DNA of 64,000 bases from an uncultured Erysipelotrichaceae bacterium. Lineage in GTDB: Bacteria > Bacillota_I > Bacilli_A > Erysipelotrichales > Erysipelotrichaceae. The stretch covers positions 1 through 64,000 of the forward strand of contig CANOSP010000007.1 of NCBI GenBank assembly GCA_947569705.1, given 5' to 3'. The notes below the pieces were generated by a model, which did no database searches, was not told the DNA's origin, and saw only the letters and a program-made list of their open reading frames with translations. Positions 1-64,000 of the stretch are shown one piece after another; the stretch's first letter is position 1, and each line of letters opens with the position of its first letter. The translations under genes and the position numbers were made by a program.

Positions 1-356
1 TAATTCTTCATCGGCCCCAAGATTTCATAAAGCTTTGCAAAATACTTTTTCATCGACACAAAATCATAATATTCAATTGCGTGATAAATTTCTTTCGTAT
101 ACACGTCTATGCGTTTATCCATATCGGCGCTGTAAGTAATTTTCATGCCTAACCGCTTCGCAAACAATGAATAGTTTTCTAAAAATCGGCTGACATTTCC
201 TTTTTCAACGCCTATCAATAAATTCTGCGAACAAATGTCCTTACAAAAATTACTTTGCGTCCATTTCGCCGCATTCGTTCGATTCAAATTTCTTTTTCTA
301 TTACATTTTATTGACAAACCAAACTGCTTCAATCTATTTTTTGGAATATTATTCAT
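1..356 (-). CDS. Xre-type HTH regulator, 3' end outside the window
   Basis: An open frame of 118 codons starts with ATG at 356 and runs off the left edge without a stop. A GAGGGG ribosome site lies about 9 bases upstream of the ATG. Residues 8-70 have the layout of a Cro/Xre helix-turn-helix (KRNLNRT..WTQSNFCKDICS, then a recognition-helix-like segment). The later part is helical, as in Rgg/PlcR-type regulators with TPR-like C-terminal domains. The family call comes from reading the pattern by eye; the effector is unknown. Confidence 0.6.
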   Translation of the reverse strand, partial: MNNIPKNRLKQFGLSIKCNRKRNLNRTNAAKWTQSNFCKDICSQNLLIGVEKGNVSRFLENYSLFAKRLGMKITYSADMDKRIDVYTKEIYHAIEYYDFVSMKKYFAKLYEILGPMKN

Positions 357-399
357 ACACGCATACCCCTCAAATTTCCTATTTACACTTTTCACCTGT

Positions 400-408
400 A
401 TTATACCA
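400..408 (-). promoter_or_regulatory. Extended -10 promoter of the left-edge regulator
   Basis: TGGTATAAT read on the minus strand is an extended -10 element (TATAAT at 405-400), about 45 bases upstream of the regulator ATG. The -35 region is weak. Confidence 0.45.
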
Positions 409-426
409 TTTTTCCAATATTTGTAA

Positions 427-738
427 CTTATCAATCTCGACTTTTTATAAAATTAGTACGGAATTTCAAAAATACAATATGAATTACAGATAGGTATCAT
501 ATAAAAACGTGTAAACTCATTAAACTTCCTGCTTAATCTTGACTCACAATGTTGTTTACTCAACATTCAATAATTTCAACATAACCATCTCAAGAAATTT
601 AAGATTATTAATAATGAATTGAATTCTTTTGCTGTGGATTACCTTTTATTCTAATTATGCCTTTTCAACAAATAATCTTATGATCATATTGTTTATAAGA
701 ATCATTTATAGTACAATGAAGTTGTTTGAGGTGAATAT
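427..738. other. Intergenic region with divergent promoters
   Basis: AT-rich, with no convincing reading frame on either strand. It holds the promoter of the HAD gene at its right end and the region upstream of the left-edge regulator. No RNA structure was recognised. Confidence 0.5.
689..717 (+). promoter_or_regulatory. Promoter of the HAD phosphatase gene
   Basis: TTGTTT (689-694), 17-base spacer, TACAAT (712-717), about 21 bases upstream of the start codon. Confidence 0.45.
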
Positions 739-1512
739 ATGCGAAAATTATTTTTCTTTGATATTGACGGCACATTAACAAGTGCGAAAGAATTCGGAAA
801 GATTTATGACAGCACAAGAGCTGCAATTGCACAATTGCAAGATAACGGTCATTTTGTGGCGTTGGCAACCGGCAGAGCATTATTTCGTGCGAAGGCTTTT
901 CAACAAGAGATCGGCATTAAAAATATGGTTTGCGAAGGCGGAAGCTGTATTATTTTAAATAATGAACAGATCAGTTATGAAGCCCCTGATCAAACATTAT
1001 TAAAATCGATTTACGCAGAAGCTATGAACAAGCAAGTCGGTATTGCCCTATCTTGTGAAGACTCCTTATATCGAATTGCACCAAACGGTCTTTTTCATGA
1101 ATATGCAGGTGATTTCCATGAATTTATGGAAGTCAGGATAGACCCCGATTTCCGCATCGAAAAAGCAGAACAAATAAGACGCTTGTTCATCGCTGATCCG
1201 ATGAAAAAAATGGATATGGAAAAACTTACAAAAATCGGTATCATGCACTATGGGGAAGATCAATTCATTATCATTGAACCTGATGATAAATATCGAGGAA
1301 TCCGAAAAGTATGTAATTTTCTCGGAGAAGATGAGTCTCAAATTGTCGTATTCGGAGATGGTTGGAATGATCGCAAGATGTTCAAAGCGGCACCGTTTGC
1401 GATTGCGATGGGCAACGCTGTAGAAGAAGTAAAAGCAGAAGCTGACTATATCACAGCCGACAGTGATCATGACGGTATATTTCTTGCCTGCAAGCACTTT
1501 GGTTGGATCTAA
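739..1512 (+). CDS. Cof-type HAD-superfamily hydrolase
   Basis: Probable cytosolic sugar-phosphate or phosphometabolite phosphatase of the Cof/HAD-IIB group. Motif I (FFFDIDGTL) is at residues 5-13 with the nucleophilic Asp of DxD. Motif II is around LATGR, and the C-terminal VFGDGWNDRKMF supplies the Mg-binding acids of motif IV. The 257-residue length suits a type IIB cap. GAGGTG lies 8 bases before the ATG. It appears monocistronic, followed after 56 bases by a gene with its own ribosome site. Substrate cannot be told from sequence. Confidence 0.85.
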   Translation: MRKLFFFDIDGTLTSAKEFGKIYDSTRAAIAQLQDNGHFVALATGRALFRAKAFQQEIGIKNMVCEGGSCIILNNEQISYEAPDQTLLKSIYAEAMNKQVGIALSCEDSLYRIAPNGLFHEYAGDFHEFMEVRIDPDFRIEKAEQIRRLFIADPMKKMDMEKLTKIGIMHYGEDQFIIIEPDDKYRGIRKVCNFLGEDESQIVVFGDGWNDRKMFKAAPFAIAMGNAVEEVKAEADYITADSDHDGIFLACKHFGWI

Positions 1513-1568
1513 ACATTCATTATTAAATAAACAGAATCAAATAAATATAATACAATAAGGAGAAAATT

Positions 1569-2348
1569 ATGAACGATGTACTGAAAACAATAGCGAACCG
1601 TATTTCATTACGTGTTTACAAGGATCAGCCAATTGATGAAGCTGATAAAAATGCAATTATTCAGGCTGCCATGCGTGCACCGACTGCCGGTAATCAAATG
1701 CTGTATTCTATGATTGTCATTAAAGATCAAGCAAAAAAGGAGCGCCTCAGTGAATTATGCGATCATCAAGCATTTATTGCAAAAGCACCGTTAGCAATCG
1801 TTTTTGTGGCTGATCATCATAAGTGGTTTGCCTATTATCAAAAAAATGATGTGAAACAATTTTGTAAAGATAAGGACTTTCAATTTGAAGCTCCGCAGGA
1901 AAGCGATTTACTGCTCGCTGTCCAAGATGCAATGATTGCCGCACAAAACAGTGTAATTGCGGCAGAATCACTCAATATCGGTTCCTGTTATATCGGAGAT
2001 ATTATGGAGAACGGGGAACAAGTGAAAGAATTGTTAAAATTACCGCAGTATACGATGCCGATCGGTATGCTCGTATACGGATATTATCCCGACAACTATC
2101 CTAAAATTCCTAAGAAACGCTTTAATAAAGAATTTATTGTGTTTGAAGATCAATATCAAGAACTCAATAATGCTGAAATCGATATGATGTTTGAAAATGA
2201 AGACAAAAATTATAATCCGAAAAATCCGTATCAGGCAAAGAATTTTGCTCAACAATTTTACGCCCGTAAAACCGGCGCACCCTTCAGTAAAGAAATGGCA
2301 CGAAGCGTACGCTTTTGGTTGAAACAGTGGGACGGTCGACTGCTTTAA
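1569..2348 (+). CDS. Nitroreductase-family FMN oxidoreductase
   Basis: 259 residues with the nitroreductase fold. The N-terminal segment NRISLRVYKDQPID matches the usual phosphate/FMN-binding start (R-S/R-R-x-Y). It is followed by the conserved AAMRAPTAGNQ segment and the central LLLAVQDAMIAAQN helix. It probably uses FMN and NAD(P)H to reduce nitro compounds, quinones or flavins in the cytosol. AAGGAG lies 6 bases before the ATG. The C-terminal extension rich in Asn and Lys is typical of NfsA/FRP-like clostridial members. The physiological substrate is unknown. Confidence 0.85.
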   Translation: MNDVLKTIANRISLRVYKDQPIDEADKNAIIQAAMRAPTAGNQMLYSMIVIKDQAKKERLSELCDHQAFIAKAPLAIVFVADHHKWFAYYQKNDVKQFCKDKDFQFEAPQESDLLLAVQDAMIAAQNSVIAAESLNIGSCYIGDIMENGEQVKELLKLPQYTMPIGMLVYGYYPDNYPKIPKKRFNKEFIVFEDQYQELNNAEIDMMFENEDKNYNPKNPYQAKNFAQQFYARKTGAPFSKEMARSVRFWLKQWDGRLL

Positions 2349-2498
2349 ACAATGATTGATCATTCGATAAGTCACGATTAACAATAGTCTCACAATCGTT
2401 AAATCAGACGGATAACAAATAAAACAGCGATAATCAAAACGCACTCAGATACAAACTGCCGCACGCTTTGATCATCGCCTTTTATTTTATCGATTTCA

Positions 2499-3434
2499 TC
2501 AAGAAACACTGCTGTTTTCACTTGTAATTAAGGATACCTGCAATTCCTCACATACCGCAAATATCGGTGAAAGAATGGTATAATTCAATGCGCCGCCCCA
2601 TAATAAACCTATCACATGGTGACGATATTCACCGCCCTGCATCAATACAACAGAACCACTGTCTCCGTGATCGGAAAACATCGTTTCTACATCAGCGATA
2701 ATGATCTGATCTCTTTTATCATCAGCGTCCGCATATAAATAAGCAATCTTTCCGACCGTTGTACCGGTGGTTCTGCCGCTTTTCACAACCAAATCTCCGA
2801 TATTGTTCATGGTTAAATCATAAGATCCCAGCGGTGCACCGATACCGACAATTTCGGTAGTCAAGGCTTCACTGTTATTTAACATTTGCGCAATTCCGCC
2901 GTCAACCAATTCAGAATTAACCGTTCTGCTCGCATACGCAATTAAATCTTGACTTTCATGCGACTCCGGCTGAAAAATTGATTGATCCGGTCTGGGAAAA
3001 CAATGTGCATTCGCTAATAAATAAATATCATTTTCATTATCCTGCGGTCTTATTGAACGAACAAACATCCCCAATGTACAAAATCCCCCGCTGAAGGGAC
3101 TGTTCGGCATATATATTTCAGCACCTCCGGGAACCGGTCGAAACTTATTTTGATTTTCAACAGTGCTTTGTTCTCCCTGATATGTTTGAAAATCAGGCAA
3201 TTCAACTACATCTGTAGGTATCCCGTCTAAATACGCCGGTATTCGTTCATTCTTGGGACAATCTTGATCAGGCTCTTTTTTGGTTGTAAAAACAACAATA
3301 GCCGGCTCATCGGTTGTTTTCCCATCTTTTTCTTTGAATCCGACAGCGACACAATGAACATTTTTTAATGACATCAACCAATTACAATATTTATTTTTTA
3401 CTGACTGTATCGCTTCACACTGCTTTTGATCCAT
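2499..3434 (-). CDS. Trypsin-fold (Nal1-like) serine protease or homologue
   Basis: 311 residues, no signal peptide or membrane segment, so probably cytosolic. A chymotrypsin-like triad is readable: His144 in LLANAHC, Asp178 in VDGGIAQM and Ser259 in GDSGS. A stretch of about 100 residues precedes the protease fold. The upstream in-frame ATG at 3452 is less likely, because an AGGATGTGA ribosome site sits just before the ATG at 3434. Family knowledge: proteins with this NAHC...GDSGS pattern are annotated as trypsin-like or Nal1-like; few are characterised. It stands alone, with no obvious operon partner. Activity is inferred. Confidence 0.6.
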   Translation of the reverse strand: MDQKQCEAIQSVKNKYCNWLMSLKNVHCVAVGFKEKDGKTTDEPAIVVFTTKKEPDQDCPKNERIPAYLDGIPTDVVELPDFQTYQGEQSTVENQNKFRPVPGGAEIYMPNSPFSGGFCTLGMFVRSIRPQDNENDIYLLANAHCFPRPDQSIFQPESHESQDLIAYASRTVNSELVDGGIAQMLNNSEALTTEIVGIGAPLGSYDLTMNNIGDLVVKSGRTTGTTVGKIAYLYADADDKRDQIIIADVETMFSDHGDSGSVVLMQGGEYRHHVIGLLWGGALNYTILSPIFAVCEELQVSLITSENSSVS

Positions 3435-3750
3435 TCTATCACATCCTATCATAGCTTATGCATCATATAAGAAAAGAAATGGGCATATAAATAAATAATC
3501 AAGATTCAAATCTTTTGTCACATTATGCAATCAGTCAGAATGTAACTGAAAGCATTGAGGATAGTACCGACAAAATATCCACTCTGTGTTGTACTTAATT
3601 GACTTATTTTAGTATATATTTTAAATAATTATGTCTATTCTTGCCAAATTCATTCATCCGGCAGTATAATAATAACAACAAGATAAAGTAAACGCTTTTA
3701 TTTTGTTTAAGTTACCATTGATTATGGTGCATGAGGAGGACAAAGAAAGT

Positions 3751-4221
3751 ATGAAGAAATTAATGGTTATTTTATGTGCGGGCTTATTGCTTGCAGGATG
3801 CGGAAGCAAAAAGGAAGAGGATAAGGGTACTGCTGAAAATCGTGAATCTAAAGTTTGTACACTTGAGCAATCCGGTATTAAAATGGAAATCGGTGCATCT
3901 GCAATTGATGATATTATCGACAAGTTGGATGTTACAGTAATTTTCCCATTATCTGCAATGGGTGTTGATGAAAGCTCCATTACAGATGATATAAAAGCTC
4001 AGATGGAAACAGCTGCTTTGAAACAAATCGGTGTTGATAAGGGTGAAGGTGTAGATGTAACTACTGACCTGAAAGACGGTAACCTGTCTATGAAAGTCGC
4101 AATCGATATTAACAAAGCAAGTGATGAAGCGAAGAAGATTTTAAATCTTGAAGAAGCCGGCGACAGCAAATTAAGTGACTTCGTTAAGAGTGCGGAAGCA
4201 AACGGAGCATCTTGTAAATAA
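3751..4221 (+). CDS. Small surface lipoprotein, YehR/DUF1307-like
   Basis: 156 residues. It begins with a lipoprotein signal peptide, MKKLMVILCAGLLLAGC, where LAGC is the lipobox and Cys17 the acylated residue. A charged linker follows, then a domain of about 120 residues with a SAMGVD...DIKAQ...VDVTTDLKDG layout. This resembles YehR/DUF1307 lipoproteins. A strong GAGGAGGA site at 3733-3740 fixes the ATG at 3751; the longer frame from 3703 lacks one. Cell-surface location is well supported; function is unknown. Confidence 0.75.
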   Translation: MKKLMVILCAGLLLAGCGSKKEEDKGTAENRESKVCTLEQSGIKMEIGASAIDDIIDKLDVTVIFPLSAMGVDESSITDDIKAQMETAALKQIGVDKGEGVDVTTDLKDGNLSMKVAIDINKASDEAKKILNLEEAGDSKLSDFVKSAEANGASCK

Positions 4222-4239
4222 TTACAAAAAGGATCTAAG

Positions 4240-4275
4240 GACAATATTTCCCTATCGGAGATATTGTCTTTTTTT
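4240..4275 (+). terminator. Terminator of the lipoprotein gene
   Basis: A 12-base stem with one G-T pair (GACAATATTTCC / GGAGATATTGTC), 5-base loop, followed by a run of T. Confidence 0.85.
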
Positions 4276-4327
4276 GTATCTTGTCTTATAAGAATATCGC
4301 AATCGCCGTTAAAACAGATTGTACCAC

Positions 4328-4355
4328 ATAAAAAGCTCCGAATTAACGGAACTTT
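4328..4355 (-). terminator. Terminator of the metY-metA operon
   Basis: Minus-strand stem AAGTTCCG / CGGAGCTT with loop TTAATT and a T run, about 60 bases after the metA stop. Confidence 0.75.
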
Positions 4356-4412
4356 CATGTTTATTAATTGAATAACACAATCCTGTGTTCGACAATTTCA
4401 GCTTTCCTTTAT

Positions 4413-5333
4413 TTATAACGACTCGATTTTATGTAATTCATACGGAGTCATTTGATACACATAATGAAGCCAGTTACGGTATAATAAATTCGCATGAGAT
4501 CGCCATGATAAGATCGGCTCATTATTAGGATCATCATCTTGAAAATAGTTATACGGTATATGAATCGGTTTACCTGCTTTTTTATCGCGAAAATACTCCT
4601 GTGCCAAGGTCTCTACTCCGTATTCCAGATGTCCCAAAATAAAGATTTGTCGGAAATTCTTTTTAGCACATATATTTGTGCCGGAAACAAGACTTTCGGA
4701 CAATACCTCTAATTCCTTCACATCTGCCAATGCTTTTTCATCAATACCGGTATGGCGAGAATGCGGTGTCATATGAATTTCATCAAAGCCGTTAGTCAGG
4801 AAATTATACTCATCACACAAGCGCTGCGGAAATATACCGAACATCTTTTCCGCTAACAGATGCTTTTGGATTCCGTAATGGTAATATAATCCTGCCTGCG
4901 CCCCCCAGCATATATGAAGAACGGAAAACACATGATGTTTACTCCATTCCATGATTTCACATAGCTCCTCCCAATAATCCACTTCTTCAAACGGCAGATG
5001 CTCAACAGGCGCTCCGGTTATGATTAAAGCATCATAATATTTATCCTCGAACAATGTAAAATCATCATAGAACTTGACCAAATGATCCTCACTTGTGTTT
5101 TTAGAGATATGAGAAGAAATTTTCATAAAATCAATATCAACTTGTAACGGTGATTTACTGATTAATCTTAAAATTTGGGTTTCTGTTTCTATCTTCTTCG
5201 GCATTAAATTTAAGATTGCAATTTTTAACGGACGAATGTCCTGCTTTTTAGCAATATCATCTTCCAGCGCGAAAATTTTTTCTCCTTCTAAAATTCCTTT
5301 TGCCGGAAGATCACTCGGAATATTAATCGGCAT
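4413..5333 (-). CDS. metA: Homoserine O-acetyltransferase, MetA type
   Basis: First step of methionine synthesis: acylation of homoserine in the cytosol. 306 residues, full length. The catalytic Cys142 lies in HICWGAQAG. The acyl-CoA selector residue 111 is Glu (TGAPVEHLPF). Studies of the MetA family link Glu111 to acetyl-CoA and Gly111 to succinyl-CoA, so this enzyme should make O-acetylhomoserine although databases often name it succinyltransferase. Its start codon overlaps the metY stop by one base (TAATG), so translation is probably coupled. The next enzyme, MetY, uses exactly this product. Confidence 0.93.
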   Translation of the reverse strand: MPINIPSDLPAKGILEGEKIFALEDDIAKKQDIRPLKIAILNLMPKKIETETQILRLISKSPLQVDIDFMKISSHISKNTSEDHLVKFYDDFTLFEDKYYDALIITGAPVEHLPFEEVDYWEELCEIMEWSKHHVFSVLHICWGAQAGLYYHYGIQKHLLAEKMFGIFPQRLCDEYNFLTNGFDEIHMTPHSRHTGIDEKALADVKELEVLSESLVSGTNICAKKNFRQIFILGHLEYGVETLAQEYFRDKKAGKPIHIPYNYFQDDDPNNEPILSWRSHANLLYRNWLHYVYQMTPYELHKIESL

Positions 5334-6601
5334 TATGCAATTGCCGCAAAGGCACCTTTCAAGTCTTCTAAAATATCATCGATATGCTCAATGCCGCAAG
5401 ACAAGCGAATCAGTCCCGGTGTGATACCTGCATTAGCTAACTGTTCATCGGTTAACTGACGATGAGTGGAACTGGCAGGATGTAAAACACAGGTACGAAT
5501 ATCCGCTACATGCACCTCTAAAGAAACCATTTTCAAATGATCGATAAACGCTGCTGCACGCTCTCTGCCGCCTTTTATGGAAAAGGAAATAACCCCGCTG
5601 CATCCTTTCGGCAAATATTTTTCTTTCAGCTCATGATAAGTATCATCAGCTAAACCGGGGTAATGGATGAATTCTACATCCGGTTGATCTTTTAAGTATT
5701 CCGCAACGATTTGTGCGTTGGCACAATGTTTATCCATTCTGACAGCCAGTGTTTCTAAACCGAGGTTTAACAGAAAAGCGGAATGCGCTGCCGGATAACA
5801 GCCTAAATCGCGCATTAACTGTACACGCGCTTTGGTAATATAAGCACTTTCTTTAAAGCTTTCTGTATATACGATGCCATGATAAGATGCATCAGGGGTT
5901 GTTAAGCCCGGAAATTTACCGTTATCCCAGTTGAATTTACCGCTGTCTACAATCACACCGCCCGGCTGTAACGCATGACCGTCAAGATATTTGGTCGTTG
6001 AATGTATGATAATATCCGCACCAAACTCAAACGGTCGGCATAAATACGGAGTCGCAAAGGTGTTATCCACAAGTAAAGGAACATCATGTGCATGCGCAAC
6101 CTCGGCAAACTTCTCAATATCTAATACATTCATTGCCGGATTTGCCATAATTTCACCGAACATTGCTTTTGTATTCGGTTGGAATGCTTGATTCAATTCT
6201 TCTATAGAGGCATCAGGATCCACAAAGGTAACATCAATACCAAACTTTTTTAATGTAATGGAAAATAAATTGACAGTTCCGCCGTAGATGGTGGAAGAAG
6301 TCACCAGATGATCACCGCTTTCCAATAAGTTCAATAATGCGATAAAGGTTGCGGATTGTCCTGACGTGGTACATAATGCACCGACGCCGCCTTCCAAAGC
6401 CGCTATCTTTTTCTCTACGGCATCTACTGTAGGATTGGAAATTCGTGAATACATGTGTCCTTCTGCAGTTAAATCAAACAGCTGTCCGACAAACTCCGTG
6501 GAATCGTATTTATACGTCGTGCTTTGATAAATCGGCAAGGTTCTCGGCTCTCCGTTTTTTGGCACGTAGCCTGCATGCAGGCACTTTGTTTCTACTTTCA
6601 T
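5333..6601 (-). CDS. metY: O-acetylhomoserine sulfhydrylase
   Basis: PLP enzyme of the Cys/Met metabolism family. It converts O-acetylhomoserine plus sulfide (or methanethiol) to homocysteine or methionine. 422 residues from the ATG at 6601, which has a GAGGAG site 8 bases upstream; the longer frame from 6619 adds six unlikely residues. The PLP lysine is in HSTTKYLDGH, and the family segment VDNTFATPYLCRP is present. First gene of a two-gene operon with metA, and the pair forms a complete direct-sulfhydrylation route. Confidence 0.93.
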   Translation of the reverse strand: MKVETKCLHAGYVPKNGEPRTLPIYQSTTYKYDSTEFVGQLFDLTAEGHMYSRISNPTVDAVEKKIAALEGGVGALCTTSGQSATFIALLNLLESGDHLVTSSTIYGGTVNLFSITLKKFGIDVTFVDPDASIEELNQAFQPNTKAMFGEIMANPAMNVLDIEKFAEVAHAHDVPLLVDNTFATPYLCRPFEFGADIIIHSTTKYLDGHALQPGGVIVDSGKFNWDNGKFPGLTTPDASYHGIVYTESFKESAYITKARVQLMRDLGCYPAAHSAFLLNLGLETLAVRMDKHCANAQIVAEYLKDQPDVEFIHYPGLADDTYHELKEKYLPKGCSGVISFSIKGGRERAAAFIDHLKMVSLEVHVADIRTCVLHPASSTHRQLTDEQLANAGITPGLIRLSCGIEHIDDILEDLKGAFAAIA

Positions 6602-6630
6602 AATGAAAACTCCTCTCAATTTTTAGTTAT

Positions 6631-6659
6631 ATTTTACACACTTTTTTGTTATTCTGCAA
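6631..6659 (-). promoter_or_regulatory. Promoter of metY-metA
   Basis: Minus strand TTGCAG (6659-6654), 17-base spacer, TAAAAT (6636-6631). The leader is only about 25 bases long, too short for a SAM riboswitch or T-box. Confidence 0.5.
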
Positions 6660-6705
6660 TGTCAAAATGAAAAGAGGGTTATATCATTTGGTTAATTATT
6701 ATAAT

Positions 6706-6891
6706 TCAACGCTGTTCATTCATCATATCAGCGATCATTTTTTCCAGCAATGCCTCATAAAGGCAGAAACAAGCATTTTTTATTTTATCTAACTGCTTAA
6801 GCCGATGATCATTTAAATACTAATCAGATAAAGGCAGCAAGTATTCATCTACATAATAGTACCACGGTGCGATTTGCTTAGGATTTTTTTG
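6706..6891 (-). pseudogene. Decayed reading-frame fragment
   Basis: Read on the minus strand, this stretch gives 62 codons with protein-like composition (IAPWYYYVDEYLLPLSD, then YLNDHRLKQLDKIKN, then LLEKMIADMM), interrupted by one in-frame TAG and ended by TGA. No start or ribosome site is visible. It looks like the tail of a dead gene; the family was not recognised. The rest of the 6602-7102 interval shows no open frame. Confidence 0.35.
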
Positions 6892-7102
6892 TTAATTAGG
6901 CGATCAACTATCAAAACTCCTTCGTTGACGGAACTTGAATTTTAAGAAACAAACTATCTTAACTATTAAGGTACTTTCTTTGTTTATTCCTTCACTGCAT
7001 TAAAAAGTTCTTCAACTATGTATTTTCATCTTTATGCAAAACATACCAAATATAAATCAGTTTAGACTTTCTTGACATCGAATATAGTGATTATAAACTT
7101 TT

Positions 7103-7927
7103 TCAATTCTTCTTTTTTCGATTCAGAATTTCTAATTGCTCTCCGATTCTATCCTCTATTCGTTTTTGTGAAAAGGGCAAAACCATATCCATAGCCAGAC
7201 TGAAATAAGAATCCTGTTCGAGCATGAAAAAATCAATTAATTCATCAGGCTGGCCGCTAGAATGGTAGTGGTTCAACGCTACATAATACTGATTTTTATT
7301 TTTATCCTGCACAATAAAAGGCATAATTCTACTGACTAGGCATTCTCTAAATGCTATCATTCTACCTGTTCTGCCATTGCCGTCTTGAAATGGATGTATT
7401 GTTTCATATTTAACATGAAATAATGCAATTTCTTCTATCGTGTGTCTTTTAATTACATTATATTCTTGCAATAAAGCTTGCATTTCTTTTTCCACATTCT
7501 CCGGCAATGCTGTATTTATATTACCGACAATGTTTCTTCTGTTTTTATATTCACCGATCGGGTACCCGTTAAGCATATCTTCGAAAACGCCGTATTTCAA
7601 CAAATAATGAAACTTTTTAATGATTTCTTCACTTAACGGTCTATCCAATGTTTTTAACAGATAATTGAACATCGCAAAGTGTCCGTTCGCTTCTTCCAAA
7701 TCCTTTGTTCTGACAATTTCATCACCGGGAGAAATAATACCCGTTTCAAATAATGAAGCTGTATGTTCCTCTGTCAACGTACTGCCTTCAATTCTATTGG
7801 AGTTATATGTCATTGCTCTTTGTGTTAAGCCGTAAATTCCGCTTCGGTCTCTTTTACTAAATTCTGTTTGAAATCGCTCAACCAGCAATTCCGCAAAACC
7901 TTCTTCTGATTTTATATCAAGATGCAT
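7103..7927 (-). CDS. Fic-domain protein with N-terminal inhibitory motif
   Basis: 274 residues. The Fic active-site motif HPFQDGNGRTGR is complete at residues 178-189: His is the general base, Asp182 the metal ligand and Arg186 binds phosphate. The N-terminal SNRIEG at 43-48 fits the (S/T)xxxE(G/N) inhibitory helix, which places it among class II, self-inhibited Fic enzymes. Such proteins transfer AMP (sometimes another nucleotide) to a Ser, Thr or Tyr of a target. GAGGTG precedes the ATG by 8 bases. No separate antitoxin gene is adjacent, as expected for class II. Target unknown. It lies next to the element at the rpsI 3' end. Confidence 0.88.
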   Translation of the reverse strand: MHLDIKSEEGFAELLVERFQTEFSKRDRSGIYGLTQRAMTYNSNRIEGSTLTEEHTASLFETGIISPGDEIVRTKDLEEANGHFAMFNYLLKTLDRPLSEEIIKKFHYLLKYGVFEDMLNGYPIGEYKNRRNIVGNINTALPENVEKEMQALLQEYNVIKRHTIEEIALFHVKYETIHPFQDGNGRTGRMIAFRECLVSRIMPFIVQDKNKNQYYVALNHYHSSGQPDELIDFFMLEQDSYFSLAMDMVLPFSQKRIEDRIGEQLEILNRKKKN

Positions 7928-8266
7928 ATTTTTTTCACCTCTTTTACTTATATCTCATATTTTAACATGATAGCTGTCTGTATGCACAACATTTTTAATG
8001 AAAACAGCAGGAGGTTCGATTACCTCAAATCGTCTAACTATATACATTAATGTAGGGCAGAATATTCTCCGTAATTATTTTCAATTCATCCTTAACAACA
8101 GCACGTCAATATTCTTTAAAAGTCTGTTATTCAAATATCTTACAACATTTTTCAAAGCTTTAGCAATAATTATATCTATTCATTTACTGACTCTTCATTG
8201 TAAAAAAGTATGTTTCCTATAAGTAGTTGCTTCTTTCATTAAAATTATGCCGTTAAATCGACAAGA
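7928..8266. other. Intergenic region without a supported gene
   Basis: Very AT-rich. A short plus-strand frame at 7998-8222 has no ribosome site and a Phe/Ile/Leu-rich composition typical of chance. Nothing convincing was seen on either strand. Confidence 0.5.
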
Positions 8267-8342
8267 GACGCATTCAAACTTCACGCAAAATATAAACACT
8301 TCTTTAATCTTCTCATAGAAACGATAAACGTTTAGAGAACTG
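8267..8342 (-). repeat. Diverged second copy of the rpsI 3' end and terminator (possible att site)
   Basis: On the minus strand this reads CAGTTCTCTAAACGT, coding QFSKR like the last five codons of rpsI but with a synonymous difference. A sequence that parallels the rpsI terminator region at 9928-9990 follows (GAAGTGTTTATATTT...AAGTTTGAATGCGTC against GAAGTATTTAGACTT...AAGTTTGGATGCTTC). Similarity stops abruptly upstream of the QFSKR codons. Tyrosine-integrase elements are known to insert at the 3' ends of ribosomal genes including rpsI, so this may be the far attachment site, with the near one inside rpsI. Confidence 0.6.
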
Positions 8343-8450
8343 TATAACACAATAAAACAAAGATTTTAAAGCAGTTTTATTGCATAATTGTTGCTTTGCC
8401 AAAACTTTTCAGAACAACTCAAATAATTTGAAAAAATAATCTAATTAGAA

Positions 8451-8948
8451 TTAATTCCGCAATCTTTTTATTTTCCTCATTATTTGTACACCCTCTTTGG
8501 TCAATTGATGACTGTCTTTATCTAATACTAATGATTTTGATTCTAAGATTCTATCAATTGCATTCATTGGATCTAAGGAATGATATGCAAAGAATAAATA
8601 CCTAAGCTCTTTACCTTTTATAATCTTATAAGCATTTTTGCTATCAATTTGATAAACATATGATAGATATCTATAAATATACCCTATCCAATACATTTCA
8701 TTAATTGAAAATTTTATTTTTCCATAACTAGATTTACCATATTCTATAGCAAGTTCTTCGAAAATTTCTTCAATTGCCATGCTTTCATTTATAAAGGTTA
8801 AATTATCCATTCTGGAAACAAATTTAGAATTCATAAAACGACGAATAAATATATTCGAACTACATTCTTCTCCGGTAACAGATTGCTCAAAAATTTTACC
8901 TTGTACATCACATAGTAACAAACCAACTTGATCCATTTCTCTTTTCAT
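8451..8948 (-). CDS. Partner protein of the Xre-ART-like gene, possible antitoxin or toxin
   Basis: 165 residues, no signal peptide, no known catalytic motif seen. A segment EMYWIGYIYRYL followed by KGKELRYLFFAYHSLDP recalls small uncharacterised Firmicute proteins found beside DUF3990 genes. The start overlaps the upstream stop by four bases (ATGA), so the two are translationally coupled and share the promoter near 9826. The tight coupling with an ADP-ribosyltransferase-like protein suggests a two-component toxin-antitoxin or abortive-infection unit; which partner is the toxin is not shown by sequence. Confidence 0.6.
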   Translation of the reverse strand: MKREMDQVGLLLCDVQGKIFEQSVTGEECSSNIFIRRFMNSKFVSRMDNLTFINESMAIEEIFEELAIEYGKSSYGKIKFSINEMYWIGYIYRYLSYVYQIDSKNAYKIIKGKELRYLFFAYHSLDPMNAIDRILESKSLVLDKDSHQLTKEGVQIMRKIKRLRN

Positions 8949-9802
8949 AATATATCGTCAATATATTGACCTTGCCCCCTATACTGTCTACGAGCCATTT
9001 TAATTTTGGCATCTCCAACTTTATTATCGTCCAATCTTTTGATTTGATACTTTTCTTTTTCTTTGTTACATAGATAACATCTTTCAACAATTTTTACCTG
9101 ACTCAAGGACTTCTCTGTTTTAAAAACATATTGAAACCCTAAATTAGTGGCCGCTAAACAATGTATACACTGCTCATCAGTAAGTTCACCCTCAATAAAA
9201 CTATCTATGATTCTAAACATTCTGTTATCAGCAATTGGTGCTACTAAATAATCTACGCCTTCTAATTTGTGAATTAGCTTTTTAATAATCGGATGATCTT
9301 CATAGCCATTTAGCCTTTCTCTGAAATATGCTATTGTTAACATCCATTCTTGATTGACTTTATATTCAATGCCAGAAAGATTTTTTGGATTGAAACTTAA
9401 TATATAAACACTAGATGTATTAAACCCACTTACAAATAATGATGACTGCTCAAAACTTTCACCACAGTAAAACCCTTTCCCAAAATCATTATTGGTTTTT
9501 GAATGTTCAATATCAATATTACCCTCTATAATGTTCTTGGCGCCATGATATAATACTAATTTATTCTCATTTGTTAAATCTTCATAATAAAGTTGTGCTT
9601 TAATTTCATTTATGAAGATATTGTTATTTAATGCATAAGTATATATTTTTTCAATATTATTTTCATTTGTATTCATTTTGCCGGTTTCCCATCTTGCTAC
9701 CGTAATGGCATCAACAGCTATTCTTTCAGCAAATTGTTTTTGAGATAAATTAAGTAACTGTCTAATTAATTTAATATCTTCGTCTATTCTGTAATTCACC
9801 AT
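8945..9802 (-). CDS. Xre-HTH fused to DUF3990/ADP-ribosyltransferase-like domain
   Basis: 285 residues. Residues 1-60 form an Xre helix-turn-helix (LSQKQFAERIAVDAITVARWETG). From about residue 80 the pattern LYHGAK...NDFGKGFYC...VAPIADNRMF...LGFQYVFKT matches DUF3990, which belongs to the ADP-ribosyltransferase-fold clan. A Cys-containing tail (RCYLCNK) follows. The GTG at 9814 lies inside the GAGGTG ribosome site, so the ATG at 9802 is chosen. It probably binds its own promoter through paired repeats. Whether the ART-like domain is catalytic is unknown. Confidence 0.7.
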   Translation of the reverse strand: MVNYRIDEDIKLIRQLLNLSQKQFAERIAVDAITVARWETGKMNTNENNIEKIYTYALNNNIFINEIKAQLYYEDLTNENKLVLYHGAKNIIEGNIDIEHSKTNNDFGKGFYCGESFEQSSLFVSGFNTSSVYILSFNPKNLSGIEYKVNQEWMLTIAYFRERLNGYEDHPIIKKLIHKLEGVDYLVAPIADNRMFRIIDSFIEGELTDEQCIHCLAATNLGFQYVFKTEKSLSQVKIVERCYLCNKEKEKYQIKRLDDNKVGDAKIKMARRQYRGQGQYIDDIL

Positions 9803-9825
9803 AAATTCAATCACCTCGCAACTTT

Positions 9826-9854
9826 ATTATAGCACACGTTAGTAAGAAGTTAAA
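9826..9854 (-). promoter_or_regulatory. Promoter of the Xre-ART module
   Basis: Minus strand TTTAAC (9854-9849), exactly 17 bases, TATAAT (9831-9826). It is the best-formed promoter in this accessory region, and one operator-like repeat covers its -35/spacer. Confidence 0.65.
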
Positions 9855-9890
9855 CATAAACTTTAAATTAACGTTCGCTAGTAAAAAGTT
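9837..9890. promoter_or_regulatory. Paired operator-like direct repeats
   Basis: CGTTAGTAAGAAGTT (9837-9851) and CGCTAGTAAAAAGTT (9876-9890) are direct repeats with three differences, 39 bases apart start to start. The first overlaps the -35 and spacer of the module promoter. The Xre domain encoded just downstream is the obvious candidate ligand, giving autorepression. Confidence 0.5.
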
Positions 9891-9918
9891 TATATCCTGT
9901 TCTTTACAGACTCCGTTT

Positions 9919-9963
9919 AAAAAAAAAGAAGCATCCAAACTTCTCACAAAGTCTAAATACTTC
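9919..9963 (-). terminator. Terminator of rplM-rpsI
   Basis: Minus strand stem GAAGTATTTAGACTT / AAGTTTGGATGCTTC (15 pairs with G-U pairs), loop TGTGAG, then a long T run. It lies 25 bases after the rpsI stop and has a decayed counterpart at 8267-8310. Confidence 0.85.
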
Positions 9964-9988
9964 TCTGATCTTCTCACAACAATGATTA

Positions 9989-10393
9989 CTAACGTTTTGA
10001 GAACTGAGGTGCACGACGTGCTGCCTTCAAACCGTATTTCTTACGTTCTTTCATACGTGGATCACGAGTAACAAATCCCGCTGCTTTTAACGCAGGACGA
10101 TAATCCGCACTCGCTTCAATCAACGCACGAGTAATACCGTGGCGCATTGCACCGGCCTGGCCGGTATAACCGCCGCCTTTAACATTAATCTTAATGTCAA
10201 ACTGATTTAAAGTTTCTGTTAATTCTAACGGTGAACGCACAACCATACGCAATGTTTCCAACGGCAAATACTCATCTAAAGTTTTACCGTTTACGGTAAT
10301 GCTACCCTTACCCGGAGTCATGAACACACGGGCAACAGAGGTTTTACGGCGTCCTGTACCATTGTAAGTTACTGTATTTTTCTTCGCTGCCAT
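9989..10393 (-). CDS. rpsI: 30S ribosomal protein S9
   Basis: 134 residues, full length. It has the family [12 protein letters not shown] start and the universal C-terminus QFSKR, whose last Arg reaches the P-site tRNA in known structures. It follows rplM by 14 bases. The 3' end seems to have served as an integration site: a second copy of its last codons and terminator lies at 8267-8342. Confidence 0.98.
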
Positions 10394-10407
10394 ATTTTCA
10401 TTCCTCC

Positions 10408-10842
10408 TTACTTAATAACCAGCTCTACCGGTTTTTGTGCTGCATGCGGATGCTCGCTGCCTTTGTAAACAAACACGTGCTTACGCTGCACATCACCTAA
10501 TCTCGTATGAGGCAACATACCGTGGATTGCTCTTTCAACCCATTCAACAGTATAGTTTTCCTTCATTGTACGAGCTGTACGCACACGCATACCACCTGCA
10601 TAACCTGAATGATTATAATACTTTTTACCATCCAGTTTATTGCCGGTCATCTCGATTTTATCCGCATTGATTACGATTACATAGTCACCGCAATCAACAT
10701 TCGGTGTATAAGTAGGCTTATGCTTTCCTCTTAATACTGACGCTACTTCAGTTGCTAAACGTCCTAAAGTTTTTCCGGCACCATCGACAACGTACCATGT
10801 ACGCTCCACTTCTGCCGGCTTGATAAATGTTGTTTGACGCAT
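10408..10842 (-). CDS. rplM: 50S ribosomal protein L13
   Basis: 144 residues from the ATG at 10842 ([20 protein letters not shown]), the usual L13 start. AAAGGA lies 8 bases upstream of it. An in-frame ATG three codons earlier (10851) is also possible but abuts the ribosome site. The family segment [18 protein letters not shown] is present. First gene of rplM-rpsI, preceded by its own promoter and a structured leader. Confidence 0.97.
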
Positions 10843-10856
10843 AATTTTCATCCTTT

Positions 10857-10895
10857 CCTAAGTAGTTTCCGGGGCTACATAGGCATTTAAAGCCG
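10857..10895 (-). ncRNA. L13-leader-like RNA before rplM
   Basis: The leader transcribed from 10895 to the rplM ribosome site can form a stem CCTATGTAG / CTACTTAGG around CCCCGGAAA, preceded by a GGCTTTAAATGCC hairpin. This resembles the L13 leader of Bacillota, through which L13 is thought to control its own operon. The match was judged by eye and its second stem is directly beside the ribosome site. Confidence 0.55.
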
Positions 10896-10901
10896 TTTAT
10901 A

Positions 10902-10930
10902 ATTGTACTGTTTTATTGCCTTAAAGTCAA
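10902..10930 (-). promoter_or_regulatory. Promoter of rplM-rpsI
   Basis: Minus strand TTGACT (10930-10925), 17-base spacer, TACAAT (10907-10902). Confidence 0.75.
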
Positions 10931-11068
10931 TAGAAACTTAATAAATTTAAAAATAAATATGCCAAACTTTGAATCATAATACAAAATAACCTGTTCCATG
11001 ATTTAGGAAAGAGCGAAAAACACCAAATATCGCCGCCGATTAAGCATCGAAACGCGCTCCTATTCGTA

Positions 11069-11092
11069 CAAAAAAAAGAGGACGCACCTCTT
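11069..11092 (-). terminator. Terminator of the ecfA1-to-PHP operon
   Basis: Minus strand AAGAGG / CCTCTT hairpin followed by eight T, directly after the PHP gene. Confidence 0.85.
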
Positions 11093-11098
11093 CAAACA

Positions 11099-11890
11099 CT
11101 AAAATCCCTTAAACTCCAAATGATCCACCCGCTGAATCCCCAATACCTCATCTAAGTAATACACTGCCTTATCCCAATAATAAGGATTCTCAAGATCCGC
11201 AAAATGATGTGCATCACTGCCGATAATTGCCGTACTCCCCACTTCCTTCGCAATTTCCCAAAAGCGATGATGCGGATACTCACAAACTTGATTAATCTCA
11301 TTATACGCAGCCCCGGCAAGATTATATTCCAGAGGAATCTGTAATCGCTTCGCTGCCTCACAAATACGATAAGCAATCGCTTCGCAATGCTCATCAAATC
11401 GCGGATAACCGCGCATAAACAATTCCGGATGGCACAAATAAGCATAAAGACCTGTTTCCATCCCGCTGATGCACTCCTGACAATATATATCCAAATACTG
11501 CGGATTACTGCACGCCGTACCAAAGTACACACGCTTTTCATCAGTTAAATAATAATGATTACCGAAAATAATATAATCTACCTGCTCCCGCTTCAAAAAA
11601 TCACGAAGCCAAGGAAGATACTGCGGAAAATACTCAACCTCTAAACCAAGCTTAACAAAAATTTGATCTTTATATTTTTCCTTCAGGGCTAAAACACTCT
11701 GCTTATAATCTTGAAATTTATCAAGCTTCATTCGCATATGAGAAACAAAATCAGTCTGATAATTCCAAGGACTGTGATCGGAAAAACCTAATTCATCAAA
11801 ACCGGCGGCTATCGCACTTTTCACATAATCCTCATCACTGCCGATCGCATGATGACAACGCATCGTATGCGTGTGATAATTCGCTTTCAT
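11099..11890 (-). CDS. PHP-domain phosphatase, histidinol-phosphatase-like
   Basis: 263 residues. The N-terminal NYHTHTMRCHHAIG and GFSDHSP hold the first metal ligands of the PHP fold. GLEVEYF, FGNHYY, CHPE and GSDAHH supply the rest, so the trinuclear metal site looks complete. HisK/HisJ-type proteins of this layout dephosphorylate histidinol phosphate, but no other his gene is in the window, so another sugar phosphate is possible. Its start lies inside truA, with a 56-base overlap, and the HTH motif begins in that overlap, so the overlap is real. Confidence 0.85.
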   Translation of the reverse strand: MKANYHTHTMRCHHAIGSDEDYVKSAIAAGFDELGFSDHSPWNYQTDFVSHMRMKLDKFQDYKQSVLALKEKYKDQIFVKLGLEVEYFPQYLPWLRDFLKREQVDYIIFGNHYYLTDEKRVYFGTACSNPQYLDIYCQECISGMETGLYAYLCHPELFMRGYPRFDEHCEAIAYRICEAAKRLQIPLEYNLAGAAYNEINQVCEYPHHRFWEIAKEVGSTAIIGSDAHHFADLENPYYWDKAVYYLDEVLGIQRVDHLEFKGF

Positions 11891-12632
11891 CGTAATACAC
11901 CTCCGTTAAATACAATCCCTGCGGCTGCGCCTTATAACGACAAGCATGCTTGCTTTTACACTCCAGCATTTCCGTAATCTGTTCCTTGCTTAATTGATGC
12001 TTGCCTGCTTCTATCAATGTTTGCGTAAGCATTCTCACCATGTAGCGCAAAAAGCCGCTCCCCACAAAGCACAAATGAATCCCGTTTTTACATTCTTCCA
12101 CATTTAACTTAAAAATAGTTTTGCTTCTGGGCTTACGCGGATCAATTTTCGCACTGGTGAAGCTGGTGAAATCATGAGTGCCGATAAATACCTGAGCGCA
12201 CTCTCGCATATAATCTGCGTCCAAGGGCATTCTCTCGATTGCCATATAACGCTGATAAAAGGGATTGTCTGTACAATTCGTTATGTAATAATCATAACGC
12301 TTGGCAATCGCAGAAAAGCGCGCATGAAATTCATGATCCGTGACTGCGACCTTCTGAACACGAATATCTTTCGGCAACATACTGTTCATCGCCGCTTTCC
12401 AATGATCACAATCAATTTTCTTATCCGTATCAAAATGGAACACCTGACCGAACGCATGCACTTGCGCATCGGTACGTCCGCTGGCAGTCACTGAAACAGA
12501 GCGCTTATGCATGAGTGACAGCATATCCTCAATTACTTCCTGAACACTTTGTACATTAGGCTGTCGCTGCCAGCCTTGATAACAAGAGCCGTCATATGCA
12601 CAGGTAACTTTGATTCTTCTTACGACAGCCAT
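11835..12632 (-). CDS. truA: tRNA pseudouridine synthase A
   Basis: 265 residues. Converts U38-U40 in tRNA anticodon arms to pseudouridine. The catalytic Asp is in SGRTDAQVHAFGQV, with the family segment FLRYMVRML further on. The start overlaps the ecfT stop by 13 bases. The last 18 codons are shared, in another frame, with the start of the PHP gene; the tail after TEVYYD looks longer than usual. Confidence 0.95.
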   Translation of the reverse strand: MAVVRRIKVTCAYDGSCYQGWQRQPNVQSVQEVIEDMLSLMHKRSVSVTASGRTDAQVHAFGQVFHFDTDKKIDCDHWKAAMNSMLPKDIRVQKVAVTDHEFHARFSAIAKRYDYYITNCTDNPFYQRYMAIERMPLDADYMRECAQVFIGTHDFTSFTSAKIDPRKPRSKTIFKLNVEECKNGIHLCFVGSGFLRYMVRMLTQTLIEAGKHQLSKEQITEMLECKSKHACRYKAQPQGLYLTEVYYDESELSHAYDALSSCDRQ

Positions 12633-13420
12633 GCCATTGCCACCAAACCACCTAAAAGAAGTACCGTAATAAATAACGTGAAATAATCCTTACCCTGCAT
12701 TTTCAACTGCTTATAGCGTGTTCTGGGGCGATCAGGCACATAACCTCTCGCTTCCATCGCATTTGCCAAATCATCCGCATGTTGAAACGCGGAAACAAAC
12801 AAAGGAACGATCAGTGATAAAATTGCCATGATTTTTTCTTTCAGGCTGCCTTCTTCCATATCGACACCGCGCGAAGCCTGTGCTTTCATAATTCGTTGTG
12901 TTTCCTCAATCAAGGTAGGAATAAAACGCAAAGCAATAGAAATCATCATCGCAATCTCATGTGCAGGAACGTGGATCACCTTGAACGGAGACAGCAAATC
13001 CTCAATCCCCAATGTCAGATCAAGCGGTTTTGTAGTCGCGGTCAGCACCGTTGTGAGCATAATCATCAACATTAATCTGACAACAATATATAAAGTCTGA
13101 GACAAGGCACCGCTGTACAAAGCAAAGCTACCGAGCGTAAACAGTACCGTACCCTCATGAATCACCAATACATTAATAATCAATAAAAACACAAGCATAA
13201 ACAACATCGGCTTCATTGAACGCCATAAAAAACTGAATTTCAGCTTTGCCAGCATCGTCAAAGTCAATACGGCAGCGCCGATCACTAAATAGCCGAGCCA
13301 CCCGGCAGGAATAAAAATAGCCACCATCATTAAAATCAAGGCGATAATCTTAGTGCGTGGATCTAATTTATGAATACAGGAATCAATCGGCAAATATCTT
13401 CCGAGCGCAATATTATTCAT
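12620..13420 (-). CDS. ecfT: ECF transporter transmembrane subunit EcfT
   Basis: 266 residues with about five to six membrane segments. The coupling-helix Ala-Arg-Gly type motifs are visible as AQASRGVD and AMEARGYV, which contact the two EcfA ATPases. It forms the energising module for vitamin uptake together with separately encoded S components; none is in the window. It overlaps ecfA2 by 8 bases and truA by 13 bases. Confidence 0.94.
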   Translation of the reverse strand: MNNIALGRYLPIDSCIHKLDPRTKIIALILMMVAIFIPAGWLGYLVIGAAVLTLTMLAKLKFSFLWRSMKPMLFMLVFLLIINVLVIHEGTVLFTLGSFALYSGALSQTLYIVVRLMLMIMLTTVLTATTKPLDLTLGIEDLLSPFKVIHVPAHEIAMMISIALRFIPTLIEETQRIMKAQASRGVDMEEGSLKEKIMAILSLIVPLFVSAFQHADDLANAMEARGYVPDRPRTRYKQLKMQGKDYFTLFITVLLLGGLVAMAWLS

Positions 13421-14273
13421 GAGCTTTCACCTCGTCGGCAATCGCCTTTGCCAATGTATCCATATCGATTAAATCACAAGGAAGCGAAAAGCCGCGCTGA
13501 TTCAGCTCATCACGCAGACGAATCACAGCCGGGGGATTAATTCGCAGCTTTCGCAACAATGTACTGTCCTTGAAAAACTGCTGCTTATCACATGTTTGTG
13601 CAATATGACCGTTGTCTACTACGACGACATGATCACAATAAGTCAAAACATGTTCCATATCATGAGTGACCAATAAGATCGTTTTATTATACTCCTTATT
13701 TAAGCGAACAAATAATTCCATCATATCCTTAGCACCCTGCGGATCTAAGCCCGCCGCCGGTTCATCCAATACAAGAACATCGGGATCCATTGCCAAGATG
13801 CCTGCAATCGCCACTCTGCGCTTTTGTCCACCCGACAACTCAAACGGACTGCGCTCTGCATATTCCTCGCTTAAGCCTACTACTTGAAGCATTTTCTGCG
13901 CCTGCTTCAGCGCTGCTTCTTCACTCATTCCGAAATTCTTGGGGCCGAAGGCAATATCTTGCGCAATCGTTTCCTCAAATAATTGATATTCGGGAAACTG
14001 AAATACAAGTCCGACACGTTTCCGCAATTCTTTTAATTGTTTCGGCTTTTCAACCGCAGTAATCGTCCGATCCAAGACCGTAAGTGATCCCTTTGTCGGC
14101 AATAACAATGCATTCAAATGCTGAACCAAGGTTGATTTACCGCTCCCTGTTTCACCGATAATCGCAGTGATCTTTCCTTCTTCAATCGATAAATCGATCG
14201 CATCCAAAGCCAAATACGCAAACGGTGTGTCCGCATTATACTCATGAGTTAATTTTTCAAATGTAATCGGCAT
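13413..14273 (-). CDS. ecfA2: ECF transporter ATPase EcfA2
   Basis: 286 residues. Walker A GETGSGKST, Q-loop QFPEYQLFE, signature LSGGQKRRVAI and Walker B VLVLDEPAAGLDP are all intact. Second ATPase of the group II ECF energy-coupling module. It overlaps ecfA1 by 25 bases, so translation is coupled. Confidence 0.95.
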   Translation of the reverse strand: MPITFEKLTHEYNADTPFAYLALDAIDLSIEEGKITAIIGETGSGKSTLVQHLNALLLPTKGSLTVLDRTITAVEKPKQLKELRKRVGLVFQFPEYQLFEETIAQDIAFGPKNFGMSEEAALKQAQKMLQVVGLSEEYAERSPFELSGGQKRRVAIAGILAMDPDVLVLDEPAAGLDPQGAKDMMELFVRLNKEYNKTILLVTHDMEHVLTYCDHVVVVDNGHIAQTCDKQQFFKDSTLLRKLRINPPAVIRLRDELNQRGFSLPCDLIDMDTLAKAIADEVKAHE

Positions 14274-15076
14274 AATTCATCCACAACCCCTTCCATCGTC
14301 GTACACGGTTTCGTTTGTAAGCCCTGTGCTTCCAATGCGTGCTGAAGCTTTAACGCAAACGGTATATCCAGCTTTAAATCAATCAATTCCTGTTCATGAA
14401 ACAGCACTTCATCAGGTGTCCCGTCTAAAACAATATGACCCTGATCCAATACAATCACATGATCGCTGTGAGCCACTTCCTCAATATCATGGGTAATCGA
14501 TATAATCGTTAAATTACTTTTTGAGTGAATATCTTGAATCAGCGCATTAATTTCAGCCTTTCCCTGCGGATCAAGCATACTTGTAGCTTCATCAAAAATA
14601 ATAATCTGCGGTTTCATTGCCAATACGCCGGCAATCGCAACCCGCTGTTTCTGACCGCCCGATAATTTTGTCGGCTCACTGTTTAAAAACTTACGCATAT
14701 GAACACGATCAGCGAATTCCTCTATAATATCTTGCATTTCTTCACTCGGCACTTGATGGTTTTCCAAGCCAAACGCAATATCATCCGCAACACTTGCACC
14801 GATAAATTGATTATCCGGATTTTGAAAAACAATTCCGATACGATCACGTATTTCATGGATATTCGCTTCCGATAACTCCAAATCATCTACCGTAATAACA
14901 CCGGTATCACTTTCCAACAGACCGATCATCAACTTCGCAATCGTTGATTTACCGGAACCGTTATGACCGATAATGGTAGTATAGCTTCCCGCTTCAATCG
15001 CAAAAGAAGCATCATGAATCACCTTTTTCTCTTTATCATAGCCGAAAGACAAATGAGACACCTGTATTTTTTTCAT
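14249..15076 (-). CDS. ecfA1: ECF transporter ATPase EcfA1
   Basis: 275 residues from the ATG at 15076. The earlier GTG at 15085 is part of the GAGGTG ribosome site. Walker A GHNGSGKST, signature LSGGQKQRVAI and Walker B IIIFDEATSMLDP are intact. First gene of ecfA1-ecfA2-ecfT-truA-PHP. In many Firmicutes it directly follows rplQ; here four genes lie between. Confidence 0.95.
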   Translation of the reverse strand: MKKIQVSHLSFGYDKEKKVIHDASFAIEAGSYTTIIGHNGSGKSTIAKLMIGLLESDTGVITVDDLELSEANIHEIRDRIGIVFQNPDNQFIGASVADDIAFGLENHQVPSEEMQDIIEEFADRVHMRKFLNSEPTKLSGGQKQRVAIAGVLAMKPQIIIFDEATSMLDPQGKAEINALIQDIHSKSNLTIISITHDIEEVAHSDHVIVLDQGHIVLDGTPDEVLFHEQELIDLKLDIPFALKLQHALEAQGLQTKPCTTMEGVVDELCRLHLKN

Positions 15077-15101
15077 GCTGATCACCTCAAAAGTTCACTT
15101 C

Positions 15102-15130
15102 ATTATACAACAATCCTTACTCATTCGCAA
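15102..15130 (-). promoter_or_regulatory. Promoter of the ecf operon
   Basis: Minus strand TTGCGA (15130-15125), 17 bases, TATAAT (15107-15102), about 30 bases before ecfA1. The operon no longer depends on read-through from rplQ. Confidence 0.65.
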
Positions 15131-15336
15131 TCTTTCACCGCAACCTATTCACTACTTTCAATGTGAATATGAACAATATTTAGTTACTATCTGAAAATTC
15201 ATAAGACGATGCACCTCATAATGATTAAAACCAAATACTGTCACTCATTCATTATCGCATATCAGTATTATCTACCAAAGAATTAATATTTATCAAACAT
15301 AGTAATCACCATACTATTCTTATCAATTCACACTCA

Positions 15337-16677
15337 TCATTGCCTGTTGTCTTTGCCCTTTTTATCAGCTGCCGTAAAAAGATGCATATTACGCTTTGTA
15401 TACACATGACGTGAAATCACAAAACTTTTATCACTTTTAAACTGCTTATTTAAAAAATCAAAATAAGAACCCGGAGAAATAATACCGCTCATGTCAATTA
15501 GATTCAAACCGATCGTACTTAATAAATGCGTAATAAAATAAACACAGTTTGTCGAAAGCACAAAAAAAGTTTTGAATTTCCCGTCGCGATATTTAAAATA
15601 ACAAGCATTCTCCACATTCCTTGTCACTCTGGATAAATAATCCTCACAAGAACCTTCAAAATTAAGTCCTTTTTGTCTTAATTGCTCGTCACACTCAAAT
15701 ACACTTAGCTGCGAAAGCATCTCACAAAGACGAGCTTCAAACGCTTGTTTTTGTTTCTCATTAAAAACGATGCCAAACCCTACCAACACTTTATTCTCGT
15801 TCTTTAAGCAATTGTAAATATACTCGTTTTTCGGTGCAAGCAATACCACACCGTCACCCAAGGTTCCCAGCAAACGACGATGATGAGGATCATAACATCC
15901 GTAAGACAACAAATAACCCTGATATGCAATATCCACATGTCCGAGCATTGCGGGACCGCTCGGAGCCATATGCACAAACACCTCTAGATCAATCGGTATA
16001 TCTGCTTTCATTGCTTCAAAGTCTTCTCGCTCTTGTTCATCTTTGTCCTTACTTAATATGAACTTTATCAAGGCCGGCGGAATCATCGCCGCCATAGAAG
16101 GCGGAAGTGCCAAACGCTGTTTATTTTCGATCTCTTCCTTACGCTTTGCCGGTATCACTTCACGAAGAAAATCCAATAACACATTACTGCCGTATACGAA
16201 AAAATAACAACCCATAACCACATCAATCAACCACGCAAAACGATGCGGCATAAACAATAAAACAAAGGACATAAACAAATCCCCGAACAAGAAAATCAGA
16301 GAATGAAGCCACCCTGGCAGATGATCCTTTATCTTAATCGTAATCACGATGATTTTCACTACGGCATGAAGTAAAATCCAAACTCCGACAGCACGCGGAA
16401 AAAAGGCATAAAACATGCGATCATTCGCCAAGGAGATTATTATCAAAATAATCCAAAACGATACATCTGCCAGTTCCGTAAAGCGATGATTTAACTTACG
16501 GAAATTTAATGCAAAGTTTAAAACCCTTAACACTCCCACAATACTGACCCCGATCACAAAAGTAAAATACAGCCAGTTCCACGGAGACCATTTTTCAAAC
16601 AGGAAGGAACAGCCCAACACACAGAAAAATATTCCGGTTATCAACATAGACAAATAATTAAACCGTTGTTTCAGCAT
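15337..16677 (-). CDS. HdeD/DUF308-like membrane protein with a permuted-papain-like C-terminal domain
   Basis: 446 residues. The first about 190 hold six or so membrane helices in pairs, like HdeD/DUF308 proteins. From about residue 235 a soluble domain begins: VFVHMAPSG...LGHVDIAYQGY, later VLSTNCVYFITHLL. A His in GHVDI followed much later by a Cys in TNCVYF is the order seen in circularly permuted papain folds (LRAT, YiiX, Lnb-like DUF4105), where His comes before Cys. The domain call is by pattern only. Lipid amidase/acyltransferase or peptidase activity is possible. Monocistronic, with its own promoter. Confidence 0.6.
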   Translation of the reverse strand: MLKQRFNYLSMLITGIFFCVLGCSFLFEKWSPWNWLYFTFVIGVSIVGVLRVLNFALNFRKLNHRFTELADVSFWIILIIISLANDRMFYAFFPRAVGVWILLHAVVKIIVITIKIKDHLPGWLHSLIFLFGDLFMSFVLLFMPHRFAWLIDVVMGCYFFVYGSNVLLDFLREVIPAKRKEEIENKQRLALPPSMAAMIPPALIKFILSKDKDEQEREDFEAMKADIPIDLEVFVHMAPSGPAMLGHVDIAYQGYLLSYGCYDPHHRRLLGTLGDGVVLLAPKNEYIYNCLKNENKVLVGFGIVFNEKQKQAFEARLCEMLSQLSVFECDEQLRQKGLNFEGSCEDYLSRVTRNVENACYFKYRDGKFKTFFVLSTNCVYFITHLLSTIGLNLIDMSGIISPGSYFDFLNKQFKSDKSFVISRHVYTKRNMHLFTAADKKGKDNRQ

Positions 16678-16704
16678 ACGGACTCTCCTTTCTCTTAAGC
16701 CTTA

Positions 16705-16732
16705 ATTATAATGATATTTATAAATTAAACAA
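16705..16732 (-). promoter_or_regulatory. Promoter of the DUF308-like fusion gene
   Basis: Minus strand TTGTTT (16732-16727), 16 bases, TATAAT (16710-16705). Confidence 0.5.
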
Positions 16733-16783
16733 GCGTATTTTAAAATAAAACAAAAAGTCATTTTCAAAGTGAAGAAAAAGCAT

Positions 16784-16808
16784 AAAAAAACAGGAATAAA
16801 TCCTGTTT
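16784..16808 (-). terminator. Terminator of the RraB-like gene
   Basis: Minus strand AAACAGGA / TCCTGTTT stem with loop TTTAT and a T run, just after the stop at 16821. Confidence 0.85.
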
Positions 16809-16820
16809 CGGTTGCATCGT

Positions 16821-17681
16821 TTAGAAGCTTACTTTGCTTTGCCAGCCGCGGTATTCACCATTAAATGCATAAGCTTGGTCAGCCAAATATAAAATATGAT
16901 TTACTAATTTCACTTCATCGATAGAAGAAATATGAAGTACGATTAAATCATATTCATCTTCACCCTTCGTAATGACAAAGCCTTTGTTGATCACGCGGCT
17001 TTTGAAACTTTCCATATCTTCTTTATTACGGAAAGAAACCATGTGCTGAACCGGGCGTTCATGTGCATGAACATCGCCGTCCTTTGCCAAAGCATCGATC
17101 GCATCTCTTGTCATCATATTGATGTCATTTACCATGCGGTTTGTCAAATGCGGGAAATCACTGCTGTAGGTATTGTCCTCATCACTTGTTTTTTCCGGTT
17201 CTGTTTCCGTTTCATTCACATTAACAGGTTCCTGCATTATGATTGGTTCCTGTGCTGTTACAGGCTCCTGCTTCATCGGCTGCGGAGCGATAGGAATAAT
17301 CGATTCCTGCATAACAGGCTCAACAGCTTCCGGTAGCGGTACTGTGAGATCCTCTTGTGCAGTTTCCTTTAACAGCTGCTGAATGTCACTCACCGGTATC
17401 TCTACGCTTTTTTCCGTCGGTGCGAATTCAGGTTCAATTTCCTTCACAATCGGAATTTCAATTTGCTTTTCCTCTTGAACGATTTCTTTTACTGCAGGCT
17501 GCTTTTGAATCGGCTTATGGACAACCGGCTCATCGCGATGAAAATCCGGAGTTTGATCATCTTCCAACAGTCCTTCATCCAGATCCATTAACTGCTTTTG
17601 TTCTTCCTTTTTCATCTTGTAAACCGCAAAGGCTACAGCGCTGCCGAGTACAGCTAATACGGGTATGATTTTCTTCATCAT
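16821..17681 (-). CDS. Membrane-anchored protein with RraB-like C-terminal domain
   Basis: 286 residues. One N-terminal membrane helix (IIPVLAVLGSAVAFAVYKM) is followed by about 170 residues rich in Glu, Pro, Gln and Val (repeated QEPV/QEPI units, probably unstructured). A C-terminal domain of about 75 residues reads MVSFRNKEDMESFKSRV...GFVIT...FNGEYRGWQSKV. This layout, ending in GEYxGW, matches the RraB (regulator of RNase E activity B) fold. Because Firmicutes usually lack RNase E, the partner here may be another ribonuclease or none. Anchoring at the membrane would place it where RNase Y works; that is inference. Confidence 0.6.
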   Translation of the reverse strand: MMKKIIPVLAVLGSAVAFAVYKMKKEEQKQLMDLDEGLLEDDQTPDFHRDEPVVHKPIQKQPAVKEIVQEEKQIEIPIVKEIEPEFAPTEKSVEIPVSDIQQLLKETAQEDLTVPLPEAVEPVMQESIIPIAPQPMKQEPVTAQEPIIMQEPVNVNETETEPEKTSDEDNTYSSDFPHLTNRMVNDINMMTRDAIDALAKDGDVHAHERPVQHMVSFRNKEDMESFKSRVINKGFVITKGEDEYDLIVLHISSIDEVKLVNHILYLADQAYAFNGEYRGWQSKVSF

Positions 17682-17703
17682 ATATCACCACTTTCTTATC
17701 AAT

Positions 17704-17712
17704 ATTGTACCA
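17704..17712 (-). promoter_or_regulatory. Extended -10 promoter before the RraB-like gene
   Basis: Minus strand TGGTACAAT, an extended -10 element, 23 bases upstream of the start; weak -35. Confidence 0.4.
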
Positions 17713-17743
17713 CATTGTACGTTTTTTTGAACAGGTAAATTCA

Positions 17744-18331
17744 TTATTTTTCAGCTTTTTTCCGGCTGATTGCGACACCGTCACCGATGTTTATAAATTC
17801 CGTGTCGTAATTCCCGTTATTTTCCAAAAATTCGATATAGGTTTTAATTTTTCGCACCATCTGTTTTAAGTGTCGAGAGCGAATAATTTCCGGGTGTTCA
17901 ACAAAACCGTGAAATTTCAGATTATCACTGATGATCCATCCGTTTGTATTTAACTGCGGTTCATAACGCTGAAAGAATTTTATATATTGCGCTTTGGCGG
18001 CATCAATGAAAATCAAATCAAAATTTCCCGGAACTACGCAGGTTAAGGCATCCGCATGAACCAATGTGATGCGATCGGTTAGGTCTGCCTTCCCGATATT
18101 TTCCTGTGCCAGCATATAACGCTGATCATCTCTTTCAATACTTACCACTTCAACCGTTTCATTTACCGTTGCCATACGAATAGCCGAATAGCCGATTGCA
18201 GTACCGATTTCTAAAATACGCTTGATTTCATGTTCTCGAATAAATTCACAAAGATACTCAATACCGGCTTTCTCCATAATCGGTATATGATTCAATTGTG
18301 CGTAGGCTTCCATTTCTTTTATGATATTCAT
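17744..18331 (-). CDS. trmR: SAM-dependent O-methyltransferase, TrmR/YrrM-like
   Basis: 195 residues, class I methyltransferase. SAM motif I is LEIGTAIGYSAI, the acidic end of strand 2 is VVSIERDD, and FDLIFIDAAKAQY with SDNLKFHG supplies catalytic and metal-binding acids. B. subtilis YrrM (TrmR) methylates 5-hydroxyuridine in tRNA and has the same layout, so that role is likely; a generic catechol-type O-methyltransferase is the alternative. AAGGAG precedes the ATG. Only eight bases separate it from the upstream carboxypeptidase gene. Confidence 0.8.
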   Translation of the reverse strand: MNIIKEMEAYAQLNHIPIMEKAGIEYLCEFIREHEIKRILEIGTAIGYSAIRMATVNETVEVVSIERDDQRYMLAQENIGKADLTDRITLVHADALTCVVPGNFDLIFIDAAKAQYIKFFQRYEPQLNTNGWIISDNLKFHGFVEHPEIIRSRHLKQMVRKIKTYIEFLENNGNYDTEFINIGDGVAISRKKAEK

Positions 18332-18339
18332 ATTTCTCC

Positions 18340-19311
18340 TTAATCTTCTCCCAAATATTCTTCAAGTGTAACTCCCTGTTGATAAATTTTTAAAGCATCT
18401 TCTTTTCCTACATAGCGAATGTGCCAGGGCTCATACAAATATCCGGTAATGTCTTCTTTATCTTTTGGATAGCGTATAATAAAGCCGTATTCATGACAAT
18501 GTTCACGCAGCCATGTACCTTCGTCTGTATCTCCGTAATCATAATCCAGTTCGCCTACATCAAATGCCAGTCCTGATTGATGTTCACTGAAACCGGGGCG
18601 TGCAGAATATCTGTCAGCTTCCGCTTGTCCGTCTTTTTCGACATAGTCGCTGTAAAGCGTTCCTTGATACTCATAGCTACGATAAGCACTCAGAGTGGGA
18701 ATGGAATAGCCGACATCATTCGCTGCGCTCTGCAGCTGCTCTAATGCCTTTGCGGCTTGCGGATCCAAATCACCGTAGCTCGGCGGTAAAGGATGTCGTT
18801 TATTTACTAACAGAATTCCCTTTACATAGTATGGTTCACATTCATCAGGATCAATCGCACTGTCATAACCACCGTTATTGTTTTCATTTTCACTCGCTGT
18901 TCCATCCGCATTGTTTGTTTTTTGACCGTTGACAATAACAGTAATTTTCTTCTCTGCGAGCTGATTTTCTTTCGTCAATGCGTAAACAGTTATTTCATAA
19001 TTCCCGGGAATATCAGTGTTCGGCAGATCAATCATCCAATAAGTTCCTTGGATATTTTTAGTTTCACTCCACATAAGCTCATTGCCGTTTTTATCAGTCA
19101 CCTGATCAACATATTGCTCAAGGTTAAAATCAGCACCCTGATTTACGGTAATCGCTTCTGTTTTTAATTTAATTGTTATAATATCATCCTGTTCATTCAG
19201 TTTATTCACAAAAAACCATATTGCCGCAAGTATAGCAATAAAAACGGCAAATAAACTGAATACTGCTCTGGCTCTGATTTTACGCTTTCTTTTTCTCACG
19301 ATTTCCCTCAT
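18340..19311 (-). CDS. D,D-carboxypeptidase, VanY/M15B type, membrane-anchored
   Basis: About 323 residues. A basic start is followed by one membrane helix, then a beta-rich DUF5011/Ig-like region at about 50-130, an Asn/Glu linker, and an M15B peptidase domain at about 165-310. Zinc ligands and catalytic residues are visible in SEHQSGLAFDVG (His, Asp) and EPWHIRYVG (Glu, His). It should trim D-Ala from peptidoglycan stem peptides outside the cell. Start is uncertain: the ATG at 19311 has a poor ribosome site, while the in-frame GTG at 19299 has GAGGG five bases upstream. Confidence 0.88.
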   Translation of the reverse strand: MREIVRKRKRKIRARAVFSLFAVFIAILAAIWFFVNKLNEQDDIITIKLKTEAITVNQGADFNLEQYVDQVTDKNGNELMWSETKNIQGTYWMIDLPNTDIPGNYEITVYALTKENQLAEKKITVIVNGQKTNNADGTASENENNNGGYDSAIDPDECEPYYVKGILLVNKRHPLPPSYGDLDPQAAKALEQLQSAANDVGYSIPTLSAYRSYEYQGTLYSDYVEKDGQAEADRYSARPGFSEHQSGLAFDVGELDYDYGDTDEGTWLREHCHEYGFIIRYPKDKEDITGYLYEPWHIRYVGKEDALKIYQQGVTLEEYLGED

Positions 19312-19340
19312 TTCCAAGTTAACATTAATTATATATTATG

Positions 19341-19349
19341 ATTATAGCA
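19341..19349 (-). promoter_or_regulatory. Extended -10 promoter of the carboxypeptidase gene
   Basis: Minus strand TGCTATAAT about 30 bases before the start; no clear -35. Confidence 0.45.
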
Positions 19350-19516
19350 TATTTTAAAAGAATTACACCGATTTATTTCACGGTTCTATTAAGAATAATA
19401 AATATTTATTCATAATTTTATCACTCATATTCAGAGTTGGAATCGTATAAACATTCAATTCATCCATATCCTATAATGTTTTATGAAGCGTATTTAGTTA
19501 ATACAACTTTTATCCA

Positions 19517-19541
19517 AATAAAAAAGCCCGAATCGGGCTAA
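19517..19541 (-). terminator. Terminator after rplQ
   Basis: Minus strand AGCCCGA / TCGGGCT followed by a T run, immediately after the rplQ stop. It closes the ribosomal superoperon. Confidence 0.9.
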
Positions 19542-19544
19542 TTT

Positions 19545-19907
19545 TTAAACTAATTCAATAATTGCCATCGGGGCGCTGTCACCGCGACGCAATCTAGTCT
19601 TTACAACTCTTGTGTATCCACCGTTACGATCTGCATATGACGGACCGATTTCTGTGAATAATTTCTGTAAAGCTGTCTGACCTGTTTTTTCATCTGCAAC
19701 AACATCACGTACATATGCAGCCGCCTGACGGCGCGCATGTAAATCACCGCGTTTTGCTAAAGTGATCAATTTATCTACAACTGCAGAAAGCTCTTTTGCC
19801 TTCATTTCTGTAGTTTCAATCTGACCTTTAATAATCAGAGATGTTGCCATGTTGCGCAGCATTGCTTTACGATGGTCGGCAGTACGTCCTAATTTACGAT
19901 TCCACAT
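19545..19907 (-). CDS. rplQ: 50S ribosomal protein L17
   Basis: 120 residues, beginning [20 protein letters not shown], the standard L17 opening. Last gene of the alpha operon, 22 bases after rpoA. Confidence 0.98.
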
Positions 19908-19929
19908 GGTATTTAACCTCCCTTTTGCG

Positions 19930-20889
19930 CTATTCGTATGATTTGAAGCTCAGCCCCAGATCATAGATTTTATCTTTGACTTCTTTTAATGATTTCTTAC
20001 CTAAATTACGAACTCTCATCATTTCATCTTCCGTCTTTTGAGTTAACTCTTCTACCGTTTGAATTCCTGCACGCTTTAAGCAATTATAGGAACGAACAGA
20101 TAAATCAAGATCCTCAATCATCATAATTAAGCCCTTGTTTTGAGTTTCACCCTGCGCTTCTTTCATCATAGAGTCCAGTTCATTTACTTGCTCATGAACA
20201 TTTGTCAAAAGCTCTAGGTGATCGATTAGAATCTTCGCTGCTAAAGCAATAGATTCTATCGGAGAAATGGAGCCGTTTGTCCAAATTTCCAATTCGACCT
20301 TATCATATTTTGCGTTTTGACCAACGCGAGTCGGTTCTACATTATAAGATACACGATTGATCGGTGTGTAAATGGAGTCAGTATAAATCGTTCCCAACGG
20401 TTGATTTTGACTCTGATACAGCGATTTGTTTGTATCGGCACTTACATAACCGCGTCCTACACGTGCCTGCAATTCCATTTCTAAGGAACCGCCTTCTTCA
20501 AGAGTACAGATATGTAAATCCTTGTTCAAAATTTCCACACCGTCCGGACAGATAATATCTGCACCGGTAACCTCTCCGGCACCTTGCTTAGAAATGCGTA
20601 ATGTATATACTTCGTCATCTTGAATAGTCATAATCAAAGTTTTGATATTCAAGATAATTGCAGTTACATCCTCAACAATTCCCGGAATCGCTGTAAATTC
20701 ATGGTATACGCCATCTACTTTAATTGAAAATACGGCGCCTCCCGGTAACGAGGAGAGCAAAACACGTCTCAGTGCATTTCCAATCGTAACTCCGAAGCCT
20801 CTTTCCAGAGGTTCAAATACAAACTTACCGTAGTGTTCAGATTCTACATATTCTTTGACTTCAAAATTTGCACGTTCGAATTTTTCCAT
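19930..20889 (-). CDS. rpoA: RNA polymerase subunit alpha
   Basis: 319 residues. The N-terminal assembly domain ([26 protein letters not shown]) occupies about 1-230. The C-terminal DNA-binding domain ([22 protein letters not shown], then [16 protein letters not shown]) follows a flexible linker. Normal length for Firmicutes. Confidence 0.98.
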
Positions 20890-20915
20890 GCTATTACCTC
20901 CTCAATCAAGGTTTC

Positions 20916-21308
20916 TTAACCACGTGGTCGCTTCGGCGGACGGCATCCGTTATGCGGGATCGGTGTAACATCATTAATCATAGTGATTTCCAAGCCTGCA
21001 ACCTGTAATGCTCTTACCGCTGCTTCACGCCCCGGACCCGGGCCTTTCACGTTTACTGATATAGTTTTCATACCATTTTCAATCGCTGCCTTACCTGCGG
21101 CTTCTCCTGCCATTTGTGCGGCATACGGAGTGGATTTACGAGAACCCTTAAAGCCGAGCGCTCCGGCAGAGGACCATGCCACTGCATTTCCGTTATCATC
21201 GGTAATAGTAACGATCGTATTATTGAAAGTTGAATGAATATGTGCAACTCCGCGCGCTATATTCTTGCGTGCACGACGTTTGCGCGCACCTGTTTTCGCT
21301 TTTGCCAT
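20916..21308 (-). CDS. rpsK: 30S ribosomal protein S11
   Basis: 130 residues. Contains [18 protein letters not shown] and the conserved C-terminal [13 protein letters not shown]. Standard place between rpsM and rpoA. Confidence 0.98.
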
Positions 21309-21331
21309 TATCGTTTTTCCCTCCTATCGTC

Positions 21332-21697
21332 CTATTTCTTCTTGCCTGCGACAGCACGTGCCGGACCCTTGCGAGTACGAGCATTTGTCTTTGTACGCTG
21401 TCCACGTACCGGCAATCCTTTACGATGACGGATTCCACGGTAACATCCGATTTCCATCAGACGCTTAATGTTTAAGTTTACTTCACGACGCAAATCACCT
21501 TCGGTCTTGATTTTATCAACCTCACCGCGAATTGCATTTACCTGATCATCAGTTAAGTCCTTTACACGAACATCCTCACTGATACCGGTTGTTTTCAGAA
21601 TCGCTTCCGCAGTCGGACGGCCGATTCCGTAAATATAAGTCAATGATACTACAACACGCTTATCGCGTGGAATATCTACACCTGCAATACGAGCCAT
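21332..21697 (-). CDS. rpsM: 30S ribosomal protein S13
   Basis: 121 residues. [15 protein letters not shown] opening, [14 protein letters not shown] helix-hairpin region, and the basic tail [17 protein letters not shown] that contacts tRNA. Confidence 0.98.
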
Positions 21698-21715
21698 TGT
21701 GTAATTACACCTCCA

Positions 21716-21832
21716 TTAATTTCCTTGTCTTTGCTTATGTTTTGGGTTTTCACAAATTACCATAACGCGACCTTTTCGTTTAATGACACGGCACTTATCG
21801 CATATTGGTTTGACAGATGGTCTTACTTTCAT
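21716..21832 (-). CDS. rpmJ: 50S ribosomal protein L36
   Basis: 38 residues, easily missed by length filters. It reads [20 protein letters not shown], then [18 protein letters not shown]. The zinc ligands are the two Cys of CDKC, the Cys of VICE and the His of PKH, so this is the zinc-containing form. It sits between infA and rpsM as in most Firmicutes. Confidence 0.96.
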
Positions 21833-21854
21833 GCGTTTCCCTCCTTATTCACGA

Positions 21855-22073
21855 CTATTTGTGTCGGAATGTTATTCGCCCACGTGTTAAATCATAAGGT
21901 GAAATTTCTACAGTTACACGGTCCCCCGGTAAAATGCGAATGTAATGCATACGGATTTTACCGGAAACGTGAGCCAAAATTTCGTGTCCGTTTTCTAATT
22001 TCACTTTAAATTGTGCATTTGGCAAAGTATCTTCAACTACGCCTTCGATCTCAATAACATCTTGTTTACCCAT
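21855..22073 (-). CDS. infA: Translation initiation factor IF-1
   Basis: 72 residues, S1-like OB fold: [20 protein letters not shown], then [30 protein letters not shown] lies upstream. First gene after an internal promoter of the spc/alpha region. Confidence 0.97.
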
Positions 22074-22174
22074 TATCCGGATGTTCCTCCTTATTGATAA
22101 TTGCTTGTCTTGTGATTAGAAAGATATCGTTTAGATACTTCCCCGGCAGATGATAAAAAAACCTGCCTTTGTGT

Positions 22175-22203
22175 ATTATATCAGATTTCATACGCATTTT
22201 CCA
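22175..22203 (-). promoter_or_regulatory. Internal promoter before infA
   Basis: Minus strand extended -10 TGATATAAT (TATAAT at 22180-22175), with a weak TGGAAA -35 at 17 bases. The leader of about 95 bases can form GGCAG...CTGCC around a T-rich loop. It gives infA-rpmJ-rpsM-rpsK-rpoA-rplQ their own start site. Confidence 0.55.
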
Positions 22204-22315
22204 GCATTTGCATATGTAAATCACGAAAGATTTTCAGTTTCAGCGCTCATTTACACTGATCACCGGTATCTAAACTGCAGCTTTCGTCATATAAGATCGA
22301 TATATGGTGAACGAA

Positions 22316-22341
22316 GGCAGGTGATTGACACCTGCTTTCTA
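22316..22341. terminator. Hairpin after adk
   Basis: GAAAGCAGGTG / CACCTGCCTTC stem (minus strand, one mismatch), loop TCAAT, 25 bases after the adk stop. No T run follows, so full termination is doubtful; it may be an attenuator or processing site. Confidence 0.4.
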
Positions 22342-22365
22342 TCACTCATTTCGCCTGATCATTTA

Positions 22366-23013
22366 TTATTGATTCAAAGCTTTTTCAACGTCTGCCCAAA
22401 CCTTTTCAATCGGTTGATTGGAATCAATCGTTTGAATCAGCCCTTTTTTCTCATAATAATCCAAAACCGGCCGGGTTTGATTTTGGTATTCCTGCAGACG
22501 CACCTGCAGGCTTTCAATTGTATCATCTTTACGTTGATACAATGAAGCACCGCACTTATCGCATAAGCCTTCCTGCTTAGATGGATTTGATTCAATGTGA
22601 TAAATCGCACCGCATTCTTTACAGAGGCGTCTGCCTGTTACACGCTGTGCCAAAACCTCAAACGGAATATCCATCACAAGTACGATGGAAATTGCCAAGT
22701 CAGTTCCGGCTGACAAAGCATCGAATGCTTTTGCCTGATCCAAGGTACGAGGATAACCATCCAGCAAGAAGCCGGATTTTTTATCCTTCAAGCTTTCTAA
22801 ATAATGCTTTACCATTGAATTGGTTATTTCATCGGGAACAAGCTTGCCTTCATCAATATAGCCTTTTGCTGCTAAGCCAAGCTTAGTTCCGTTACTGATT
22901 TCACTGCGAAAAATATCTCCTGTCGAAATATGATTGACGTTAAATTTCTCTACAATTTTAGCTGACATAGTGCCTTTTCCTGCACCGGGGCCACCCATAA
23001 TCAGAATATTCAT
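22366..23013 (-). CDS. adk: Adenylate kinase, zinc type
   Basis: 215 residues from the ATG at 23013; the earlier GTG belongs to the GAGGTG ribosome site. P-loop GGPGAGKGT, the FLLDGYPRT segment, and a LID with four Cys (LCKECG and LCDKCG) that bind zinc, as in Gram-positive long-type enzymes. It interconverts AMP, ADP and ATP. It follows secY as usual, but map (methionine aminopeptidase), the usual next gene, is not here. Confidence 0.97.
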   Translation of the reverse strand: MNILIMGGPGAGKGTMSAKIVEKFNVNHISTGDIFRSEISNGTKLGLAAKGYIDEGKLVPDEITNSMVKHYLESLKDKKSGFLLDGYPRTLDQAKAFDALSAGTDLAISIVLVMDIPFEVLAQRVTGRRLCKECGAIYHIESNPSKQEGLCDKCGASLYQRKDDTIESLQVRLQEYQNQTRPVLDYYEKKGLIQTIDSNQPIEKVWADVEKALNQ

Positions 23014-23025
23014 AATGTTCACCTC

Positions 23026-24327
23026 TTAACGAGTCATAAAGCCGCGATAAGATTTCTGTGTTAACTGTCCTTCCAGTTGTTTTACTGTTTCCATAGCTAC
23101 ACCGACAACGATGATAATACCGGTACCGCCCAAGCCCATTGACTGCGGTAATGCAGTAAATAACGGCAATGCATGCGGTAATACAGCGATAAACGCCAAT
23201 CCGATAGCACCCAAGACAGTGATTCGGTTCAATACTTTTGTAATATATTCCTTTGTTTCCGTACCCGGACGAATTCCCGGAATATAAGTTCCGGATTTAC
23301 CGAGATTTTCAGCGATCTTTTCCGGATCGACCTGAAGCTTCGTATAGAAGAAGGTAAACATCAGAATTAAAATCACATAGATTACAAGACTGATCGGTGT
23401 CGTCAGACCTAAGTATTTTGTCATCGTAACCAATACATCGGAGCCCTCTGCATAGAAGAATCGGGCAATCTGTAACGGTGCTACCATAATAGCTGATGAA
23501 AAGATGACCGGAATGACACTGGCTGAATTGATCTTCAACGGAAGATAAGTCATATCCTTTTTACGCGTTTGTACAGTGCTGCTTGTATATTGAATCGGAA
23601 TTTTACGCTCTGCCAGCTGCATAAATACGACAAATATCATTATTAATACATAGCACAGAATAAATAAACCGAAATTCAACAGACCGCCGAACATCGCACT
23701 GCTGTCTAATGAACCGACAAGTGTTTGATATGCCGATGTAAACTGATGCGGCAAACGCGCAACAATTCCCGCCATGATGATAATGGATACACCGTTGCCG
23801 ATTCCCTTCATGGAAATACGGTCGCCGATCCAAAGCAGGAACATTGATCCTGCCGTCAACAAGGTAGAAATATAGAAGCACTGTGCAAATACAGCATTGC
23901 TTTCCAACAGTGTCGGATATGTCTTACTGAAAGAGAACACCATTGTGAATCCTTGGAAAAAGGACAGCACAACTGCCAAATAACGAGTATAGCGATCCAG
24001 CTGCTTTCTGCCGGTCGCACCGCTTTTGGCAAGTTCCGTCAACGGTGGAATTACATCCATTGATAGAAGCTGAATGATGATGGATGCGGTAATATAAGGA
24101 CCTACACCCAAAGCGAAGATGGATAATTGCTCCAATCCGCCGCCGCCTAATAGGTTCATCATCGCAATCAAGGAATTGTCATCAGCACCGCTTAACAGTT
24201 CTGCAGTATTTACACCCGGAACAGTGATTGCTGTCCCGAAGCGAAAGATGAACAGCATGGCAAGCGTAAAGAGAATACGATTACGAATCTCTTTATTCTT
24301 GCACATACTTACAAATGTCGCAAACAT
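23026..24327 (-). CDS. secY: Protein translocase channel SecY
   Basis: 433 residues, ten membrane helices. The frame is open further upstream to 24363, but the ATG at 24327 follows directly after the rplO stop and has GAGGTT (inside rplO) 7 bases upstream. The start MFATFVSMCKNKEIRNRILFT is typical. GIRPGTETKEYI marks the cytosolic C-terminal loop region. Confidence 0.97.
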   Translation of the reverse strand: MFATFVSMCKNKEIRNRILFTLAMLFIFRFGTAITVPGVNTAELLSGADDNSLIAMMNLLGGGGLEQLSIFALGVGPYITASIIIQLLSMDVIPPLTELAKSGATGRKQLDRYTRYLAVVLSFFQGFTMVFSFSKTYPTLLESNAVFAQCFYISTLLTAGSMFLLWIGDRISMKGIGNGVSIIIMAGIVARLPHQFTSAYQTLVGSLDSSAMFGGLLNFGLFILCYVLIMIFVVFMQLAERKIPIQYTSSTVQTRKKDMTYLPLKINSASVIPVIFSSAIMVAPLQIARFFYAEGSDVLVTMTKYLGLTTPISLVIYVILILMFTFFYTKLQVDPEKIAENLGKSGTYIPGIRPGTETKEYITKVLNRITVLGAIGLAFIAVLPHALPLFTALPQSMGLGGTGIIIVVGVAMETVKQLEGQLTQKSYRGFMTR

Positions 24328-24328
24328 G

Positions 24329-24769
24329 TTAAATAACCTCGGAAGTACCGCCTGCCTGCTCAATTACAGCGACAGCGCTCTTTGAGAATTTATTTGCCTT
24401 TACCGTAAGTTTTTTCTCTAATTCACCCTGTCCCAGAATCTTGATACCGTCAAGTTCCTTTTTTACGAGACCGCACTCGATTAATAATTCCGGAGTAACC
24501 TCTGTACCGTTTTCAAAACGATTCAGGCTTTCCACATTAACGATTGCGTACTCTTTACGTGTGAAGTTGGTAAAACCACGTTTCGGCAAACGACGAGCCA
24601 ACGGTGTTTGACCACCCTCAAAGCCTAAACGAACACCGCCGCCACTGCGTGCTTTCTGTCCCTTATGGCCTTTACCGGCTGTTTTACCGTTACCGGAGGC
24701 AGGGCCGCGTCCGATACGTTTACGTTCCTGACGAGCACCCTCCGTATATTTCATTTCATGTAATTTCAT
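24329..24769 (-). CDS. rplO: 50S ribosomal protein L15
   Basis: 146 residues, with the long Gly/Lys/Arg-rich N-terminal extension ([19 protein letters not shown]). Only 14 bases separate it from rpsE; rpmD (L30), which usually lies here, is absent. Confidence 0.98.
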
Positions 24770-24783
24770 GTCTATTCCTCCTA

Positions 24784-25293
24784 TTAACCGCGAATTTCTT
24801 CCGGTTTTTTGCCGCGGAGCGCAGCTACTTCCTCAATCGTCTTCAAACTCTTTAACGCATTCACGGTAGCGCGTACCATATTAATCGGAGTACGGCTTCC
24901 GATACATTTTGTTAAAATATCGTTGATTCCGGCAAGCTCTAATACATCACGTACAGCACCGCCGGCGATAACACCGGTACCTTCGGAAGCCGGGCGAATA
25001 AATACTTCACCTGCTCCGTAAGTTCCGATAATATCATGAGGAATAGTTCCGTTGATCACAGGTACATTGAATACATTTTTCTTAGCGTCCTCAACTGCTT
25101 TTTTAATTGCATCAGGAACCTCATTCGCTTTACCTGTTCCGAAACCGACACGTCCTTTTTTATCACCGATCACTACAAGTGCAGCGAAACGGAAACGACG
25201 TCCACCTTTTACTACTTTTGTTACACGGTTGATTGTGACAACGCGTTCTTCAAATTCTTTTTCGCGTTGATCTCTTCTTGGTTTGCGTTCCAT
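24784..25293 (-). CDS. rpsE: 30S ribosomal protein S5
   Basis: 169 residues. Double-stranded-RNA-binding N-terminal domain with [18 protein letters not shown] and [17 protein letters not shown]; the C-terminal part holds the [15 protein letters not shown] segment. Confidence 0.98.
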
Positions 25294-25305
25294 TAGCGCT
25301 ACCTC

Positions 25306-25662
25306 CTAAAATTTCAAGCCGGCTTCTCTTGCCGCCTCTGCCAATGCCTGTACACGACCGTGATATACATAACCACCGCGATCGAACACAACATTAGTGA
25401 TATTCTTTGCTAACGCTGCTTTTGCGATTGCTTCTCCGACCTGCTTTGCGGCTTCAACATTTCCGCCGTTTTCAAGTTTCAGAGAAACACTGCTTGCAGC
25501 AACCAGTGTAGTTTGATTTACATCGTCGATAATCTGTGCATGAATGTTAGCATTAGAACGGAATACGTTCAGGCGGGGACATTCAGGAGTACCACTGATT
25601 TTGGTACGAACACGTGCATGACGACGAAGTCTTTCATCATTTCTTGAAGTTTTCTTAAGCAT
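25306..25662 (-). CDS. rplR: 50S ribosomal protein L18
   Basis: 118 residues. [19 protein letters not shown] opening and the C-terminal [23 protein letters not shown] typical of this 5S-rRNA-binding protein. Confidence 0.98.
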
Positions 25663-25683
25663 TGTTCAATTTCTCCTTTCCCA

Positions 25684-26229
25684 CTATTTCTTACCTGCAG
25701 TTTTACCTTCCTTACGGCGAACGTGCTCATCCTTGTAACGAACACCCTTGCCCTTGTAAGGCTCCGGTTTTCTGCTGGCTCTAACATTAGCGGCAAACTC
25801 ACCGACTAACTGCTTATCAATACCGGAAATAATTATTTCCGTAGCTGATTTGCATTCTGCATTAATTCCTTCCGGAATCGCAAATTCTACCGGATGAGAA
25901 TATCCGATATTCAAAGTCAATTTATTTCCGGAAACAGCGGAACGGAAACCGATACCGACTAATTCCAGTGACTTTGTGAAGCCGCTTGATACACCTTCAA
26001 CCATGTTGTTTAATAAAGCACGAGTAGTGCCGTGAAGCTGCTTCGTATGCTTTTCATCATTCGGACGAATGACCTTAATTTCATTTTCTTCCTGTTTGAT
26101 TTCCATCAAATCGGAAAACTGACGCGTCAAGGTTCCCTTAGGTCCCTTCACAGTCACCTCGTTCCCGGCTGCGACGTTTACCTCAACACCGGCAGGAACG
26201 GTAATCGTTTTATTACCGATACGTGACAT
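25684..26229 (-). CDS. rplF: 50S ribosomal protein L6
   Basis: 181 residues, two L6 domains. MSRIGNKTITVPAGVEV opening and C-terminal PEPYKGKGVRYKDEHVRRKEG. Confidence 0.98.
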   Translation of the reverse strand: MSRIGNKTITVPAGVEVNVAAGNEVTVKGPKGTLTRQFSDLMEIKQEENEIKVIRPNDEKHTKQLHGTTRALLNNMVEGVSSGFTKSLELVGIGFRSAVSGNKLTLNIGYSHPVEFAIPEGINAECKSATEIIISGIDKQLVGEFAANVRASRKPEPYKGKGVRYKDEHVRRKEGKTAGKK

Positions 26230-26248
26230 TTTCTATACCTCCGTTATT

Positions 26249-26644
26249 TTACCAAACGTAAGCAAGCACTTCGCCGCCTACATGTTTTGCACGCGCATCT
26301 TTATCTGTCATCATACCTTCAGATGTAGAAATGATGGCAATGCCTAAACCGTTTAATACACGCGGAATGGAATCTACCTTCGCATATGCACGTAATCCCG
26401 GTTTAGAGATACGTTTTAAGCCGCTGATTACTTTTTCACCGTTAGGACCGTATTTCAAAGTAATCGTAATTGTTTTCTTAACATCACCTGCGACTGTAAA
26501 ATCAGTGATGAAGCCTTCGTTCTTTAAGATTTCAGCGATTGCTGTTTTCTCTTTACTTGCGGGAATTTCAACAGTTTCGTGACGCGCCTGCAGGGCATTA
26601 CGAACTCTTGTAAGCATATCCGCAATTGGATCTGTCATAATCAT
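26249..26644 (-). CDS. rpsH: 30S ribosomal protein S8
   Basis: 131 residues. [14 protein letters not shown] opening and C-terminal [21 protein letters not shown]. The ATG at 26644 has GGAGGA 7 bases upstream; the second in-frame ATG two codons on would be too far from it. Confidence 0.98.
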
Positions 26645-26660
26645 TGAGCGTTCCTCCTTC

Positions 26661-26846
26661 TTACCAGCTGGCCTTCTTCACTCCCGGAATTTGACCCTTA
26701 TAAGCCAATTCACGGAAGCAAATACGACATAGCTTGTATTTGCGCAATACTGAGTGAGGGCGTCCACAGCGTTCACAACGTGTGTACTCACGCACTTTGT
26801 ACTTCTGAGGACGGTTACATTTATTAATCATTGCTTTCTTTGCCAT
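26661..26846 (-). CDS. rpsN: 30S ribosomal protein S14, zinc-binding type
   Basis: 61 residues. The four Cys of [10 protein letters not shown] and [10 protein letters not shown] bind zinc (C+ or type Z form). It ends in the usual [11 protein letters not shown]. Confidence 0.98.
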
Positions 26847-26857
26847 ATGAAGTCCTC

Positions 26858-27397
26858 CTATTTCTTGAAAGGCATACCTAAATCGGTTAATAATGCCTTT
26901 GCTTCATCGTTTGTTTTGGCAGTCGTTACAATAACGACATCCATACCGCGGATTTTGCTTACCTTATCGTAATCAATTTCCGGGAAGATCAGCTGTTCCT
27001 TCACACCCAAGGTATAATTACCGCGACCGTCGAAGGAAGTATCACTGACACCGCGGAAATCACGTACACGCGGCAGTGAAATGTTCATCAGCTTATCTAA
27101 GAAATCATACATTTTTTCAGAGCGAAGTGTTACCTTGCAGCCGATCGGCATTCCGGCACGAAGCTTAAAGTTCGCGATTGATTTCTTTGCCTTAGTTACC
27201 ACTGCTTTTTGTCCGGTAATCTGCTCTAATTCTTTTACGGAATCCTCCAAAGCTTTTGCATTTTGGATTGCATCACCAACACCGATGTTAATAACAACCT
27301 TTTCTACACGAGGAACTTCCATTACATTTTTGTAACCGAATTTCTCCATCATAGCGGAAATGACTGTTTCCTTATATTTCTGTTCCAGGCGGTTCAT
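26858..27397 (-). CDS. rplE: 50S ribosomal protein L5
   Basis: 179 residues. [20 protein letters not shown] and [19 protein letters not shown] are family segments; binds 5S rRNA. Confidence 0.98.
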
Positions 27398-27408
27398 GTC
27401 AATCCCTC

Positions 27409-27732
27409 CTACTTCAAGACAGTGCCGCTCTTTTTAAGCACGCGCACTTTTGTCTGATTGCCTTTCTTATCTGTTTCTGTTTTATAACCGATTCTGCTGG
27501 CAGCTTTTGCTTTTTCATCATAAGCCATCACATTAGAAACATGAATCGGCATTTCTTTTTCAATGATTCCTCCGTCAGGATTTGCCTGAGTCGGTTTCAT
27601 ATGCTTTTTCACAACATTGACGCCCGCTACAAGCACCTTATCCTTTTTAGGAAATACTTGAAGTACTTCAGCAACTGTGCCCTTGTAAGCACCGGCAATG
27701 ACTTGTACCTTATCACCTTTTTTGATTTTCAC
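27409..27732 (-). CDS. rplX: 50S ribosomal protein L24
   Basis: 107 residues. KOW motif [19 protein letters not shown] at the start, then [19 protein letters not shown]. Confidence 0.98.
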
Positions 27733-27745
27733 TTGGACACACCTC

Positions 27746-28114
27746 CTATAATACTTCCGGAGCCAAAGAAACGATCTTCATGAAATCCTTGTCTCTCAGC
27801 TCTCTTGCCACCGGCCCGAAAATACGAGTTCCGCGTGGTGTTTTATCATCTTTAATCAATACAACGGCATTGTCATCGAATTTGATGTAAGTTCCGTTTT
27901 CACGGCGCACTCCGCGTTTTGTACGAACGATAACGCCTTTTACGACGTCGCCCTTCTTCACTGTACCGCCGGGAGCAGCCTGCTTCACTGTACATACGAC
28001 AATGTCGCCGATGTTGGAAAATTTACGTACGCTACCGCCTAAACAACGGATAACTAAGACTTCCTTAGCACCGGTATTGTCGGCAACACGCAATCTACTT
28101 TCATTTTGAATCAT
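27746..28114 (-). CDS. rplN: 50S ribosomal protein L14
   Basis: 122 residues. [20 protein letters not shown] opening; [20 protein letters not shown] near the end. Confidence 0.98.
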
Positions 28115-28135
28115 GAATGCTTACCTCCTGTCGGC

Positions 28136-28396
28136 CTACAGCTCAACGGCTTTTTCAACGATTTCAACCAAACGGAAACGCTTTGTTGCTGACAACGGAC
28201 GAGTTTCCATAATCAATACCTTATCGCCGATTTTCGCTTCGTTCTTTTCGTCATGAGCCTTGAACTTCTTTGAATATTTTACACGCTTTCCGTAAATCGG
28301 ATGCGTTTTCTTTGTTTCTACAATTACTGTGATCGTCTTGTCCATTTTATCGGAAATGACGGTACCACGGTATGTTTTACGGTTAGATCTTTCCAT
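28136..28396 (-). CDS. rpsQ: 30S ribosomal protein S17
   Basis: 86 residues. [19 protein letters not shown] and [19 protein letters not shown] are diagnostic. Confidence 0.98.
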
Positions 28397-28410
28397 GCTT
28401 CATGATCCTC

Positions 28411-28611
28411 CTATTCCTGATTGGCAAGCTCACGCTCGCGTACCACTGTCTTGATACGTGCAATGTCTTTTTTCACTGTACGCATACGGGCTGTGTTGGT
28501 TAATTGACCGGTTGCTTGCTGGAAACGAAGATTGAAGAGTTCATCTTTAAGCGTTTCGATCTCTTGTAGTAATTCCGTATTGCTTTTTTCTCTGATCTCT
28601 TTCGCTGTCAT
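28411..28611 (-). CDS. rpmC: 50S ribosomal protein L29
   Basis: 66 residues, helical hairpin. [20 protein letters not shown] is the family core. It starts two bases after the rplP stop. Confidence 0.97.
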
Positions 28612-28613
28612 AA

Positions 28614-29027
28614 TTACTTAACTCCTTTTCTAACAAATTTTGTTTTTACCGGTAATTTGTGAGAAGCAAGACGGAAAGCCTCACGTGCTACTTCTTCACT
28701 TACTCCCTCGATTTCAAACATGATACGGCCCGGCTTTACAACTGCTACCCATCCTTCAGGAGCACCTTTACCGGAACCCATACGTACTTCAAGCGGTTTT
28801 TTCGTAATTGCCAAATGCGGGAATATACGAATCCAAACCTTACCGCCACGCTTCATATAACGTGTCATCGCAATACGGGCAGCTTCTATTTGACGGTTGC
28901 TTACATAAGCACCGGAATCTGCCATCAGACCGAATTCACCGAAGTTTACTTCACGGCCTGCCTTGCTGCGTCCTTCATAGCTCAAACGGTGAGGACGTCT
29001 ATATTTTGTTCTCTTTGGCATCAACAT
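28614..29027 (-). CDS. rplP: 50S ribosomal protein L16
   Basis: 137 residues. [19 protein letters not shown] opening and [19 protein letters not shown] in the middle. GGAGG lies 10 bases before the first ATG. Confidence 0.98.
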
Positions 29028-29030
29028 AGA

Positions 29031-29810
29031 TTAGTTTCCTCCTTCCGCTTTTGCCCCTTCTGCCTTAGCAGTGTTGTTGTTACGGTTATTGCGGTTTCCG
29101 CGATCATTACGTCCGCCGCGGTTATTACGGCGACGGCGATCGTTTACCGGATTTTTTGGTGCTTCCGGTTCCGTTACCATTTGTCCCGGTAATACTTCAC
29201 CGCGGCAAATCCACACTTTAACGCCAAGACGTCCGTAGGTTGTGCTTGCTTCTTCCCATGCGTAGTCAATATCCGCACGCAGTGTATGAAGCGGAACGAC
29301 ACCTTCGGAATAGCCTTCGGTACGCGCCATATCAGCTCCGCCCAAACGTCCGGATACGCTGGTTTTAATACCCTTTGCACCGGCACGCATTGTACGCTGG
29401 ATTGCTTTTTTCTGGCATGTACGGAAGCTTGCACGCTGCTCTAACTGATCGGCGATGCTTCTTGCGACCAAGCGCGCATCCAAATCAGGATTAGCGATTT
29501 CAAGCACTTTTACATAGACATTTTTCTTTGTCAGTTTTTCTAATTTCTTTTTCAAGTTTTCAATATTTTCACCGTTGGTACCGATGATCACACCCGGACG
29601 AGCGGTACGGATCATGATTTCCACACGGTTTTTTGAACGCTCGATTTCAACACGGCTGACGGAAGCTGCTTTGCATTCCTGCATGATGAATTCACGAATT
29701 TTTACGTCTTCTAACAGTAAATCAGCATAGTCCTTGTCTGCAAACCATCTTGATTCCCAATCACGAATGATTCCGACACGCATGCCGATCGGGCTTACTT
29801 TCTGTCCCAT
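29031..29810 (-). CDS. rpsC: 30S ribosomal protein S3 with Asn/Arg/Gly-rich tail
   Basis: 259 residues, about 40 more than the usual S3. The KH domain holds the [11 protein letters not shown] loop, and the C-terminal domain ends near [14 protein letters not shown]. After that comes an extra low-complexity tail of Arg, Asn and Gly ([18 protein letters not shown]) ending in [11 protein letters not shown]. Such tails occur in some Firmicutes and may add RNA contacts at the mRNA entry site; that is inference. Confidence 0.97.
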
Positions 29811-29821
29811 GGGCTACCTCC

Positions 29822-30157
29822 TTAATCACGCTCGTCAACCACAACAGTAATGTGGCTGGTGCGTTTGTGGATCGCACTTGCAGATCCTTTGGCACGTGGC
29901 ATAAAACGCTTTAAGGTAACACCCTCGTTTGCATAACATGCTTTCACGTACAGTTTTTCTTCATCCATTTCGTTATTATTTACGGCATTGCTAACCGCAG
30001 ATTTTAAAACCTTTGCGATTGCCTCAGCTGCTACATTCGGTGTAAACTTCAAAATTGCGGCAGCTTCATCTGCGTTTTTCCCACGAATCAGGTCTAATAC
30101 TAAGCGAGCCTTTCTAGGTGGGATACGTAATGTTTTTGCTGTTGCTTTTACTTCCAT
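29822..30157 (-). CDS. rplV: 50S ribosomal protein L22
   Basis: 111 residues from the ATG at 30157; the GTG directly before it is less likely, since AGGAGG lies 8 bases from the [25 protein letters not shown] and the exit-tunnel loop [17 protein letters not shown] are present. Confidence 0.97.
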
Positions 30158-30169
30158 CACTAATTCCTC

Positions 30170-30448
30170 CTATCGTTTCGCTTTCTTGTCATCGTCACCG
30201 TGTACCGCAAATTTACGGGTCGGAACGAATTCACCTAATTTGTGTCCTACCATATCTTCCGTTACGTAAACCGGTAAATGCTCTTTACCGTTGTAAACAG
30301 CAAATGTATGCTCTACAAAGCTTGGGAAGATTGTTGATCGACGTGACCATGTTTTGATTACTTCTTTTTTACCGGCAGCATTCAGCGCTTCCACTTTTTT
30401 CATCAAGTGATCATCACAGAATGGGCCTTTTTTCAAGCTACGACTCAT
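30170..30448 (-). CDS. rpsS: 30S ribosomal protein S19
   Basis: 92 residues. [19 protein letters not shown] opening and [15 protein letters not shown] near the end. Confidence 0.98.
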
Positions 30449-30468
30449 TTTACCATTTCCTCCTTCGC

Positions 30469-31302
30469 TTATTTACCGTTACGACGACGTACGATTAATT
30501 TCGTAGATGCTTTCTTCGCTTTGCGTGTTTTCACACCCATAGCTTTCTTGCCCCACGGAGTCATCGGTGATTTACGTCCTACCGGAGTACGACCTTCACC
30601 ACCGCCGTGCGGGTGATCGTTCGGGTTCATTACGGAACCGCGGACTGTCGGACGAATACCTCTCCAACGATTACGTCCTGCTTTACCGTAGTTTACTAAG
30701 GAATGATCCTCATTGCCGACAACACCGATAGTTGCGCGGCAGTTGCTTAACACTTTACGAACCTCGCCTGATGCCAAGCGCAGTGTAACGTATTTTTCTT
30801 CAATACCGAGAATCTGAGCAGATGTACCGGCAGAACGTGCCATCTGTCCGCCCTTACCGGGCTTTAATTCAACGTTGTGTACAACCGTACCTTCAGGCAT
30901 ATCGCGAAGCTCTAAAGCGTTTCCGACTTTAATATCGCTTCCCTTTCCTGATTCTACGCTCATACCTACGGTTAAGCCCTTCGGTGCTAAGATGTAACGT
31001 TTTTCACCGTCTGCATAGTTCAGCAGTGCAATGTTGGCACTGCGGTTCGGATCATATTCAATCGTTGCGACTTTAGCAGGAATTCCGTCCTTATTACGCT
31101 TAAAGTCGATGATTCGATATGCTCTTTTATGTCCGCCGCCTTGATGACGAGTAGTGATGCGACCGTTATTATTACGACCGCCTTTGCTCTTTAACGGAGC
31201 AAGTAAACTTTTTTCCGGCTTGTTTGTTGTGATTTCCTCATATGTCAAGCTGGTCATACCACGACGACCGGGCGTGGTTGGCTTATATTTTCTGATTGCC
31301 AT
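30469..31302 (-). CDS. rplB: 50S ribosomal protein L2
   Basis: 277 residues. [19 protein letters not shown] opening; the conserved [18 protein letters not shown] segment near the peptidyl-transferase centre is intact. Confidence 0.98.
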
Positions 31303-31355
31303 TGATATCCTCCTTACGCATTATTTATACAGGAAATAGCGTGCTTCTCCCTGAT

Positions 31356-31652
31356 TTATTTCGCTTCCGCTTCGCCGAACAGATCAATATCCTGTCCTGC
31401 CTTGATTTTTACATAGGCCTTGCGGACCGCTTTGGTCTTGCCGATGTAACGTCCCACTCTTTTTGTTTTCGGACGTACATTTACAACATTTACTTTATCA
31501 ACATCAACATGGAAAATGTTTTCCACTGCCTGTTTGATCAGAATTTTGTTTGAACCCTTTTTTACTTCAAAGGTTACTACATTGTTTTCGTCCATATATC
31601 TCATTGTTTTTTCTGTGATAATCGGACGGATAATAATATCTTTATAGTTCAT
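31356..31652 (-). CDS. rplW: 50S ribosomal protein L23
   Basis: 98 residues. DIIIRPIITEKTMRYMDENN opening and VNVVNVRPKTKRVGRYIGK. Its start overlaps the rplD stop by one base. Confidence 0.98.
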   Translation of the reverse strand: MNYKDIIIRPIITEKTMRYMDENNVVTFEVKKGSNKILIKQAVENIFHVDVDKVNVVNVRPKTKRVGRYIGKTKAVRKAYVKIKAGQDIDLFGEAEAK

Positions 31653-32281
31653 TATCCTAATGCCTCCTCAACATGCTTCACAGCAGCTTCTGTGAACACG
31701 ATTTTGTTTGCATTAACGATATCATATACATTGATACCATCCGCAGTCAGCATCATCATTGTCGGAATGTTGCGCATCGAGCAGAATGCGTTCTCGAAGT
31801 CTTCATCCGGTGCTACAACAAACAATGTTTTGTTGCAGGCATTGATATTGCTGATAATTTGAACGAACGCCTTTGTTTTCGGCTCTGCCAGCTTAAGTGC
31901 ATCAACAACAGTCATATTGCTTTCTGCTACCTTTTCACTCAAGACTGATTTCAGTGCCAAACGACGTACTTTTTTGTTTAGCTTGTAGCTGTAGCTTCTC
32001 GGTGTCGGTCCGAATACGGTACCGCCGCCGCGCCACTGCGGAGCACGCGTTGAACCCTGACGGGCACGACCGGTTCCTTTTTGACGCCATGGCTTGCGAC
32101 CGCCGCCGCGTACTTCGCTGCGACCTTTTGTGTCGTGTGTGCCTTGACGCATACATGCGCGCTGCATGATGATGGCATCAAATATTGCCTGCTGATTTGG
32201 CTCGATGCCAAATACTTCAGGGCTAAGAGTGATTTCGTGCAGCTCCTTACCCTCTTGGTTTAATACTACCGTTTTAGGCAT
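31652..32281 (-). CDS. rplD: 50S ribosomal protein L4
   Basis: 209 residues. The tunnel loop [19 protein letters not shown] is intact. In B. subtilis and E. coli, L4 can repress the S10 operon; here the S10 leader carries several hairpins that could be its target. Confidence 0.98.
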
Positions 32282-32284
32282 CTG

Positions 32285-32974
32285 TTATTCCTCCTCGCTT
32301 CTGTTATACTGAACTAATGTCGGTGCCGGTTTTGCTTTCTTAGCACATTTTGCGCTGCAAACCATTACCATACCACGTTTCGGTCCGGGAACATTTCCCT
32401 TAATCAATAAGCAGTTGTTCTCTACATCTACTTTAACGATTTGTAAATTTTGATTGGTTGTGCGGTATCCGCCTTCCTGACCTGCCATGATCGTACCCTT
32501 TAAGATTTTACCTTGGCGGGAAGTAATACCGTTGGTTGCTAAGGAACCGATATGACGATGATGTCCTGAACCGTGAGATTTAGGACCGATTTTCGCATTG
32601 TTGCGAACAACCGTACCGTTATATCCTTTACCCTTACTTGTTCCGATCACATCAACGATGTCACCGTCATTGAAAATATCAACTTTAACTTCTGTGCCTA
32701 ATTCCAAGCCGTTAAATTCCTCAGCTTTGAATTCTCTCGCAAAACGCTTCGGTGCGGTATTCGCTTTTGCCGCATGTCCCTTGCACGCTTTGGTTGCACG
32801 TCTTTCTTTTACATCTTCAAACCCTAATTGAACTGCTTCATAGCCATCGTTTTCATTTGTTTTCTTCTGTAAAACGATATTCGGTGTAGCCTCAACTACG
32901 GTTACCGGGATCAATACTCCATCTTCAGTGAAAACCTGAGTCATCCCTAACTTACGTCCTAAGATTCCTTTCAT
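32285..32974 (-). CDS. rplC: 50S ribosomal protein L3
   Basis: 229 residues. MKGILGRKLGMTQVFTEDG opening and the central loop SHGSGHHRHIGSL, which reaches the peptidyl-transferase centre. Confidence 0.98.
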   Translation of the reverse strand: MKGILGRKLGMTQVFTEDGVLIPVTVVEATPNIVLQKKTNENDGYEAVQLGFEDVKERRATKACKGHAAKANTAPKRFAREFKAEEFNGLELGTEVKVDIFNDGDIVDVIGTSKGKGYNGTVVRNNAKIGPKSHGSGHHRHIGSLATNGITSRQGKILKGTIMAGQEGGYRTTNQNLQIVKVDVENNCLLIKGNVPGPKRGMVMVCSAKCAKKAKPAPTLVQYNRSEEE

Positions 32975-32985
32975 GCTGCCACCTC

Positions 32986-33297
32986 CTAAAGTTTGATCTC
33001 GATGTCAACACCGCTCGGCAATTCCAAACGACTTAATGAGTCGATTGTTTCTGCTGTAGGTCCGACAATTTCAATTAAACGCTTATGCGTTCTTACCTCA
33101 AATTGCTCACGTGAGTCTTTGTATTTGTGCACCGCACGCAGGATTGTTACTACCTGTTTTTCAGTCGGGAGCGGTACCGGCCCAACGATCTTTTTTGCAC
33201 CGTGAGATTGTGCTGCCTGAACGATCTTTTCTGCAGAAGCATCTAAGATTCTGTGTTCATAAGCCTTTAAGCGAATTCTTACGCTGTTTTTTGCCAT
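32986..33297 (-). CDS. rpsJ: 30S ribosomal protein S10
   Basis: 103 residues. [20 protein letters not shown] opening and the [12 protein letters not shown] loop. First gene of the ribosomal superoperon, with a long structured leader and a good promoter. Confidence 0.98.
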
Positions 33298-33417
33298 GAA
33301 TTTTTCTCCTTTCGTCTATATCTGGATAGACTCGCTCAATGCGAATTCCCTGACACACTGCATTCATGACAACGCTTATCGGTGTGTCAGCAACCTCGCA
33401 CGTCCACGCGGTCGTGC
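33298..33417 (-). promoter_or_regulatory. Structured leader of the S10 operon
   Basis: About 120 bases between promoter and rpsJ form three hairpins on the minus strand: GCACG / CGTGC (33417-33398), CTGACACAC / GTGTGTCAG (33390-33350, nine pairs, long loop) and GTCTAT / ATAGAC (33331-33314) near the ribosome site. Such leaders allow ribosomal-protein feedback. No match to a named leader family was recognised. Confidence 0.5.
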
Positions 33418-33421
33418 AAAT

Positions 33422-33450
33422 ATTCTATCATAATATACCTATGATTACAA
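33422..33450 (-). promoter_or_regulatory. Promoter of the S10 operon
   Basis: Minus strand TTGTAA (33450-33445), 17-base spacer, TAGAAT (33427-33422). Confidence 0.65.
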
Positions 33451-33577
33451 GCATAAATTTTATTTTCTTACCGCTAACAATTCCACCGGTCACTATTTTC
33501 AGTTATTATAATTTATTTTGTATGCGTCTCTATGGTTACGCCAGCGCTTTAAGCTATAGTTTTGACTGTTTAAATTA

Positions 33578-34051
33578 TAAATGTTATTACCGGGAAAAGA
33601 AGTAAGAGAGAATAAAAGAAAATTCAATAAGCACTTAAATCGCTTTATTAGCTACCCTCTATTACTCGATCTTGTCTTAAAGTCTTTTGCTAAACTTATT
33701 GAAGCCTATCTTATCAAAGATCGCTATCTTCTCTTTAACTCCTGTTGCGATTTCTATTATTAAAAGAAGGATTTCAACGATGTTCTTTGTTTTATCAGAA
33801 AATCTAAAATATCAGAAATGATTTCTGTGTATAAGATGCTTTATAATTGGTCAGATGAAATTCTTAAGTCATTTATTGTTGCAAATGGTAAAAGGTTAGC
33901 TAAAAGCATTATGGAATCATTTAATTCTATTGTCAAATTCATCAACAAAACCGAGAACGGCTATGTTATTTTTACTCGTTTTTGTAATCGCTGTATGTAT
34001 TGTATGAATAAAGATGCAATTTTTGATCTTGCCGCCAGCATAATCCTATAA
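33578..34051 (+). pseudogene. Degraded ISL3-family transposase, C-terminal remnant
   Basis: Two plus-strand frames keep pieces of an ISL3-type transposase. The first (33590-33760) reads FNKHLNRFISYPLLLDLVL...LIEAYLIKDRYLLFN. The second (33818-34051) reads LYNWSDEILKSFIVANGKRL...NGYVIFTRFCNRCMYC. The last part matches the conserved end of ISL3 transposases around the catalytic Glu/Ser-Asn region. A stop and a frame change separate the pieces, and the N-terminal half is missing. TTTGACACTAAA just after (34116-34127) may be the old terminal repeat. Confidence 0.65.
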
Positions 34052-34124
34052 AGATGAAAGGTCATAAAAGAGGCTCATATAACAAACACAACTCTTTAAT
34101 TTTGATACATGTTATTTGACACTA

Positions 34125-34170
34125 AAAAAGGTAGCGGATATTCATTTTCTTACTTATCCTCTACCTTTTT
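34125..34170. terminator. Bidirectional terminator between IS remnant and GH89 gene
   Basis: AAAAAGGTAGCGGATA pairs with TATCCTCTACCTTTTT. A T run follows the stem on both strands, so it can stop transcription from either side. Confidence 0.7.
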
Positions 34171-34285
34171 GAAACCCTATGATAATTTAGAGCCTGCCTT
34201 CATCTTGTCTTTACCCTATTTTTATTTAGAGCGTTTTTTGATGAAGTCCTACCTTAATTTAGAGTCCTTTTTTAAGATGAATCAA

Positions 34286-37200
34286 TCAAATTGATTCATC
34301 TTCCAGCACCTTTTCCATTTTCTTGGTTACGAAGATCAATACTGCTCCAAGTAAGATGAATGCTGGAATACTGCTCGCTGTTACCGGCTGTGTTGCCGTG
34401 TCAACGATCGGAGAATCACTGGATACAATTGCATAATATGAATTATGGTTTGTTGTAAATGTGATATATCCGTCCACTACTTTAGATGGTATTGTTGTTG
34501 CTTTTCCGTCATCAGAAATATATACAATACCCAGATAGCGTTTTGCTTTCAACTCGTCATCTAATTTAATCTTAACCGTAATGTTTCCTTCCGGTGTATA
34601 TGTTACACCATTGCGCAGCATATAAATGTTGAAGATTTTTTCAAATTTATACTTCGCAACTGCATCTTTGTTTGTGATTTTCGCAATGATGTTTGCTTTT
34701 ACATCAGCTACTAAATCCTCAACAATCAACACAACATCAGATGGGAACTTACCAATAACACTTACATTGTTTTTGTTGTTATCAATTTGAGTTACATTAC
34801 CCGGTTTAATTGGCTTATTCGGTTCAACCGGATTTGGGATAACCGGTTTGCCTGGTTTATTCGGTTGATCAGGTTTACCTGGATTATCCGGTGTACCCGG
34901 CTTGTTTGGCTGATCAGGATTGTCAGGTGTATCAGGAGTATCCGGTGTGTCTGGGTTTGACGGATCATTTGATTTGAGTTTCAAACCTTCGATTGCTTCC
35001 TCAATATCAATAATACATTCGTTTACCTCGCTCAAAGATACAACATCTTTCTTAGCTACTGCCTCCGCACGTTCGATGACCGCTGTCAACACTTCCCATG
35101 TAGAAGGTACGTAATCCTCCTCCTTCAATGCCTTTGCTTTTGCGATTGCTTCCTGTAACGCTGCCAAATCAGAAGGCTGTGCTTTTTTCTGAAGCTTCGC
35201 AATTGCATTTTCGATCGCCTTTGCCATAGCGTCTACAACATCCTGCTCATTGATTTTCTTATCACGTATTACAGCATCAATCGCTTCCTCTACCGCACTG
35301 AAATCCATATAATCATTCGGATTTAAAATCTCGGCCTTACGAATTGCTTCATCTACCTTTGTATAATCGGCATCCTTATAGATAAGCTTTGCCATCACTT
35401 CACGAAGTGTAGCACATGCGGTATCCACTTCATTCTGCGTTGCCCCTTCTGCTTGCTCGACCTGTAATGCGTTTTCCAAGGCCTGTTCAAGCAGCGTCCA
35501 GCTGTCAGCCGTATAAAGTGCTTCAGATAAATCTTTCGCCTCTGCGATCGCAGCACTCAAATCGGATGTATTCGCCTTGAATTTTATTCCTTTGACAATC
35601 AGCTCCTGAACGGATACGGAATTCCGCTTACCGCCGGATTCTAATTGTACATCAGTTAAATACAGCTTTACATAGCGTGCCAAGACATGATCGAGTTCAT
35701 ACACATCCTCATCACCCGGCAATGCATTCGTTTTCTTTTCTCCGACCTTTGTCCATGTTACATTATCCTCGCTGATATAAACCTCATAGTGATGCCAAAT
35801 ATTACCACCGAAAACCACTTGAATCTGTGAAACCTCATACAGCTTTTCTAAATCAACCACTGCCCAACCCGGAGTGATCGTTTCCTCATACGGTTTTCCG
35901 GTTGCGCTTAAGCGACCTGCATTCCAATGGGTATCCAAGCTGCCGTCTGTTAAGCGCTCGCTGTTGCCTGAGGGATCATTGTGAGCCGTTACCGTTTTAT
36001 GCAGGGCAACATTAGGAGTTGTTTTTAAATCCAACGCGACAAGCGCATCATATAGTGCCCAATAAACGGTTCCTGCCTCATCCGGATTCGCACCGTTTTC
36101 ATAAGAGGTTGTCGCATCGCTCAGCGCTGTCTCAAACGGCTTTATTGCCTCTTGAGCCGCATTATCAATATTCAATGTCGCCGCAAAATCAAGCAATGTT
36201 TTGAGCTGTACCAAATCAGGAAGAATACGCTCACCGTATGCACGCACCTCACCGAGCTGTAACGCCTTCGTATCATCAGCTGCCACTACCTTGATATAGC
36301 GTGCAATCGCTGCCTCTAACGGATAATTAATCCCTGCTTCATCCTCGTTTCCAGCTTTCTTTTCACCGACCTTCACCCATGTATTTTTATCATTGCTGAT
36401 ATAAACACTGTAGCCGCAGCTCTGAGCATTCGATACGATATTGAGCTTAGATAATTGGAATTCACCGATCAAATCGATCATCACCTCAGCATCTGCTCCC
36501 GCAAGCTCTAAAATAGTATCCTTATCACCGTCATTTACCGTATTGACATTCTCATTGGCAGGCGATGCCTCACCAAAGCCCGGCAAAGCGACATTTCCGA
36601 TATTCGGATCAAGTTCTCCGCTGATTGCGCATTCATCTAATACACGCTGTGCAATCATCTGAATTTCTGCCGCCGAATCCTTCGCGGTTCTTGTATAATT
36701 CTGCTTCGATAAATTCCATTTCCAATAGACATCAAAGTAATCACTCTTTGATAAATTACCGTTGCTCACTGAAGCGTTGTTTTCTAAATTATCGGCTACA
36801 CGATTCAAATATTCACTCCAAATAGCGGTATTCAAATCCTTAAAAATACCTTCATAATTGCGCCAGCCGTAATCCTTTAAGCCACCGTGTGAATTTCGTG
36901 AGCCCCAAGAGGTAATCAGCGCCTTAGCGCCCATTTCAAAAGAATCCACCGCAAAATCATCATATGCGCTTCCTCGGTCCGTTGCCTTGCCGATCCATTC
37001 ACCGCCGAGCTGCTCCTGTTGCGTCGACGCTACCTCATTCAATACATCAAAGGCATTCAGGAATTCATCCTTTAATGTCTTAAACTCTGCCACAGTATCT
37101 GTCGATCGTGCGTCTAGGACCTCATTGTATTTCAATACTGCATAATTGCTTACTTGTTGACGCATGATTTCTGTAATATCATATAAATAGCATTCACTGT

Positions 37201-40200
37201 CTTTAAATTTATCAAAATCCTCTAATAATAAGCGCAGTGCACTTTCCAGATTTTCCGCACCATACGGAATTGTTTGCTTTCCGTAATCCTGCGGTGCTTT
37301 AGACTTCATACCAAACAGCTCATTCGTATAGCGAACACCGTGATTATAATTGGCATTTTTCATGATATTCCATGCCGTTCGCGCATTTTCCGAGGTTCCG
37401 CCGTAGCGGCGATTAATATAGCCCTGAATCCAAGTATCCAAATTGAAGCTCTCATCAGCCCATGCCAAATCAAAGATTAAATCGTACATGATCGGATTAT
37501 CGTATTGTGCTTCGGAAATGATACCGAGTCCGACCATATGCTGAGAGGTCTTTCGTGCATTTTGAATATCGTTTACCATGACCTCCATCTGTCCATGCAT
37601 CGACGGATTGCCGCCGAAATTTGCCAATAAGCCCCATGCCCAGCTTGTTCCGTTAAATTCCTTCGCGTCCAATTTGGTACTGCCATAGCTTGTTTTATTG
37701 TATTTCGTCCAGGAAGCGATCGGATATTTAATCAAATCGACCACAAGGACATGATCCTCACGACGATCACCCATTCCCTTTAACAGGTCATTGGTCGGAT
37801 TGCTTTGCCAGCCTTGTACGACCCAAACGGCATCCTTGTCATATTCCAGCATTGAATTCAATACTTCGTCCGCAATTGTGGAATCACTTAAGCCTGCCGG
37901 ACGTTTCCCGCCTTCATGGAACGGGTCTACCGCATAGTAGTCTGAGGTTGCACCGTATACAAACTCCTGTGCCTCATAGAACAAACGTGCATATTCATCA
38001 TAGGTTGCCGTATCTGTCGCAATCATACTCGGACGAGTAAAGCCGCCCCAGCCGCCCTGCGCCAACAGCTGTACATCCTTTTGATATTCGTTAAAGTTAG
38101 TCGGAACCATACCGGCATAGCCCTGTAAAATTGTCTGCATCCCCAAAGAACGCTTCCAGCGCTGTGAGGATCTTGCCATCTCCAGACGATCTTTCACATA
38201 GCCGTCAGGTACCGGACCGCCGAATACTTCCATATTATCCATAAACTGCCAAGCATAGTAAGCCGGACCGCTTAACCAATCCTTAGCGTCATCAAAGCTG
38301 TATCCGAAATTCATTAAGAATTTGATCCATGTTGCTTCCTGTCCTGCCAGATCAAGCACGACATTCACACCGTTTAATGCCAGCCAATCGTTTTCTCTTT
38401 GCCATTCGTCCTGTCCGAAGAACGCAAATGTATAACTCAAAGTACAGTAATTAAACGCATAACGCACCTGATACGGTGTTTCCTTTCTGATTGTCTTATT
38501 TACCTTAACGATTGCATCAGGCATTGATACTTGTTTCGTCTGTTCGGAAATATGAACATTCAGATAGTTTTTATAGTAATAGTTTAAGCCGGTGGTAAGT
38601 GACAGGCCTTCATTACCTTTAATATGAATTTTTCCGTTCTTATCACTGATTTCATACCAATCATTACCGCTTCCGTCTTTCACGATTTCAAAGCTGAACC
38701 AACTTCTGTACTGAGCACCGATCGTGCGATCGATGATGCCGTATACATTATCAATGGTTTCCTGATCGGCAATCACTCCGGCATACTGACTGTCGTCAAA
38801 AGAGGTAACCCCTAAAATTTCCTCAAGTGTTCCCTGCTTTAGGGCATCGGTATTTTTTCCTGCCGCAGTCCCGTATACTCTGACCTCAGATAAGAATGCA
38901 TTGTTTTCACCTTGCGTATATTCCATATAAATACGCACGATACGATATTGTTCTCTCTTCGCAAAGGTAATCGTATCACCGTCTTTATTCATCGGTGTTA
39001 AATCGCGTTTTTGATAAAGTCGTGTATAGTTAGTACCATCATTACTGCCGTAGATTGTATAGTTTACTTTTTTGCCGACCGGTGTAAACAGCTTCATGCC
39101 GGTAATATCATAAGCTTCCATTAAATCAATATCGACATAAGAAGGATAAAACTCTGCCTGCCAGAACGTATCTAAATTGCCGTCGGTAACACGTGCACTC
39201 TGTGTTTTAGATAAATTGGTGCGCGTCGGCTTTTGATAAGCAATATTTGCACTGTCACTCGGATCAGCCAAGGAAACAAGTGCTTCCTTTGCTGCCGCAA
39301 GCTTTTCATACATAATATGGATATCCAATCCGCTCGCGGTATCGCCTAAGCCCTCCGCCTGTGCTAATACAGCTTTTAACTCGTCCATACCTGTCTGTTC
39401 ATACAGTGCTTCATCTAAGCTTTGGCATTCCTTGATCAGGTTTTCCAAACGCATTGAGTAGTCTTGATAGATACCGGTGATTTTAGCACCCTTTGTGCCG
39501 TCGGCACTTTCCTTTGTATGAACCATCAACGAAGTTTCCATGCCTTTATCAGCTACCATAAACACAGTAATTCCGCTGTATCCCGCATCCGCAATTTCTT
39601 TGATTTTTCCACTGATATCTATTTTGATATGCTTTTGTGCATCAGTTTTATTTTCGTATTCTGTTCCTTGTTTAATCACAAAATCACATAAGAGCTTATC
39701 ACCGTCATGCTTGATATCGGCATGCTTGCTATTCCAAGTAACCGTTGTTTCACTCCAGCTTGTATCGGCGGTGTAATAAAAGTGAAATGTTTGATCGCCG
39801 TTATTAAAGCCCGGATTTTTAAAAATATCAAATTCAAGGAAATAAGTGTCCAATTCATGTTGATTCAGCCATTCACTGCTCGGTACATCAAACTTCATCA
39901 TACCGATGATTTCATTATTATTCACATAGCGCTTCGCATTGATTACCTTATAGTTTTTACCGACATATTGTGCACCGTGATCCTTTGTGATATTTTCGAA
40001 ATTATAGTTTGTCGTTCCTCTGTCACTTCTCACAAAAGCATCCTCAAGCACTGAAAATTCTGCGGTTAAGCTTGTTTTCGCAATCATCAGATTGTTATAT
40101 GCCTGCGAAATTTGATTCGCATCTCCTGTAGACAAAGCGGTTTGTGCTGCTGTCAGCTGATTTTGCAGTTCCTGATAGCTTGCTGCTGTATAGCCGTCAG

Positions 40201-40954
40201 CGCTTATCTTTTCACACGCTGTTATTAATTCCTGTAAGCGCAGACTGTTTTCATCATTATTAGATGCGATCAGCTTTGCCGTATAGGAGCCGTCACCGCT
40301 TTCCTTACTGTGAAGCATTAAGGAAGTATCTTTTTTATCATTCGCAGCTGTAAAAACGGTAATTTCGCTCACCCCGTTTTGAACGAGTGCTTTTATCTTA
40401 TCACTTACATCAACGCGAATTGTTTTTTCCGCATCGCTTAAATGCTCATATTCCTTGTCTGCCGCAATCGTAAAATCAAAAAACAAATCAGTTCCGGCAT
40501 GAGTAATCGCTGCGGGCTTATTGTTCCATGTGATTGAGGACTCACTCCAACTGACATCATTTGTATAATAGAAATGATACGTCTGCGGTCCCCTATTGAA
40601 ATCCGCATTTTTAAATATATGGAATTCAAATTCAAAAGTATCATAATGATTTGCCGCAATTTCCTCCGCTGTGGGAAGCTTCAGCTTCATAACACTCATG
40701 AGTTCTCGACCATCGGGATAATATTTTGTATTTAATACCTTATATCCCTTTCCTTCATATTGTGCACCGTGTGCCGCTGTAATGGATTCATTATTATAAA
40801 CAGTTGTACCTCTGTCGCTGCGTACAAATGCATCCTCACTGATCGGATATTCACCAGCAGGAGCTGCGGCAAATACCGGCTCAATGTGAATCCCGCTGAA
40901 TAACGTCGTCAGCGTTATCATGAGCGCCAATATTCCTTTCCCTATTCTTTTCAT
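34286..40954 (-). CDS. Secreted GH89 alpha-N-acetylglucosaminidase, multi-domain
   Basis: 2,222 residues. The ATG at 40954 follows AGGAGG by 6 bases and starts a signal peptide (MKRIGKGILALMITLTTLFS, cut near FAAAP). In order: two DNRLRE-like beta domains, each beginning EDAFVRSDRGTT (about 40-250 and 300-510) and each followed by a helical FIVAR-like piece; an F5/8C (CBM32-like) domain about 590-700; the GH89 N-domain, barrel and helical domain about 745-1470; two more F5/8C domains about 1480-1600 and 1690-1830; three FIVAR modules to about 2040; a Pro/Asp/Asn linker; a beta domain; a final membrane helix. Likely catalytic acids are Glu1014 (DPFHEGG) and Glu1148 (ISEAQYDNP). GH89 enzymes remove terminal alpha-GlcNAc, as on gastric-type mucin. 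No LPXTG is present. A perfect 12-base inverted repeat covers the stop codon (34274-34302). Confidence 0.9.
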   Translation of the reverse strand: MKRIGKGILALMITLTTLFSGIHIEPVFAAAPAGEYPISEDAFVRSDRGTTVYNNESITAAHGAQYEGKGYKVLNTKYYPDGRELMSVMKLKLPTAEEIAANHYDTFEFEFHIFKNADFNRGPQTYHFYYTNDVSWSESSITWNNKPAAITHAGTDLFFDFTIAADKEYEHLSDAEKTIRVDVSDKIKALVQNGVSEITVFTAANDKKDTSLMLHSKESGDGSYTAKLIASNNDENSLRLQELITACEKISADGYTAASYQELQNQLTAAQTALSTGDANQISQAYNNLMIAKTSLTAEFSVLEDAFVRSDRGTTNYNFENITKDHGAQYVGKNYKVINAKRYVNNNEIIGMMKFDVPSSEWLNQHELDTYFLEFDIFKNPGFNNGDQTFHFYYTADTSWSETTVTWNSKHADIKHDGDKLLCDFVIKQGTEYENKTDAQKHIKIDISGKIKEIADAGYSGITVFMVADKGMETSLMVHTKESADGTKGAKITGIYQDYSMRLENLIKECQSLDEALYEQTGMDELKAVLAQAEGLGDTASGLDIHIMYEKLAAAKEALVSLADPSDSANIAYQKPTRTNLSKTQSARVTDGNLDTFWQAEFYPSYVDIDLMEAYDITGMKLFTPVGKKVNYTIYGSNDGTNYTRLYQKRDLTPMNKDGDTITFAKREQYRIVRIYMEYTQGENNAFLSEVRVYGTAAGKNTDALKQGTLEEILGVTSFDDSQYAGVIADQETIDNVYGIIDRTIGAQYRSWFSFEIVKDGSGNDWYEISDKNGKIHIKGNEGLSLTTGLNYYYKNYLNVHISEQTKQVSMPDAIVKVNKTIRKETPYQVRYAFNYCTLSYTFAFFGQDEWQRENDWLALNGVNVVLDLAGQEATWIKFLMNFGYSFDDAKDWLSGPAYYAWQFMDNMEVFGGPVPDGYVKDRLEMARSSQRWKRSLGMQTILQGYAGMVPTNFNEYQKDVQLLAQGGWGGFTRPSMIATDTATYDEYARLFYEAQEFVYGATSDYYAVDPFHEGGKRPAGLSDSTIADEVLNSMLEYDKDAVWVVQGWQSNPTNDLLKGMGDRREDHVLVVDLIKYPIASWTKYNKTSYGSTKLDAKEFNGTSWAWGLLANFGGNPSMHGQMEVMVNDIQNARKTSQHMVGLGIISEAQYDNPIMYDLIFDLAWADESFNLDTWIQGYINRRYGGTSENARTAWNIMKNANYNHGVRYTNELFGMKSKAPQDYGKQTIPYGAENLESALRLLLEDFDKFKDSECYLYDITEIMRQQVSNYAVLKYNEVLDARSTDTVAEFKTLKDEFLNAFDVLNEVASTQQEQLGGEWIGKATDRGSAYDDFAVDSFEMGAKALITSWGSRNSHGGLKDYGWRNYEGIFKDLNTAIWSEYLNRVADNLENNASVSNGNLSKSDYFDVYWKWNLSKQNYTRTAKDSAAEIQMIAQRVLDECAISGELDPNIGNVALPGFGEASPANENVNTVNDGDKDTILELAGADAEVMIDLIGEFQLSKLNIVSNAQSCGYSVYISNDKNTWVKVGEKKAGNEDEAGINYPLEAAIARYIKVVAADDTKALQLGEVRAYGERILPDLVQLKTLLDFAATLNIDNAAQEAIKPFETALSDATTSYENGANPDEAGTVYWALYDALVALDLKTTPNVALHKTVTAHNDPSGNSERLTDGSLDTHWNAGRLSATGKPYEETITPGWAVVDLEKLYEVSQIQVVFGGNIWHHYEVYISEDNVTWTKVGEKKTNALPGDEDVYELDHVLARYVKLYLTDVQLESGGKRNSVSVQELIVKGIKFKANTSDLSAAIAEAKDLSEALYTADSWTLLEQALENALQVEQAEGATQNEVDTACATLREVMAKLIYKDADYTKVDEAIRKAEILNPNDYMDFSAVEEAIDAVIRDKKINEQDVVDAMAKAIENAIAKLQKKAQPSDLAALQEAIAKAKALKEEDYVPSTWEVLTAVIERAEAVAKKDVVSLSEVNECIIDIEEAIEGLKLKSNDPSNPDTPDTPDTPDNPDQPNKPGTPDNPGKPDQPNKPGKPVIPNPVEPNKPIKPGNVTQIDNNKNNVSVIGKFPSDVVLIVEDLVADVKANIIAKITNKDAVAKYKFEKIFNIYMLRNGVTYTPEGNITVKIKLDDELKAKRYLGIVYISDDGKATTIPSKVVDGYITFTTNHNSYYAIVSSDSPIVDTATQPVTASSIPAFILLGAVLIFVTKKMEKVLEDESI

Positions 40955-41030
40955 AATATTCCTCCTCTCTTGCTTCATAGAAGCGAAACGCTGCCCCGCC
41001 TCTTGAAACCTCTTACTTTTATGCATTATC

Positions 41031-41039
41031 ATTATATCA
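41031..41039 (-). promoter_or_regulatory. Extended -10 promoter of the GH89 gene
   Basis: Minus strand TGATATAAT, about 75 bases before the start codon. No good -35, which fits dependence on an activator such as the AraC-type regulator encoded next door. Confidence 0.5.
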
Positions 41040-41162
41040 GACATCTTTTTATAAAATATTAGCTTTTCTTGTAAAGAATTGACTTGCGTTTTTATCTCAG
41101 ATTCAAGCACATCGCATCGCTTTCAGGCACGCCGAAAGACTCAACTTTCCTTGCTGAAAAGC

Positions 41163-41192
41163 AAAAAAAAGACCGCCGCATTTTGACAGTCT
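41163..41192 (-). terminator. Terminator of the sensor-regulator operon
   Basis: Minus strand AGACTGTC / GGCGGTCT with loop AAAATGC and a long T run, 24 bases after the response-regulator stop. Confidence 0.8.
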
Positions 41193-41215
41193 CTGAATCC
41201 TTTTTGCCCGTTTCA

Positions 41216-42670
41216 TTAAAACAGGTTCTTATATTCGCTTGGTGCCATACCAACGATTTTTCGAAATATCTTAGTAAAATAGCTCTGTGAAGCAAATCCG
41301 ACATTATGCGCTACCTCTTTAAATGCAATCCCCTGTTTGATCTGTTTTTTCGCTTCCTTAATTCTTAACGCATTCACCATATCGGTAAAGCTGTCATTGC
41401 CGTTTTTACTGATTAAACGACTTAAGTAAGAAGGGGAAATATGCAGTGCCTCCGCTACCGTAAGTAATGTGATCGGCTTTAAATAATTCGCTTCAATAAA
41501 TGAACACGCTTTTTTATAATTATATTGGTTCCTTGTATACTGTACATTCTTTAAAATCTTTTGAATCATTACAAAAAATTCCATCAGTACCATTTCCAAC
41601 TGTTTCGCATCATGTATTTCGCACTGCTTAAAAAAATCATGATCCGTTTCTACATCATAGCGTTTTTTTACTTCCTGAAGCGTATTTTCAAACAAAAAAT
41701 GTAGCTGTGAACGAAGACTAGGCTGATCAATTTGGCGCAAAAACGGATATAAAACAGCTTCAATTCCCTTCTTATCATCTATTTCAAGCATATCAAGAAA
41801 ATGAATCGCTAAACGCTTTAAATCATCATCACTCATGATGTTCTGTTCCTTAATTGCTTCACTTTGTGTCTGTTGACGCGCATCTTCATAGGAGTGTATT
41901 AAATCATACAATTCATCGACGCACTTACCGACACTGCATTCACAGCTCACCAATGCTTCCTCTATGACCCCCTGTAGCTTTTTAATCTCCGGTTTATCCA
42001 TCGTATGATTGGACAGCACAAATAAAACAATGCTTTGATCCAGCATATGATAAATCGGATCATAACCGCAATCAGTTATCATATGGGCAATCTGATTCAT
42101 CTGTGTGGTATCACATCCGGTTATATAAAAACAAACTCCGCTCAATGCCTTGATTCCCAATAAATTCAAATTTTCCTGTATTTGCAGCTCATCCTTATAG
42201 GTCATGATGGAATAGAAGCAATTCTTAATGATTTCCTCATTTAAATCATTCATTTTAGCCATGAGCTTCTTTTCCTGTTCCTTTTGATTTTCTCTTAATT
42301 TCAGCTGTTCTAATGCCTTAATCAAGCAATCGCTGATTGCTTTTCGATCGCTAGGTTTCAATATAAAATCAATTACACCTAAACGTAATGCTTTTTGTGC
42401 ATAAGTAAAATAATTATAAGAACTGAGGATAAAGCAGACTGTATCGGGACTTCGTTGTTTTACAAGTTCAATCATTGCCAATCCATCCATGATAGGCATA
42501 TTGATGTCTGCAATGATAATATTAGGATGATACTTATCGAATATCGCTATGCCCTCTTCACCGTTCGTCGCAGTCAATACTGCTTGAAACGGAAGCTTTA
42601 ATGATTCTATTACTCTCACAAGATGATCGCGTTCAATTTTCTCATCCTCGACTATCATTATTTTATACAT
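41216..42670 (-). CDS. YesN-type response regulator with AraC DNA-binding domain
   Basis: 484 residues from the ATG at 42670 (AGGAGGTG four bases upstream). Receiver domain 1-120 with phosphorylation site Asp55 (ADINMPIMDG). A middle helical region follows. The C-terminal AraC/XylS domain holds two helix-turn-helix units (LLTVAEALHISPSYLSRL and FKEVAHNVGFASQSYFTKIF). Paired with the upstream YesM-type kinase. It likely activates the neighbouring GH89 gene and perhaps distant sugar uptake genes. Confidence 0.93.
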   Translation of the reverse strand: MYKIMIVEDEKIERDHLVRVIESLKLPFQAVLTATNGEEGIAIFDKYHPNIIIADINMPIMDGLAMIELVKQRSPDTVCFILSSYNYFTYAQKALRLGVIDFILKPSDRKAISDCLIKALEQLKLRENQKEQEKKLMAKMNDLNEEIIKNCFYSIMTYKDELQIQENLNLLGIKALSGVCFYITGCDTTQMNQIAHMITDCGYDPIYHMLDQSIVLFVLSNHTMDKPEIKKLQGVIEEALVSCECSVGKCVDELYDLIHSYEDARQQTQSEAIKEQNIMSDDDLKRLAIHFLDMLEIDDKKGIEAVLYPFLRQIDQPSLRSQLHFLFENTLQEVKKRYDVETDHDFFKQCEIHDAKQLEMVLMEFFVMIQKILKNVQYTRNQYNYKKACSFIEANYLKPITLLTVAEALHISPSYLSRLISKNGNDSFTDMVNALRIKEAKKQIKQGIAFKEVAHNVGFASQSYFTKIFRKIVGMAPSEYKNLF

Positions 42671-42680
42671 ATGACACCTC

Positions 42681-44096
42681 CTATGCACTCACCGTTAATG
42701 AAATTTCAAACCCCTCCCCGACATCACTTTTAATTGCAACATCAAAATCTTGATAATACATTTGCAGGCGATGTACGACATTGTATAACCCAAGTCCTTC
42801 CCCATCTTTTTTATGGTAGTCGTTTTCGATCAGCTGCTTCAGCTCAGCTTGACTCATGCCTTGTCCGTTATCAATCACTCGTATCATCAGATGATGTCCT
42901 TGTTTTTCAATCTGAATCGTTACTGCACCGTCTTTTACACAATCCTTCAATCCATGCTGAATCGCATTTTCTACTAACGGCTGTAAAATCATTGCGGGAA
43001 TCGACGTTTTCTTTATTTCATTATCTTTATCAAAATCAATTTGAAAGGTTATTTTATCCTCAAAGCGTTTTTTCTGTATATCGATATAATATTCCAATGC
43101 ATTTAACTCTCGTTCAAGATCACTTAAACGATTCTGCATTTCTAAGCTGTAGCGCAGCAGATGACTTGTTTTGAGCAGCATATCTGAGGCATCAAAAGCA
43201 CCCTCTTGTTCCGCCATACAATAAATTGTATTCAAGGTATTAAAGAGAAAATGAGGATTGATTTGGTTCTGAAGCATTTTTAATTCACTTTTCGCAAGTT
43301 TTTTTTCAAGTTCTGCCTTTTCTTTTTGTGTCGCCATATTCAAGGCGATCTTACCTGCCATCTCCTCCAGTGCAACACAGATTTCTTCCATTTCTAAGCT
43401 GCTTTGCGGTTCCATTTCAAGATTATATTCTCCCTGTTTGATCAAAGCTATACTCTCCAATACTTTTTGCAGCGGTTTAGAAATTGTATGATAAAGCAGC
43501 TTAGAGAAATATCGAGTCCAGAAAAGAATTGTCAATGAAGCTATTATAATCATCAAATAAGTCAATGCCTGTGCAACTGAAAGCTTTGACTTTTGTTTAT
43601 TCATTGTTTCAGTTACGATATGATAATAATTGGTGGCAGTTTCCTGAATCAGTCGCTCATTTTTCAAAAAGTGTTCATAGTAGCTGCGATAACTTGCGGC
43701 ATTTTCGTTTTTCATATACTGCTCCATCAGCTCCTGTGCCGATTCCTCATATTCAATTAACATATTTTTTAACAGCTGAAAACGCCATTTATCATTCATG
43801 ATCGGATTTTCCAATAAATCCTGTATCCCTGTTTTAGCATGAATCATACTTAACTCATATTCGCTTAAGTATTCCTCCTCACCGACAGTTAAGTATTTTT
43901 TCATATCATCACTGCTGTGTTTTACAGACTCATAATACTGCTGCAGATCACTGTAGCCTTCAAAGATGCGATTATAACAGGAGGAATTCCAATAGGCCGC
44001 AATACAGAACAGCACTACGACGATTGACACAAAAGTACCAAGCCAATGATTTGTACTTTCTACTCTTTCTTTAAAGCTTCTCTTATTTTCCATCAT
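42681..44096 (-). CDS. YesM/LytS-type sensor histidine kinase
   Basis: 471 residues. Two membrane helices (about 18-38 and 180-200) flank an extracellular helical sensor. HAMP-like linker next, then the His_kinase domain with NQINPHFLFNTLNT (the phospho-acceptor His precedes FLFN), then an HATPase with VENAIQHGL and GEGLGLYNV. Its start overlaps the upstream lipoprotein gene by 14 bases. Partner of the YesN-type regulator. The separate binding protein suggests ligand sensing through that lipoprotein. Confidence 0.93.
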   Translation of the reverse strand: MMENKRSFKERVESTNHWLGTFVSIVVVLFCIAAYWNSSCYNRIFEGYSDLQQYYESVKHSSDDMKKYLTVGEEEYLSEYELSMIHAKTGIQDLLENPIMNDKWRFQLLKNMLIEYEESAQELMEQYMKNENAASYRSYYEHFLKNERLIQETATNYYHIVTETMNKQKSKLSVAQALTYLMIIIASLTILFWTRYFSKLLYHTISKPLQKVLESIALIKQGEYNLEMEPQSSLEMEEICVALEEMAGKIALNMATQKEKAELEKKLAKSELKMLQNQINPHFLFNTLNTIYCMAEQEGAFDASDMLLKTSHLLRYSLEMQNRLSDLERELNALEYYIDIQKKRFEDKITFQIDFDKDNEIKKTSIPAMILQPLVENAIQHGLKDCVKDGAVTIQIEKQGHHLMIRVIDNGQGMSQAELKQLIENDYHKKDGEGLGLYNVVHRLQMYYQDFDVAIKSDVGEGFEISLTVSA

Positions 44097-45021
44097 TCAG
44101 CTCCCGATAATGATTAATATTGCTTTTATCAACAATAATTAAATTTGTATCAATATTCTGCGGTCTTTTTCCTTCGTGGACATACTGATAAAGCATTTTG
44201 ACTCCCTGGTAACCGTATTGATAAAATGAGGTAACGACGCTGCCGTCGATTTTTCCGTCACGAATCAGCTGTAAAGTCACGGGCATATCATCAACTCCGT
44301 AAATCAACATATTTTCTCTAAGTTTTTGCGCATTAGCTGCTTCCCAACAAAACTCAGCCGATTCTGCCGCAAAGTTAATTGCTACATTTACATCGCTGTG
44401 CTCCCTAAGAACAAGCTCCCATTCCTTTTTGGCTCTAATTTCTTCGGATTGTGATTCACTGATACTGACAATTTCATAGCCGCCCGGATGCTTTGCAAAC
44501 ACCGCTTCGATTTCCTTTATCTGATCCTGTGCAATTTTAAAATCAAGATTAGCGACCTGTATCGCTGTTTTTAATTTCTCCTTTTTTCCGAGCTTTGCTT
44601 CTATATCCTGTAATAACAGCTCAGCCTGTTTATGAAAATCCTTACCCATATAATATAAGTGTGCGGCCTCTTCCATATTGCTGTCGACAAAAACAATCGG
44701 AATATTTTTCTGTTCAGCAAAATCAATTATTTCTCGAGAAATAACTCCTTGAGTAATAATTCCGTCTGCCTGCTGCAGAATCCCAGTATAAACCACGTCC
44801 TCCATTTCAGCTGTGTCAATTATTGTCGGCCCAAGCCAATCACCGTTTACCTGATAATCCTTGCAGGCGCTGTCAAAGCCTTCCTTTGCCTGAAGCCAAA
44901 TATCATGTTCAGCTAACGGAGTCGCAAACAAAAAGTAGTATTCATAAGCATTTGAATTATTTGACGCGCTGCAGCTACATAGAATTAACAGAAATACACA
45001 AAGAATACATACTCTTTTCAT
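44083..45021 (-). CDS. Sugar-binding-like lipoprotein of a three-component sensor
   Basis: 312 residues from the ATG at 45021, chosen because it opens a lipoprotein signal (MKRVCILCVFLLILCSC, Cys at the lipobox end). The rest has the type I periplasmic-binding-protein layout of RbsB/LacI-like proteins (YYFLFATPLAEHDIWLQAKEGF, ADGIITQG, IPIVFVDS, YGVDDMPVTLQLI, GYQGVKML). No permease or ATPase is adjacent; instead a kinase and regulator follow, overlapping. Family knowledge: XylFII-LytS-YesN systems work this way. The ligand is probably a sugar, perhaps a product of the GH89 enzyme. Confidence 0.82.
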   Translation of the reverse strand: MKRVCILCVFLLILCSCSASNNSNAYEYYFLFATPLAEHDIWLQAKEGFDSACKDYQVNGDWLGPTIIDTAEMEDVVYTGILQQADGIITQGVISREIIDFAEQKNIPIVFVDSNMEEAAHLYYMGKDFHKQAELLLQDIEAKLGKKEKLKTAIQVANLDFKIAQDQIKEIEAVFAKHPGGYEIVSISESQSEEIRAKKEWELVLREHSDVNVAINFAAESAEFCWEAANAQKLRENMLIYGVDDMPVTLQLIRDGKIDGSVVTSFYQYGYQGVKMLYQYVHEGKRPQNIDTNLIIVDKSNINHYRELNDGK

Positions 45022-45227
45022 AACGGACTCACTCTTTCGCGTTTTGTAAAACATTCTTTTTTACTATATTTTTCTAAGAATATTATAATACAGATACATT
45101 TGTAAAATAGTTACATATTTTGTAATAAATTTCACATGAATAAGCATATGAAAAAAATCGGATAAACCTAAACAAATAATATCCGCAAACATTTAATGAA
45201 GAAATAATAAACAGAGAATAACAACCA

Positions 45228-45268
45228 AATGAAAAGGATTGACTCCTGTTCAATTCAGAAACCAATCC
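45228..45268 (-). terminator. Likely terminator of the thiamine transporter operon
   Basis: Minus strand GGATTG ... CAATCC hairpin with inner TCTG / CAGG pairs, followed by TTTTCATTT, about 75 bases after the TatD-like gene. Confidence 0.5.
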
Positions 45269-45344
45269 TCAGTAACTGTTTAATTAAAGTTTTAACGATT
45301 ATCAAAAAATTGGGCTCACTTCATGATATTACAAGATTTACGCT

Positions 45345-46067
45345 TTAATTATTTTTAGTGTAATTAATGAAGTTCATTAGATTTTGATTTAAATGTGCTT
45401 CCATGTTCCTATGTCCTTTAAGTGCTTCAATGTAAGCAACACTGCGCTTCATAAGAGCAAGATACTCTGACGTCTGAACTTGTCGATTTTCACACCATGA
45501 CAATGCAGAGATACCGTCACTTTCCAATAACAGTCGATTTAGCGGAACGCTTTTTGCCACTTGCTGTACCGCACGATCCTTATAAATCGAAGGACCGACT
45601 GAGAAGTAACAATCCAATGCGATATATTCATCAAGATAAGCATCACAGGAATACCAATGGATGAAATATTGATTCTGATATTTACGCACCGACGGCAAAG
45701 CTTCTTTTTCCATACCCTTTAAATGCAAGATAACCGGCTTATGATGTTTTGAAGCATATGCAAGTTGACGTTCAAATATTTCAAATTGCTTCAAGACATC
45801 GACATCACACCAAACATTATCTAATCCGATTTCACCGATAATCGCTGCTTGTTCCAGTATCGGTCGCATTTCTTCCCATGAAATTCGATCACTGTTCCAC
45901 GGATGAATACCGGCACTGATTTGAATGCCTTCAAGCTGCTTCTGCCATGCGCTTAAGCGTAAATATTCCTGAGAAGAAGACGCATTCACGATGCCTTGTA
46001 TTTGATGCTGTGCCAAAAAAGCCAAGAAGGCATATTCATCCGTGTGGAAATGTGCATCATGCACCAT
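45345..46067 (-). CDS. TatD-family metal-dependent hydrolase in a thiamine operon
   Basis: 240 residues. HxH metal site near the start (HDAHFHTDE), GEIGLDNVW, VILHLKG, FIHWYS and LLLESDG mark the TatD fold. TatD proteins are usually DNA or small-molecule hydrolases. Here the start overlaps the ATPase gene by 11 bases in an operon led by a TPP riboswitch, so a role in salvaging thiamine or its pyrimidine is plausible. That is inference from context; a housekeeping nuclease is the alternative. Confidence 0.8.
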   Translation of the reverse strand: MVHDAHFHTDEYAFLAFLAQHQIQGIVNASSSQEYLRLSAWQKQLEGIQISAGIHPWNSDRISWEEMRPILEQAAIIGEIGLDNVWCDVDVLKQFEIFERQLAYASKHHKPVILHLKGMEKEALPSVRKYQNQYFIHWYSCDAYLDEYIALDCYFSVGPSIYKDRAVQQVAKSVPLNRLLLESDGISALSWCENRQVQTSEYLALMKRSVAYIEALKGHRNMEAHLNQNLMNFINYTKNN

Positions 46068-46797
46068 TGTGCGTTTCCTGCAACTGCCGATGAATATCTC
46101 GTTTTAATTCCGCTTGTTCAAACAGCCAGTCACGTGATTTTGTCACTTCCCTTAAATCGATTTGGCGAATGATGCTTGCGGGACGATTTCCCAAGATTAA
46201 AATACGATCGGCCAAATATAAAGCTTCTTCAATATCATGCGTTACCAATAAAATCGTTTTATGTAGATCATTTCGCAGCTGTAACAGCCAATCCTGCATC
46301 TCATTTCGCGTTATCACATCTAATGCACCGAACGGTTCATCTAACAACAGAATATCTGCATCACATAACGCAGTGCGTAAAAATGCTGCCCGCTGTCTCA
46401 TTCCTCCCGATAATTCATGAGGATATGCCCTCTCATAGCCGTCCAAGCCAAACCGCTTCCATGCTTTGAGCGCTTGTTCCTTGGCGGCTTTTTTTTGATG
46501 TTTCAGTGTACCGCACAGACAAACATTGTCTAAGATTGTTGCCCAAGGCAACAGTAAATCATTCTGCGGCATATAGGCAAAGTGTATAGATACCCCGTTG
46601 ATTTCCTGTTCATCGACGCGGATGCTTCCCGATTGTGCTCTCAGCGTTCCTGCCAATACATTTAATAAAGTAGACTTTCCGCAGCCGCTTGTTCCGATGA
46701 TTGCGACGAATTCCCCCTCATCTATCGACATGCTGAAATCCTTTAACACCTGCTGATCTGAAAATGCGACCGATAATTGTTCAATTTGCAGTTTCAT
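46057..46797 (-). CDS. thiZ: ABC transporter ATPase, ThiZ-like
   Basis: 246 residues from the ATG at 46797, which follows a GAGG site overlapping the upstream stop. Walker A GTSGCGKST, signature LSGGMRQRAAF, Walker B ILLLDEPFGALD. It energises uptake through the membrane subunit encoded two genes upstream. Belongs to the nitrate/taurine/HMP group of ABC ATPases; the riboswitch points to the thiamine precursor. Confidence 0.85.
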   Translation of the reverse strand: MKLQIEQLSVAFSDQQVLKDFSMSIDEGEFVAIIGTSGCGKSTLLNVLAGTLRAQSGSIRVDEQEINGVSIHFAYMPQNDLLLPWATILDNVCLCGTLKHQKKAAKEQALKAWKRFGLDGYERAYPHELSGGMRQRAAFLRTALCDADILLLDEPFGALDVITRNEMQDWLLQLRNDLHKTILLVTHDIEEALYLADRILILGNRPASIIRQIDLREVTKSRDWLFEQAELKRDIHRQLQETHNGA

Positions 46798-46807
46798 TCT
46801 CGGTACC

Positions 46808-47806
46808 TCATCGAATGAACTCATTCGTATATTGCCGCTCTGCCGGAAGCATCTGTTCAATCAAACCCGCTTCCTGCATGAATTGTGTATAGCGATCCCA
46901 TACCTCATCCCGCATCACGCCCCATGTATCAGCGTCTGCCTGATATTCACGGCTGACAAACGCTTGGCTTTGTTTCAAAAATTCAAAGTCACTGTCCGGC
47001 AGAACCTCATGAAGGATCTTCGCTGCTTCTTCGGGATTCACAGCCGCATATTCATACCCTTTTTTTACAGCTTGTACAAAAGCTTTTACCGTTTGCGGAT
47101 CGTTCTTGATCATGTTCTCATTTGTGATAAACAACGGCGTGTAATAATCCAGCCGCTCATCCAAATCCTTTAACGGTATATAATTCAAGTTATAACCGTC
47201 AAGTCTGCCCTTTAAAACCGCCCAGCCTTCAAAGTCCCATTGCAGATCTACGCCGTTTCCCAGTGCCGCAAAACCGCTTCCGTCTGCCCCCACCATCGTC
47301 AGCTGACTAAAGTCGGCACCGCCTTTTTTCATAACAGATTGAATTACCGCTTCTTCACTCGGTGCCTGCCATCCGGCATAAACCTTTCCTTCAAAGTCCT
47401 TCACCGTTTGAATATTCGCATGCTTCAAAGACACAAATCCGCTCGTATTATGCTGCATAATTGTCGCAATCGCACGGATCGGAAGCGGCTCCTTTGCACA
47501 GCGGGCATAAGTCACGTCCTCTTGATAGCTGACACCGAATTCGCCTCGATTCACAGCCACCAAAGTCGCACTTGTTTCGTTATCTCCCGGTTCAATGATA
47601 TTCACGCTCAAACCGGCTTCCTCAAAATAGCCGTTTTTTTCCGCAACATAGATTCCCGTATGGTTCGTATTCGGTAAGTAATCCAAAATCAAAGTAACTT
47701 CTTTTAATCCGTTGTCTGTTTCTGCTTGCGGTGAAGCACAGGCGCTTGTTCCCGTCAAAAGTATAATACCTGTCAGCGCCCAAGCGATTTTCAATTTATA
47801 TTTCAT
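46808..47806 (-). CDS. thiY: ABC transporter substrate-binding lipoprotein, ThiY-like
   Basis: 332 residues from the ATG at 47806. Signal peptide with lipobox-like LTGTSAC. NMT1/THI5-like fold: VTLILDYLPNTNHTGIYVAEKNGYF is the classic opening of ThiY proteins, which bind formyl-aminopyrimidine thiamine precursors. It starts one base after the permease stop. Confidence 0.87.
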   Translation of the reverse strand: MKYKLKIAWALTGIILLTGTSACASPQAETDNGLKEVTLILDYLPNTNHTGIYVAEKNGYFEEAGLSVNIIEPGDNETSATLVAVNRGEFGVSYQEDVTYARCAKEPLPIRAIATIMQHNTSGFVSLKHANIQTVKDFEGKVYAGWQAPSEEAVIQSVMKKGGADFSQLTMVGADGSGFAALGNGVDLQWDFEGWAVLKGRLDGYNLNYIPLKDLDERLDYYTPLFITNENMIKNDPQTVKAFVQAVKKGYEYAAVNPEEAAKILHEVLPDSDFEFLKQSQAFVSREYQADADTWGVMRDEVWDRYTQFMQEAGLIEQMLPAERQYTNEFIR

Positions 47807-47807
47807 T

Positions 47808-48620
47808 TTATTTTCCCTTTCTCTGATACGGAAGCACGATTTTTTCAATCCACGCAACACATAGATGTAACAATAAACTCCATATAATAATCACAATGAC
47901 ACAGGCAAATACCTTATCCAACATATAACCGTTTTTCACGCGAATCATAAAATAGCCCAAGCCTGCCGAGGCGCTCAGCCATTCACCGACAATCGCTCCG
48001 CCGATACAATAGGTGGCCGCTACTTTCAGCCCGGAGAAAAACGCATGTGCGGCAGACGGAATCTTTACATAACGGTAAAGCTGCCATCGCGTTGCCCGAA
48101 AGCTTTTTAACAGATTCAGCTGCTGCGGATCTGTTTGCGCCATCGCATCATAAAAGGATATCGCAATTGGAAAAAAGCACATGAAAATCACCATTATAAT
48201 TTTCGGTGTCATCCCAAAGCCGAACCATATCGCAAACAGCGGTCCTAAAATCATCACCGGGACAGTTTGTGTCACAATTAAGTGCGGATACAGACTGCGC
48301 TTACAGATTTTGAACATATCCATCAAAATCGCAATCGCAAATGCCGATATTGCCGCAAGCATTAATCCAATAAGTGCTTCACTTAAAGTTACGACGGAAT
48401 GACTCCACAAAACTTGTGCATTCTCCCTTACAGCGTTCAGGATATCGCTCGGTGCCGGCAGGATATACAGACTGATATCAAATGTGTGAATAACCCATTC
48501 CCATATAAGCAAAACGATCAGAATTGAAATTAACGGATCTGTCACTTCACGCAGTTTGCTTTTTGAAATCGCTTTGTTTGCGGCTGATCGCTTCGCTGAT
48601 TTCGACTGCTTCTTTAACAA
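47808..48620 (-). CDS. thiX: ABC transporter permease, ThiX-like
   Basis: 270 residues. No ATG fits. A GGAGGTG ribosome site is followed after 8 bases by TTG at 48620, giving MLKKQSKSAKRSAANK before the first membrane helix. About six membrane helices, with the EAA-like loop DAMAQTDPQQLNLLKSFRAT for the ATPase. First gene under the TPP riboswitch, whose expression-platform hairpin pairs away this same ribosome site. Confidence 0.85.
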   Translation of the reverse strand: MLKKQSKSAKRSAANKAISKSKLREVTDPLISILIVLLIWEWVIHTFDISLYILPAPSDILNAVRENAQVLWSHSVVTLSEALIGLMLAAISAFAIAILMDMFKICKRSLYPHLIVTQTVPVMILGPLFAIWFGFGMTPKIIMVIFMCFFPIAISFYDAMAQTDPQQLNLLKSFRATRWQLYRYVKIPSAAHAFFSGLKVAATYCIGGAIVGEWLSASAGLGYFMIRVKNGYMLDKVFACVIVIIIWSLLLHLCVAWIEKIVLPYQRKGK

Positions 48621-48627
48621 AATAAAA

Positions 48628-48645
48628 ACACCTCCGATGAGGCGT
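48628..48645 (-). terminator. Riboswitch expression-platform hairpin covering the ribosome site
   Basis: Minus strand ACGCCTC / GAGGTGT, loop ATCG, then TTTTATTTT. The right arm contains most of the thiX ribosome site GGAGGTG, so the hairpin could both terminate transcription and hide the ribosome site. Confidence 0.6.
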
Positions 48646-48678
48646 AAGTGAACCAATCTAAAAAAACAAATAGAATGA

Positions 48679-48745
48679 CTCCCTACGCTAGTATTACCTA
48701 GGTCAGGTCTAAGGGTATTATCTCAGCTTATTCAGCACCCCTGTC
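48679..48745 (-). ncRNA. TPP riboswitch (THI element)
   Basis: Minus strand carries the conserved blocks in order: GGGGTGCT, GCTGAGA, ACCCTTAGACCTGACCTAG, TAATACTAGCGTAGGGA. These are the pyrimidine- and pyrophosphate-sensing parts of the thiamine pyrophosphate aptamer. It lies directly upstream of the thiXYZ-tatD operon and should switch it off when TPP is plentiful. Confidence 0.95.
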
Positions 48746-48756
48746 TTGACTTTTTT

Positions 48757-48785
48757 ATTATAGAACAACGAAAAGAAAAAAGCAA
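48757..48785 (-). promoter_or_regulatory. Promoter of the TPP-controlled operon
   Basis: Minus strand TTGCTT (48785-48780), 17 bases, TATAAT (48762-48757), placing the start of transcription at the aptamer's 5' edge. Confidence 0.65.
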
Positions 48786-48838
48786 TGTTTTTTCTTCACG
48801 TTCTCTTCATGTTATCACAATGATTCATCAGTCCTTGT

Positions 48839-49123
48839 TTATCTTTCCCAAACACACACCGCTACTTCATCTCCTTCACCTTTACCGAGCTGAACACGGA
48901 TTGCCTTCAGTACACCGATAATATAACAAATACTGCCGTCCTCATGCTTTATTCCCATATTTACGATACTGCCGTCATAAGGAATACCGTCAAAGGTCAC
49001 ATGTACTTTGACCCTGCCTTTTCCAAACTCCTTGCGGATGTCATAAGGAAATTCAATATAAGCACCGCCAATATCTTGCACCGTATGAATCACTGCCTGA
49101 AACCGATAACATTTATCGCTCAT
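48839..49123 (-). CDS. DUF1905-family small protein
   Basis: 94 residues. YRFQAVIHTVQDIGGAYIEFPYD followed by KVHVTFDGIPYDGSIV and a C-terminal KGEGDEVAV match DUF1905, a small beta-barrel family of unknown function. Its start overlaps the folC stop by 11 bases, so it ends the ung-folC-DUF1905 operon. Confidence 0.85.
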   Translation of the reverse strand: MSDKCYRFQAVIHTVQDIGGAYIEFPYDIRKEFGKGRVKVHVTFDGIPYDGSIVNMGIKHEDGSICYIIGVLKAIRVQLGKGEGDEVAVCVWER

Positions 49124-50357
49124 CTTTCACCTCATTTGTCAGCTGTTTAAAATACGCTCTTATCGCGGAAATAAAATACAGAGATCCGGTAATAATCAAT
49201 GGTGTTTCTTCATCATGCAGTGCTGTCTGTATTGCCTTTTGATAATCAGGTTCAATCCGTACCGGAAAATCTCCTGCCAAAGCAACTGCTTTTTTACACC
49301 GATAAAAATCAAACTCACTGACCGTAACGTCATTACTGCATATACAAAGTGCTTTTAACATGGAGTCTGTTTCCTTGTCTTTTAACGCACTGAATAAGAT
49401 ACGTACATTTCCCATCGTTTGAATAGTTTCACATAACGCTTGTATACCTGCCTCATTATGCGCACCGTCAATAATCACCAAAGGTTGCTCCCACACCTTC
49501 TCAAAGCGGCCTTTCCAGTTTGCTTTTTTTAGTCCGTTAAGTAAAGCAGCTTCAGATATTTGATAATGATATTGCTCGCTTAAAATTCGCAGTACCTCGA
49601 TTGCACAGGCACCGTTTTCTGCTTGATAATAAGCAGGCTGTGATAAAGTAAATTGTTTTTGATCATATGTAAAAGTAAGCTGATCCTGATGAATTTGTGC
49701 GTGTTCAATCGGCTTCGTTAAAATCATCAAAGCGTTCAGCGAATCCGCAATCCGTTTCAACACCGATAAAGCTTCTGCCTTTTGTTCATTGATAACCACC
49801 GGAGTATCAGGCTTGATAATGCCGCCCTTTTGCCATGCGATTGATTCAATCGAATAGCCCAGATAATCCATGTGATCCAAACCGATACCGGTAATCACAC
49901 TTATCAGCGGATGGATAACATTGGTACAATCATAACGTCCGCCGATTCCTGCTTCGATTATACATATATCAACCTTCTGTTCATAAAAATATAAAAATGC
50001 GATTACTGTATCTATTTCAAAAGCACTCAATTCATAATCATACCACCCTTGATGATAACGATCATAATAAGACAGAAATGCTTCTTCACTGATAAATTCA
50101 TCATTGATGCGAATGCGATCATAATGTGTCTCTAAATACGGTGATGTAAATGTTCCGACACGGTACCCCGCTTCCTGAAGCACACTGCGCAGATCATTGA
50201 CACAGGAGCCTTTGCCGTTGGTTCCGGCGACATGAATACAGGTCAGCTGTTTATGAATATCATTTATCGTATGTAAATATGCTTCAAAATTGGCAATACC
50301 CTTTTTTTGATTACGACGTGCTTCTATTCCCTGTAATACAATTTCACTTCGCTTCAT
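49113..50357 (-). CDS. folC: Folylpolyglutamate synthase / dihydrofolate synthase
   Basis: 414 residues, Mur-ligase fold. P-loop HVAGTNGKGS, FTSPYLETHYDRIRI, the metal-binding GIGGRYDCTN and the C-terminal VIIDGAHNEAG are present. Adds glutamate to folates in the cytosol. Overlaps ung by one base and the DUF1905 gene by 11. Confidence 0.94.
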   Translation of the reverse strand: MKRSEIVLQGIEARRNQKKGIANFEAYLHTINDIHKQLTCIHVAGTNGKGSCVNDLRSVLQEAGYRVGTFTSPYLETHYDRIRINDEFISEEAFLSYYDRYHQGWYDYELSAFEIDTVIAFLYFYEQKVDICIIEAGIGGRYDCTNVIHPLISVITGIGLDHMDYLGYSIESIAWQKGGIIKPDTPVVINEQKAEALSVLKRIADSLNALMILTKPIEHAQIHQDQLTFTYDQKQFTLSQPAYYQAENGACAIEVLRILSEQYHYQISEAALLNGLKKANWKGRFEKVWEQPLVIIDGAHNEAGIQALCETIQTMGNVRILFSALKDKETDSMLKALCICSNDVTVSEFDFYRCKKAVALAGDFPVRIEPDYQKAIQTALHDEETPLIITGSLYFISAIRAYFKQLTNEVKDER

Positions 50358-51013
50358 TACTCATGAATCTCCCAGTTGATTTCCTCACGCTGATGCGCCT
50401 TTAGATAAGCATTTATTTGCGAGAACGGCTTCGATCCGAAAAAACCGCGGTAAGCAGACAGCGGTGAAGGATGCGGCGCACATAAAACTGCATGCTTCCT
50501 ACTGTCAATCAAACTTTGCTTGCGCTGTGCCGGCGCCCCCCATAACACAAACACCACAAATTCACACTGTTCATTGATCGTTTGAATCACATGATCGGTA
50601 AAGATTTCCCAACCTTTGTTATGATGACTGCCTGCTTTTCCTTCCTGCACACTCAATACAGCATTTAACATAAACACGCCTTGTTTCGCCCAATCGATCA
50701 AACACCCGTGAGACGGCACCGCAATATTAAGATCATCATGTAATTCCTTATAGATATTTCGTAAACTCGGCGGTATTTTAATCCCCTTGCGTACCGAAAA
50801 AGCTAAACCGTGTGCCTGATTTTTTTCATGATACGGATCTTGCCCCAGTATTACAACCTTTATTTGATCCATATCACAATATTGAAAAGCCGAAAACAGC
50901 TCGCTTCGAGGCGGAAATATCTGTTTTTCTCGGTATTCTTGATCAAGAAACTGCATCAGTTCTCGATAATAAGCCTGTTCCTGTTCCTGCTTCAGCCATG
51001 TTTCCCATTTCAT
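50357..51013 (-). CDS. ung: Uracil-DNA glycosylase, family 1
   Basis: 218 residues. The water-activating motif VILGQDPYHEKNQAHGLAFS and the DNA-intercalating APHPSPLSAYRGF are intact. Removes uracil from DNA. First gene of a three-gene operon with folC and DUF1905. Confidence 0.97.
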   Translation of the reverse strand: MKWETWLKQEQEQAYYRELMQFLDQEYREKQIFPPRSELFSAFQYCDMDQIKVVILGQDPYHEKNQAHGLAFSVRKGIKIPPSLRNIYKELHDDLNIAVPSHGCLIDWAKQGVFMLNAVLSVQEGKAGSHHNKGWEIFTDHVIQTINEQCEFVVFVLWGAPAQRKQSLIDSRKHAVLCAPHPSPLSAYRGFFGSKPFSQINAYLKAHQREEINWEIHE

Positions 51014-51070
51014 ATGATCACCTCGTTTTTTATTGTATCACATTTTAGCTGAAAGCAATACAGTGAATCT

Positions 51071-51094
51071 TATGAACATGTATACATGTTCATA
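51071..51094. promoter_or_regulatory. Perfect 24-bp palindrome, candidate operator
   Basis: TATGAACATGTATACATGTTCATA is identical to its reverse complement. The centre ATGTATACAT resembles operators of GntR-family repressors. It lies 58 bases before the ung start and 140 bases before the GH13 -35 box. Confidence 0.55.
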
Positions 51095-51233
51095 AATAAA
51101 TAATAATAAAAACAGAGAAATGTTTTGTTTAATGAAAAAAAGCCATTTCACTCAATAGTTATTATTTTTCTTTGATGATTCTTATTTCAATTAAAAGAAA
51201 ATTGAAAAAAAGTGAAATAATCACATATTTTTA

Positions 51234-51262
51234 TTGACTTTTGATAGCGCTTAACGGACAAT
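51234..51262 (+). promoter_or_regulatory. Promoter of the GH13-like gene with an operator in the spacer
   Basis: TTGACT (51234-51239), 17 bases, GACAAT (51257-51262). The spacer reads TTTGATAGCGCTTAACG, with the AGCGCT core of LacI/CcpA-type operators placed exactly between the two boxes. A bound repressor would block polymerase. Confidence 0.55.
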
Positions 51263-51288
51263 TAAGGTGTACACAAGGAGGATCGTTT

Positions 51289-53298
51289 ATGATCGACTTC
51301 ACGCAAATGATTAAAGCTATTCAGCTTTCTAAAAAACAACACACAATGATTTATAATTATACAATTCCTCAAGCATGGAATACATTTGGCTTTGAACGGG
51401 GAAAACGGCTGCGAAATCATGAAATGATTGTGGATCCGCATGATTTTTACAGCTTCGCATTAACTAAAATGGCAGAATGTGAAACAAGCTGTCGTGAGCT
51501 TAAAAAGGAAAAAGGAAAACATGGAAGCTGGATTGAAAAAGAAGTGATTTATGCACTGGATATGCGTACTTTAACAAGCTGGGATCATGATCGTAATGAT
51601 GCGATTGATGACAGTAATTTATACGGTTTAAATGACAGCGGTACGTTTTTAAAAGCGATCATATTGTTGCCGCTGTTAAAGCGCAGCGGGATAACTACTT
51701 TGATTCTTCACCAATTATTTGAGTTGGATCAGCCGCGGTTTCCGCATGATTATGCACATCCGTATGCATTGAGGCATCCGCTGAGAATTGCCCCCGGTTT
51801 ACGCGATCCTTTGTTAAGCGGAATTGATGTCATGGCGCAATTCCAGTTGTTTATGCAGGCAGCACATCATTACGGTTTCCGTGTGATATGTAACAGTTCA
51901 CCGGCTCGCTTAGGCAGAGACAATGAGCTTTTGGAGACGCATCCGGACTGGTTTTACTGGATTAAAAAGGACTGTGAAGCACAATACTGCGCTCCGATTG
52001 TAAAGGGATTGCCGAATAACTGCCTTCCCGGTAAAAATGCGTGCAAGCTGTTGTATCAACAGGATACCACACAGGCACATTTGGATATGTTTGCGTATGA
52101 TCCCGAAACAAGTGATCCGAAGGCTTATCAAGAGTGGCGCAGTCAATCTGATTGTTGTGATTTGGCAGCTATGGAAAAGCGTTTCAATATCACAAGCGCT
52201 CCGATGTTTTCCGATCAATTAAACACTTCACTTCCGGTTCAAAAAGAAACGACATATCTGCGTTTTTACCGTGATCAGCCGATTGATCAAGCACCTTATC
52301 TTTTACAGGATACGCTTCGTCCCGATCTATTTGCGGGCAAACATGCCAATGAGCCGCTGTGGGACTTTATCTGTTCTTATACTACTACCCTGATAGATGA
52401 TTATCAATTTGACGGTTTATTTATTGATGAGGTTTGGCTGTTGCCGCAGAAGCTTTTAAAAGCAGTGATTCAAAACATGCGAAAACAAAAGCCGCAGTGT
52501 GCCGTATTAGTAAACTGCAATGAGGAACAAGCATTTACAAAGTGGCGCAAGCTCGGGGTAAATGTGATCAGCGGAAACAGTGCCTATATGATCCATGACG
52601 ATGATCTTGAATCGTATCGCAGCTTTGCCTACAGCCGTTTAAATGCGGAATCAACTCTATTAGCTGCCGGTGAATTCATTGATACGCCGCGAATTCCGCA
52701 ATATCAGGGCGGTGAAGCCATGGCAAAAACATTAATGTTTATGAATCTATTCTTGCCGCACACCGTTCCTTATTATACGTCCGGTCAGCTTTCGTTAGCG
52801 ATTCAGCCGCAATTTTTATCCCCTTACGCAGATCCTGCTTATCAAAATGCTTTGCCGCCGCATGATATACGTTGTCATAAACAAGCTTTTATTGATAAAA
52901 GCTATTACACTTATACAAGAGGTGATTATCATATTTTAATCAATCAGATGGAGCGTTTCACAAAAGTGCGCAAACAGTATCTTTTGGCGATGATGAATGA
53001 TGAGACCGCTATACCGGTTTGGTTTGATAAGCCCAATGATCCCGGTATCGGCTTTACTTATACATTAGCGGATCGCGCTTTGCTTGTCGTCTGTAACATC
53101 GATGTTAAAAATGCACAGACTTTGACAATCCATACGGAAAACATGTTGTGGGAGCTGCCGTTTATCTGGAAACATATCTATCAAATATATTCCAGTCATG
53201 ACCCGTATACACATGATATTGAATTAAACGCATTTCAAAACATTCCGTTGTATTTTGAAGCGGGTGAAGTCAAGATTTTAGAAATACGTGAAGAATAA
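51289..53298 (+). CDS. GH13-like (alpha-amylase family) intracellular hydrolase
   Basis: 669 residues from the ATG at 51289 (AAGGAGGA six bases upstream). No signal peptide. A (beta/alpha)8 barrel is readable: AIILLPLLKRSGITTLIL, then HHYGFRVICNSSPAR and LLETHPDWFYWIKK as in several GH13 enzymes, then FDGLFIDEVWLLP with the likely nucleophile Asp, then VLVNCNEEQ. The C-terminal 100 residues form the usual beta domain. It probably acts on imported alpha-glucan fragments, but the pattern is distant from named subfamilies. Carbohydrate control is suggested by the operator in its promoter. Confidence 0.65.
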   Translation: MIDFTQMIKAIQLSKKQHTMIYNYTIPQAWNTFGFERGKRLRNHEMIVDPHDFYSFALTKMAECETSCRELKKEKGKHGSWIEKEVIYALDMRTLTSWDHDRNDAIDDSNLYGLNDSGTFLKAIILLPLLKRSGITTLILHQLFELDQPRFPHDYAHPYALRHPLRIAPGLRDPLLSGIDVMAQFQLFMQAAHHYGFRVICNSSPARLGRDNELLETHPDWFYWIKKDCEAQYCAPIVKGLPNNCLPGKNACKLLYQQDTTQAHLDMFAYDPETSDPKAYQEWRSQSDCCDLAAMEKRFNITSAPMFSDQLNTSLPVQKETTYLRFYRDQPIDQAPYLLQDTLRPDLFAGKHANEPLWDFICSYTTTLIDDYQFDGLFIDEVWLLPQKLLKAVIQNMRKQKPQCAVLVNCNEEQAFTKWRKLGVNVISGNSAYMIHDDDLESYRSFAYSRLNAESTLLAAGEFIDTPRIPQYQGGEAMAKTLMFMNLFLPHTVPYYTSGQLSLAIQPQFLSPYADPAYQNALPPHDIRCHKQAFIDKSYYTYTRGDYHILINQMERFTKVRKQYLLAMMNDETAIPVWFDKPNDPGIGFTYTLADRALLVVCNIDVKNAQTLTIHTENMLWELPFIWKHIYQIYSSHDPYTHDIELNAFQNIPLYFEAGEVKILEIREE

Positions 53299-53308
53299 GA
53301 ATGATCTG

Positions 53309-53335
53309 ACTGCAGTTCACAGCTGCAGTTTTTTT
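53309..53335 (+). terminator. Terminator of the GH13-like gene
   Basis: ACTGCAG / CTGCAGT stem and a run of seven T, 11 bases after the stop. Confidence 0.88.
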
Positions 53336-53365
53336 ATGAGAAATAAACTAACATAAAAAGAACAT

Positions 53366-53392
53366 TTAAAAACAGCCGTTTCCGACTGTTTT
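53366..53392 (-). terminator. Terminator of ptsI
   Basis: Minus strand AAACAG / CTGTTT stem with inner TC-GG and loop GGAAAC, followed by T. Confidence 0.75.
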
Positions 53393-53409
53393 CATATATT
53401 GTTTATCAA

Positions 53410-55110
53410 TTAATCTACTTTGCTTTTAACAAGATCTAATACTTCTTCTGCCGTAGACAGCTGAATTGCTTCCGCTGCCAATTTTTCACATTCTGCCTTG
53501 CTTAAAGAAGTAACCATTTTACGTGCTTTCAAGATTGAAGTAGCACTCATAGAGAATTCATCTAGGCCAAGTCCCAGCAACAATGGTACTGCGTATGGTT
53601 CTCCTGCCATTTCACCGCACATACCTGCCCATTTTCCTTCTTTATGCGCGCCGTCGATTGTAGCCTTGACAAGTCTTAGAATAGACGGATTGTATGGCTG
53701 ATACAGATAAGATACATGCTCGCTCATACGATCGGCTGCCATTGTATACTGAATCAAATCGTTGGTACCGATAGAGAAGAAATCTGCTTCTTTGGCAAAG
53801 TTATCGGCATTTACCGCAGCTGCCGGAATTTCCACCATCATACCGACTTCAATATTATCAGCTACTTTTACACCTTCACTGATTAATTTCGCTTTTTCTT
53901 CATTAAAGATTGCTTTTGCATCTCTGAATTCCTTTACAGTTGCGATCATCGGGAACATGATGCACAGTTTGCCGTAAACAGAAGCACGAATCAATGCACG
54001 AAGCTGAGTGCGGAAAATATCTGTACGATCTAAGCACAAACGAATTGCACGATAACCCAAGAACGGATTCATTTCTTCCGGGAATTCAAAGTAAGATAGT
54101 TTTTTGTCACCGCCGATATCCAAGGTACGCACAACCACTTTGCGTCCGCCCATACCGGTTAAAACTTCCTTATATGCTTCAAACTGTTCATCTTCGGTCG
54201 GGAAATGATCGGAATTCATATACAGGAATTCGGTACGGAATAAACCGACACCTTCACCGCCGTTATTCAATACGCCCTCTACATCCTTTGCACCGCCGAT
54301 ATTACCGGCCAATTCAACCTGATGTCCGTCGGTAGAAACTGACTTCGCTGTCTTTAATACCTTTAATGCTTCTTTTTCTTCTGCATAGGCTTTCGCTTTT
54401 GCTTCATATTTTTGAATAGTTGCTTCATCGGGATTTAAAAGTACTTCACCCTCTAACGCATCCATCACGATAACATCACCGTGTTTTGCTTCTTCCATAA
54501 TGCCGCTGCATCCGACAACTGCCGGAATTTCCAAGGAACGTGCCATAATTGCGGAATGAGAAGTACGCCCGCCGATCGCAGTCGCAAAACCTTTTGCATA
54601 CGTATTCAGCTGTGCCGTATCACTCGGTGTTAAATCATACGCTACGACCACAGAATCCTCATTGATTAAGCTTAAATCGGGAATCATCAATCCCAACAGA
54701 TTACATTTTAAACGGAAAGTAACGTCCTTAATATCTGCCGCACGCTCACGCATATAATCATTATCCATAGATTCGAAAATCATAATCATCTGATTCGCAA
54801 CTGTTTCTGTCGCATAATCCGCATTCACTTTATCATTTTCAATCATACTGATAATTTGTGCCGAAAGATCAGGGTCGGATGCCATCATTAAATGCGCATC
54901 AAACACTGCCAGTTCTTCCTCACTTAAACGCTTGGAAGCAATCTCTTTGATTCGCTCAATATCGTTTTTGGTTTTTTCCAGTGCCTCATTGAATTTAGCA
55001 ACCTCAGCAGCCGGATCAGCATCTTTTTTCACAATTTCAACTGTCGGCTGTTCCAGCTTATAAACCTTCGCAATCGCAACACCGGATGACGCAGCTATAC
55101 CTTTTAACAT
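53410..55110 (-). CDS. ptsI: PTS enzyme I (PEP-protein phosphotransferase)
   Basis: 566 residues. Phospho-His domain [24 protein letters not shown]-binding segments [11 protein letters not shown], and [17 protein letters not shown] near the active-site Cys region (GMCGEMAG). It starts all PTS sugar uptake by passing phosphate from PEP to HPr. ptsH is not adjacent, unlike in many Firmicutes. Confidence 0.96.
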
Positions 55111-55269
55111 AACAAATTTTCCTCCTATTATTCAATCTTGAGAAAGATGTCATTTTTTCATAGCGCTTTCAATTCTTTCTCTCTGGTATAAATAATAACA
55201 TTTTCAAGCATAAATTTCCAGTCTTTTTCATCTATTGTGATCGGAAAATTATCACTTTGATTCAATTTA

Positions 55270-55602
55270 TTATTGAGCAGTATACAGACGATTCAATAAT
55301 AGGTCAACTGCTTCTTTCTTACAGCGATTATAAGAACTGCGTGAATAGATCGAATGCCACCATCCCCGCTCTTTCACCTCAAAAAAATCATTCAAGATAA
55401 TCATTGCATATTCACGATTCATCTGTCTTAATAATAAGCGTAAAAACGCTGTGATTTCCATATCGTTTTCCTGTACGGGACAATCCTCAACCATCCCCTG
55501 TTTCATGAACGCTTCATGAATACTGCCTTTGCGATACAGCTTTCCCAGATAGCGAATCAGCTGTTCTTTTTCCTGAGTTGAGAGTGTTTCCAATTTTTCC
55601 AT
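55270..55602 (-). CDS. Small protein resembling the MG284/MPN403 family
   Basis: 110 residues, mostly helical, no membrane segment. The C-terminal WWHSIYSRSSYNRCKKEAVDLL recalls the YS-x-S-x-Y-x-R region of the MG284/MPN403 proteins of Mollicutes and their relatives, itself like a DNA-binding region-4 helix-turn-helix. The match is from memory and weak. GGAGG lies before the ATG. Function unknown. Confidence 0.55.
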   Translation of the reverse strand: MEKLETLSTQEKEQLIRYLGKLYRKGSIHEAFMKQGMVEDCPVQENDMEITAFLRLLLRQMNREYAMIILNDFFEVKERGWWHSIYSRSSYNRCKKEAVDLLLNRLYTAQ

Positions 55603-55794
55603 AATACCTCCTATAAAATAGCTTTACTGTTCTCTATCTTTTATTATTCACATAAAAACGGCATTATACAAAAATTCACATAATTTCACAATTTCGTTCA
55701 AAAAAGATAATTACAATAAAATGCAAAGAAACACTGTTCGCATAAAAAAACGACATCGCTTATCACGACATCGCATTTTTATTATAACTTAAAA

Positions 55795-57000
55795 TTAACG
55801 CATATTGAACGGTTTAATTGTTTTCGGAATACCGTTTTCCATGATCAATGTAGGTTCACCTTCAATTAACGGTGTAATATAATCATAGAACTCCTGAGTT
55901 AAACCTTGGTAATCATCTAAGATCCATTCAGTCGGTACATGTTTTACATGGTTAGCGAAGTTTTCAGCCGGTCCGCTGATAAATTTCGCATTGTATTTAC
56001 CGTCGATGTATTCACGCTGTACTGCGACAACTTCACCGGTGAACTTACCGTCTGCGCTTCTCATATGTGCAGACATACCTAATTCAAATGCTTCGCTTAC
56101 ATCAACCAAAGACTGTGCAAAGTTGGAAGAACGAGCAGCTGTACTTAAATCCTGTACTTTCGCACGAGGCGCAATACCTGCTTCCAAAATCATATTTTTC
56201 AAGGTTTCTCCGGCACCGCCTAAGATCGCATGACCGAAGCCGTCATTTTTTGCTTCACCGGCAGAAATATAAGTACCGTCCGCATAATGAGCACCCTCAC
56301 TTGTAACGATGTAGCATTTGCCTTTTTCTTCCATGCATTTCTTAACCTGTGCTAAGAATTTTTCTTTATCGAAATCAATTTCCGGTAATACAACTAAATC
56401 AACACGTCCTGTCACAACTGTAGATCCTGCCAACCATCCGGCATCTCTACCCATTGTTTCCAAAATGAATACTTCTTCACGTGTATATACATTGTAATCC
56501 AACCAAGTTGCGTTTACTACTTCATTCGCAAACTTAGCACCTGATGCAAATCCCGGACAGTGATCCGTAACCATCAAGTCATTGTCAACTGTTTTCGGAA
56601 TACCGACAAAACGCTTATCGATATTGTTTGCCTTAGCCCATTGGCTTAATGCATCTACTGTATCCATTGAATCATTACCGCCGATATAGAACAGAATTTC
56701 AATATCGTGCTTATCCATGATTTCCACTAATTTACGATAATCGGTTTCATCATTTCTTTTTAATTTGTAACGGCAGCTTCCTAGTGCTGATGACGGTGTC
56801 TGACGAAGCAGCTTATTTTCTGTTTCGCTCATGTTTGTAAGATCATATAAGCGATCCTGCAAGATTCCTTCGATTCCGTTTAATCCACCATATACATGAT
56901 CATAAACAGGATTTAACTGATTTGCCCGTACAACACCTGCCAAAGAAGCATTGATTACTGTAGTAGGTCCGCCGGACTGTGCAACTAAACAATTAGCCAT
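55795..57000 (-). CDS. pfp: Pyrophosphate-dependent 6-phosphofructokinase
   Basis: 401 residues. Where ATP-type enzymes have GGDGS and PGTIDND, this one has GGNDS and PKTVDND. In the family, Asp for Gly104 and Lys for Gly124 mark use of pyrophosphate in place of ATP. So the step fructose 6-phosphate to fructose 1,6-bisphosphate is probably PPi-driven and reversible. Length and GRDAGWLAG segment fit the PPi clade. AGGAGG lies before the ATG. A second, ATP-type gene elsewhere cannot be excluded. Confidence 0.9.
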   Translation of the reverse strand: MANCLVAQSGGPTTVINASLAGVVRANQLNPVYDHVYGGLNGIEGILQDRLYDLTNMSETENKLLRQTPSSALGSCRYKLKRNDETDYRKLVEIMDKHDIEILFYIGGNDSMDTVDALSQWAKANNIDKRFVGIPKTVDNDLMVTDHCPGFASGAKFANEVVNATWLDYNVYTREEVFILETMGRDAGWLAGSTVVTGRVDLVVLPEIDFDKEKFLAQVKKCMEEKGKCYIVTSEGAHYADGTYISAGEAKNDGFGHAILGGAGETLKNMILEAGIAPRAKVQDLSTAARSSNFAQSLVDVSEAFELGMSAHMRSADGKFTGEVVAVQREYIDGKYNAKFISGPAENFANHVKHVPTEWILDDYQGLTQEFYDYITPLIEGEPTLIMENGIPKTIKPFNMR

Positions 57001-57094
57001 GTGTCTATTCCTCCTAATATTTATATGACAGGTTTATTTTATCATAATCGGCTTTATTTTAAAAGGGCATTTTAAGAATATAGCGATGTTCACA

Positions 57095-59458
57095 TTAAAC
57101 CTTTTCACGCTTCATCCTCCACCATGCAAGTAAGCCGAAACCGCTGCATACGCTGATCAAAAGATACAATGTGTAAGGTTCTTCAACGCCTGTCATAACT
57201 GAGTTATTTTCCTCATGTTGATCTGTTTCGATGGGTGTATTATCGTTATTTTTATCGGCATCATTTTTCATAGGCGGTACAGTATCTTCCGGATTTATAT
57301 AATTAGGATCTTTTTCATGACATTTGATGCACTCACCGTTGACATACTCATGAGCTGTTTTCGCTGTAACTGTACCCTTACGAATGATTTCATTACAGTG
57401 TACACAGAGATAATCACCTGTATAGCCTGCTTCCGTACAGGATGCTTCCTTCGCATTGATCAGCTTTAGTTCCGTATGTCCGCTTGCTTTCACAATTGTT
57501 TCTTCTAATGTAATTTCAATTGTTAAAGCCTCGTCCGAATAGTATTTGCCACAGCTTTCACAATACCAATAAGCAATATGTCCCGCTTCATTGCAAGTAG
57601 GTTCCTTTGCCTTGATTTCACTAATTGTATGTCCCGTTTTTTTCAAAAGCACATCGTTTTTATTAATCTTTATCGTAAGCGCCTCATCCGCAAAATACTC
57701 ATCACAAGTTTCACAGTGCCAATAAGCAATATTTCCCGCTTCATTACAAGTAGGTTCCTTTGCCTTGATTTCACTAATTGTATGTCCCGTTTTTTCCACA
57801 AGCACATCGTTTTTATTGATCTTTATCGTAAGCGCCTCATCCGCAAAATACTCATCACAAGCTTCACAGTGCCAATAAGCAATATGTCCCGCTTCATTGC
57901 AAGTAGGTTCCTTTGCCTTAATTTCACTAATTGTATGTCCCGTTTTTTCCAAAAGCACATCGTTTTTATTAATTTTTATCGTAAGCGCCTCATCCGCAAA
58001 ATACTCATCACAAATTTCACAGTGCCAGTGAGCGATATTTCCCGCTTCGCTGCAAGTAGGCTCTTTTGCCTTGATTTCACTTATTGTATGTGATGTTTTT
58101 GCTAATACTACATCATTTTTATCAAGCATTGTCGTGAGCGCCTCATCCGCAAAATACTCATCACAGGTTTCACAGTGCCAATGATCGATATTGCCTGTTT
58201 CAATACAGCTTGCATTCTTTGCCTCAATATGCACCGCATGATGTCCGGATGCCGGAATGATCGTATCGGCTTCTGTTATTTCCTTGTTTAACAACAAATC
58301 GGCATAATATTTCAAATTGCTGAGCCAATGTTCCATACGTCCCGCCTCAAGACAAGTCGGCTCTATCCTTTTATAATGAACGGCAATTCCCGCTACACTG
58401 TCCTTTGCGTTGTTGCTGCCCTTAAAACTTCCTGTCACTAAATTATCGCTTAAATCCGGCGTGATTCCGCCTGTTGCTCGTGATAAACCGTACATATACC
58501 CCGCTGTCACATTCTTTATAATATTTTCAGGAATAATGAATTCAATATCACTGACAGTTGATGAACTGATATGACCCGTATCGGAATAAGAATTAAATAC
58601 TCCGACTAAACCACCCAGTCCCATTGAAGATTTTGTAAGCAATGCGTAGCCGATGCTCGCATTCGTCTCGATAACAACATTATTTACATTGCAGTTTTCA
58701 ATACTGCTGCTTAAAAAGGCAGCCCCGATCAAACCACCGATTTTTCTTGTACCGGTTATTTTCAGATTCGCAACGCTGCAATCAGAAATCAGATTACCGT
58801 CCTCTCCTCTTAACCCGACTAAGCCGCCGATATTATCCCCTTCACTGTCGGCTGTAACATACAAACCGTTCACACTGCTGCCCTCATTGCCCCGCACATG
58901 AGAGTTTGTGATCGTTGAATAATGATCGCCTGCTAAGCCTCCGACCATGAAAGTACCGGTAATCGTTATATCTCCGATCACATTACAATTCATCGTCTTG
59001 GTAACCATATACCCTCCTAAGGCCCCTACTGTATGATTTGCCCGTATATCCACATTCTCCAGTGTTAAGTCCGCAATTACGGCTATCGGCGCACCTTGCG
59101 CATTACCGAAAAATCCTGCTTCATTAAGAGTTTCATCAGTAATCTTCAAGTTCCTCACCGTTTTTTGATTACCCTGAAAAGAACCGGCGAACGGATGTTC
59201 TTTACTTCCGATCGGTATCCATTCTTCATTGTTTAAATCGATGTCTGCCGTTAATGAGACAGTTTTCTTTGAAAAACTTTTTCCGCTGTTCACCATATCG
59301 CGAAAAGCAATCAGTTCTTCTTTATCGGAAATCGTAAATTCTGTCGCTGAATCATAATCAGATCCCCAATCTGTTGTGTCAGCCTTTACAATTGCTGATA
59401 ACGGCAGTGTAGAAAAAATGACAATCAACGAAACCGCAATACTTATAAGCTTTTTCAT
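57095..59458 (-). CDS. Cell-surface protein with GLUG-like and tandem Cys repeats
   Basis: 787 residues. Signal peptide 1-27 (MKKLISIAVSLIVIFSTLPLS). Residues about 40-340 form a beta-solenoid of GLUG-like units (IGGLVGLRG, IGGLIGAAF, VGGLAGDHY). Residues about 370-690 hold Cys repeats of 51 residues, each with PTCNEAG...YWHCE.CDEYFADEAL and ending KTGHTI. Then a short linker and a C-terminal membrane helix (TLYLLISVCSGFGLLAWW) with a basic tail. No LPXTG. Probably an adhesin or wall-linked stalk; the paired Cys may bind metal or form disulfides. Repeat number may vary between strains. Confidence 0.8.
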   Translation of the reverse strand: MKKLISIAVSLIVIFSTLPLSAIVKADTTDWGSDYDSATEFTISDKEELIAFRDMVNSGKSFSKKTVSLTADIDLNNEEWIPIGSKEHPFAGSFQGNQKTVRNLKITDETLNEAGFFGNAQGAPIAVIADLTLENVDIRANHTVGALGGYMVTKTMNCNVIGDITITGTFMVGGLAGDHYSTITNSHVRGNEGSSVNGLYVTADSEGDNIGGLVGLRGEDGNLISDCSVANLKITGTRKIGGLIGAAFLSSSIENCNVNNVVIETNASIGYALLTKSSMGLGGLVGVFNSYSDTGHISSSTVSDIEFIIPENIIKNVTAGYMYGLSRATGGITPDLSDNLVTGSFKGSNNAKDSVAGIAVHYKRIEPTCLEAGRMEHWLSNLKYYADLLLNKEITEADTIIPASGHHAVHIEAKNASCIETGNIDHWHCETCDEYFADEALTTMLDKNDVVLAKTSHTISEIKAKEPTCSEAGNIAHWHCEICDEYFADEALTIKINKNDVLLEKTGHTISEIKAKEPTCNEAGHIAYWHCEACDEYFADEALTIKINKNDVLVEKTGHTISEIKAKEPTCNEAGNIAYWHCETCDEYFADEALTIKINKNDVLLKKTGHTISEIKAKEPTCNEAGHIAYWYCESCGKYYSDEALTIEITLEETIVKASGHTELKLINAKEASCTEAGYTGDYLCVHCNEIIRKGTVTAKTAHEYVNGECIKCHEKDPNYINPEDTVPPMKNDADKNNDNTPIETDQHEENNSVMTGVEEPYTLYLLISVCSGFGLLAWWRMKREKV
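57480..58245 (-). repeat. Tandem 153-base coding repeats
   Basis: About five near-identical units of 153 bases (51 codons). For example ATTGTATGTCCCG recurs at 57624 and 57777, exactly 153 apart. Central units are almost identical in DNA, outer ones more diverged, which suggests recent unequal exchange. Confidence 0.85.
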
Positions 59459-59520
59459 TCTATAGCCTCCTATCTTATGCCCAATTCATATGTATCACAT
59501 TGTTTTGAATCATCCTTTTT

Positions 59521-59549
59521 ATTCTAATATAAAGCTAATAGTTTTACAA
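59521..59549 (-). promoter_or_regulatory. Promoter of the repeat surface protein
   Basis: Minus strand TTGTAA (59549-59544), 17 bases, TAGAAT (59526-59521). Confidence 0.6.
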
Positions 59550-59818
59550 GTACATTTTTTTGTCAAATTGTTCATTTTTACACAATCAAAAGCAATTTTT
59601 ACTTAATTATTCTTGTTATTATTATAATTAACAAATGGATTCACTTACATCTGTTTTGAATAACGGCTTAGATTCATCTCATTAAGACCATTGATTGTCA
59701 GTCAATTTTTGATTGTTATATCAACCTCGATATAAAGATATAAATTTTTAATCACTGACAGACGTTAAGTTCATCTCATTCATAATAAAATATTTTGTTC
59801 TTATTTTATTGACTGTGC
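59550..59818. other. AT-rich intergenic region before mscL
   Basis: No reading frame. TTCATCTCATT occurs twice (near 59671 and 59770), and TTGATTG and GTCAGTCAAT form small inverted repeats. Nothing recognised. Confidence 0.4.
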
Positions 59819-59824
59819 TATAAT
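59819..59824 (+). promoter_or_regulatory. Extended -10 promoter of mscL
   Basis: TGCTATAAT about 45 bases before the ATG. A TTGACT just upstream could also pair with TAATAA at a 17-base spacing. Confidence 0.5.
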
Positions 59825-59868
59825 AATTAAGTAATAAGCTTTATGCTTAAACAGTATAAGGAGGACTT

Positions 59869-60324
59869 ATGAAAAAAATAATTGAGGAATTTAAAGTATT
59901 CATCATGCGCGGGAATGTACTTGATTTAGCAATCGGTGTGATCATCGGCGGAGCATTTCAAAAAATCGTAAATTCATTAGTAAATGATGTGATTATGCCG
60001 CTGATTTCATTAATTACCGGCGGTATCAATTTCAGCAACTGGTTTCTTGCATTAGATAACAGTTCTTACACTGTTTTGGCAGAGGCACAGGCAAACGGTG
60101 CCAATACCTTAAATTACGGACTCTTTCTGACTGAAGTTTTGAATTTTCTGATCATGGCTTTTGTGATCTTTATGTTTGTGAAAACGATGAATCGCATTGC
60201 CGCCAAACGAAAGAAAGCCGATGTTGAGGAAGAAACGGTGAAAACCAAGCAGTGTCCGTATTGTAAAACGGAAATCGATGCACAAGCTACCCGCTGTCCG
60301 CATTGTACATCCGTATTGGAATAA
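59869..60324 (+). CDS. mscL: Large-conductance mechanosensitive channel with zinc ribbon
   Basis: 151 residues. The MscL core is standard: EEFKVFIMRGNVLDLAIGVIIGGAF, first helix, then loop, then the second helix NFLIMAFVIFMFVKTMNR. After it, in place of a short helical tail, comes a CPYC (129-132) ... CPHC (143-146) zinc ribbon in the cytosol. AAGGAGG lies before the ATG. The channel releases solutes on osmotic downshock; the ribbon may steer assembly or bind a partner. Confidence 0.93.
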   Translation: MKKIIEEFKVFIMRGNVLDLAIGVIIGGAFQKIVNSLVNDVIMPLISLITGGINFSNWFLALDNSSYTVLAEAQANGANTLNYGLFLTEVLNFLIMAFVIFMFVKTMNRIAAKRKKADVEEETVKTKQCPYCKTEIDAQATRCPHCTSVLE

Positions 60325-60334
60325 TACATAAAAA

Positions 60335-60386
60335 GCTCGTGAGCATTTTAGCTGTTCAAACAGTGAAATGCGTCCACGAGTTTTTA
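60335..60386. terminator. Bidirectional terminator between mscL and the SDR gene
   Basis: Long hairpin with CTCGTG / CACGAG outer arms, GCATTT / AAATGC and CTGTT / ACAG inner arms; T runs on both strands. Confidence 0.85.
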
Positions 60387-60487
60387 TTATGCTTTAAGAT
60401 CGTATGCTTTTTTCTTATCCAAAACGATCCAAAATCATATTATTTTCACAGAATCCTCTTACAAATACACTGCGGCATTGTAAAGCT

Positions 60488-61249
60488 TTATCCGACAAAA
60501 CCACCGTCTACCGAAAGGACAGCACCGGTAATATAAGATGCGGCATCACAAGCTAAAAACAGCACCGCATTTGCAATATCCTCACTCTCTCCCAAACGCC
60601 TCAGCGGAATATTGGCTGCCATGCGTTCAATGATCGATTGATCCAGCGCCTTCACCATATCGGTTGCCGTGATTCCCGGGGCTACCGCGTTCACACGGAT
60701 TCCGTCTTTACCGAGTTCTCTTGCCAAAGCCTTCGTCATCCCGTTGACTGCGAATTTACTTGTGGGGTATGCACTGCCCGAAGTTTGAGCATAAAGCGAA
60801 ACCATGGAACTCGTATTGATGACAACGCCCTTGCCTTTTTCTTTCATCATCGGTACACATAATCGTGTTAAGCGAAACATCGCATCGACATTTACCTGCA
60901 TCACATCCGCAAAGTGCTTATCATCATAATCATAAATCGACTTTGCATCAGAGATACCGGCATTATTCACTAAAATATCCACAGAAGCATTAAGCTTCTT
61001 TTTCACATCTTCCAGCATTTCAATGATTTCATTTTCTTTGCTTAAGTCAGGGTAATAGCCAAGCACTTCATAAGCATCGTTTTCATTCTTCAGCTTTGCC
61101 AATGCATGATCGACACTCTCTTTTCGTGATCCCAGCAGTACAACTCTTGCCCCGCTGTCCAAAAAGCCTTTGACGATCGCATAGCCGATGCCGCGCGTTC
61201 CGCCGCTTACCAAAACAACCTTATTCTTTAAAGACATATACTGTTCCAT
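60488..61249 (-). CDS. Short-chain dehydrogenase/reductase, FabG-like
   Basis: 253 residues, Rossmann fold. Cofactor motif VSGGTRGIGYAI, NNAG, catalytic Ser-Tyr-Lys (SSMVSLY, YPTSK) and the C-terminal SYITGAVLSVDGG are complete. FabG-like 3-oxoacyl-ACP reductase is one reading. No fab genes are near, so a stand-alone alcohol or hydroxysteroid dehydrogenase, common in gut Firmicutes, is equally possible. Confidence 0.85.
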   Translation of the reverse strand: MEQYMSLKNKVVLVSGGTRGIGYAIVKGFLDSGARVVLLGSRKESVDHALAKLKNENDAYEVLGYYPDLSKENEIIEMLEDVKKKLNASVDILVNNAGISDAKSIYDYDDKHFADVMQVNVDAMFRLTRLCVPMMKEKGKGVVINTSSMVSLYAQTSGSAYPTSKFAVNGMTKALARELGKDGIRVNAVAPGITATDMVKALDQSIIERMAANIPLRRLGESEDIANAVLFLACDAASYITGAVLSVDGGFVG

Positions 61250-61440
61250 ATTTAAAACCTGCCTTTCTGTTTACAATATAGCACACCGATATATAAAATA
61301 CAACGCAAATGACCTCTTTGGCATTGTCGTGTCCTCTTTCTATGACTATGCCGTTTATTTACGTATCAGTACCCATACACAATTTCATATTCAAACAGCT
61401 TTCGCATAGAATAGAGTAACCGACATTAGGGGGAATATAC

Positions 61441-62514
61441 ATGATTACTATATCATTGGCAATGATTGTCAAAGACGAAGAAGCCGTATTAGACAGATGT
61501 CTTGCCTGTGCTGCGCCGTGTGTTGATGAAATTATCATCGTGGATACGGGAAGCAGTGATCACACGATTGAAATTGCCGAGAAATACACAAAGCATATTT
61601 ATCATTATGTCTGGAATGATGATTTTGCGAGCGCCCGCAACGAAGCGTTTTCACATGCGACTCAGGACTATATTCTTTGGTTGGACGCGGATGATATTTT
61701 AACTGAACGTGAACAGGCAAAGCTGCTTGACTTAAAACAATCATTGGCATCTGATACCGATATTGTCATGATGAAATATCATGTGGCATTTGATCAAGAT
61801 AATCGTCCCACCTTTTCTTATTATCGAGAACGCCTGATTCGCAATCACTGTGGTTTTTATTGGAGCGGTAAAATTCATGAGGCGATTAATATACAGGGAA
61901 AGATCATCTATTCGGATATTGCGATTCATCATAAAAAAATCAAGCAAAATGATTCGATGCGCAATCTGCGTATCTTAGAAACACTTCATAAACAACAACA
62001 GCTTTCTGCCAGAGAACGCTATTATTATGCCAAAGAACTTTATGAGCATGCACAATATGAAAAAGCATTGATTCTACTGGATCAATTTATGAAAGAAACA
62101 GATGCTTGGATCGAAAATAAAATCGATGCCTGTCGGATCAAAGGACATTGCCTAACCATGTTACAGAAAAAAACAGCGGCACTGTCTGCGTACTTTGAAA
62201 GCTTTGTTTATGACTTGCCGCGCAGTGAAATATTATGCGATATTGGCTTCCTTTACTTACAGGAAGAGCAATATCCATCGGCTGTTTACTGGTATCAACT
62301 GGCTTTAAGCGCCGAAAAAAAGGAAACGAGCGGGGCATTTATTCAACCGGATTGTTACGACTTTATTCCGTATGTGCAGCTGTGTGTTTGTTATGACAAG
62401 CTAAAAGACATCTCTAAAGCGATCTATTATCATCAACAAGCTGCTTTATTGAAGCCGAATGATCCGATTATCATAAAAAACAACAGTTATTTTGAGTCGC
62501 TGAAAAATAAATAA
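61441..62514 (+). CDS. Family 2 glycosyltransferase with TPR-like tail
   Basis: 357 residues. GT2 domain 1-200: SLAMIVKDEEAVLDRCL, IIIVDTGSSDHT, ASARNEAF, and WLDADD as the DxD metal site. From about 200 on, helical repeats with TPR spacing follow. The layout matches SunS-like and many clostridial cytosolic glycosyltransferases that modify proteins or peptides. AGGGGGA lies before the ATG. Single gene; acceptor unknown. Confidence 0.85.
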   Translation: MITISLAMIVKDEEAVLDRCLACAAPCVDEIIIVDTGSSDHTIEIAEKYTKHIYHYVWNDDFASARNEAFSHATQDYILWLDADDILTEREQAKLLDLKQSLASDTDIVMMKYHVAFDQDNRPTFSYYRERLIRNHCGFYWSGKIHEAINIQGKIIYSDIAIHHKKIKQNDSMRNLRILETLHKQQQLSARERYYYAKELYEHAQYEKALILLDQFMKETDAWIENKIDACRIKGHCLTMLQKKTAALSAYFESFVYDLPRSEILCDIGFLYLQEEQYPSAVYWYQLALSAEKKETSGAFIQPDCYDFIPYVQLCVCYDKLKDISKAIYYHQQAALLKPNDPIIIKNNSYFESLKNK

Positions 62515-62542
62515 AAAGCATTGCTTCATTTGAAACAGTGCT
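62509..62542 (-). terminator. Terminator of rlmH
   Basis: Minus strand AGCACTG / CAATGCT stem (one G-T pair), whose left arm overlaps the rlmH stop codon, followed by a T run. Confidence 0.7.
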
Positions 62543-63017
62543 ATTTATGATATGGCTGATGATGTAAAATCGTAAAGGCTCGATACAGCTGTTCTGCCAA
62601 CAGTACCCGTACCAACTGATGCGGAAAGGTTAAGTCAGAAAGCTTCCAGCGAAAGTTTGCTCGTTCAATCAATGCTTTACTGACACCGAGCGAACCGCCG
62701 ATCACAAAGACAATATTGCCTGCAGAATATGTTTGAAGCTGATCAATTTTTTGTGACAGCTTTTCGCTTGTCAACATCACACCGGCTAAATCCAGCAGTA
62801 TCACATAATCACTGTCTTTAATATGATGTAATATGCGCTGACCTTCTTTGTCTTTAATCTGTTCCATCTGCAGAACAGACAACGACTGCGGCGCATTTTC
62901 ATCCGCTGCTTCAATCATTTCTATTTTAGTAAAAGCCTGAAGCCGTTTTACATACTCATCTGTCAGCTGACGCATCGCTTTTTCTTTTTGTTTTCCTATT
63001 GCCAAAAGCTTTATCAT
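62541..63017 (-). CDS. rlmH: 23S rRNA (pseudouridine1915-N3)-methyltransferase
   Basis: 158 residues from the ATG at 63017 (GGGAGA upstream), matching the usual length of 155-160; the frame from 63041 would add eight. SPOUT fold with the knot segment FVIGGSLGVS and the C-terminal LTFPHQLVRVLLAEQLYRA. Conserved neighbour of the YycJ-type gene. Confidence 0.96.
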   Translation of the reverse strand: MIKLLAIGKQKEKAMRQLTDEYVKRLQAFTKIEMIEAADENAPQSLSVLQMEQIKDKEGQRILHHIKDSDYVILLDLAGVMLTSEKLSQKIDQLQTYSAGNIVFVIGGSLGVSKALIERANFRWKLSDLTFPHQLVRVLLAEQLYRAFTILHHQPYHK

Positions 63018-63054
63018 AAATTCTCTCCCTGCATAAATCACTCATTGCCTTCAT

Positions 63055-63804
63055 TTATTGATTCTTTTCGCCGCCGATATAAATACCGAATTGTTCTGCG
63101 GCATAGATACGCAGCTTTTCACACGGCAAATCTTTACGCTTTAACTGAGCGATCAAAGTATCCGCAGCGAGTTGACGATGATTGCCTTCCTGTGAAATAT
63201 GTGCCAAGACGATCTCTTTTGTTTTATCACCGATTACTTGGGATAATATATAGGCACTGTCCTCATTGCAGAGATGTCCCATATCGTTTATAATTCGCTG
63301 TTTTACGAATACCGGTCTTGATGTCTGCATTAACATCTCAATATTATGATTACTTTCAAACACATAATAATCGGCGTTCACAATATACGGCATCACATCC
63401 TTACGGATATATCCGGTATCGGTGACATAGACCATTTTACCGAATGCGCCTTCAATCACAAACCCGATCGTTCCTTCACAGTCATGGCTCATCGGTAGAA
63501 TCGTAATATCAAAATCTTTGATGCGAATTCGTTCATATGCTTTCACATAATTGGCATCATTTCGTTCCAGCTTTGCGCAGGCAAATGCAGCAATTCCGTC
63601 AAACATTTTCAGTTGAGATACATGATCCTTATGCGTATGCGTAACTAACAGTGCATCGGCATTTTGATACTGATAGGAAAGACGCTCAAAGCACTGATTC
63701 AAATAGCGCTTGGTCGTCCCGCAGTCAATGATTAACTCGGTATTTGCATCTTTCATCAGACAACAGTTTCCTTTTGAGCCGCTGGCAAGTAATGCGAACT
63801 TCAT
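63055..63804 (-). CDS. walJ: MBL-fold metallohydrolase, YycJ/WalJ-like
   Basis: 249 residues. Metallo-beta-lactamase motif THTHKDHVSQ, later LPMSHD and LAHISQEGNH. The N-terminal FALLASGSKGNCCLM is diagnostic for YycJ/VicX. In Bacillus and Streptococcus it belongs to the WalRK region and is tied to cell-wall and DNA-replication stress. Here it follows a peptidase gene with a one-base TAATG overlap, and rlmH comes next, as in other Firmicutes. walRK is not in the window. Confidence 0.9.
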   Translation of the reverse strand: MKFALLASGSKGNCCLMKDANTELIIDCGTTKRYLNQCFERLSYQYQNADALLVTHTHKDHVSQLKMFDGIAAFACAKLERNDANYVKAYERIRIKDFDITILPMSHDCEGTIGFVIEGAFGKMVYVTDTGYIRKDVMPYIVNADYYVFESNHNIEMLMQTSRPVFVKQRIINDMGHLCNEDSAYILSQVIGDKTKEIVLAHISQEGNHRQLAADTLIAQLKRKDLPCEKLRIYAAEQFGIYIGGEKNQ

Positions 63805-64000
63805 TATTGTCCCACCACCGTCTGCGGATCGATTTGAACGCCGTTATAGCGGATTTCAAAATGCACATGCGGCCCTGTTGCGACACCGGTCATACCGATA
63901 TTACCGATTGCCTCTCCCTGTTGTACCACTGTACCGACCGGATAGAAGCCGGGGCCGCTCATATGTCCGTAATAAGTTTGATAGCCGTTGTTATGATCAA
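63804..64000 (-). CDS. M23-family peptidase, C-terminal part only
   Basis: Open frame of 65 codons entering from the right edge and ending at TAA. It reads NNGYQTYYGHMSGPGF, GTVVQQGEAIGNIGMTG, then ATGPHVHFEIRYNG. The GHMS and HVHFE motifs supply LytM zinc and catalytic His residues. It should cut peptidoglycan cross-links outside the cell. The N-terminus is outside the window. Confidence 0.88.
   Translation of the reverse strand, partial: DHNNGYQTYYGHMSGPGFYPVGTVVQQGEAIGNIGMTGVATGPHVHFEIRYNGVQIDPQTVVGQ

Follow-up and report, generated by a model that had tools for sequence, protein, structure and literature searches.

The window analysed here, a stretch of 64,000 nucleotides from an uncultured Erysipelotrichaceae bacterium, carries on its minus strand a TPP riboswitch aptamer followed, in this order, by thiX, thiY, thiZ and a tatD-like gene [Table 1]. 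With a TPP riboswitch before the permease gene, an NMT1/THI5-family binding protein and an ATPase, the first three genes have the composition of a ThiXYZ-type importer. No second TPP aptamer was found in the window's own genome (2,131,591 bases; 2.13 Mb). The hairpin 3′ of the aptamer is probably the expression platform and might act as a terminator, by masking the ribosome site, or both. For thiX, an in-frame TTG at 48620, 10 bases past the GGAGG, is a likelier start than position 48656. The earlier note on this DNA had described tatD as overlapping thiZ by 11 bases and as the fourth gene behind the aptamer; the reading-frame coordinates and the aptamer search bear this out, and the order is kept in all ten genomes discussed below. 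The hairpin downstream of tatD probably marks the end of the thiamine unit; terminator-like sites in total are not above shuffles (3 observed vs 3.6 expected). The overlap, the gene order and this hairpin together suggest that tatD is under the same riboswitch as thiXYZ. Moreover, dN/dS of tatD relative to its nearest orthologue is 0.16 (0.11-0.18 for thiX, thiY and thiZ), which indicates that the gene is maintained by purifying selection.

Table 1. Coordinates of the thiamine unit, numbered from the first base of the window
Feature	Positions	Strand	Support and remarks
TPP riboswitch aptamer (RF00059)	48663..48752	(-)	70 bits, cut-off 54.3; ahead of thiX
Hairpin and U-run, 3′ of aptamer	48628..48645	(-)	GGAGG within stem; fold z -2.99
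thiX, ABC permease	47808..48656	(-)	PF00528
thiY, substrate-binding protein, NMT1/THI5 family	46808..47860	(-)	PF09084
thiZ, ABC ATPase	46057..46860	(-)	PF00005
tatD-like hydrolase, 240 aa, ATG start	45345..46067	(-)	PF01026
thiZ/tatD overlap, 11 bases	46057..46067	(-)	ORF coordinates
Terminator-like hairpin, 15 pairs, downstream of tatD	45234..45270	(-)	fold z -2.15

Among 148 genomes sampled at the level of the order, ten encode a TatD orthologue scoring at least 191 bits, the next-best match reaching 69 bits, and each of these ten also encodes a second, ordinary TatD (42-69 bits). In all ten, the window and nine others, thiX, thiY and thiZ lie immediately upstream of tatD in identical order. 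The TPP aptamer upstream is above the cut-off in eight of them and scores 54.0 and 52.0 bits (cut-off 54.3) in the other two. A search for ThiY in the 148 genomes (E up to 1e-20) matched 19; close ThiYs (at least 435 bits) occur in exactly the ten that carry TatD, and the nine further genomes have a distant ThiY (112-234 bits) without a TatD of this type. The ten genomes belong to six genera and therefore do not represent independent events. Widening the sample to 395 genomes of the class returned five TatDs of at least 373 bits and five ThiYs of at least 659 bits, in the same five genomes, and added no close orthologue to the known ten. Two weaker TatD matches from this wider search (108 and 106 bits) lie beside apparent housekeeping genes.

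A scan of genome contigs for TatD relatives gave at least 80 loci, and a tree was built of 118 rows, from which L041, L042 and L043 were excluded as the same DNA as G079, G083 and G033. The TatD of the window falls within a clade of 35 rows (clade I; support 100/99), and 31 ordinary TatDs, E. coli TatD among them, lie outside it. Long branches make the placement of some rows unsure, including that of L059 in clade I. A second clade (clade II; 24 rows, support 100/96) includes Clostridium, Peptoniphilus, Kallipyga and Anaerosalibacter. In the flanking DNA covered, ThiY accompanies 24 of the 35 clade-I rows, 10 of the 24 clade-II rows and 0 of the 59 other rows, the last a control that is weaker than it appears because the median DNA covered is about 3.5 kb (30 ordinary TatDs have short loci). 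The tree labels 35 rows as thiXYZ, one more than the 24 plus 10 counted on ThiY; the extra row is L084, where the contig runs out behind thiX.

The linkage in clade I covers, among the matches listed, Erysipelotrichia, Lachnospiraceae, Ruminococcus, Cellulosilyticum, Vagococcus and Enterococcus durans. A TPP aptamer is above the cut-off in 21 of the 24 ThiY-linked rows, just below it in two and not found in one (L066). With longest-ORF starts, thiZ and tatD overlap or lie within 10 bases of each other in 22 of these 24 rows, the exceptions being L061 (78 bases) and L066 (830 bases). Hence, homologues beside ThiXYZ, which had been looked for to follow up the earlier note, were found in order in ten of ten genomes and with most rows of the clade; that note let its proposal depend on a recurrent association with thiamine genes, and the association recurs widely. 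A chance neighbourhood was considered and rejected, given the order kept in the ten genomes, the co-occurrence of ThiY and TatD, and the clade-I count. Counting against the link, ten clade-I rows are without thiXYZ despite upstream DNA being covered; L060, an eleventh such row, is cut off by the end of its contig. These stand-alone rows are from lactobacilli (L044, L045, L049, L052, L063, L064 and L065), Bifidobacterium (L058), Peptostreptococcus (L059) and Lachnospiraceae (L070). In nine of them (all but L070) that were scanned for a TPP aptamer, it was found only in L049.

In clade II, the arrangement is more varied. Counting L084, there are 11 linked rows, 10 of which have a TPP aptamer above the cut-off; none was found in L079. 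The aptamer stands in front of TatD in L075, L077, L081 and L084 and between TatD and thiX in L069, L071, L074, L078 and L080. In L072, TatD is divergent and the aptamer lies on the opposite strand ahead of thiXYZ. A Thiamine_BP (PF01910) gene sits between TatD and thiX in L071 and L081. The L081 contig also carries a second TPP aptamer (13711-13821, minus strand; 58.7 bits) ahead of thiM and thiE, which are paired on the reverse strand some 2 kb past its TPP-TatD-Thiamine_BP-thiXYZ operon. TatD relatives also occur in archaeal records (L087, L082, L085, L112 and L115): that of Sifarchaeum falls in clade II, and those of Heimdallarchaeota, Aenigmatarchaeota and Nanobdella fall outside both clades. 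No ThiY was found near the archaeal relatives in the DNA covered, of which L085 and L087 offer only a short stretch.

The class also holds thiXYZ loci without TatD nearby; the 11 that were read (L176-L186) have ThiYs 33-44% identical to that of the window, and seven have a TPP aptamer above the cut-off. Eight of them (L176, L178 and L181-L186) have a Thiamine_BP (PF01910) gene, and three (L177, L179 and L180) have nothing extra beside thiXYZ; no substitute hydrolase was recognised by eye in the 11 operons. The small Thiamine_BP gene thus partners thiXYZ either in place of TatD or, in L071 and L081, along with it. Since TatD-less thiXYZ operons exist, TatD is an accessory gene that import does not need.

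A comparable arrangement is on record for B. methanolicus MGA3, where RNA-seq work on leaders and operons assigned (TPP)-tauA-BMMGA3_09465-tauC-tauB-tatD to an ABC transporter operon and gave (TPP)-tenA-tauB-tauC as a separate operon [Table 4 of PMC4342826]. The first of these shares the TPP riboswitch, the ABC transporter and the terminal tatD with the unit in the window; it differs in an extra gene and in gene order, and the available portion of that paper gives tatD no role. The comparison is made on the operon listing.

What the importer carries is suggested by ThiY. The closest solved structure to the ThiY model is 4NMY (53% identity, Z 40.0, rmsd 2.3, 297 residues), entitled "Thiamin-bound form of Substrate-binding Protein of ABC Transporter from Clostridium difficile" and also given as the thiamin-bound form in the accessible text of PMC10586155. 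The formylaminopyrimidine-binding 3IX1 is more distant (24% identity, Z 33.5), and by similarity ThiY is of the thiamin-bound type. In a published gut-microbiome table [PMC6593275], ThiXYZ2 appears under B1 transport and ThiXYZ under HMP transport; the locus in the window would correspond to ThiXYZ2. What it has in common with ThiXYZ2 and the C. difficile importer is a TPP riboswitch, a ThiY of the 4NMY type and TPK without ThiD and ThiE; it differs in that a TatD hydrolase is a regular fourth gene here and finds no mention in the sections available of that study.

The pathway genes of the hosts point in the same direction. TPK (thiamine pyrophosphokinase) is encoded in all ten orthologue-bearing genomes, among which ThiE (3/10), ThiD (3/10), TenA (1/10) and ThiT (2/10) are over their cut-offs in few. 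In the window's own genome (98.5% complete), TPK is present and none of ThiE, ThiD, TenA and ThiT reaches its family's cut-off; the match resembling ThiD scores 51.6 bits against a cut-off of 205. TPK acts on unphosphorylated thiamine. With TPK alone of these enzymes, the cell could make no use of an imported pyrimidine, so that the cargo would have to be thiamine or a compound one step from it. ThiL is over the cut-off in none of the 34 TatD-bearing records (33 distinct genomes, L043 being G033), 33 of which have matches below it (up to 122 bits, cut-off 184), and in 9 of 14 control genomes. Absence of ThiL may be the norm in these Firmicutes, and the count, which covers TatD-bearing genomes and not their TatD-less relatives, gives weak support to free thiamine as the required form.

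The TatD-like protein itself is a member of the TatD family (PF01026 TatD_DNase; 107 bits, cut-off 27). Its AlphaFold2 model (pLDDT 96.4; 40 sequences) is matched best by 3gg7, an uncharacterised protein (Z 29.5), and ranks 2-12 are TatD-family structures (Z 28.0-24.4). The residues at the metal-ligand positions (H6, H8, E79, H115, H137 and D184), together with H55, are the same in all 40 sequences of the alignment. In the alignment to E. coli TatD, E79, H115, H137, D184 and H55 fall on E91, H127, H152, D203 and H62, and the HxH pair (H6 and H8) aligns with GxN. In the structure of TATDN1, the metals are held by E112, H149, H174 and D222, and H77 contacts the phosphate; the H77A variant loses AP-endonuclease activity and retains the exonuclease [PMC10085689, in the text available]. 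Hence, the GxHP histidine seems dispensable for some phosphoester reactions. Judging by the GxHP motif, H55 is probably the equivalent of TATDN1 H77.

Set against characterised TatD DNases (E. coli TatD, YcfH and YjjV, S. aureus TatD, and human TATDN1 and TATDN3), the protein has the same fold, metal-ligand positions and GxHP histidine, as well as the HxH motif of group II. It differs in the active-site loops, where K117-G118-x-E120 replaces the Arg-Asp/Glu of ordinary TatDs, W138 replaces Cys and G185 replaces Cys/Ser/Ala, so that the clade reads HWYS for HC(F/Y)SG and E(S/T)DG for ETD(C/S)P. The motifs typical of the subfamily are GIHPW, GEIGLD-x-x-W-C/T, H-x-K-G-x-E, HWYS and E-S/T-D-G.

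Operon anatomy and its recurrence, the thiamin-bound type of ThiY, the TPK-only genome, the intact metal ligands and the altered loops are all read directly from the DNA, and a functional model can be built on them. We consider it likely that the TatD-like gene has a dedicated role in thiamine acquisition; since it is the recurrent fourth partner of a B1 importer, the probable target of its product is a small molecule related to thiamine. That this action is the hydrolysis of a thiamine derivative upstream of TPK appears to us evenly poised. Our tentative model is that the fourth gene of this TPP-controlled import operon encodes a cytosolic hydrolase that frees thiamine from a derivative for use by TPK. 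At low TPP, importer and TatD would be made together. The importer would take up thiamine and/or a thiamine derivative, and TatD in the cytosol would convert the derivative to free thiamine, which TPK would use.

The bond most likely to be cleaved would be a phosphate ester, in thiamine monophosphate (TMP) or in a related thiamine phosphate or conjugate. This bond is favoured since TatDs are metal-dependent phosphoesterases, the metal site and H55 are kept, and TPK wants its thiamine unphosphorylated. Taken by itself, phosphate-ester cleavage is a possibility that we hold to be somewhat doubtful. The presence of K117 in place of the Arg of ordinary TatDs means that a non-phosphate substrate could be conceived, and the ligand of 4NMY is thiamin, which requires no hydrolysis before TPK and so counts against the model. 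Any import of thiamine phosphates through this ThiY is putative.

A broader version would make the distinct TatD subfamily a B1 salvage enzyme of Firmicutes that frees thiamine from its phosphates, which the TPK-only gut bacteria would import and the hosts of a stand-alone gene would make with ThiE. We place this version on the unlikely side. In the genomes of the stand-alone clade-I TatDs, ThiE is over the cut-off in seven of nine (six lactobacilli and one Peptostreptococcus), just under it in Bifidobacterium (134 vs 145 bits) and without a match in Weissella uvarum. If the broader version were true, the subfamily would supply the TMP-to-thiamine step required by bacteria that have TPK and lack ThiL. 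To our knowledge, no dedicated bacterial enzyme is known for this step; the literature on TMP phosphatases is, among the matches listed, mostly plant work.

The main rival to phosphate-ester hydrolysis is a house-cleaning role, in which TatD would destroy a damaged or toxic thiamine analogue, or repair a ring-opened form, brought in by the importer. The accessory status of the gene, its probable co-expression with the importer and its patchy presence are what such a role would lead one to expect. For these hosts such an analogue is hypothetical, and we regard this role as unlikely.

The invariant metal ligands and the TatD-family folds that make up the 12 best structural matches raise a further alternative, that the protein is a DNA or RNA nuclease, ordinary or QatD-like, which only came under TPP control. 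The curated subfamily models argue against this alternative. The window protein scores 91.1 bits with TIGR00010 (TatD DNA exonuclease subfamily; cut-off 206), and five of its relatives likewise fail at 96-145 bits, in contrast to ordinary TatDs taken as a control from its own genome (270 bits) and from four of the nine others, which pass at 267-288 bits. With QatD of the Qat anti-phage system the protein shares the HWYS-like and DG motifs of the QatD-like rows, and the clade-II relative L075 reaches 159 bits with the QatD model NF041926. The window protein itself scores 76.2 bits with that model against a cut-off of 230 and 59.7 bits with the PADLOC QatD model, and its neighbours are thiamine-import genes; a QatD or defence assignment was rejected on these scores, and a phage origin was rejected for want of any PHROGs match. 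Moreover, an ordinary TatD is retained in each of the ten genomes, and the subfamily forms a separate clade with changed active-site loops and a thiamine linkage kept across families. The separate paralogue, the clade and the TIGR00010 control also led us to reject the notion that an ordinary TatD had drifted into the operon. No clade member with a proven DNase record came up, and E. coli TatD, the only solved TatD DNase placed in the tree, is among the ordinary TatDs. Collectively, these data make a nuclease role quite unlikely.

The earlier note suggested deformylation or deamination of an imported thiamine breakdown product, which is read here as the YlmB/TenA step on a pyrimidine fragment that would feed HMP salvage. 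This specific step fares less well, although the TatD-fold metal hydrolase in a TPP-controlled operon described in that note stands. As an amidohydrolase-like metal TIM barrel, the protein has some resemblance to enzymes of this kind: deaminases and phosphotriesterase-like enzymes match the model at Z about 16.7 to 18.5 (cytosine deaminase 18.4), and dihydroorotase is a match at E 3e-4, the resemblance to both named enzymes being distant. Outside the ten, 14 of 23 genomes with TatD have a ThiE over the cut-off, and in Pediococcus stilesii (L049, 4371-8711) the clade-I TatD is divergent from TPP-thiM-thiD-thiE-tenA. A deformylated or deaminated fragment needs ThiD and ThiE (and TenA) for its later steps. 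The window genome and six of the nine comparison genomes have no ThiE or ThiD above cut-off, so HMP would be unusable there, and the ThiD, ThiE and TenA that formylaminopyrimidine or HMP salvage calls for downstream are missing from the window's own genome at these cut-offs. The ThiXYZ-TenA-YlmB salvage system, whose ThiY is 3IX1, has a homologous and often TPP-controlled ABC importer; it differs in a ThiY sharing 24% identity with that of the window and in a TenA, ThiE and ThiD that the window's genome lacks at cut-off. ThiY is instead nearest to the thiamin-bound type. The one operon encountered that joins TenA (PF03070) with ThiXYZ, TenA-thiZ-thiX-thiY-thiX at L187 1933-5999, has no TatD; its ThiY is 28% identical to that of the window, and its leader scores as a Purine riboswitch (52 bits, cut-off 37) and not as a TPP aptamer. 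In B. methanolicus, too, tenA and tatD belong to separate TPP operons in the operon table as available [PMC4342826]. A pyrimidine step is thus very unlikely.

Finally, a non-enzymatic partner on the TatD fold, for example one that chaperones or regulates the ATPase of ThiXYZ, would agree with the tight coupling of tatD to thiZ and is highly improbable given the metal-ligand positions invariant in 40 of 40 sequences and the clade members that exist without thiXYZ.

Within the literature searched, which leaves most subscription journals outside, one publication joining TatD with a TPP riboswitch was found [PMC4342826] and none that treats TatD and ThiXYZ jointly, and no proposal of a role for TatD in a thiamine-import operon was seen. 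Homology would give genes of this subfamily the label TatD DNase. Should the thiamine link hold, the whole clade would be misnamed, and B1-auxotrophic gut bacteria would have an enzyme that has gone unrecognised; the TatD fold would then be used in cofactor salvage and not on nucleic acid. The proposal also bears on how bacteria that lack ThiL and depend on TPK dephosphorylate thiamine phosphates.

Beyond the thiamine unit, the minus strand of the window encodes a 2,274-aa protein (34286-41110) with NAGLU (PF05089, PF12971 and PF12972), F5/8 type C and CBM96 domains, probably a glycan-degrading alpha-N-acetylglucosaminidase. Between this gene and the thiamine unit (41216-45054, minus strand), three genes lie in tandem for a periplasmic sugar-binding-type protein, a histidine kinase and an AraC-type response regulator, a trio that looks like a sugar-sensing system serving the NAGLU gene.
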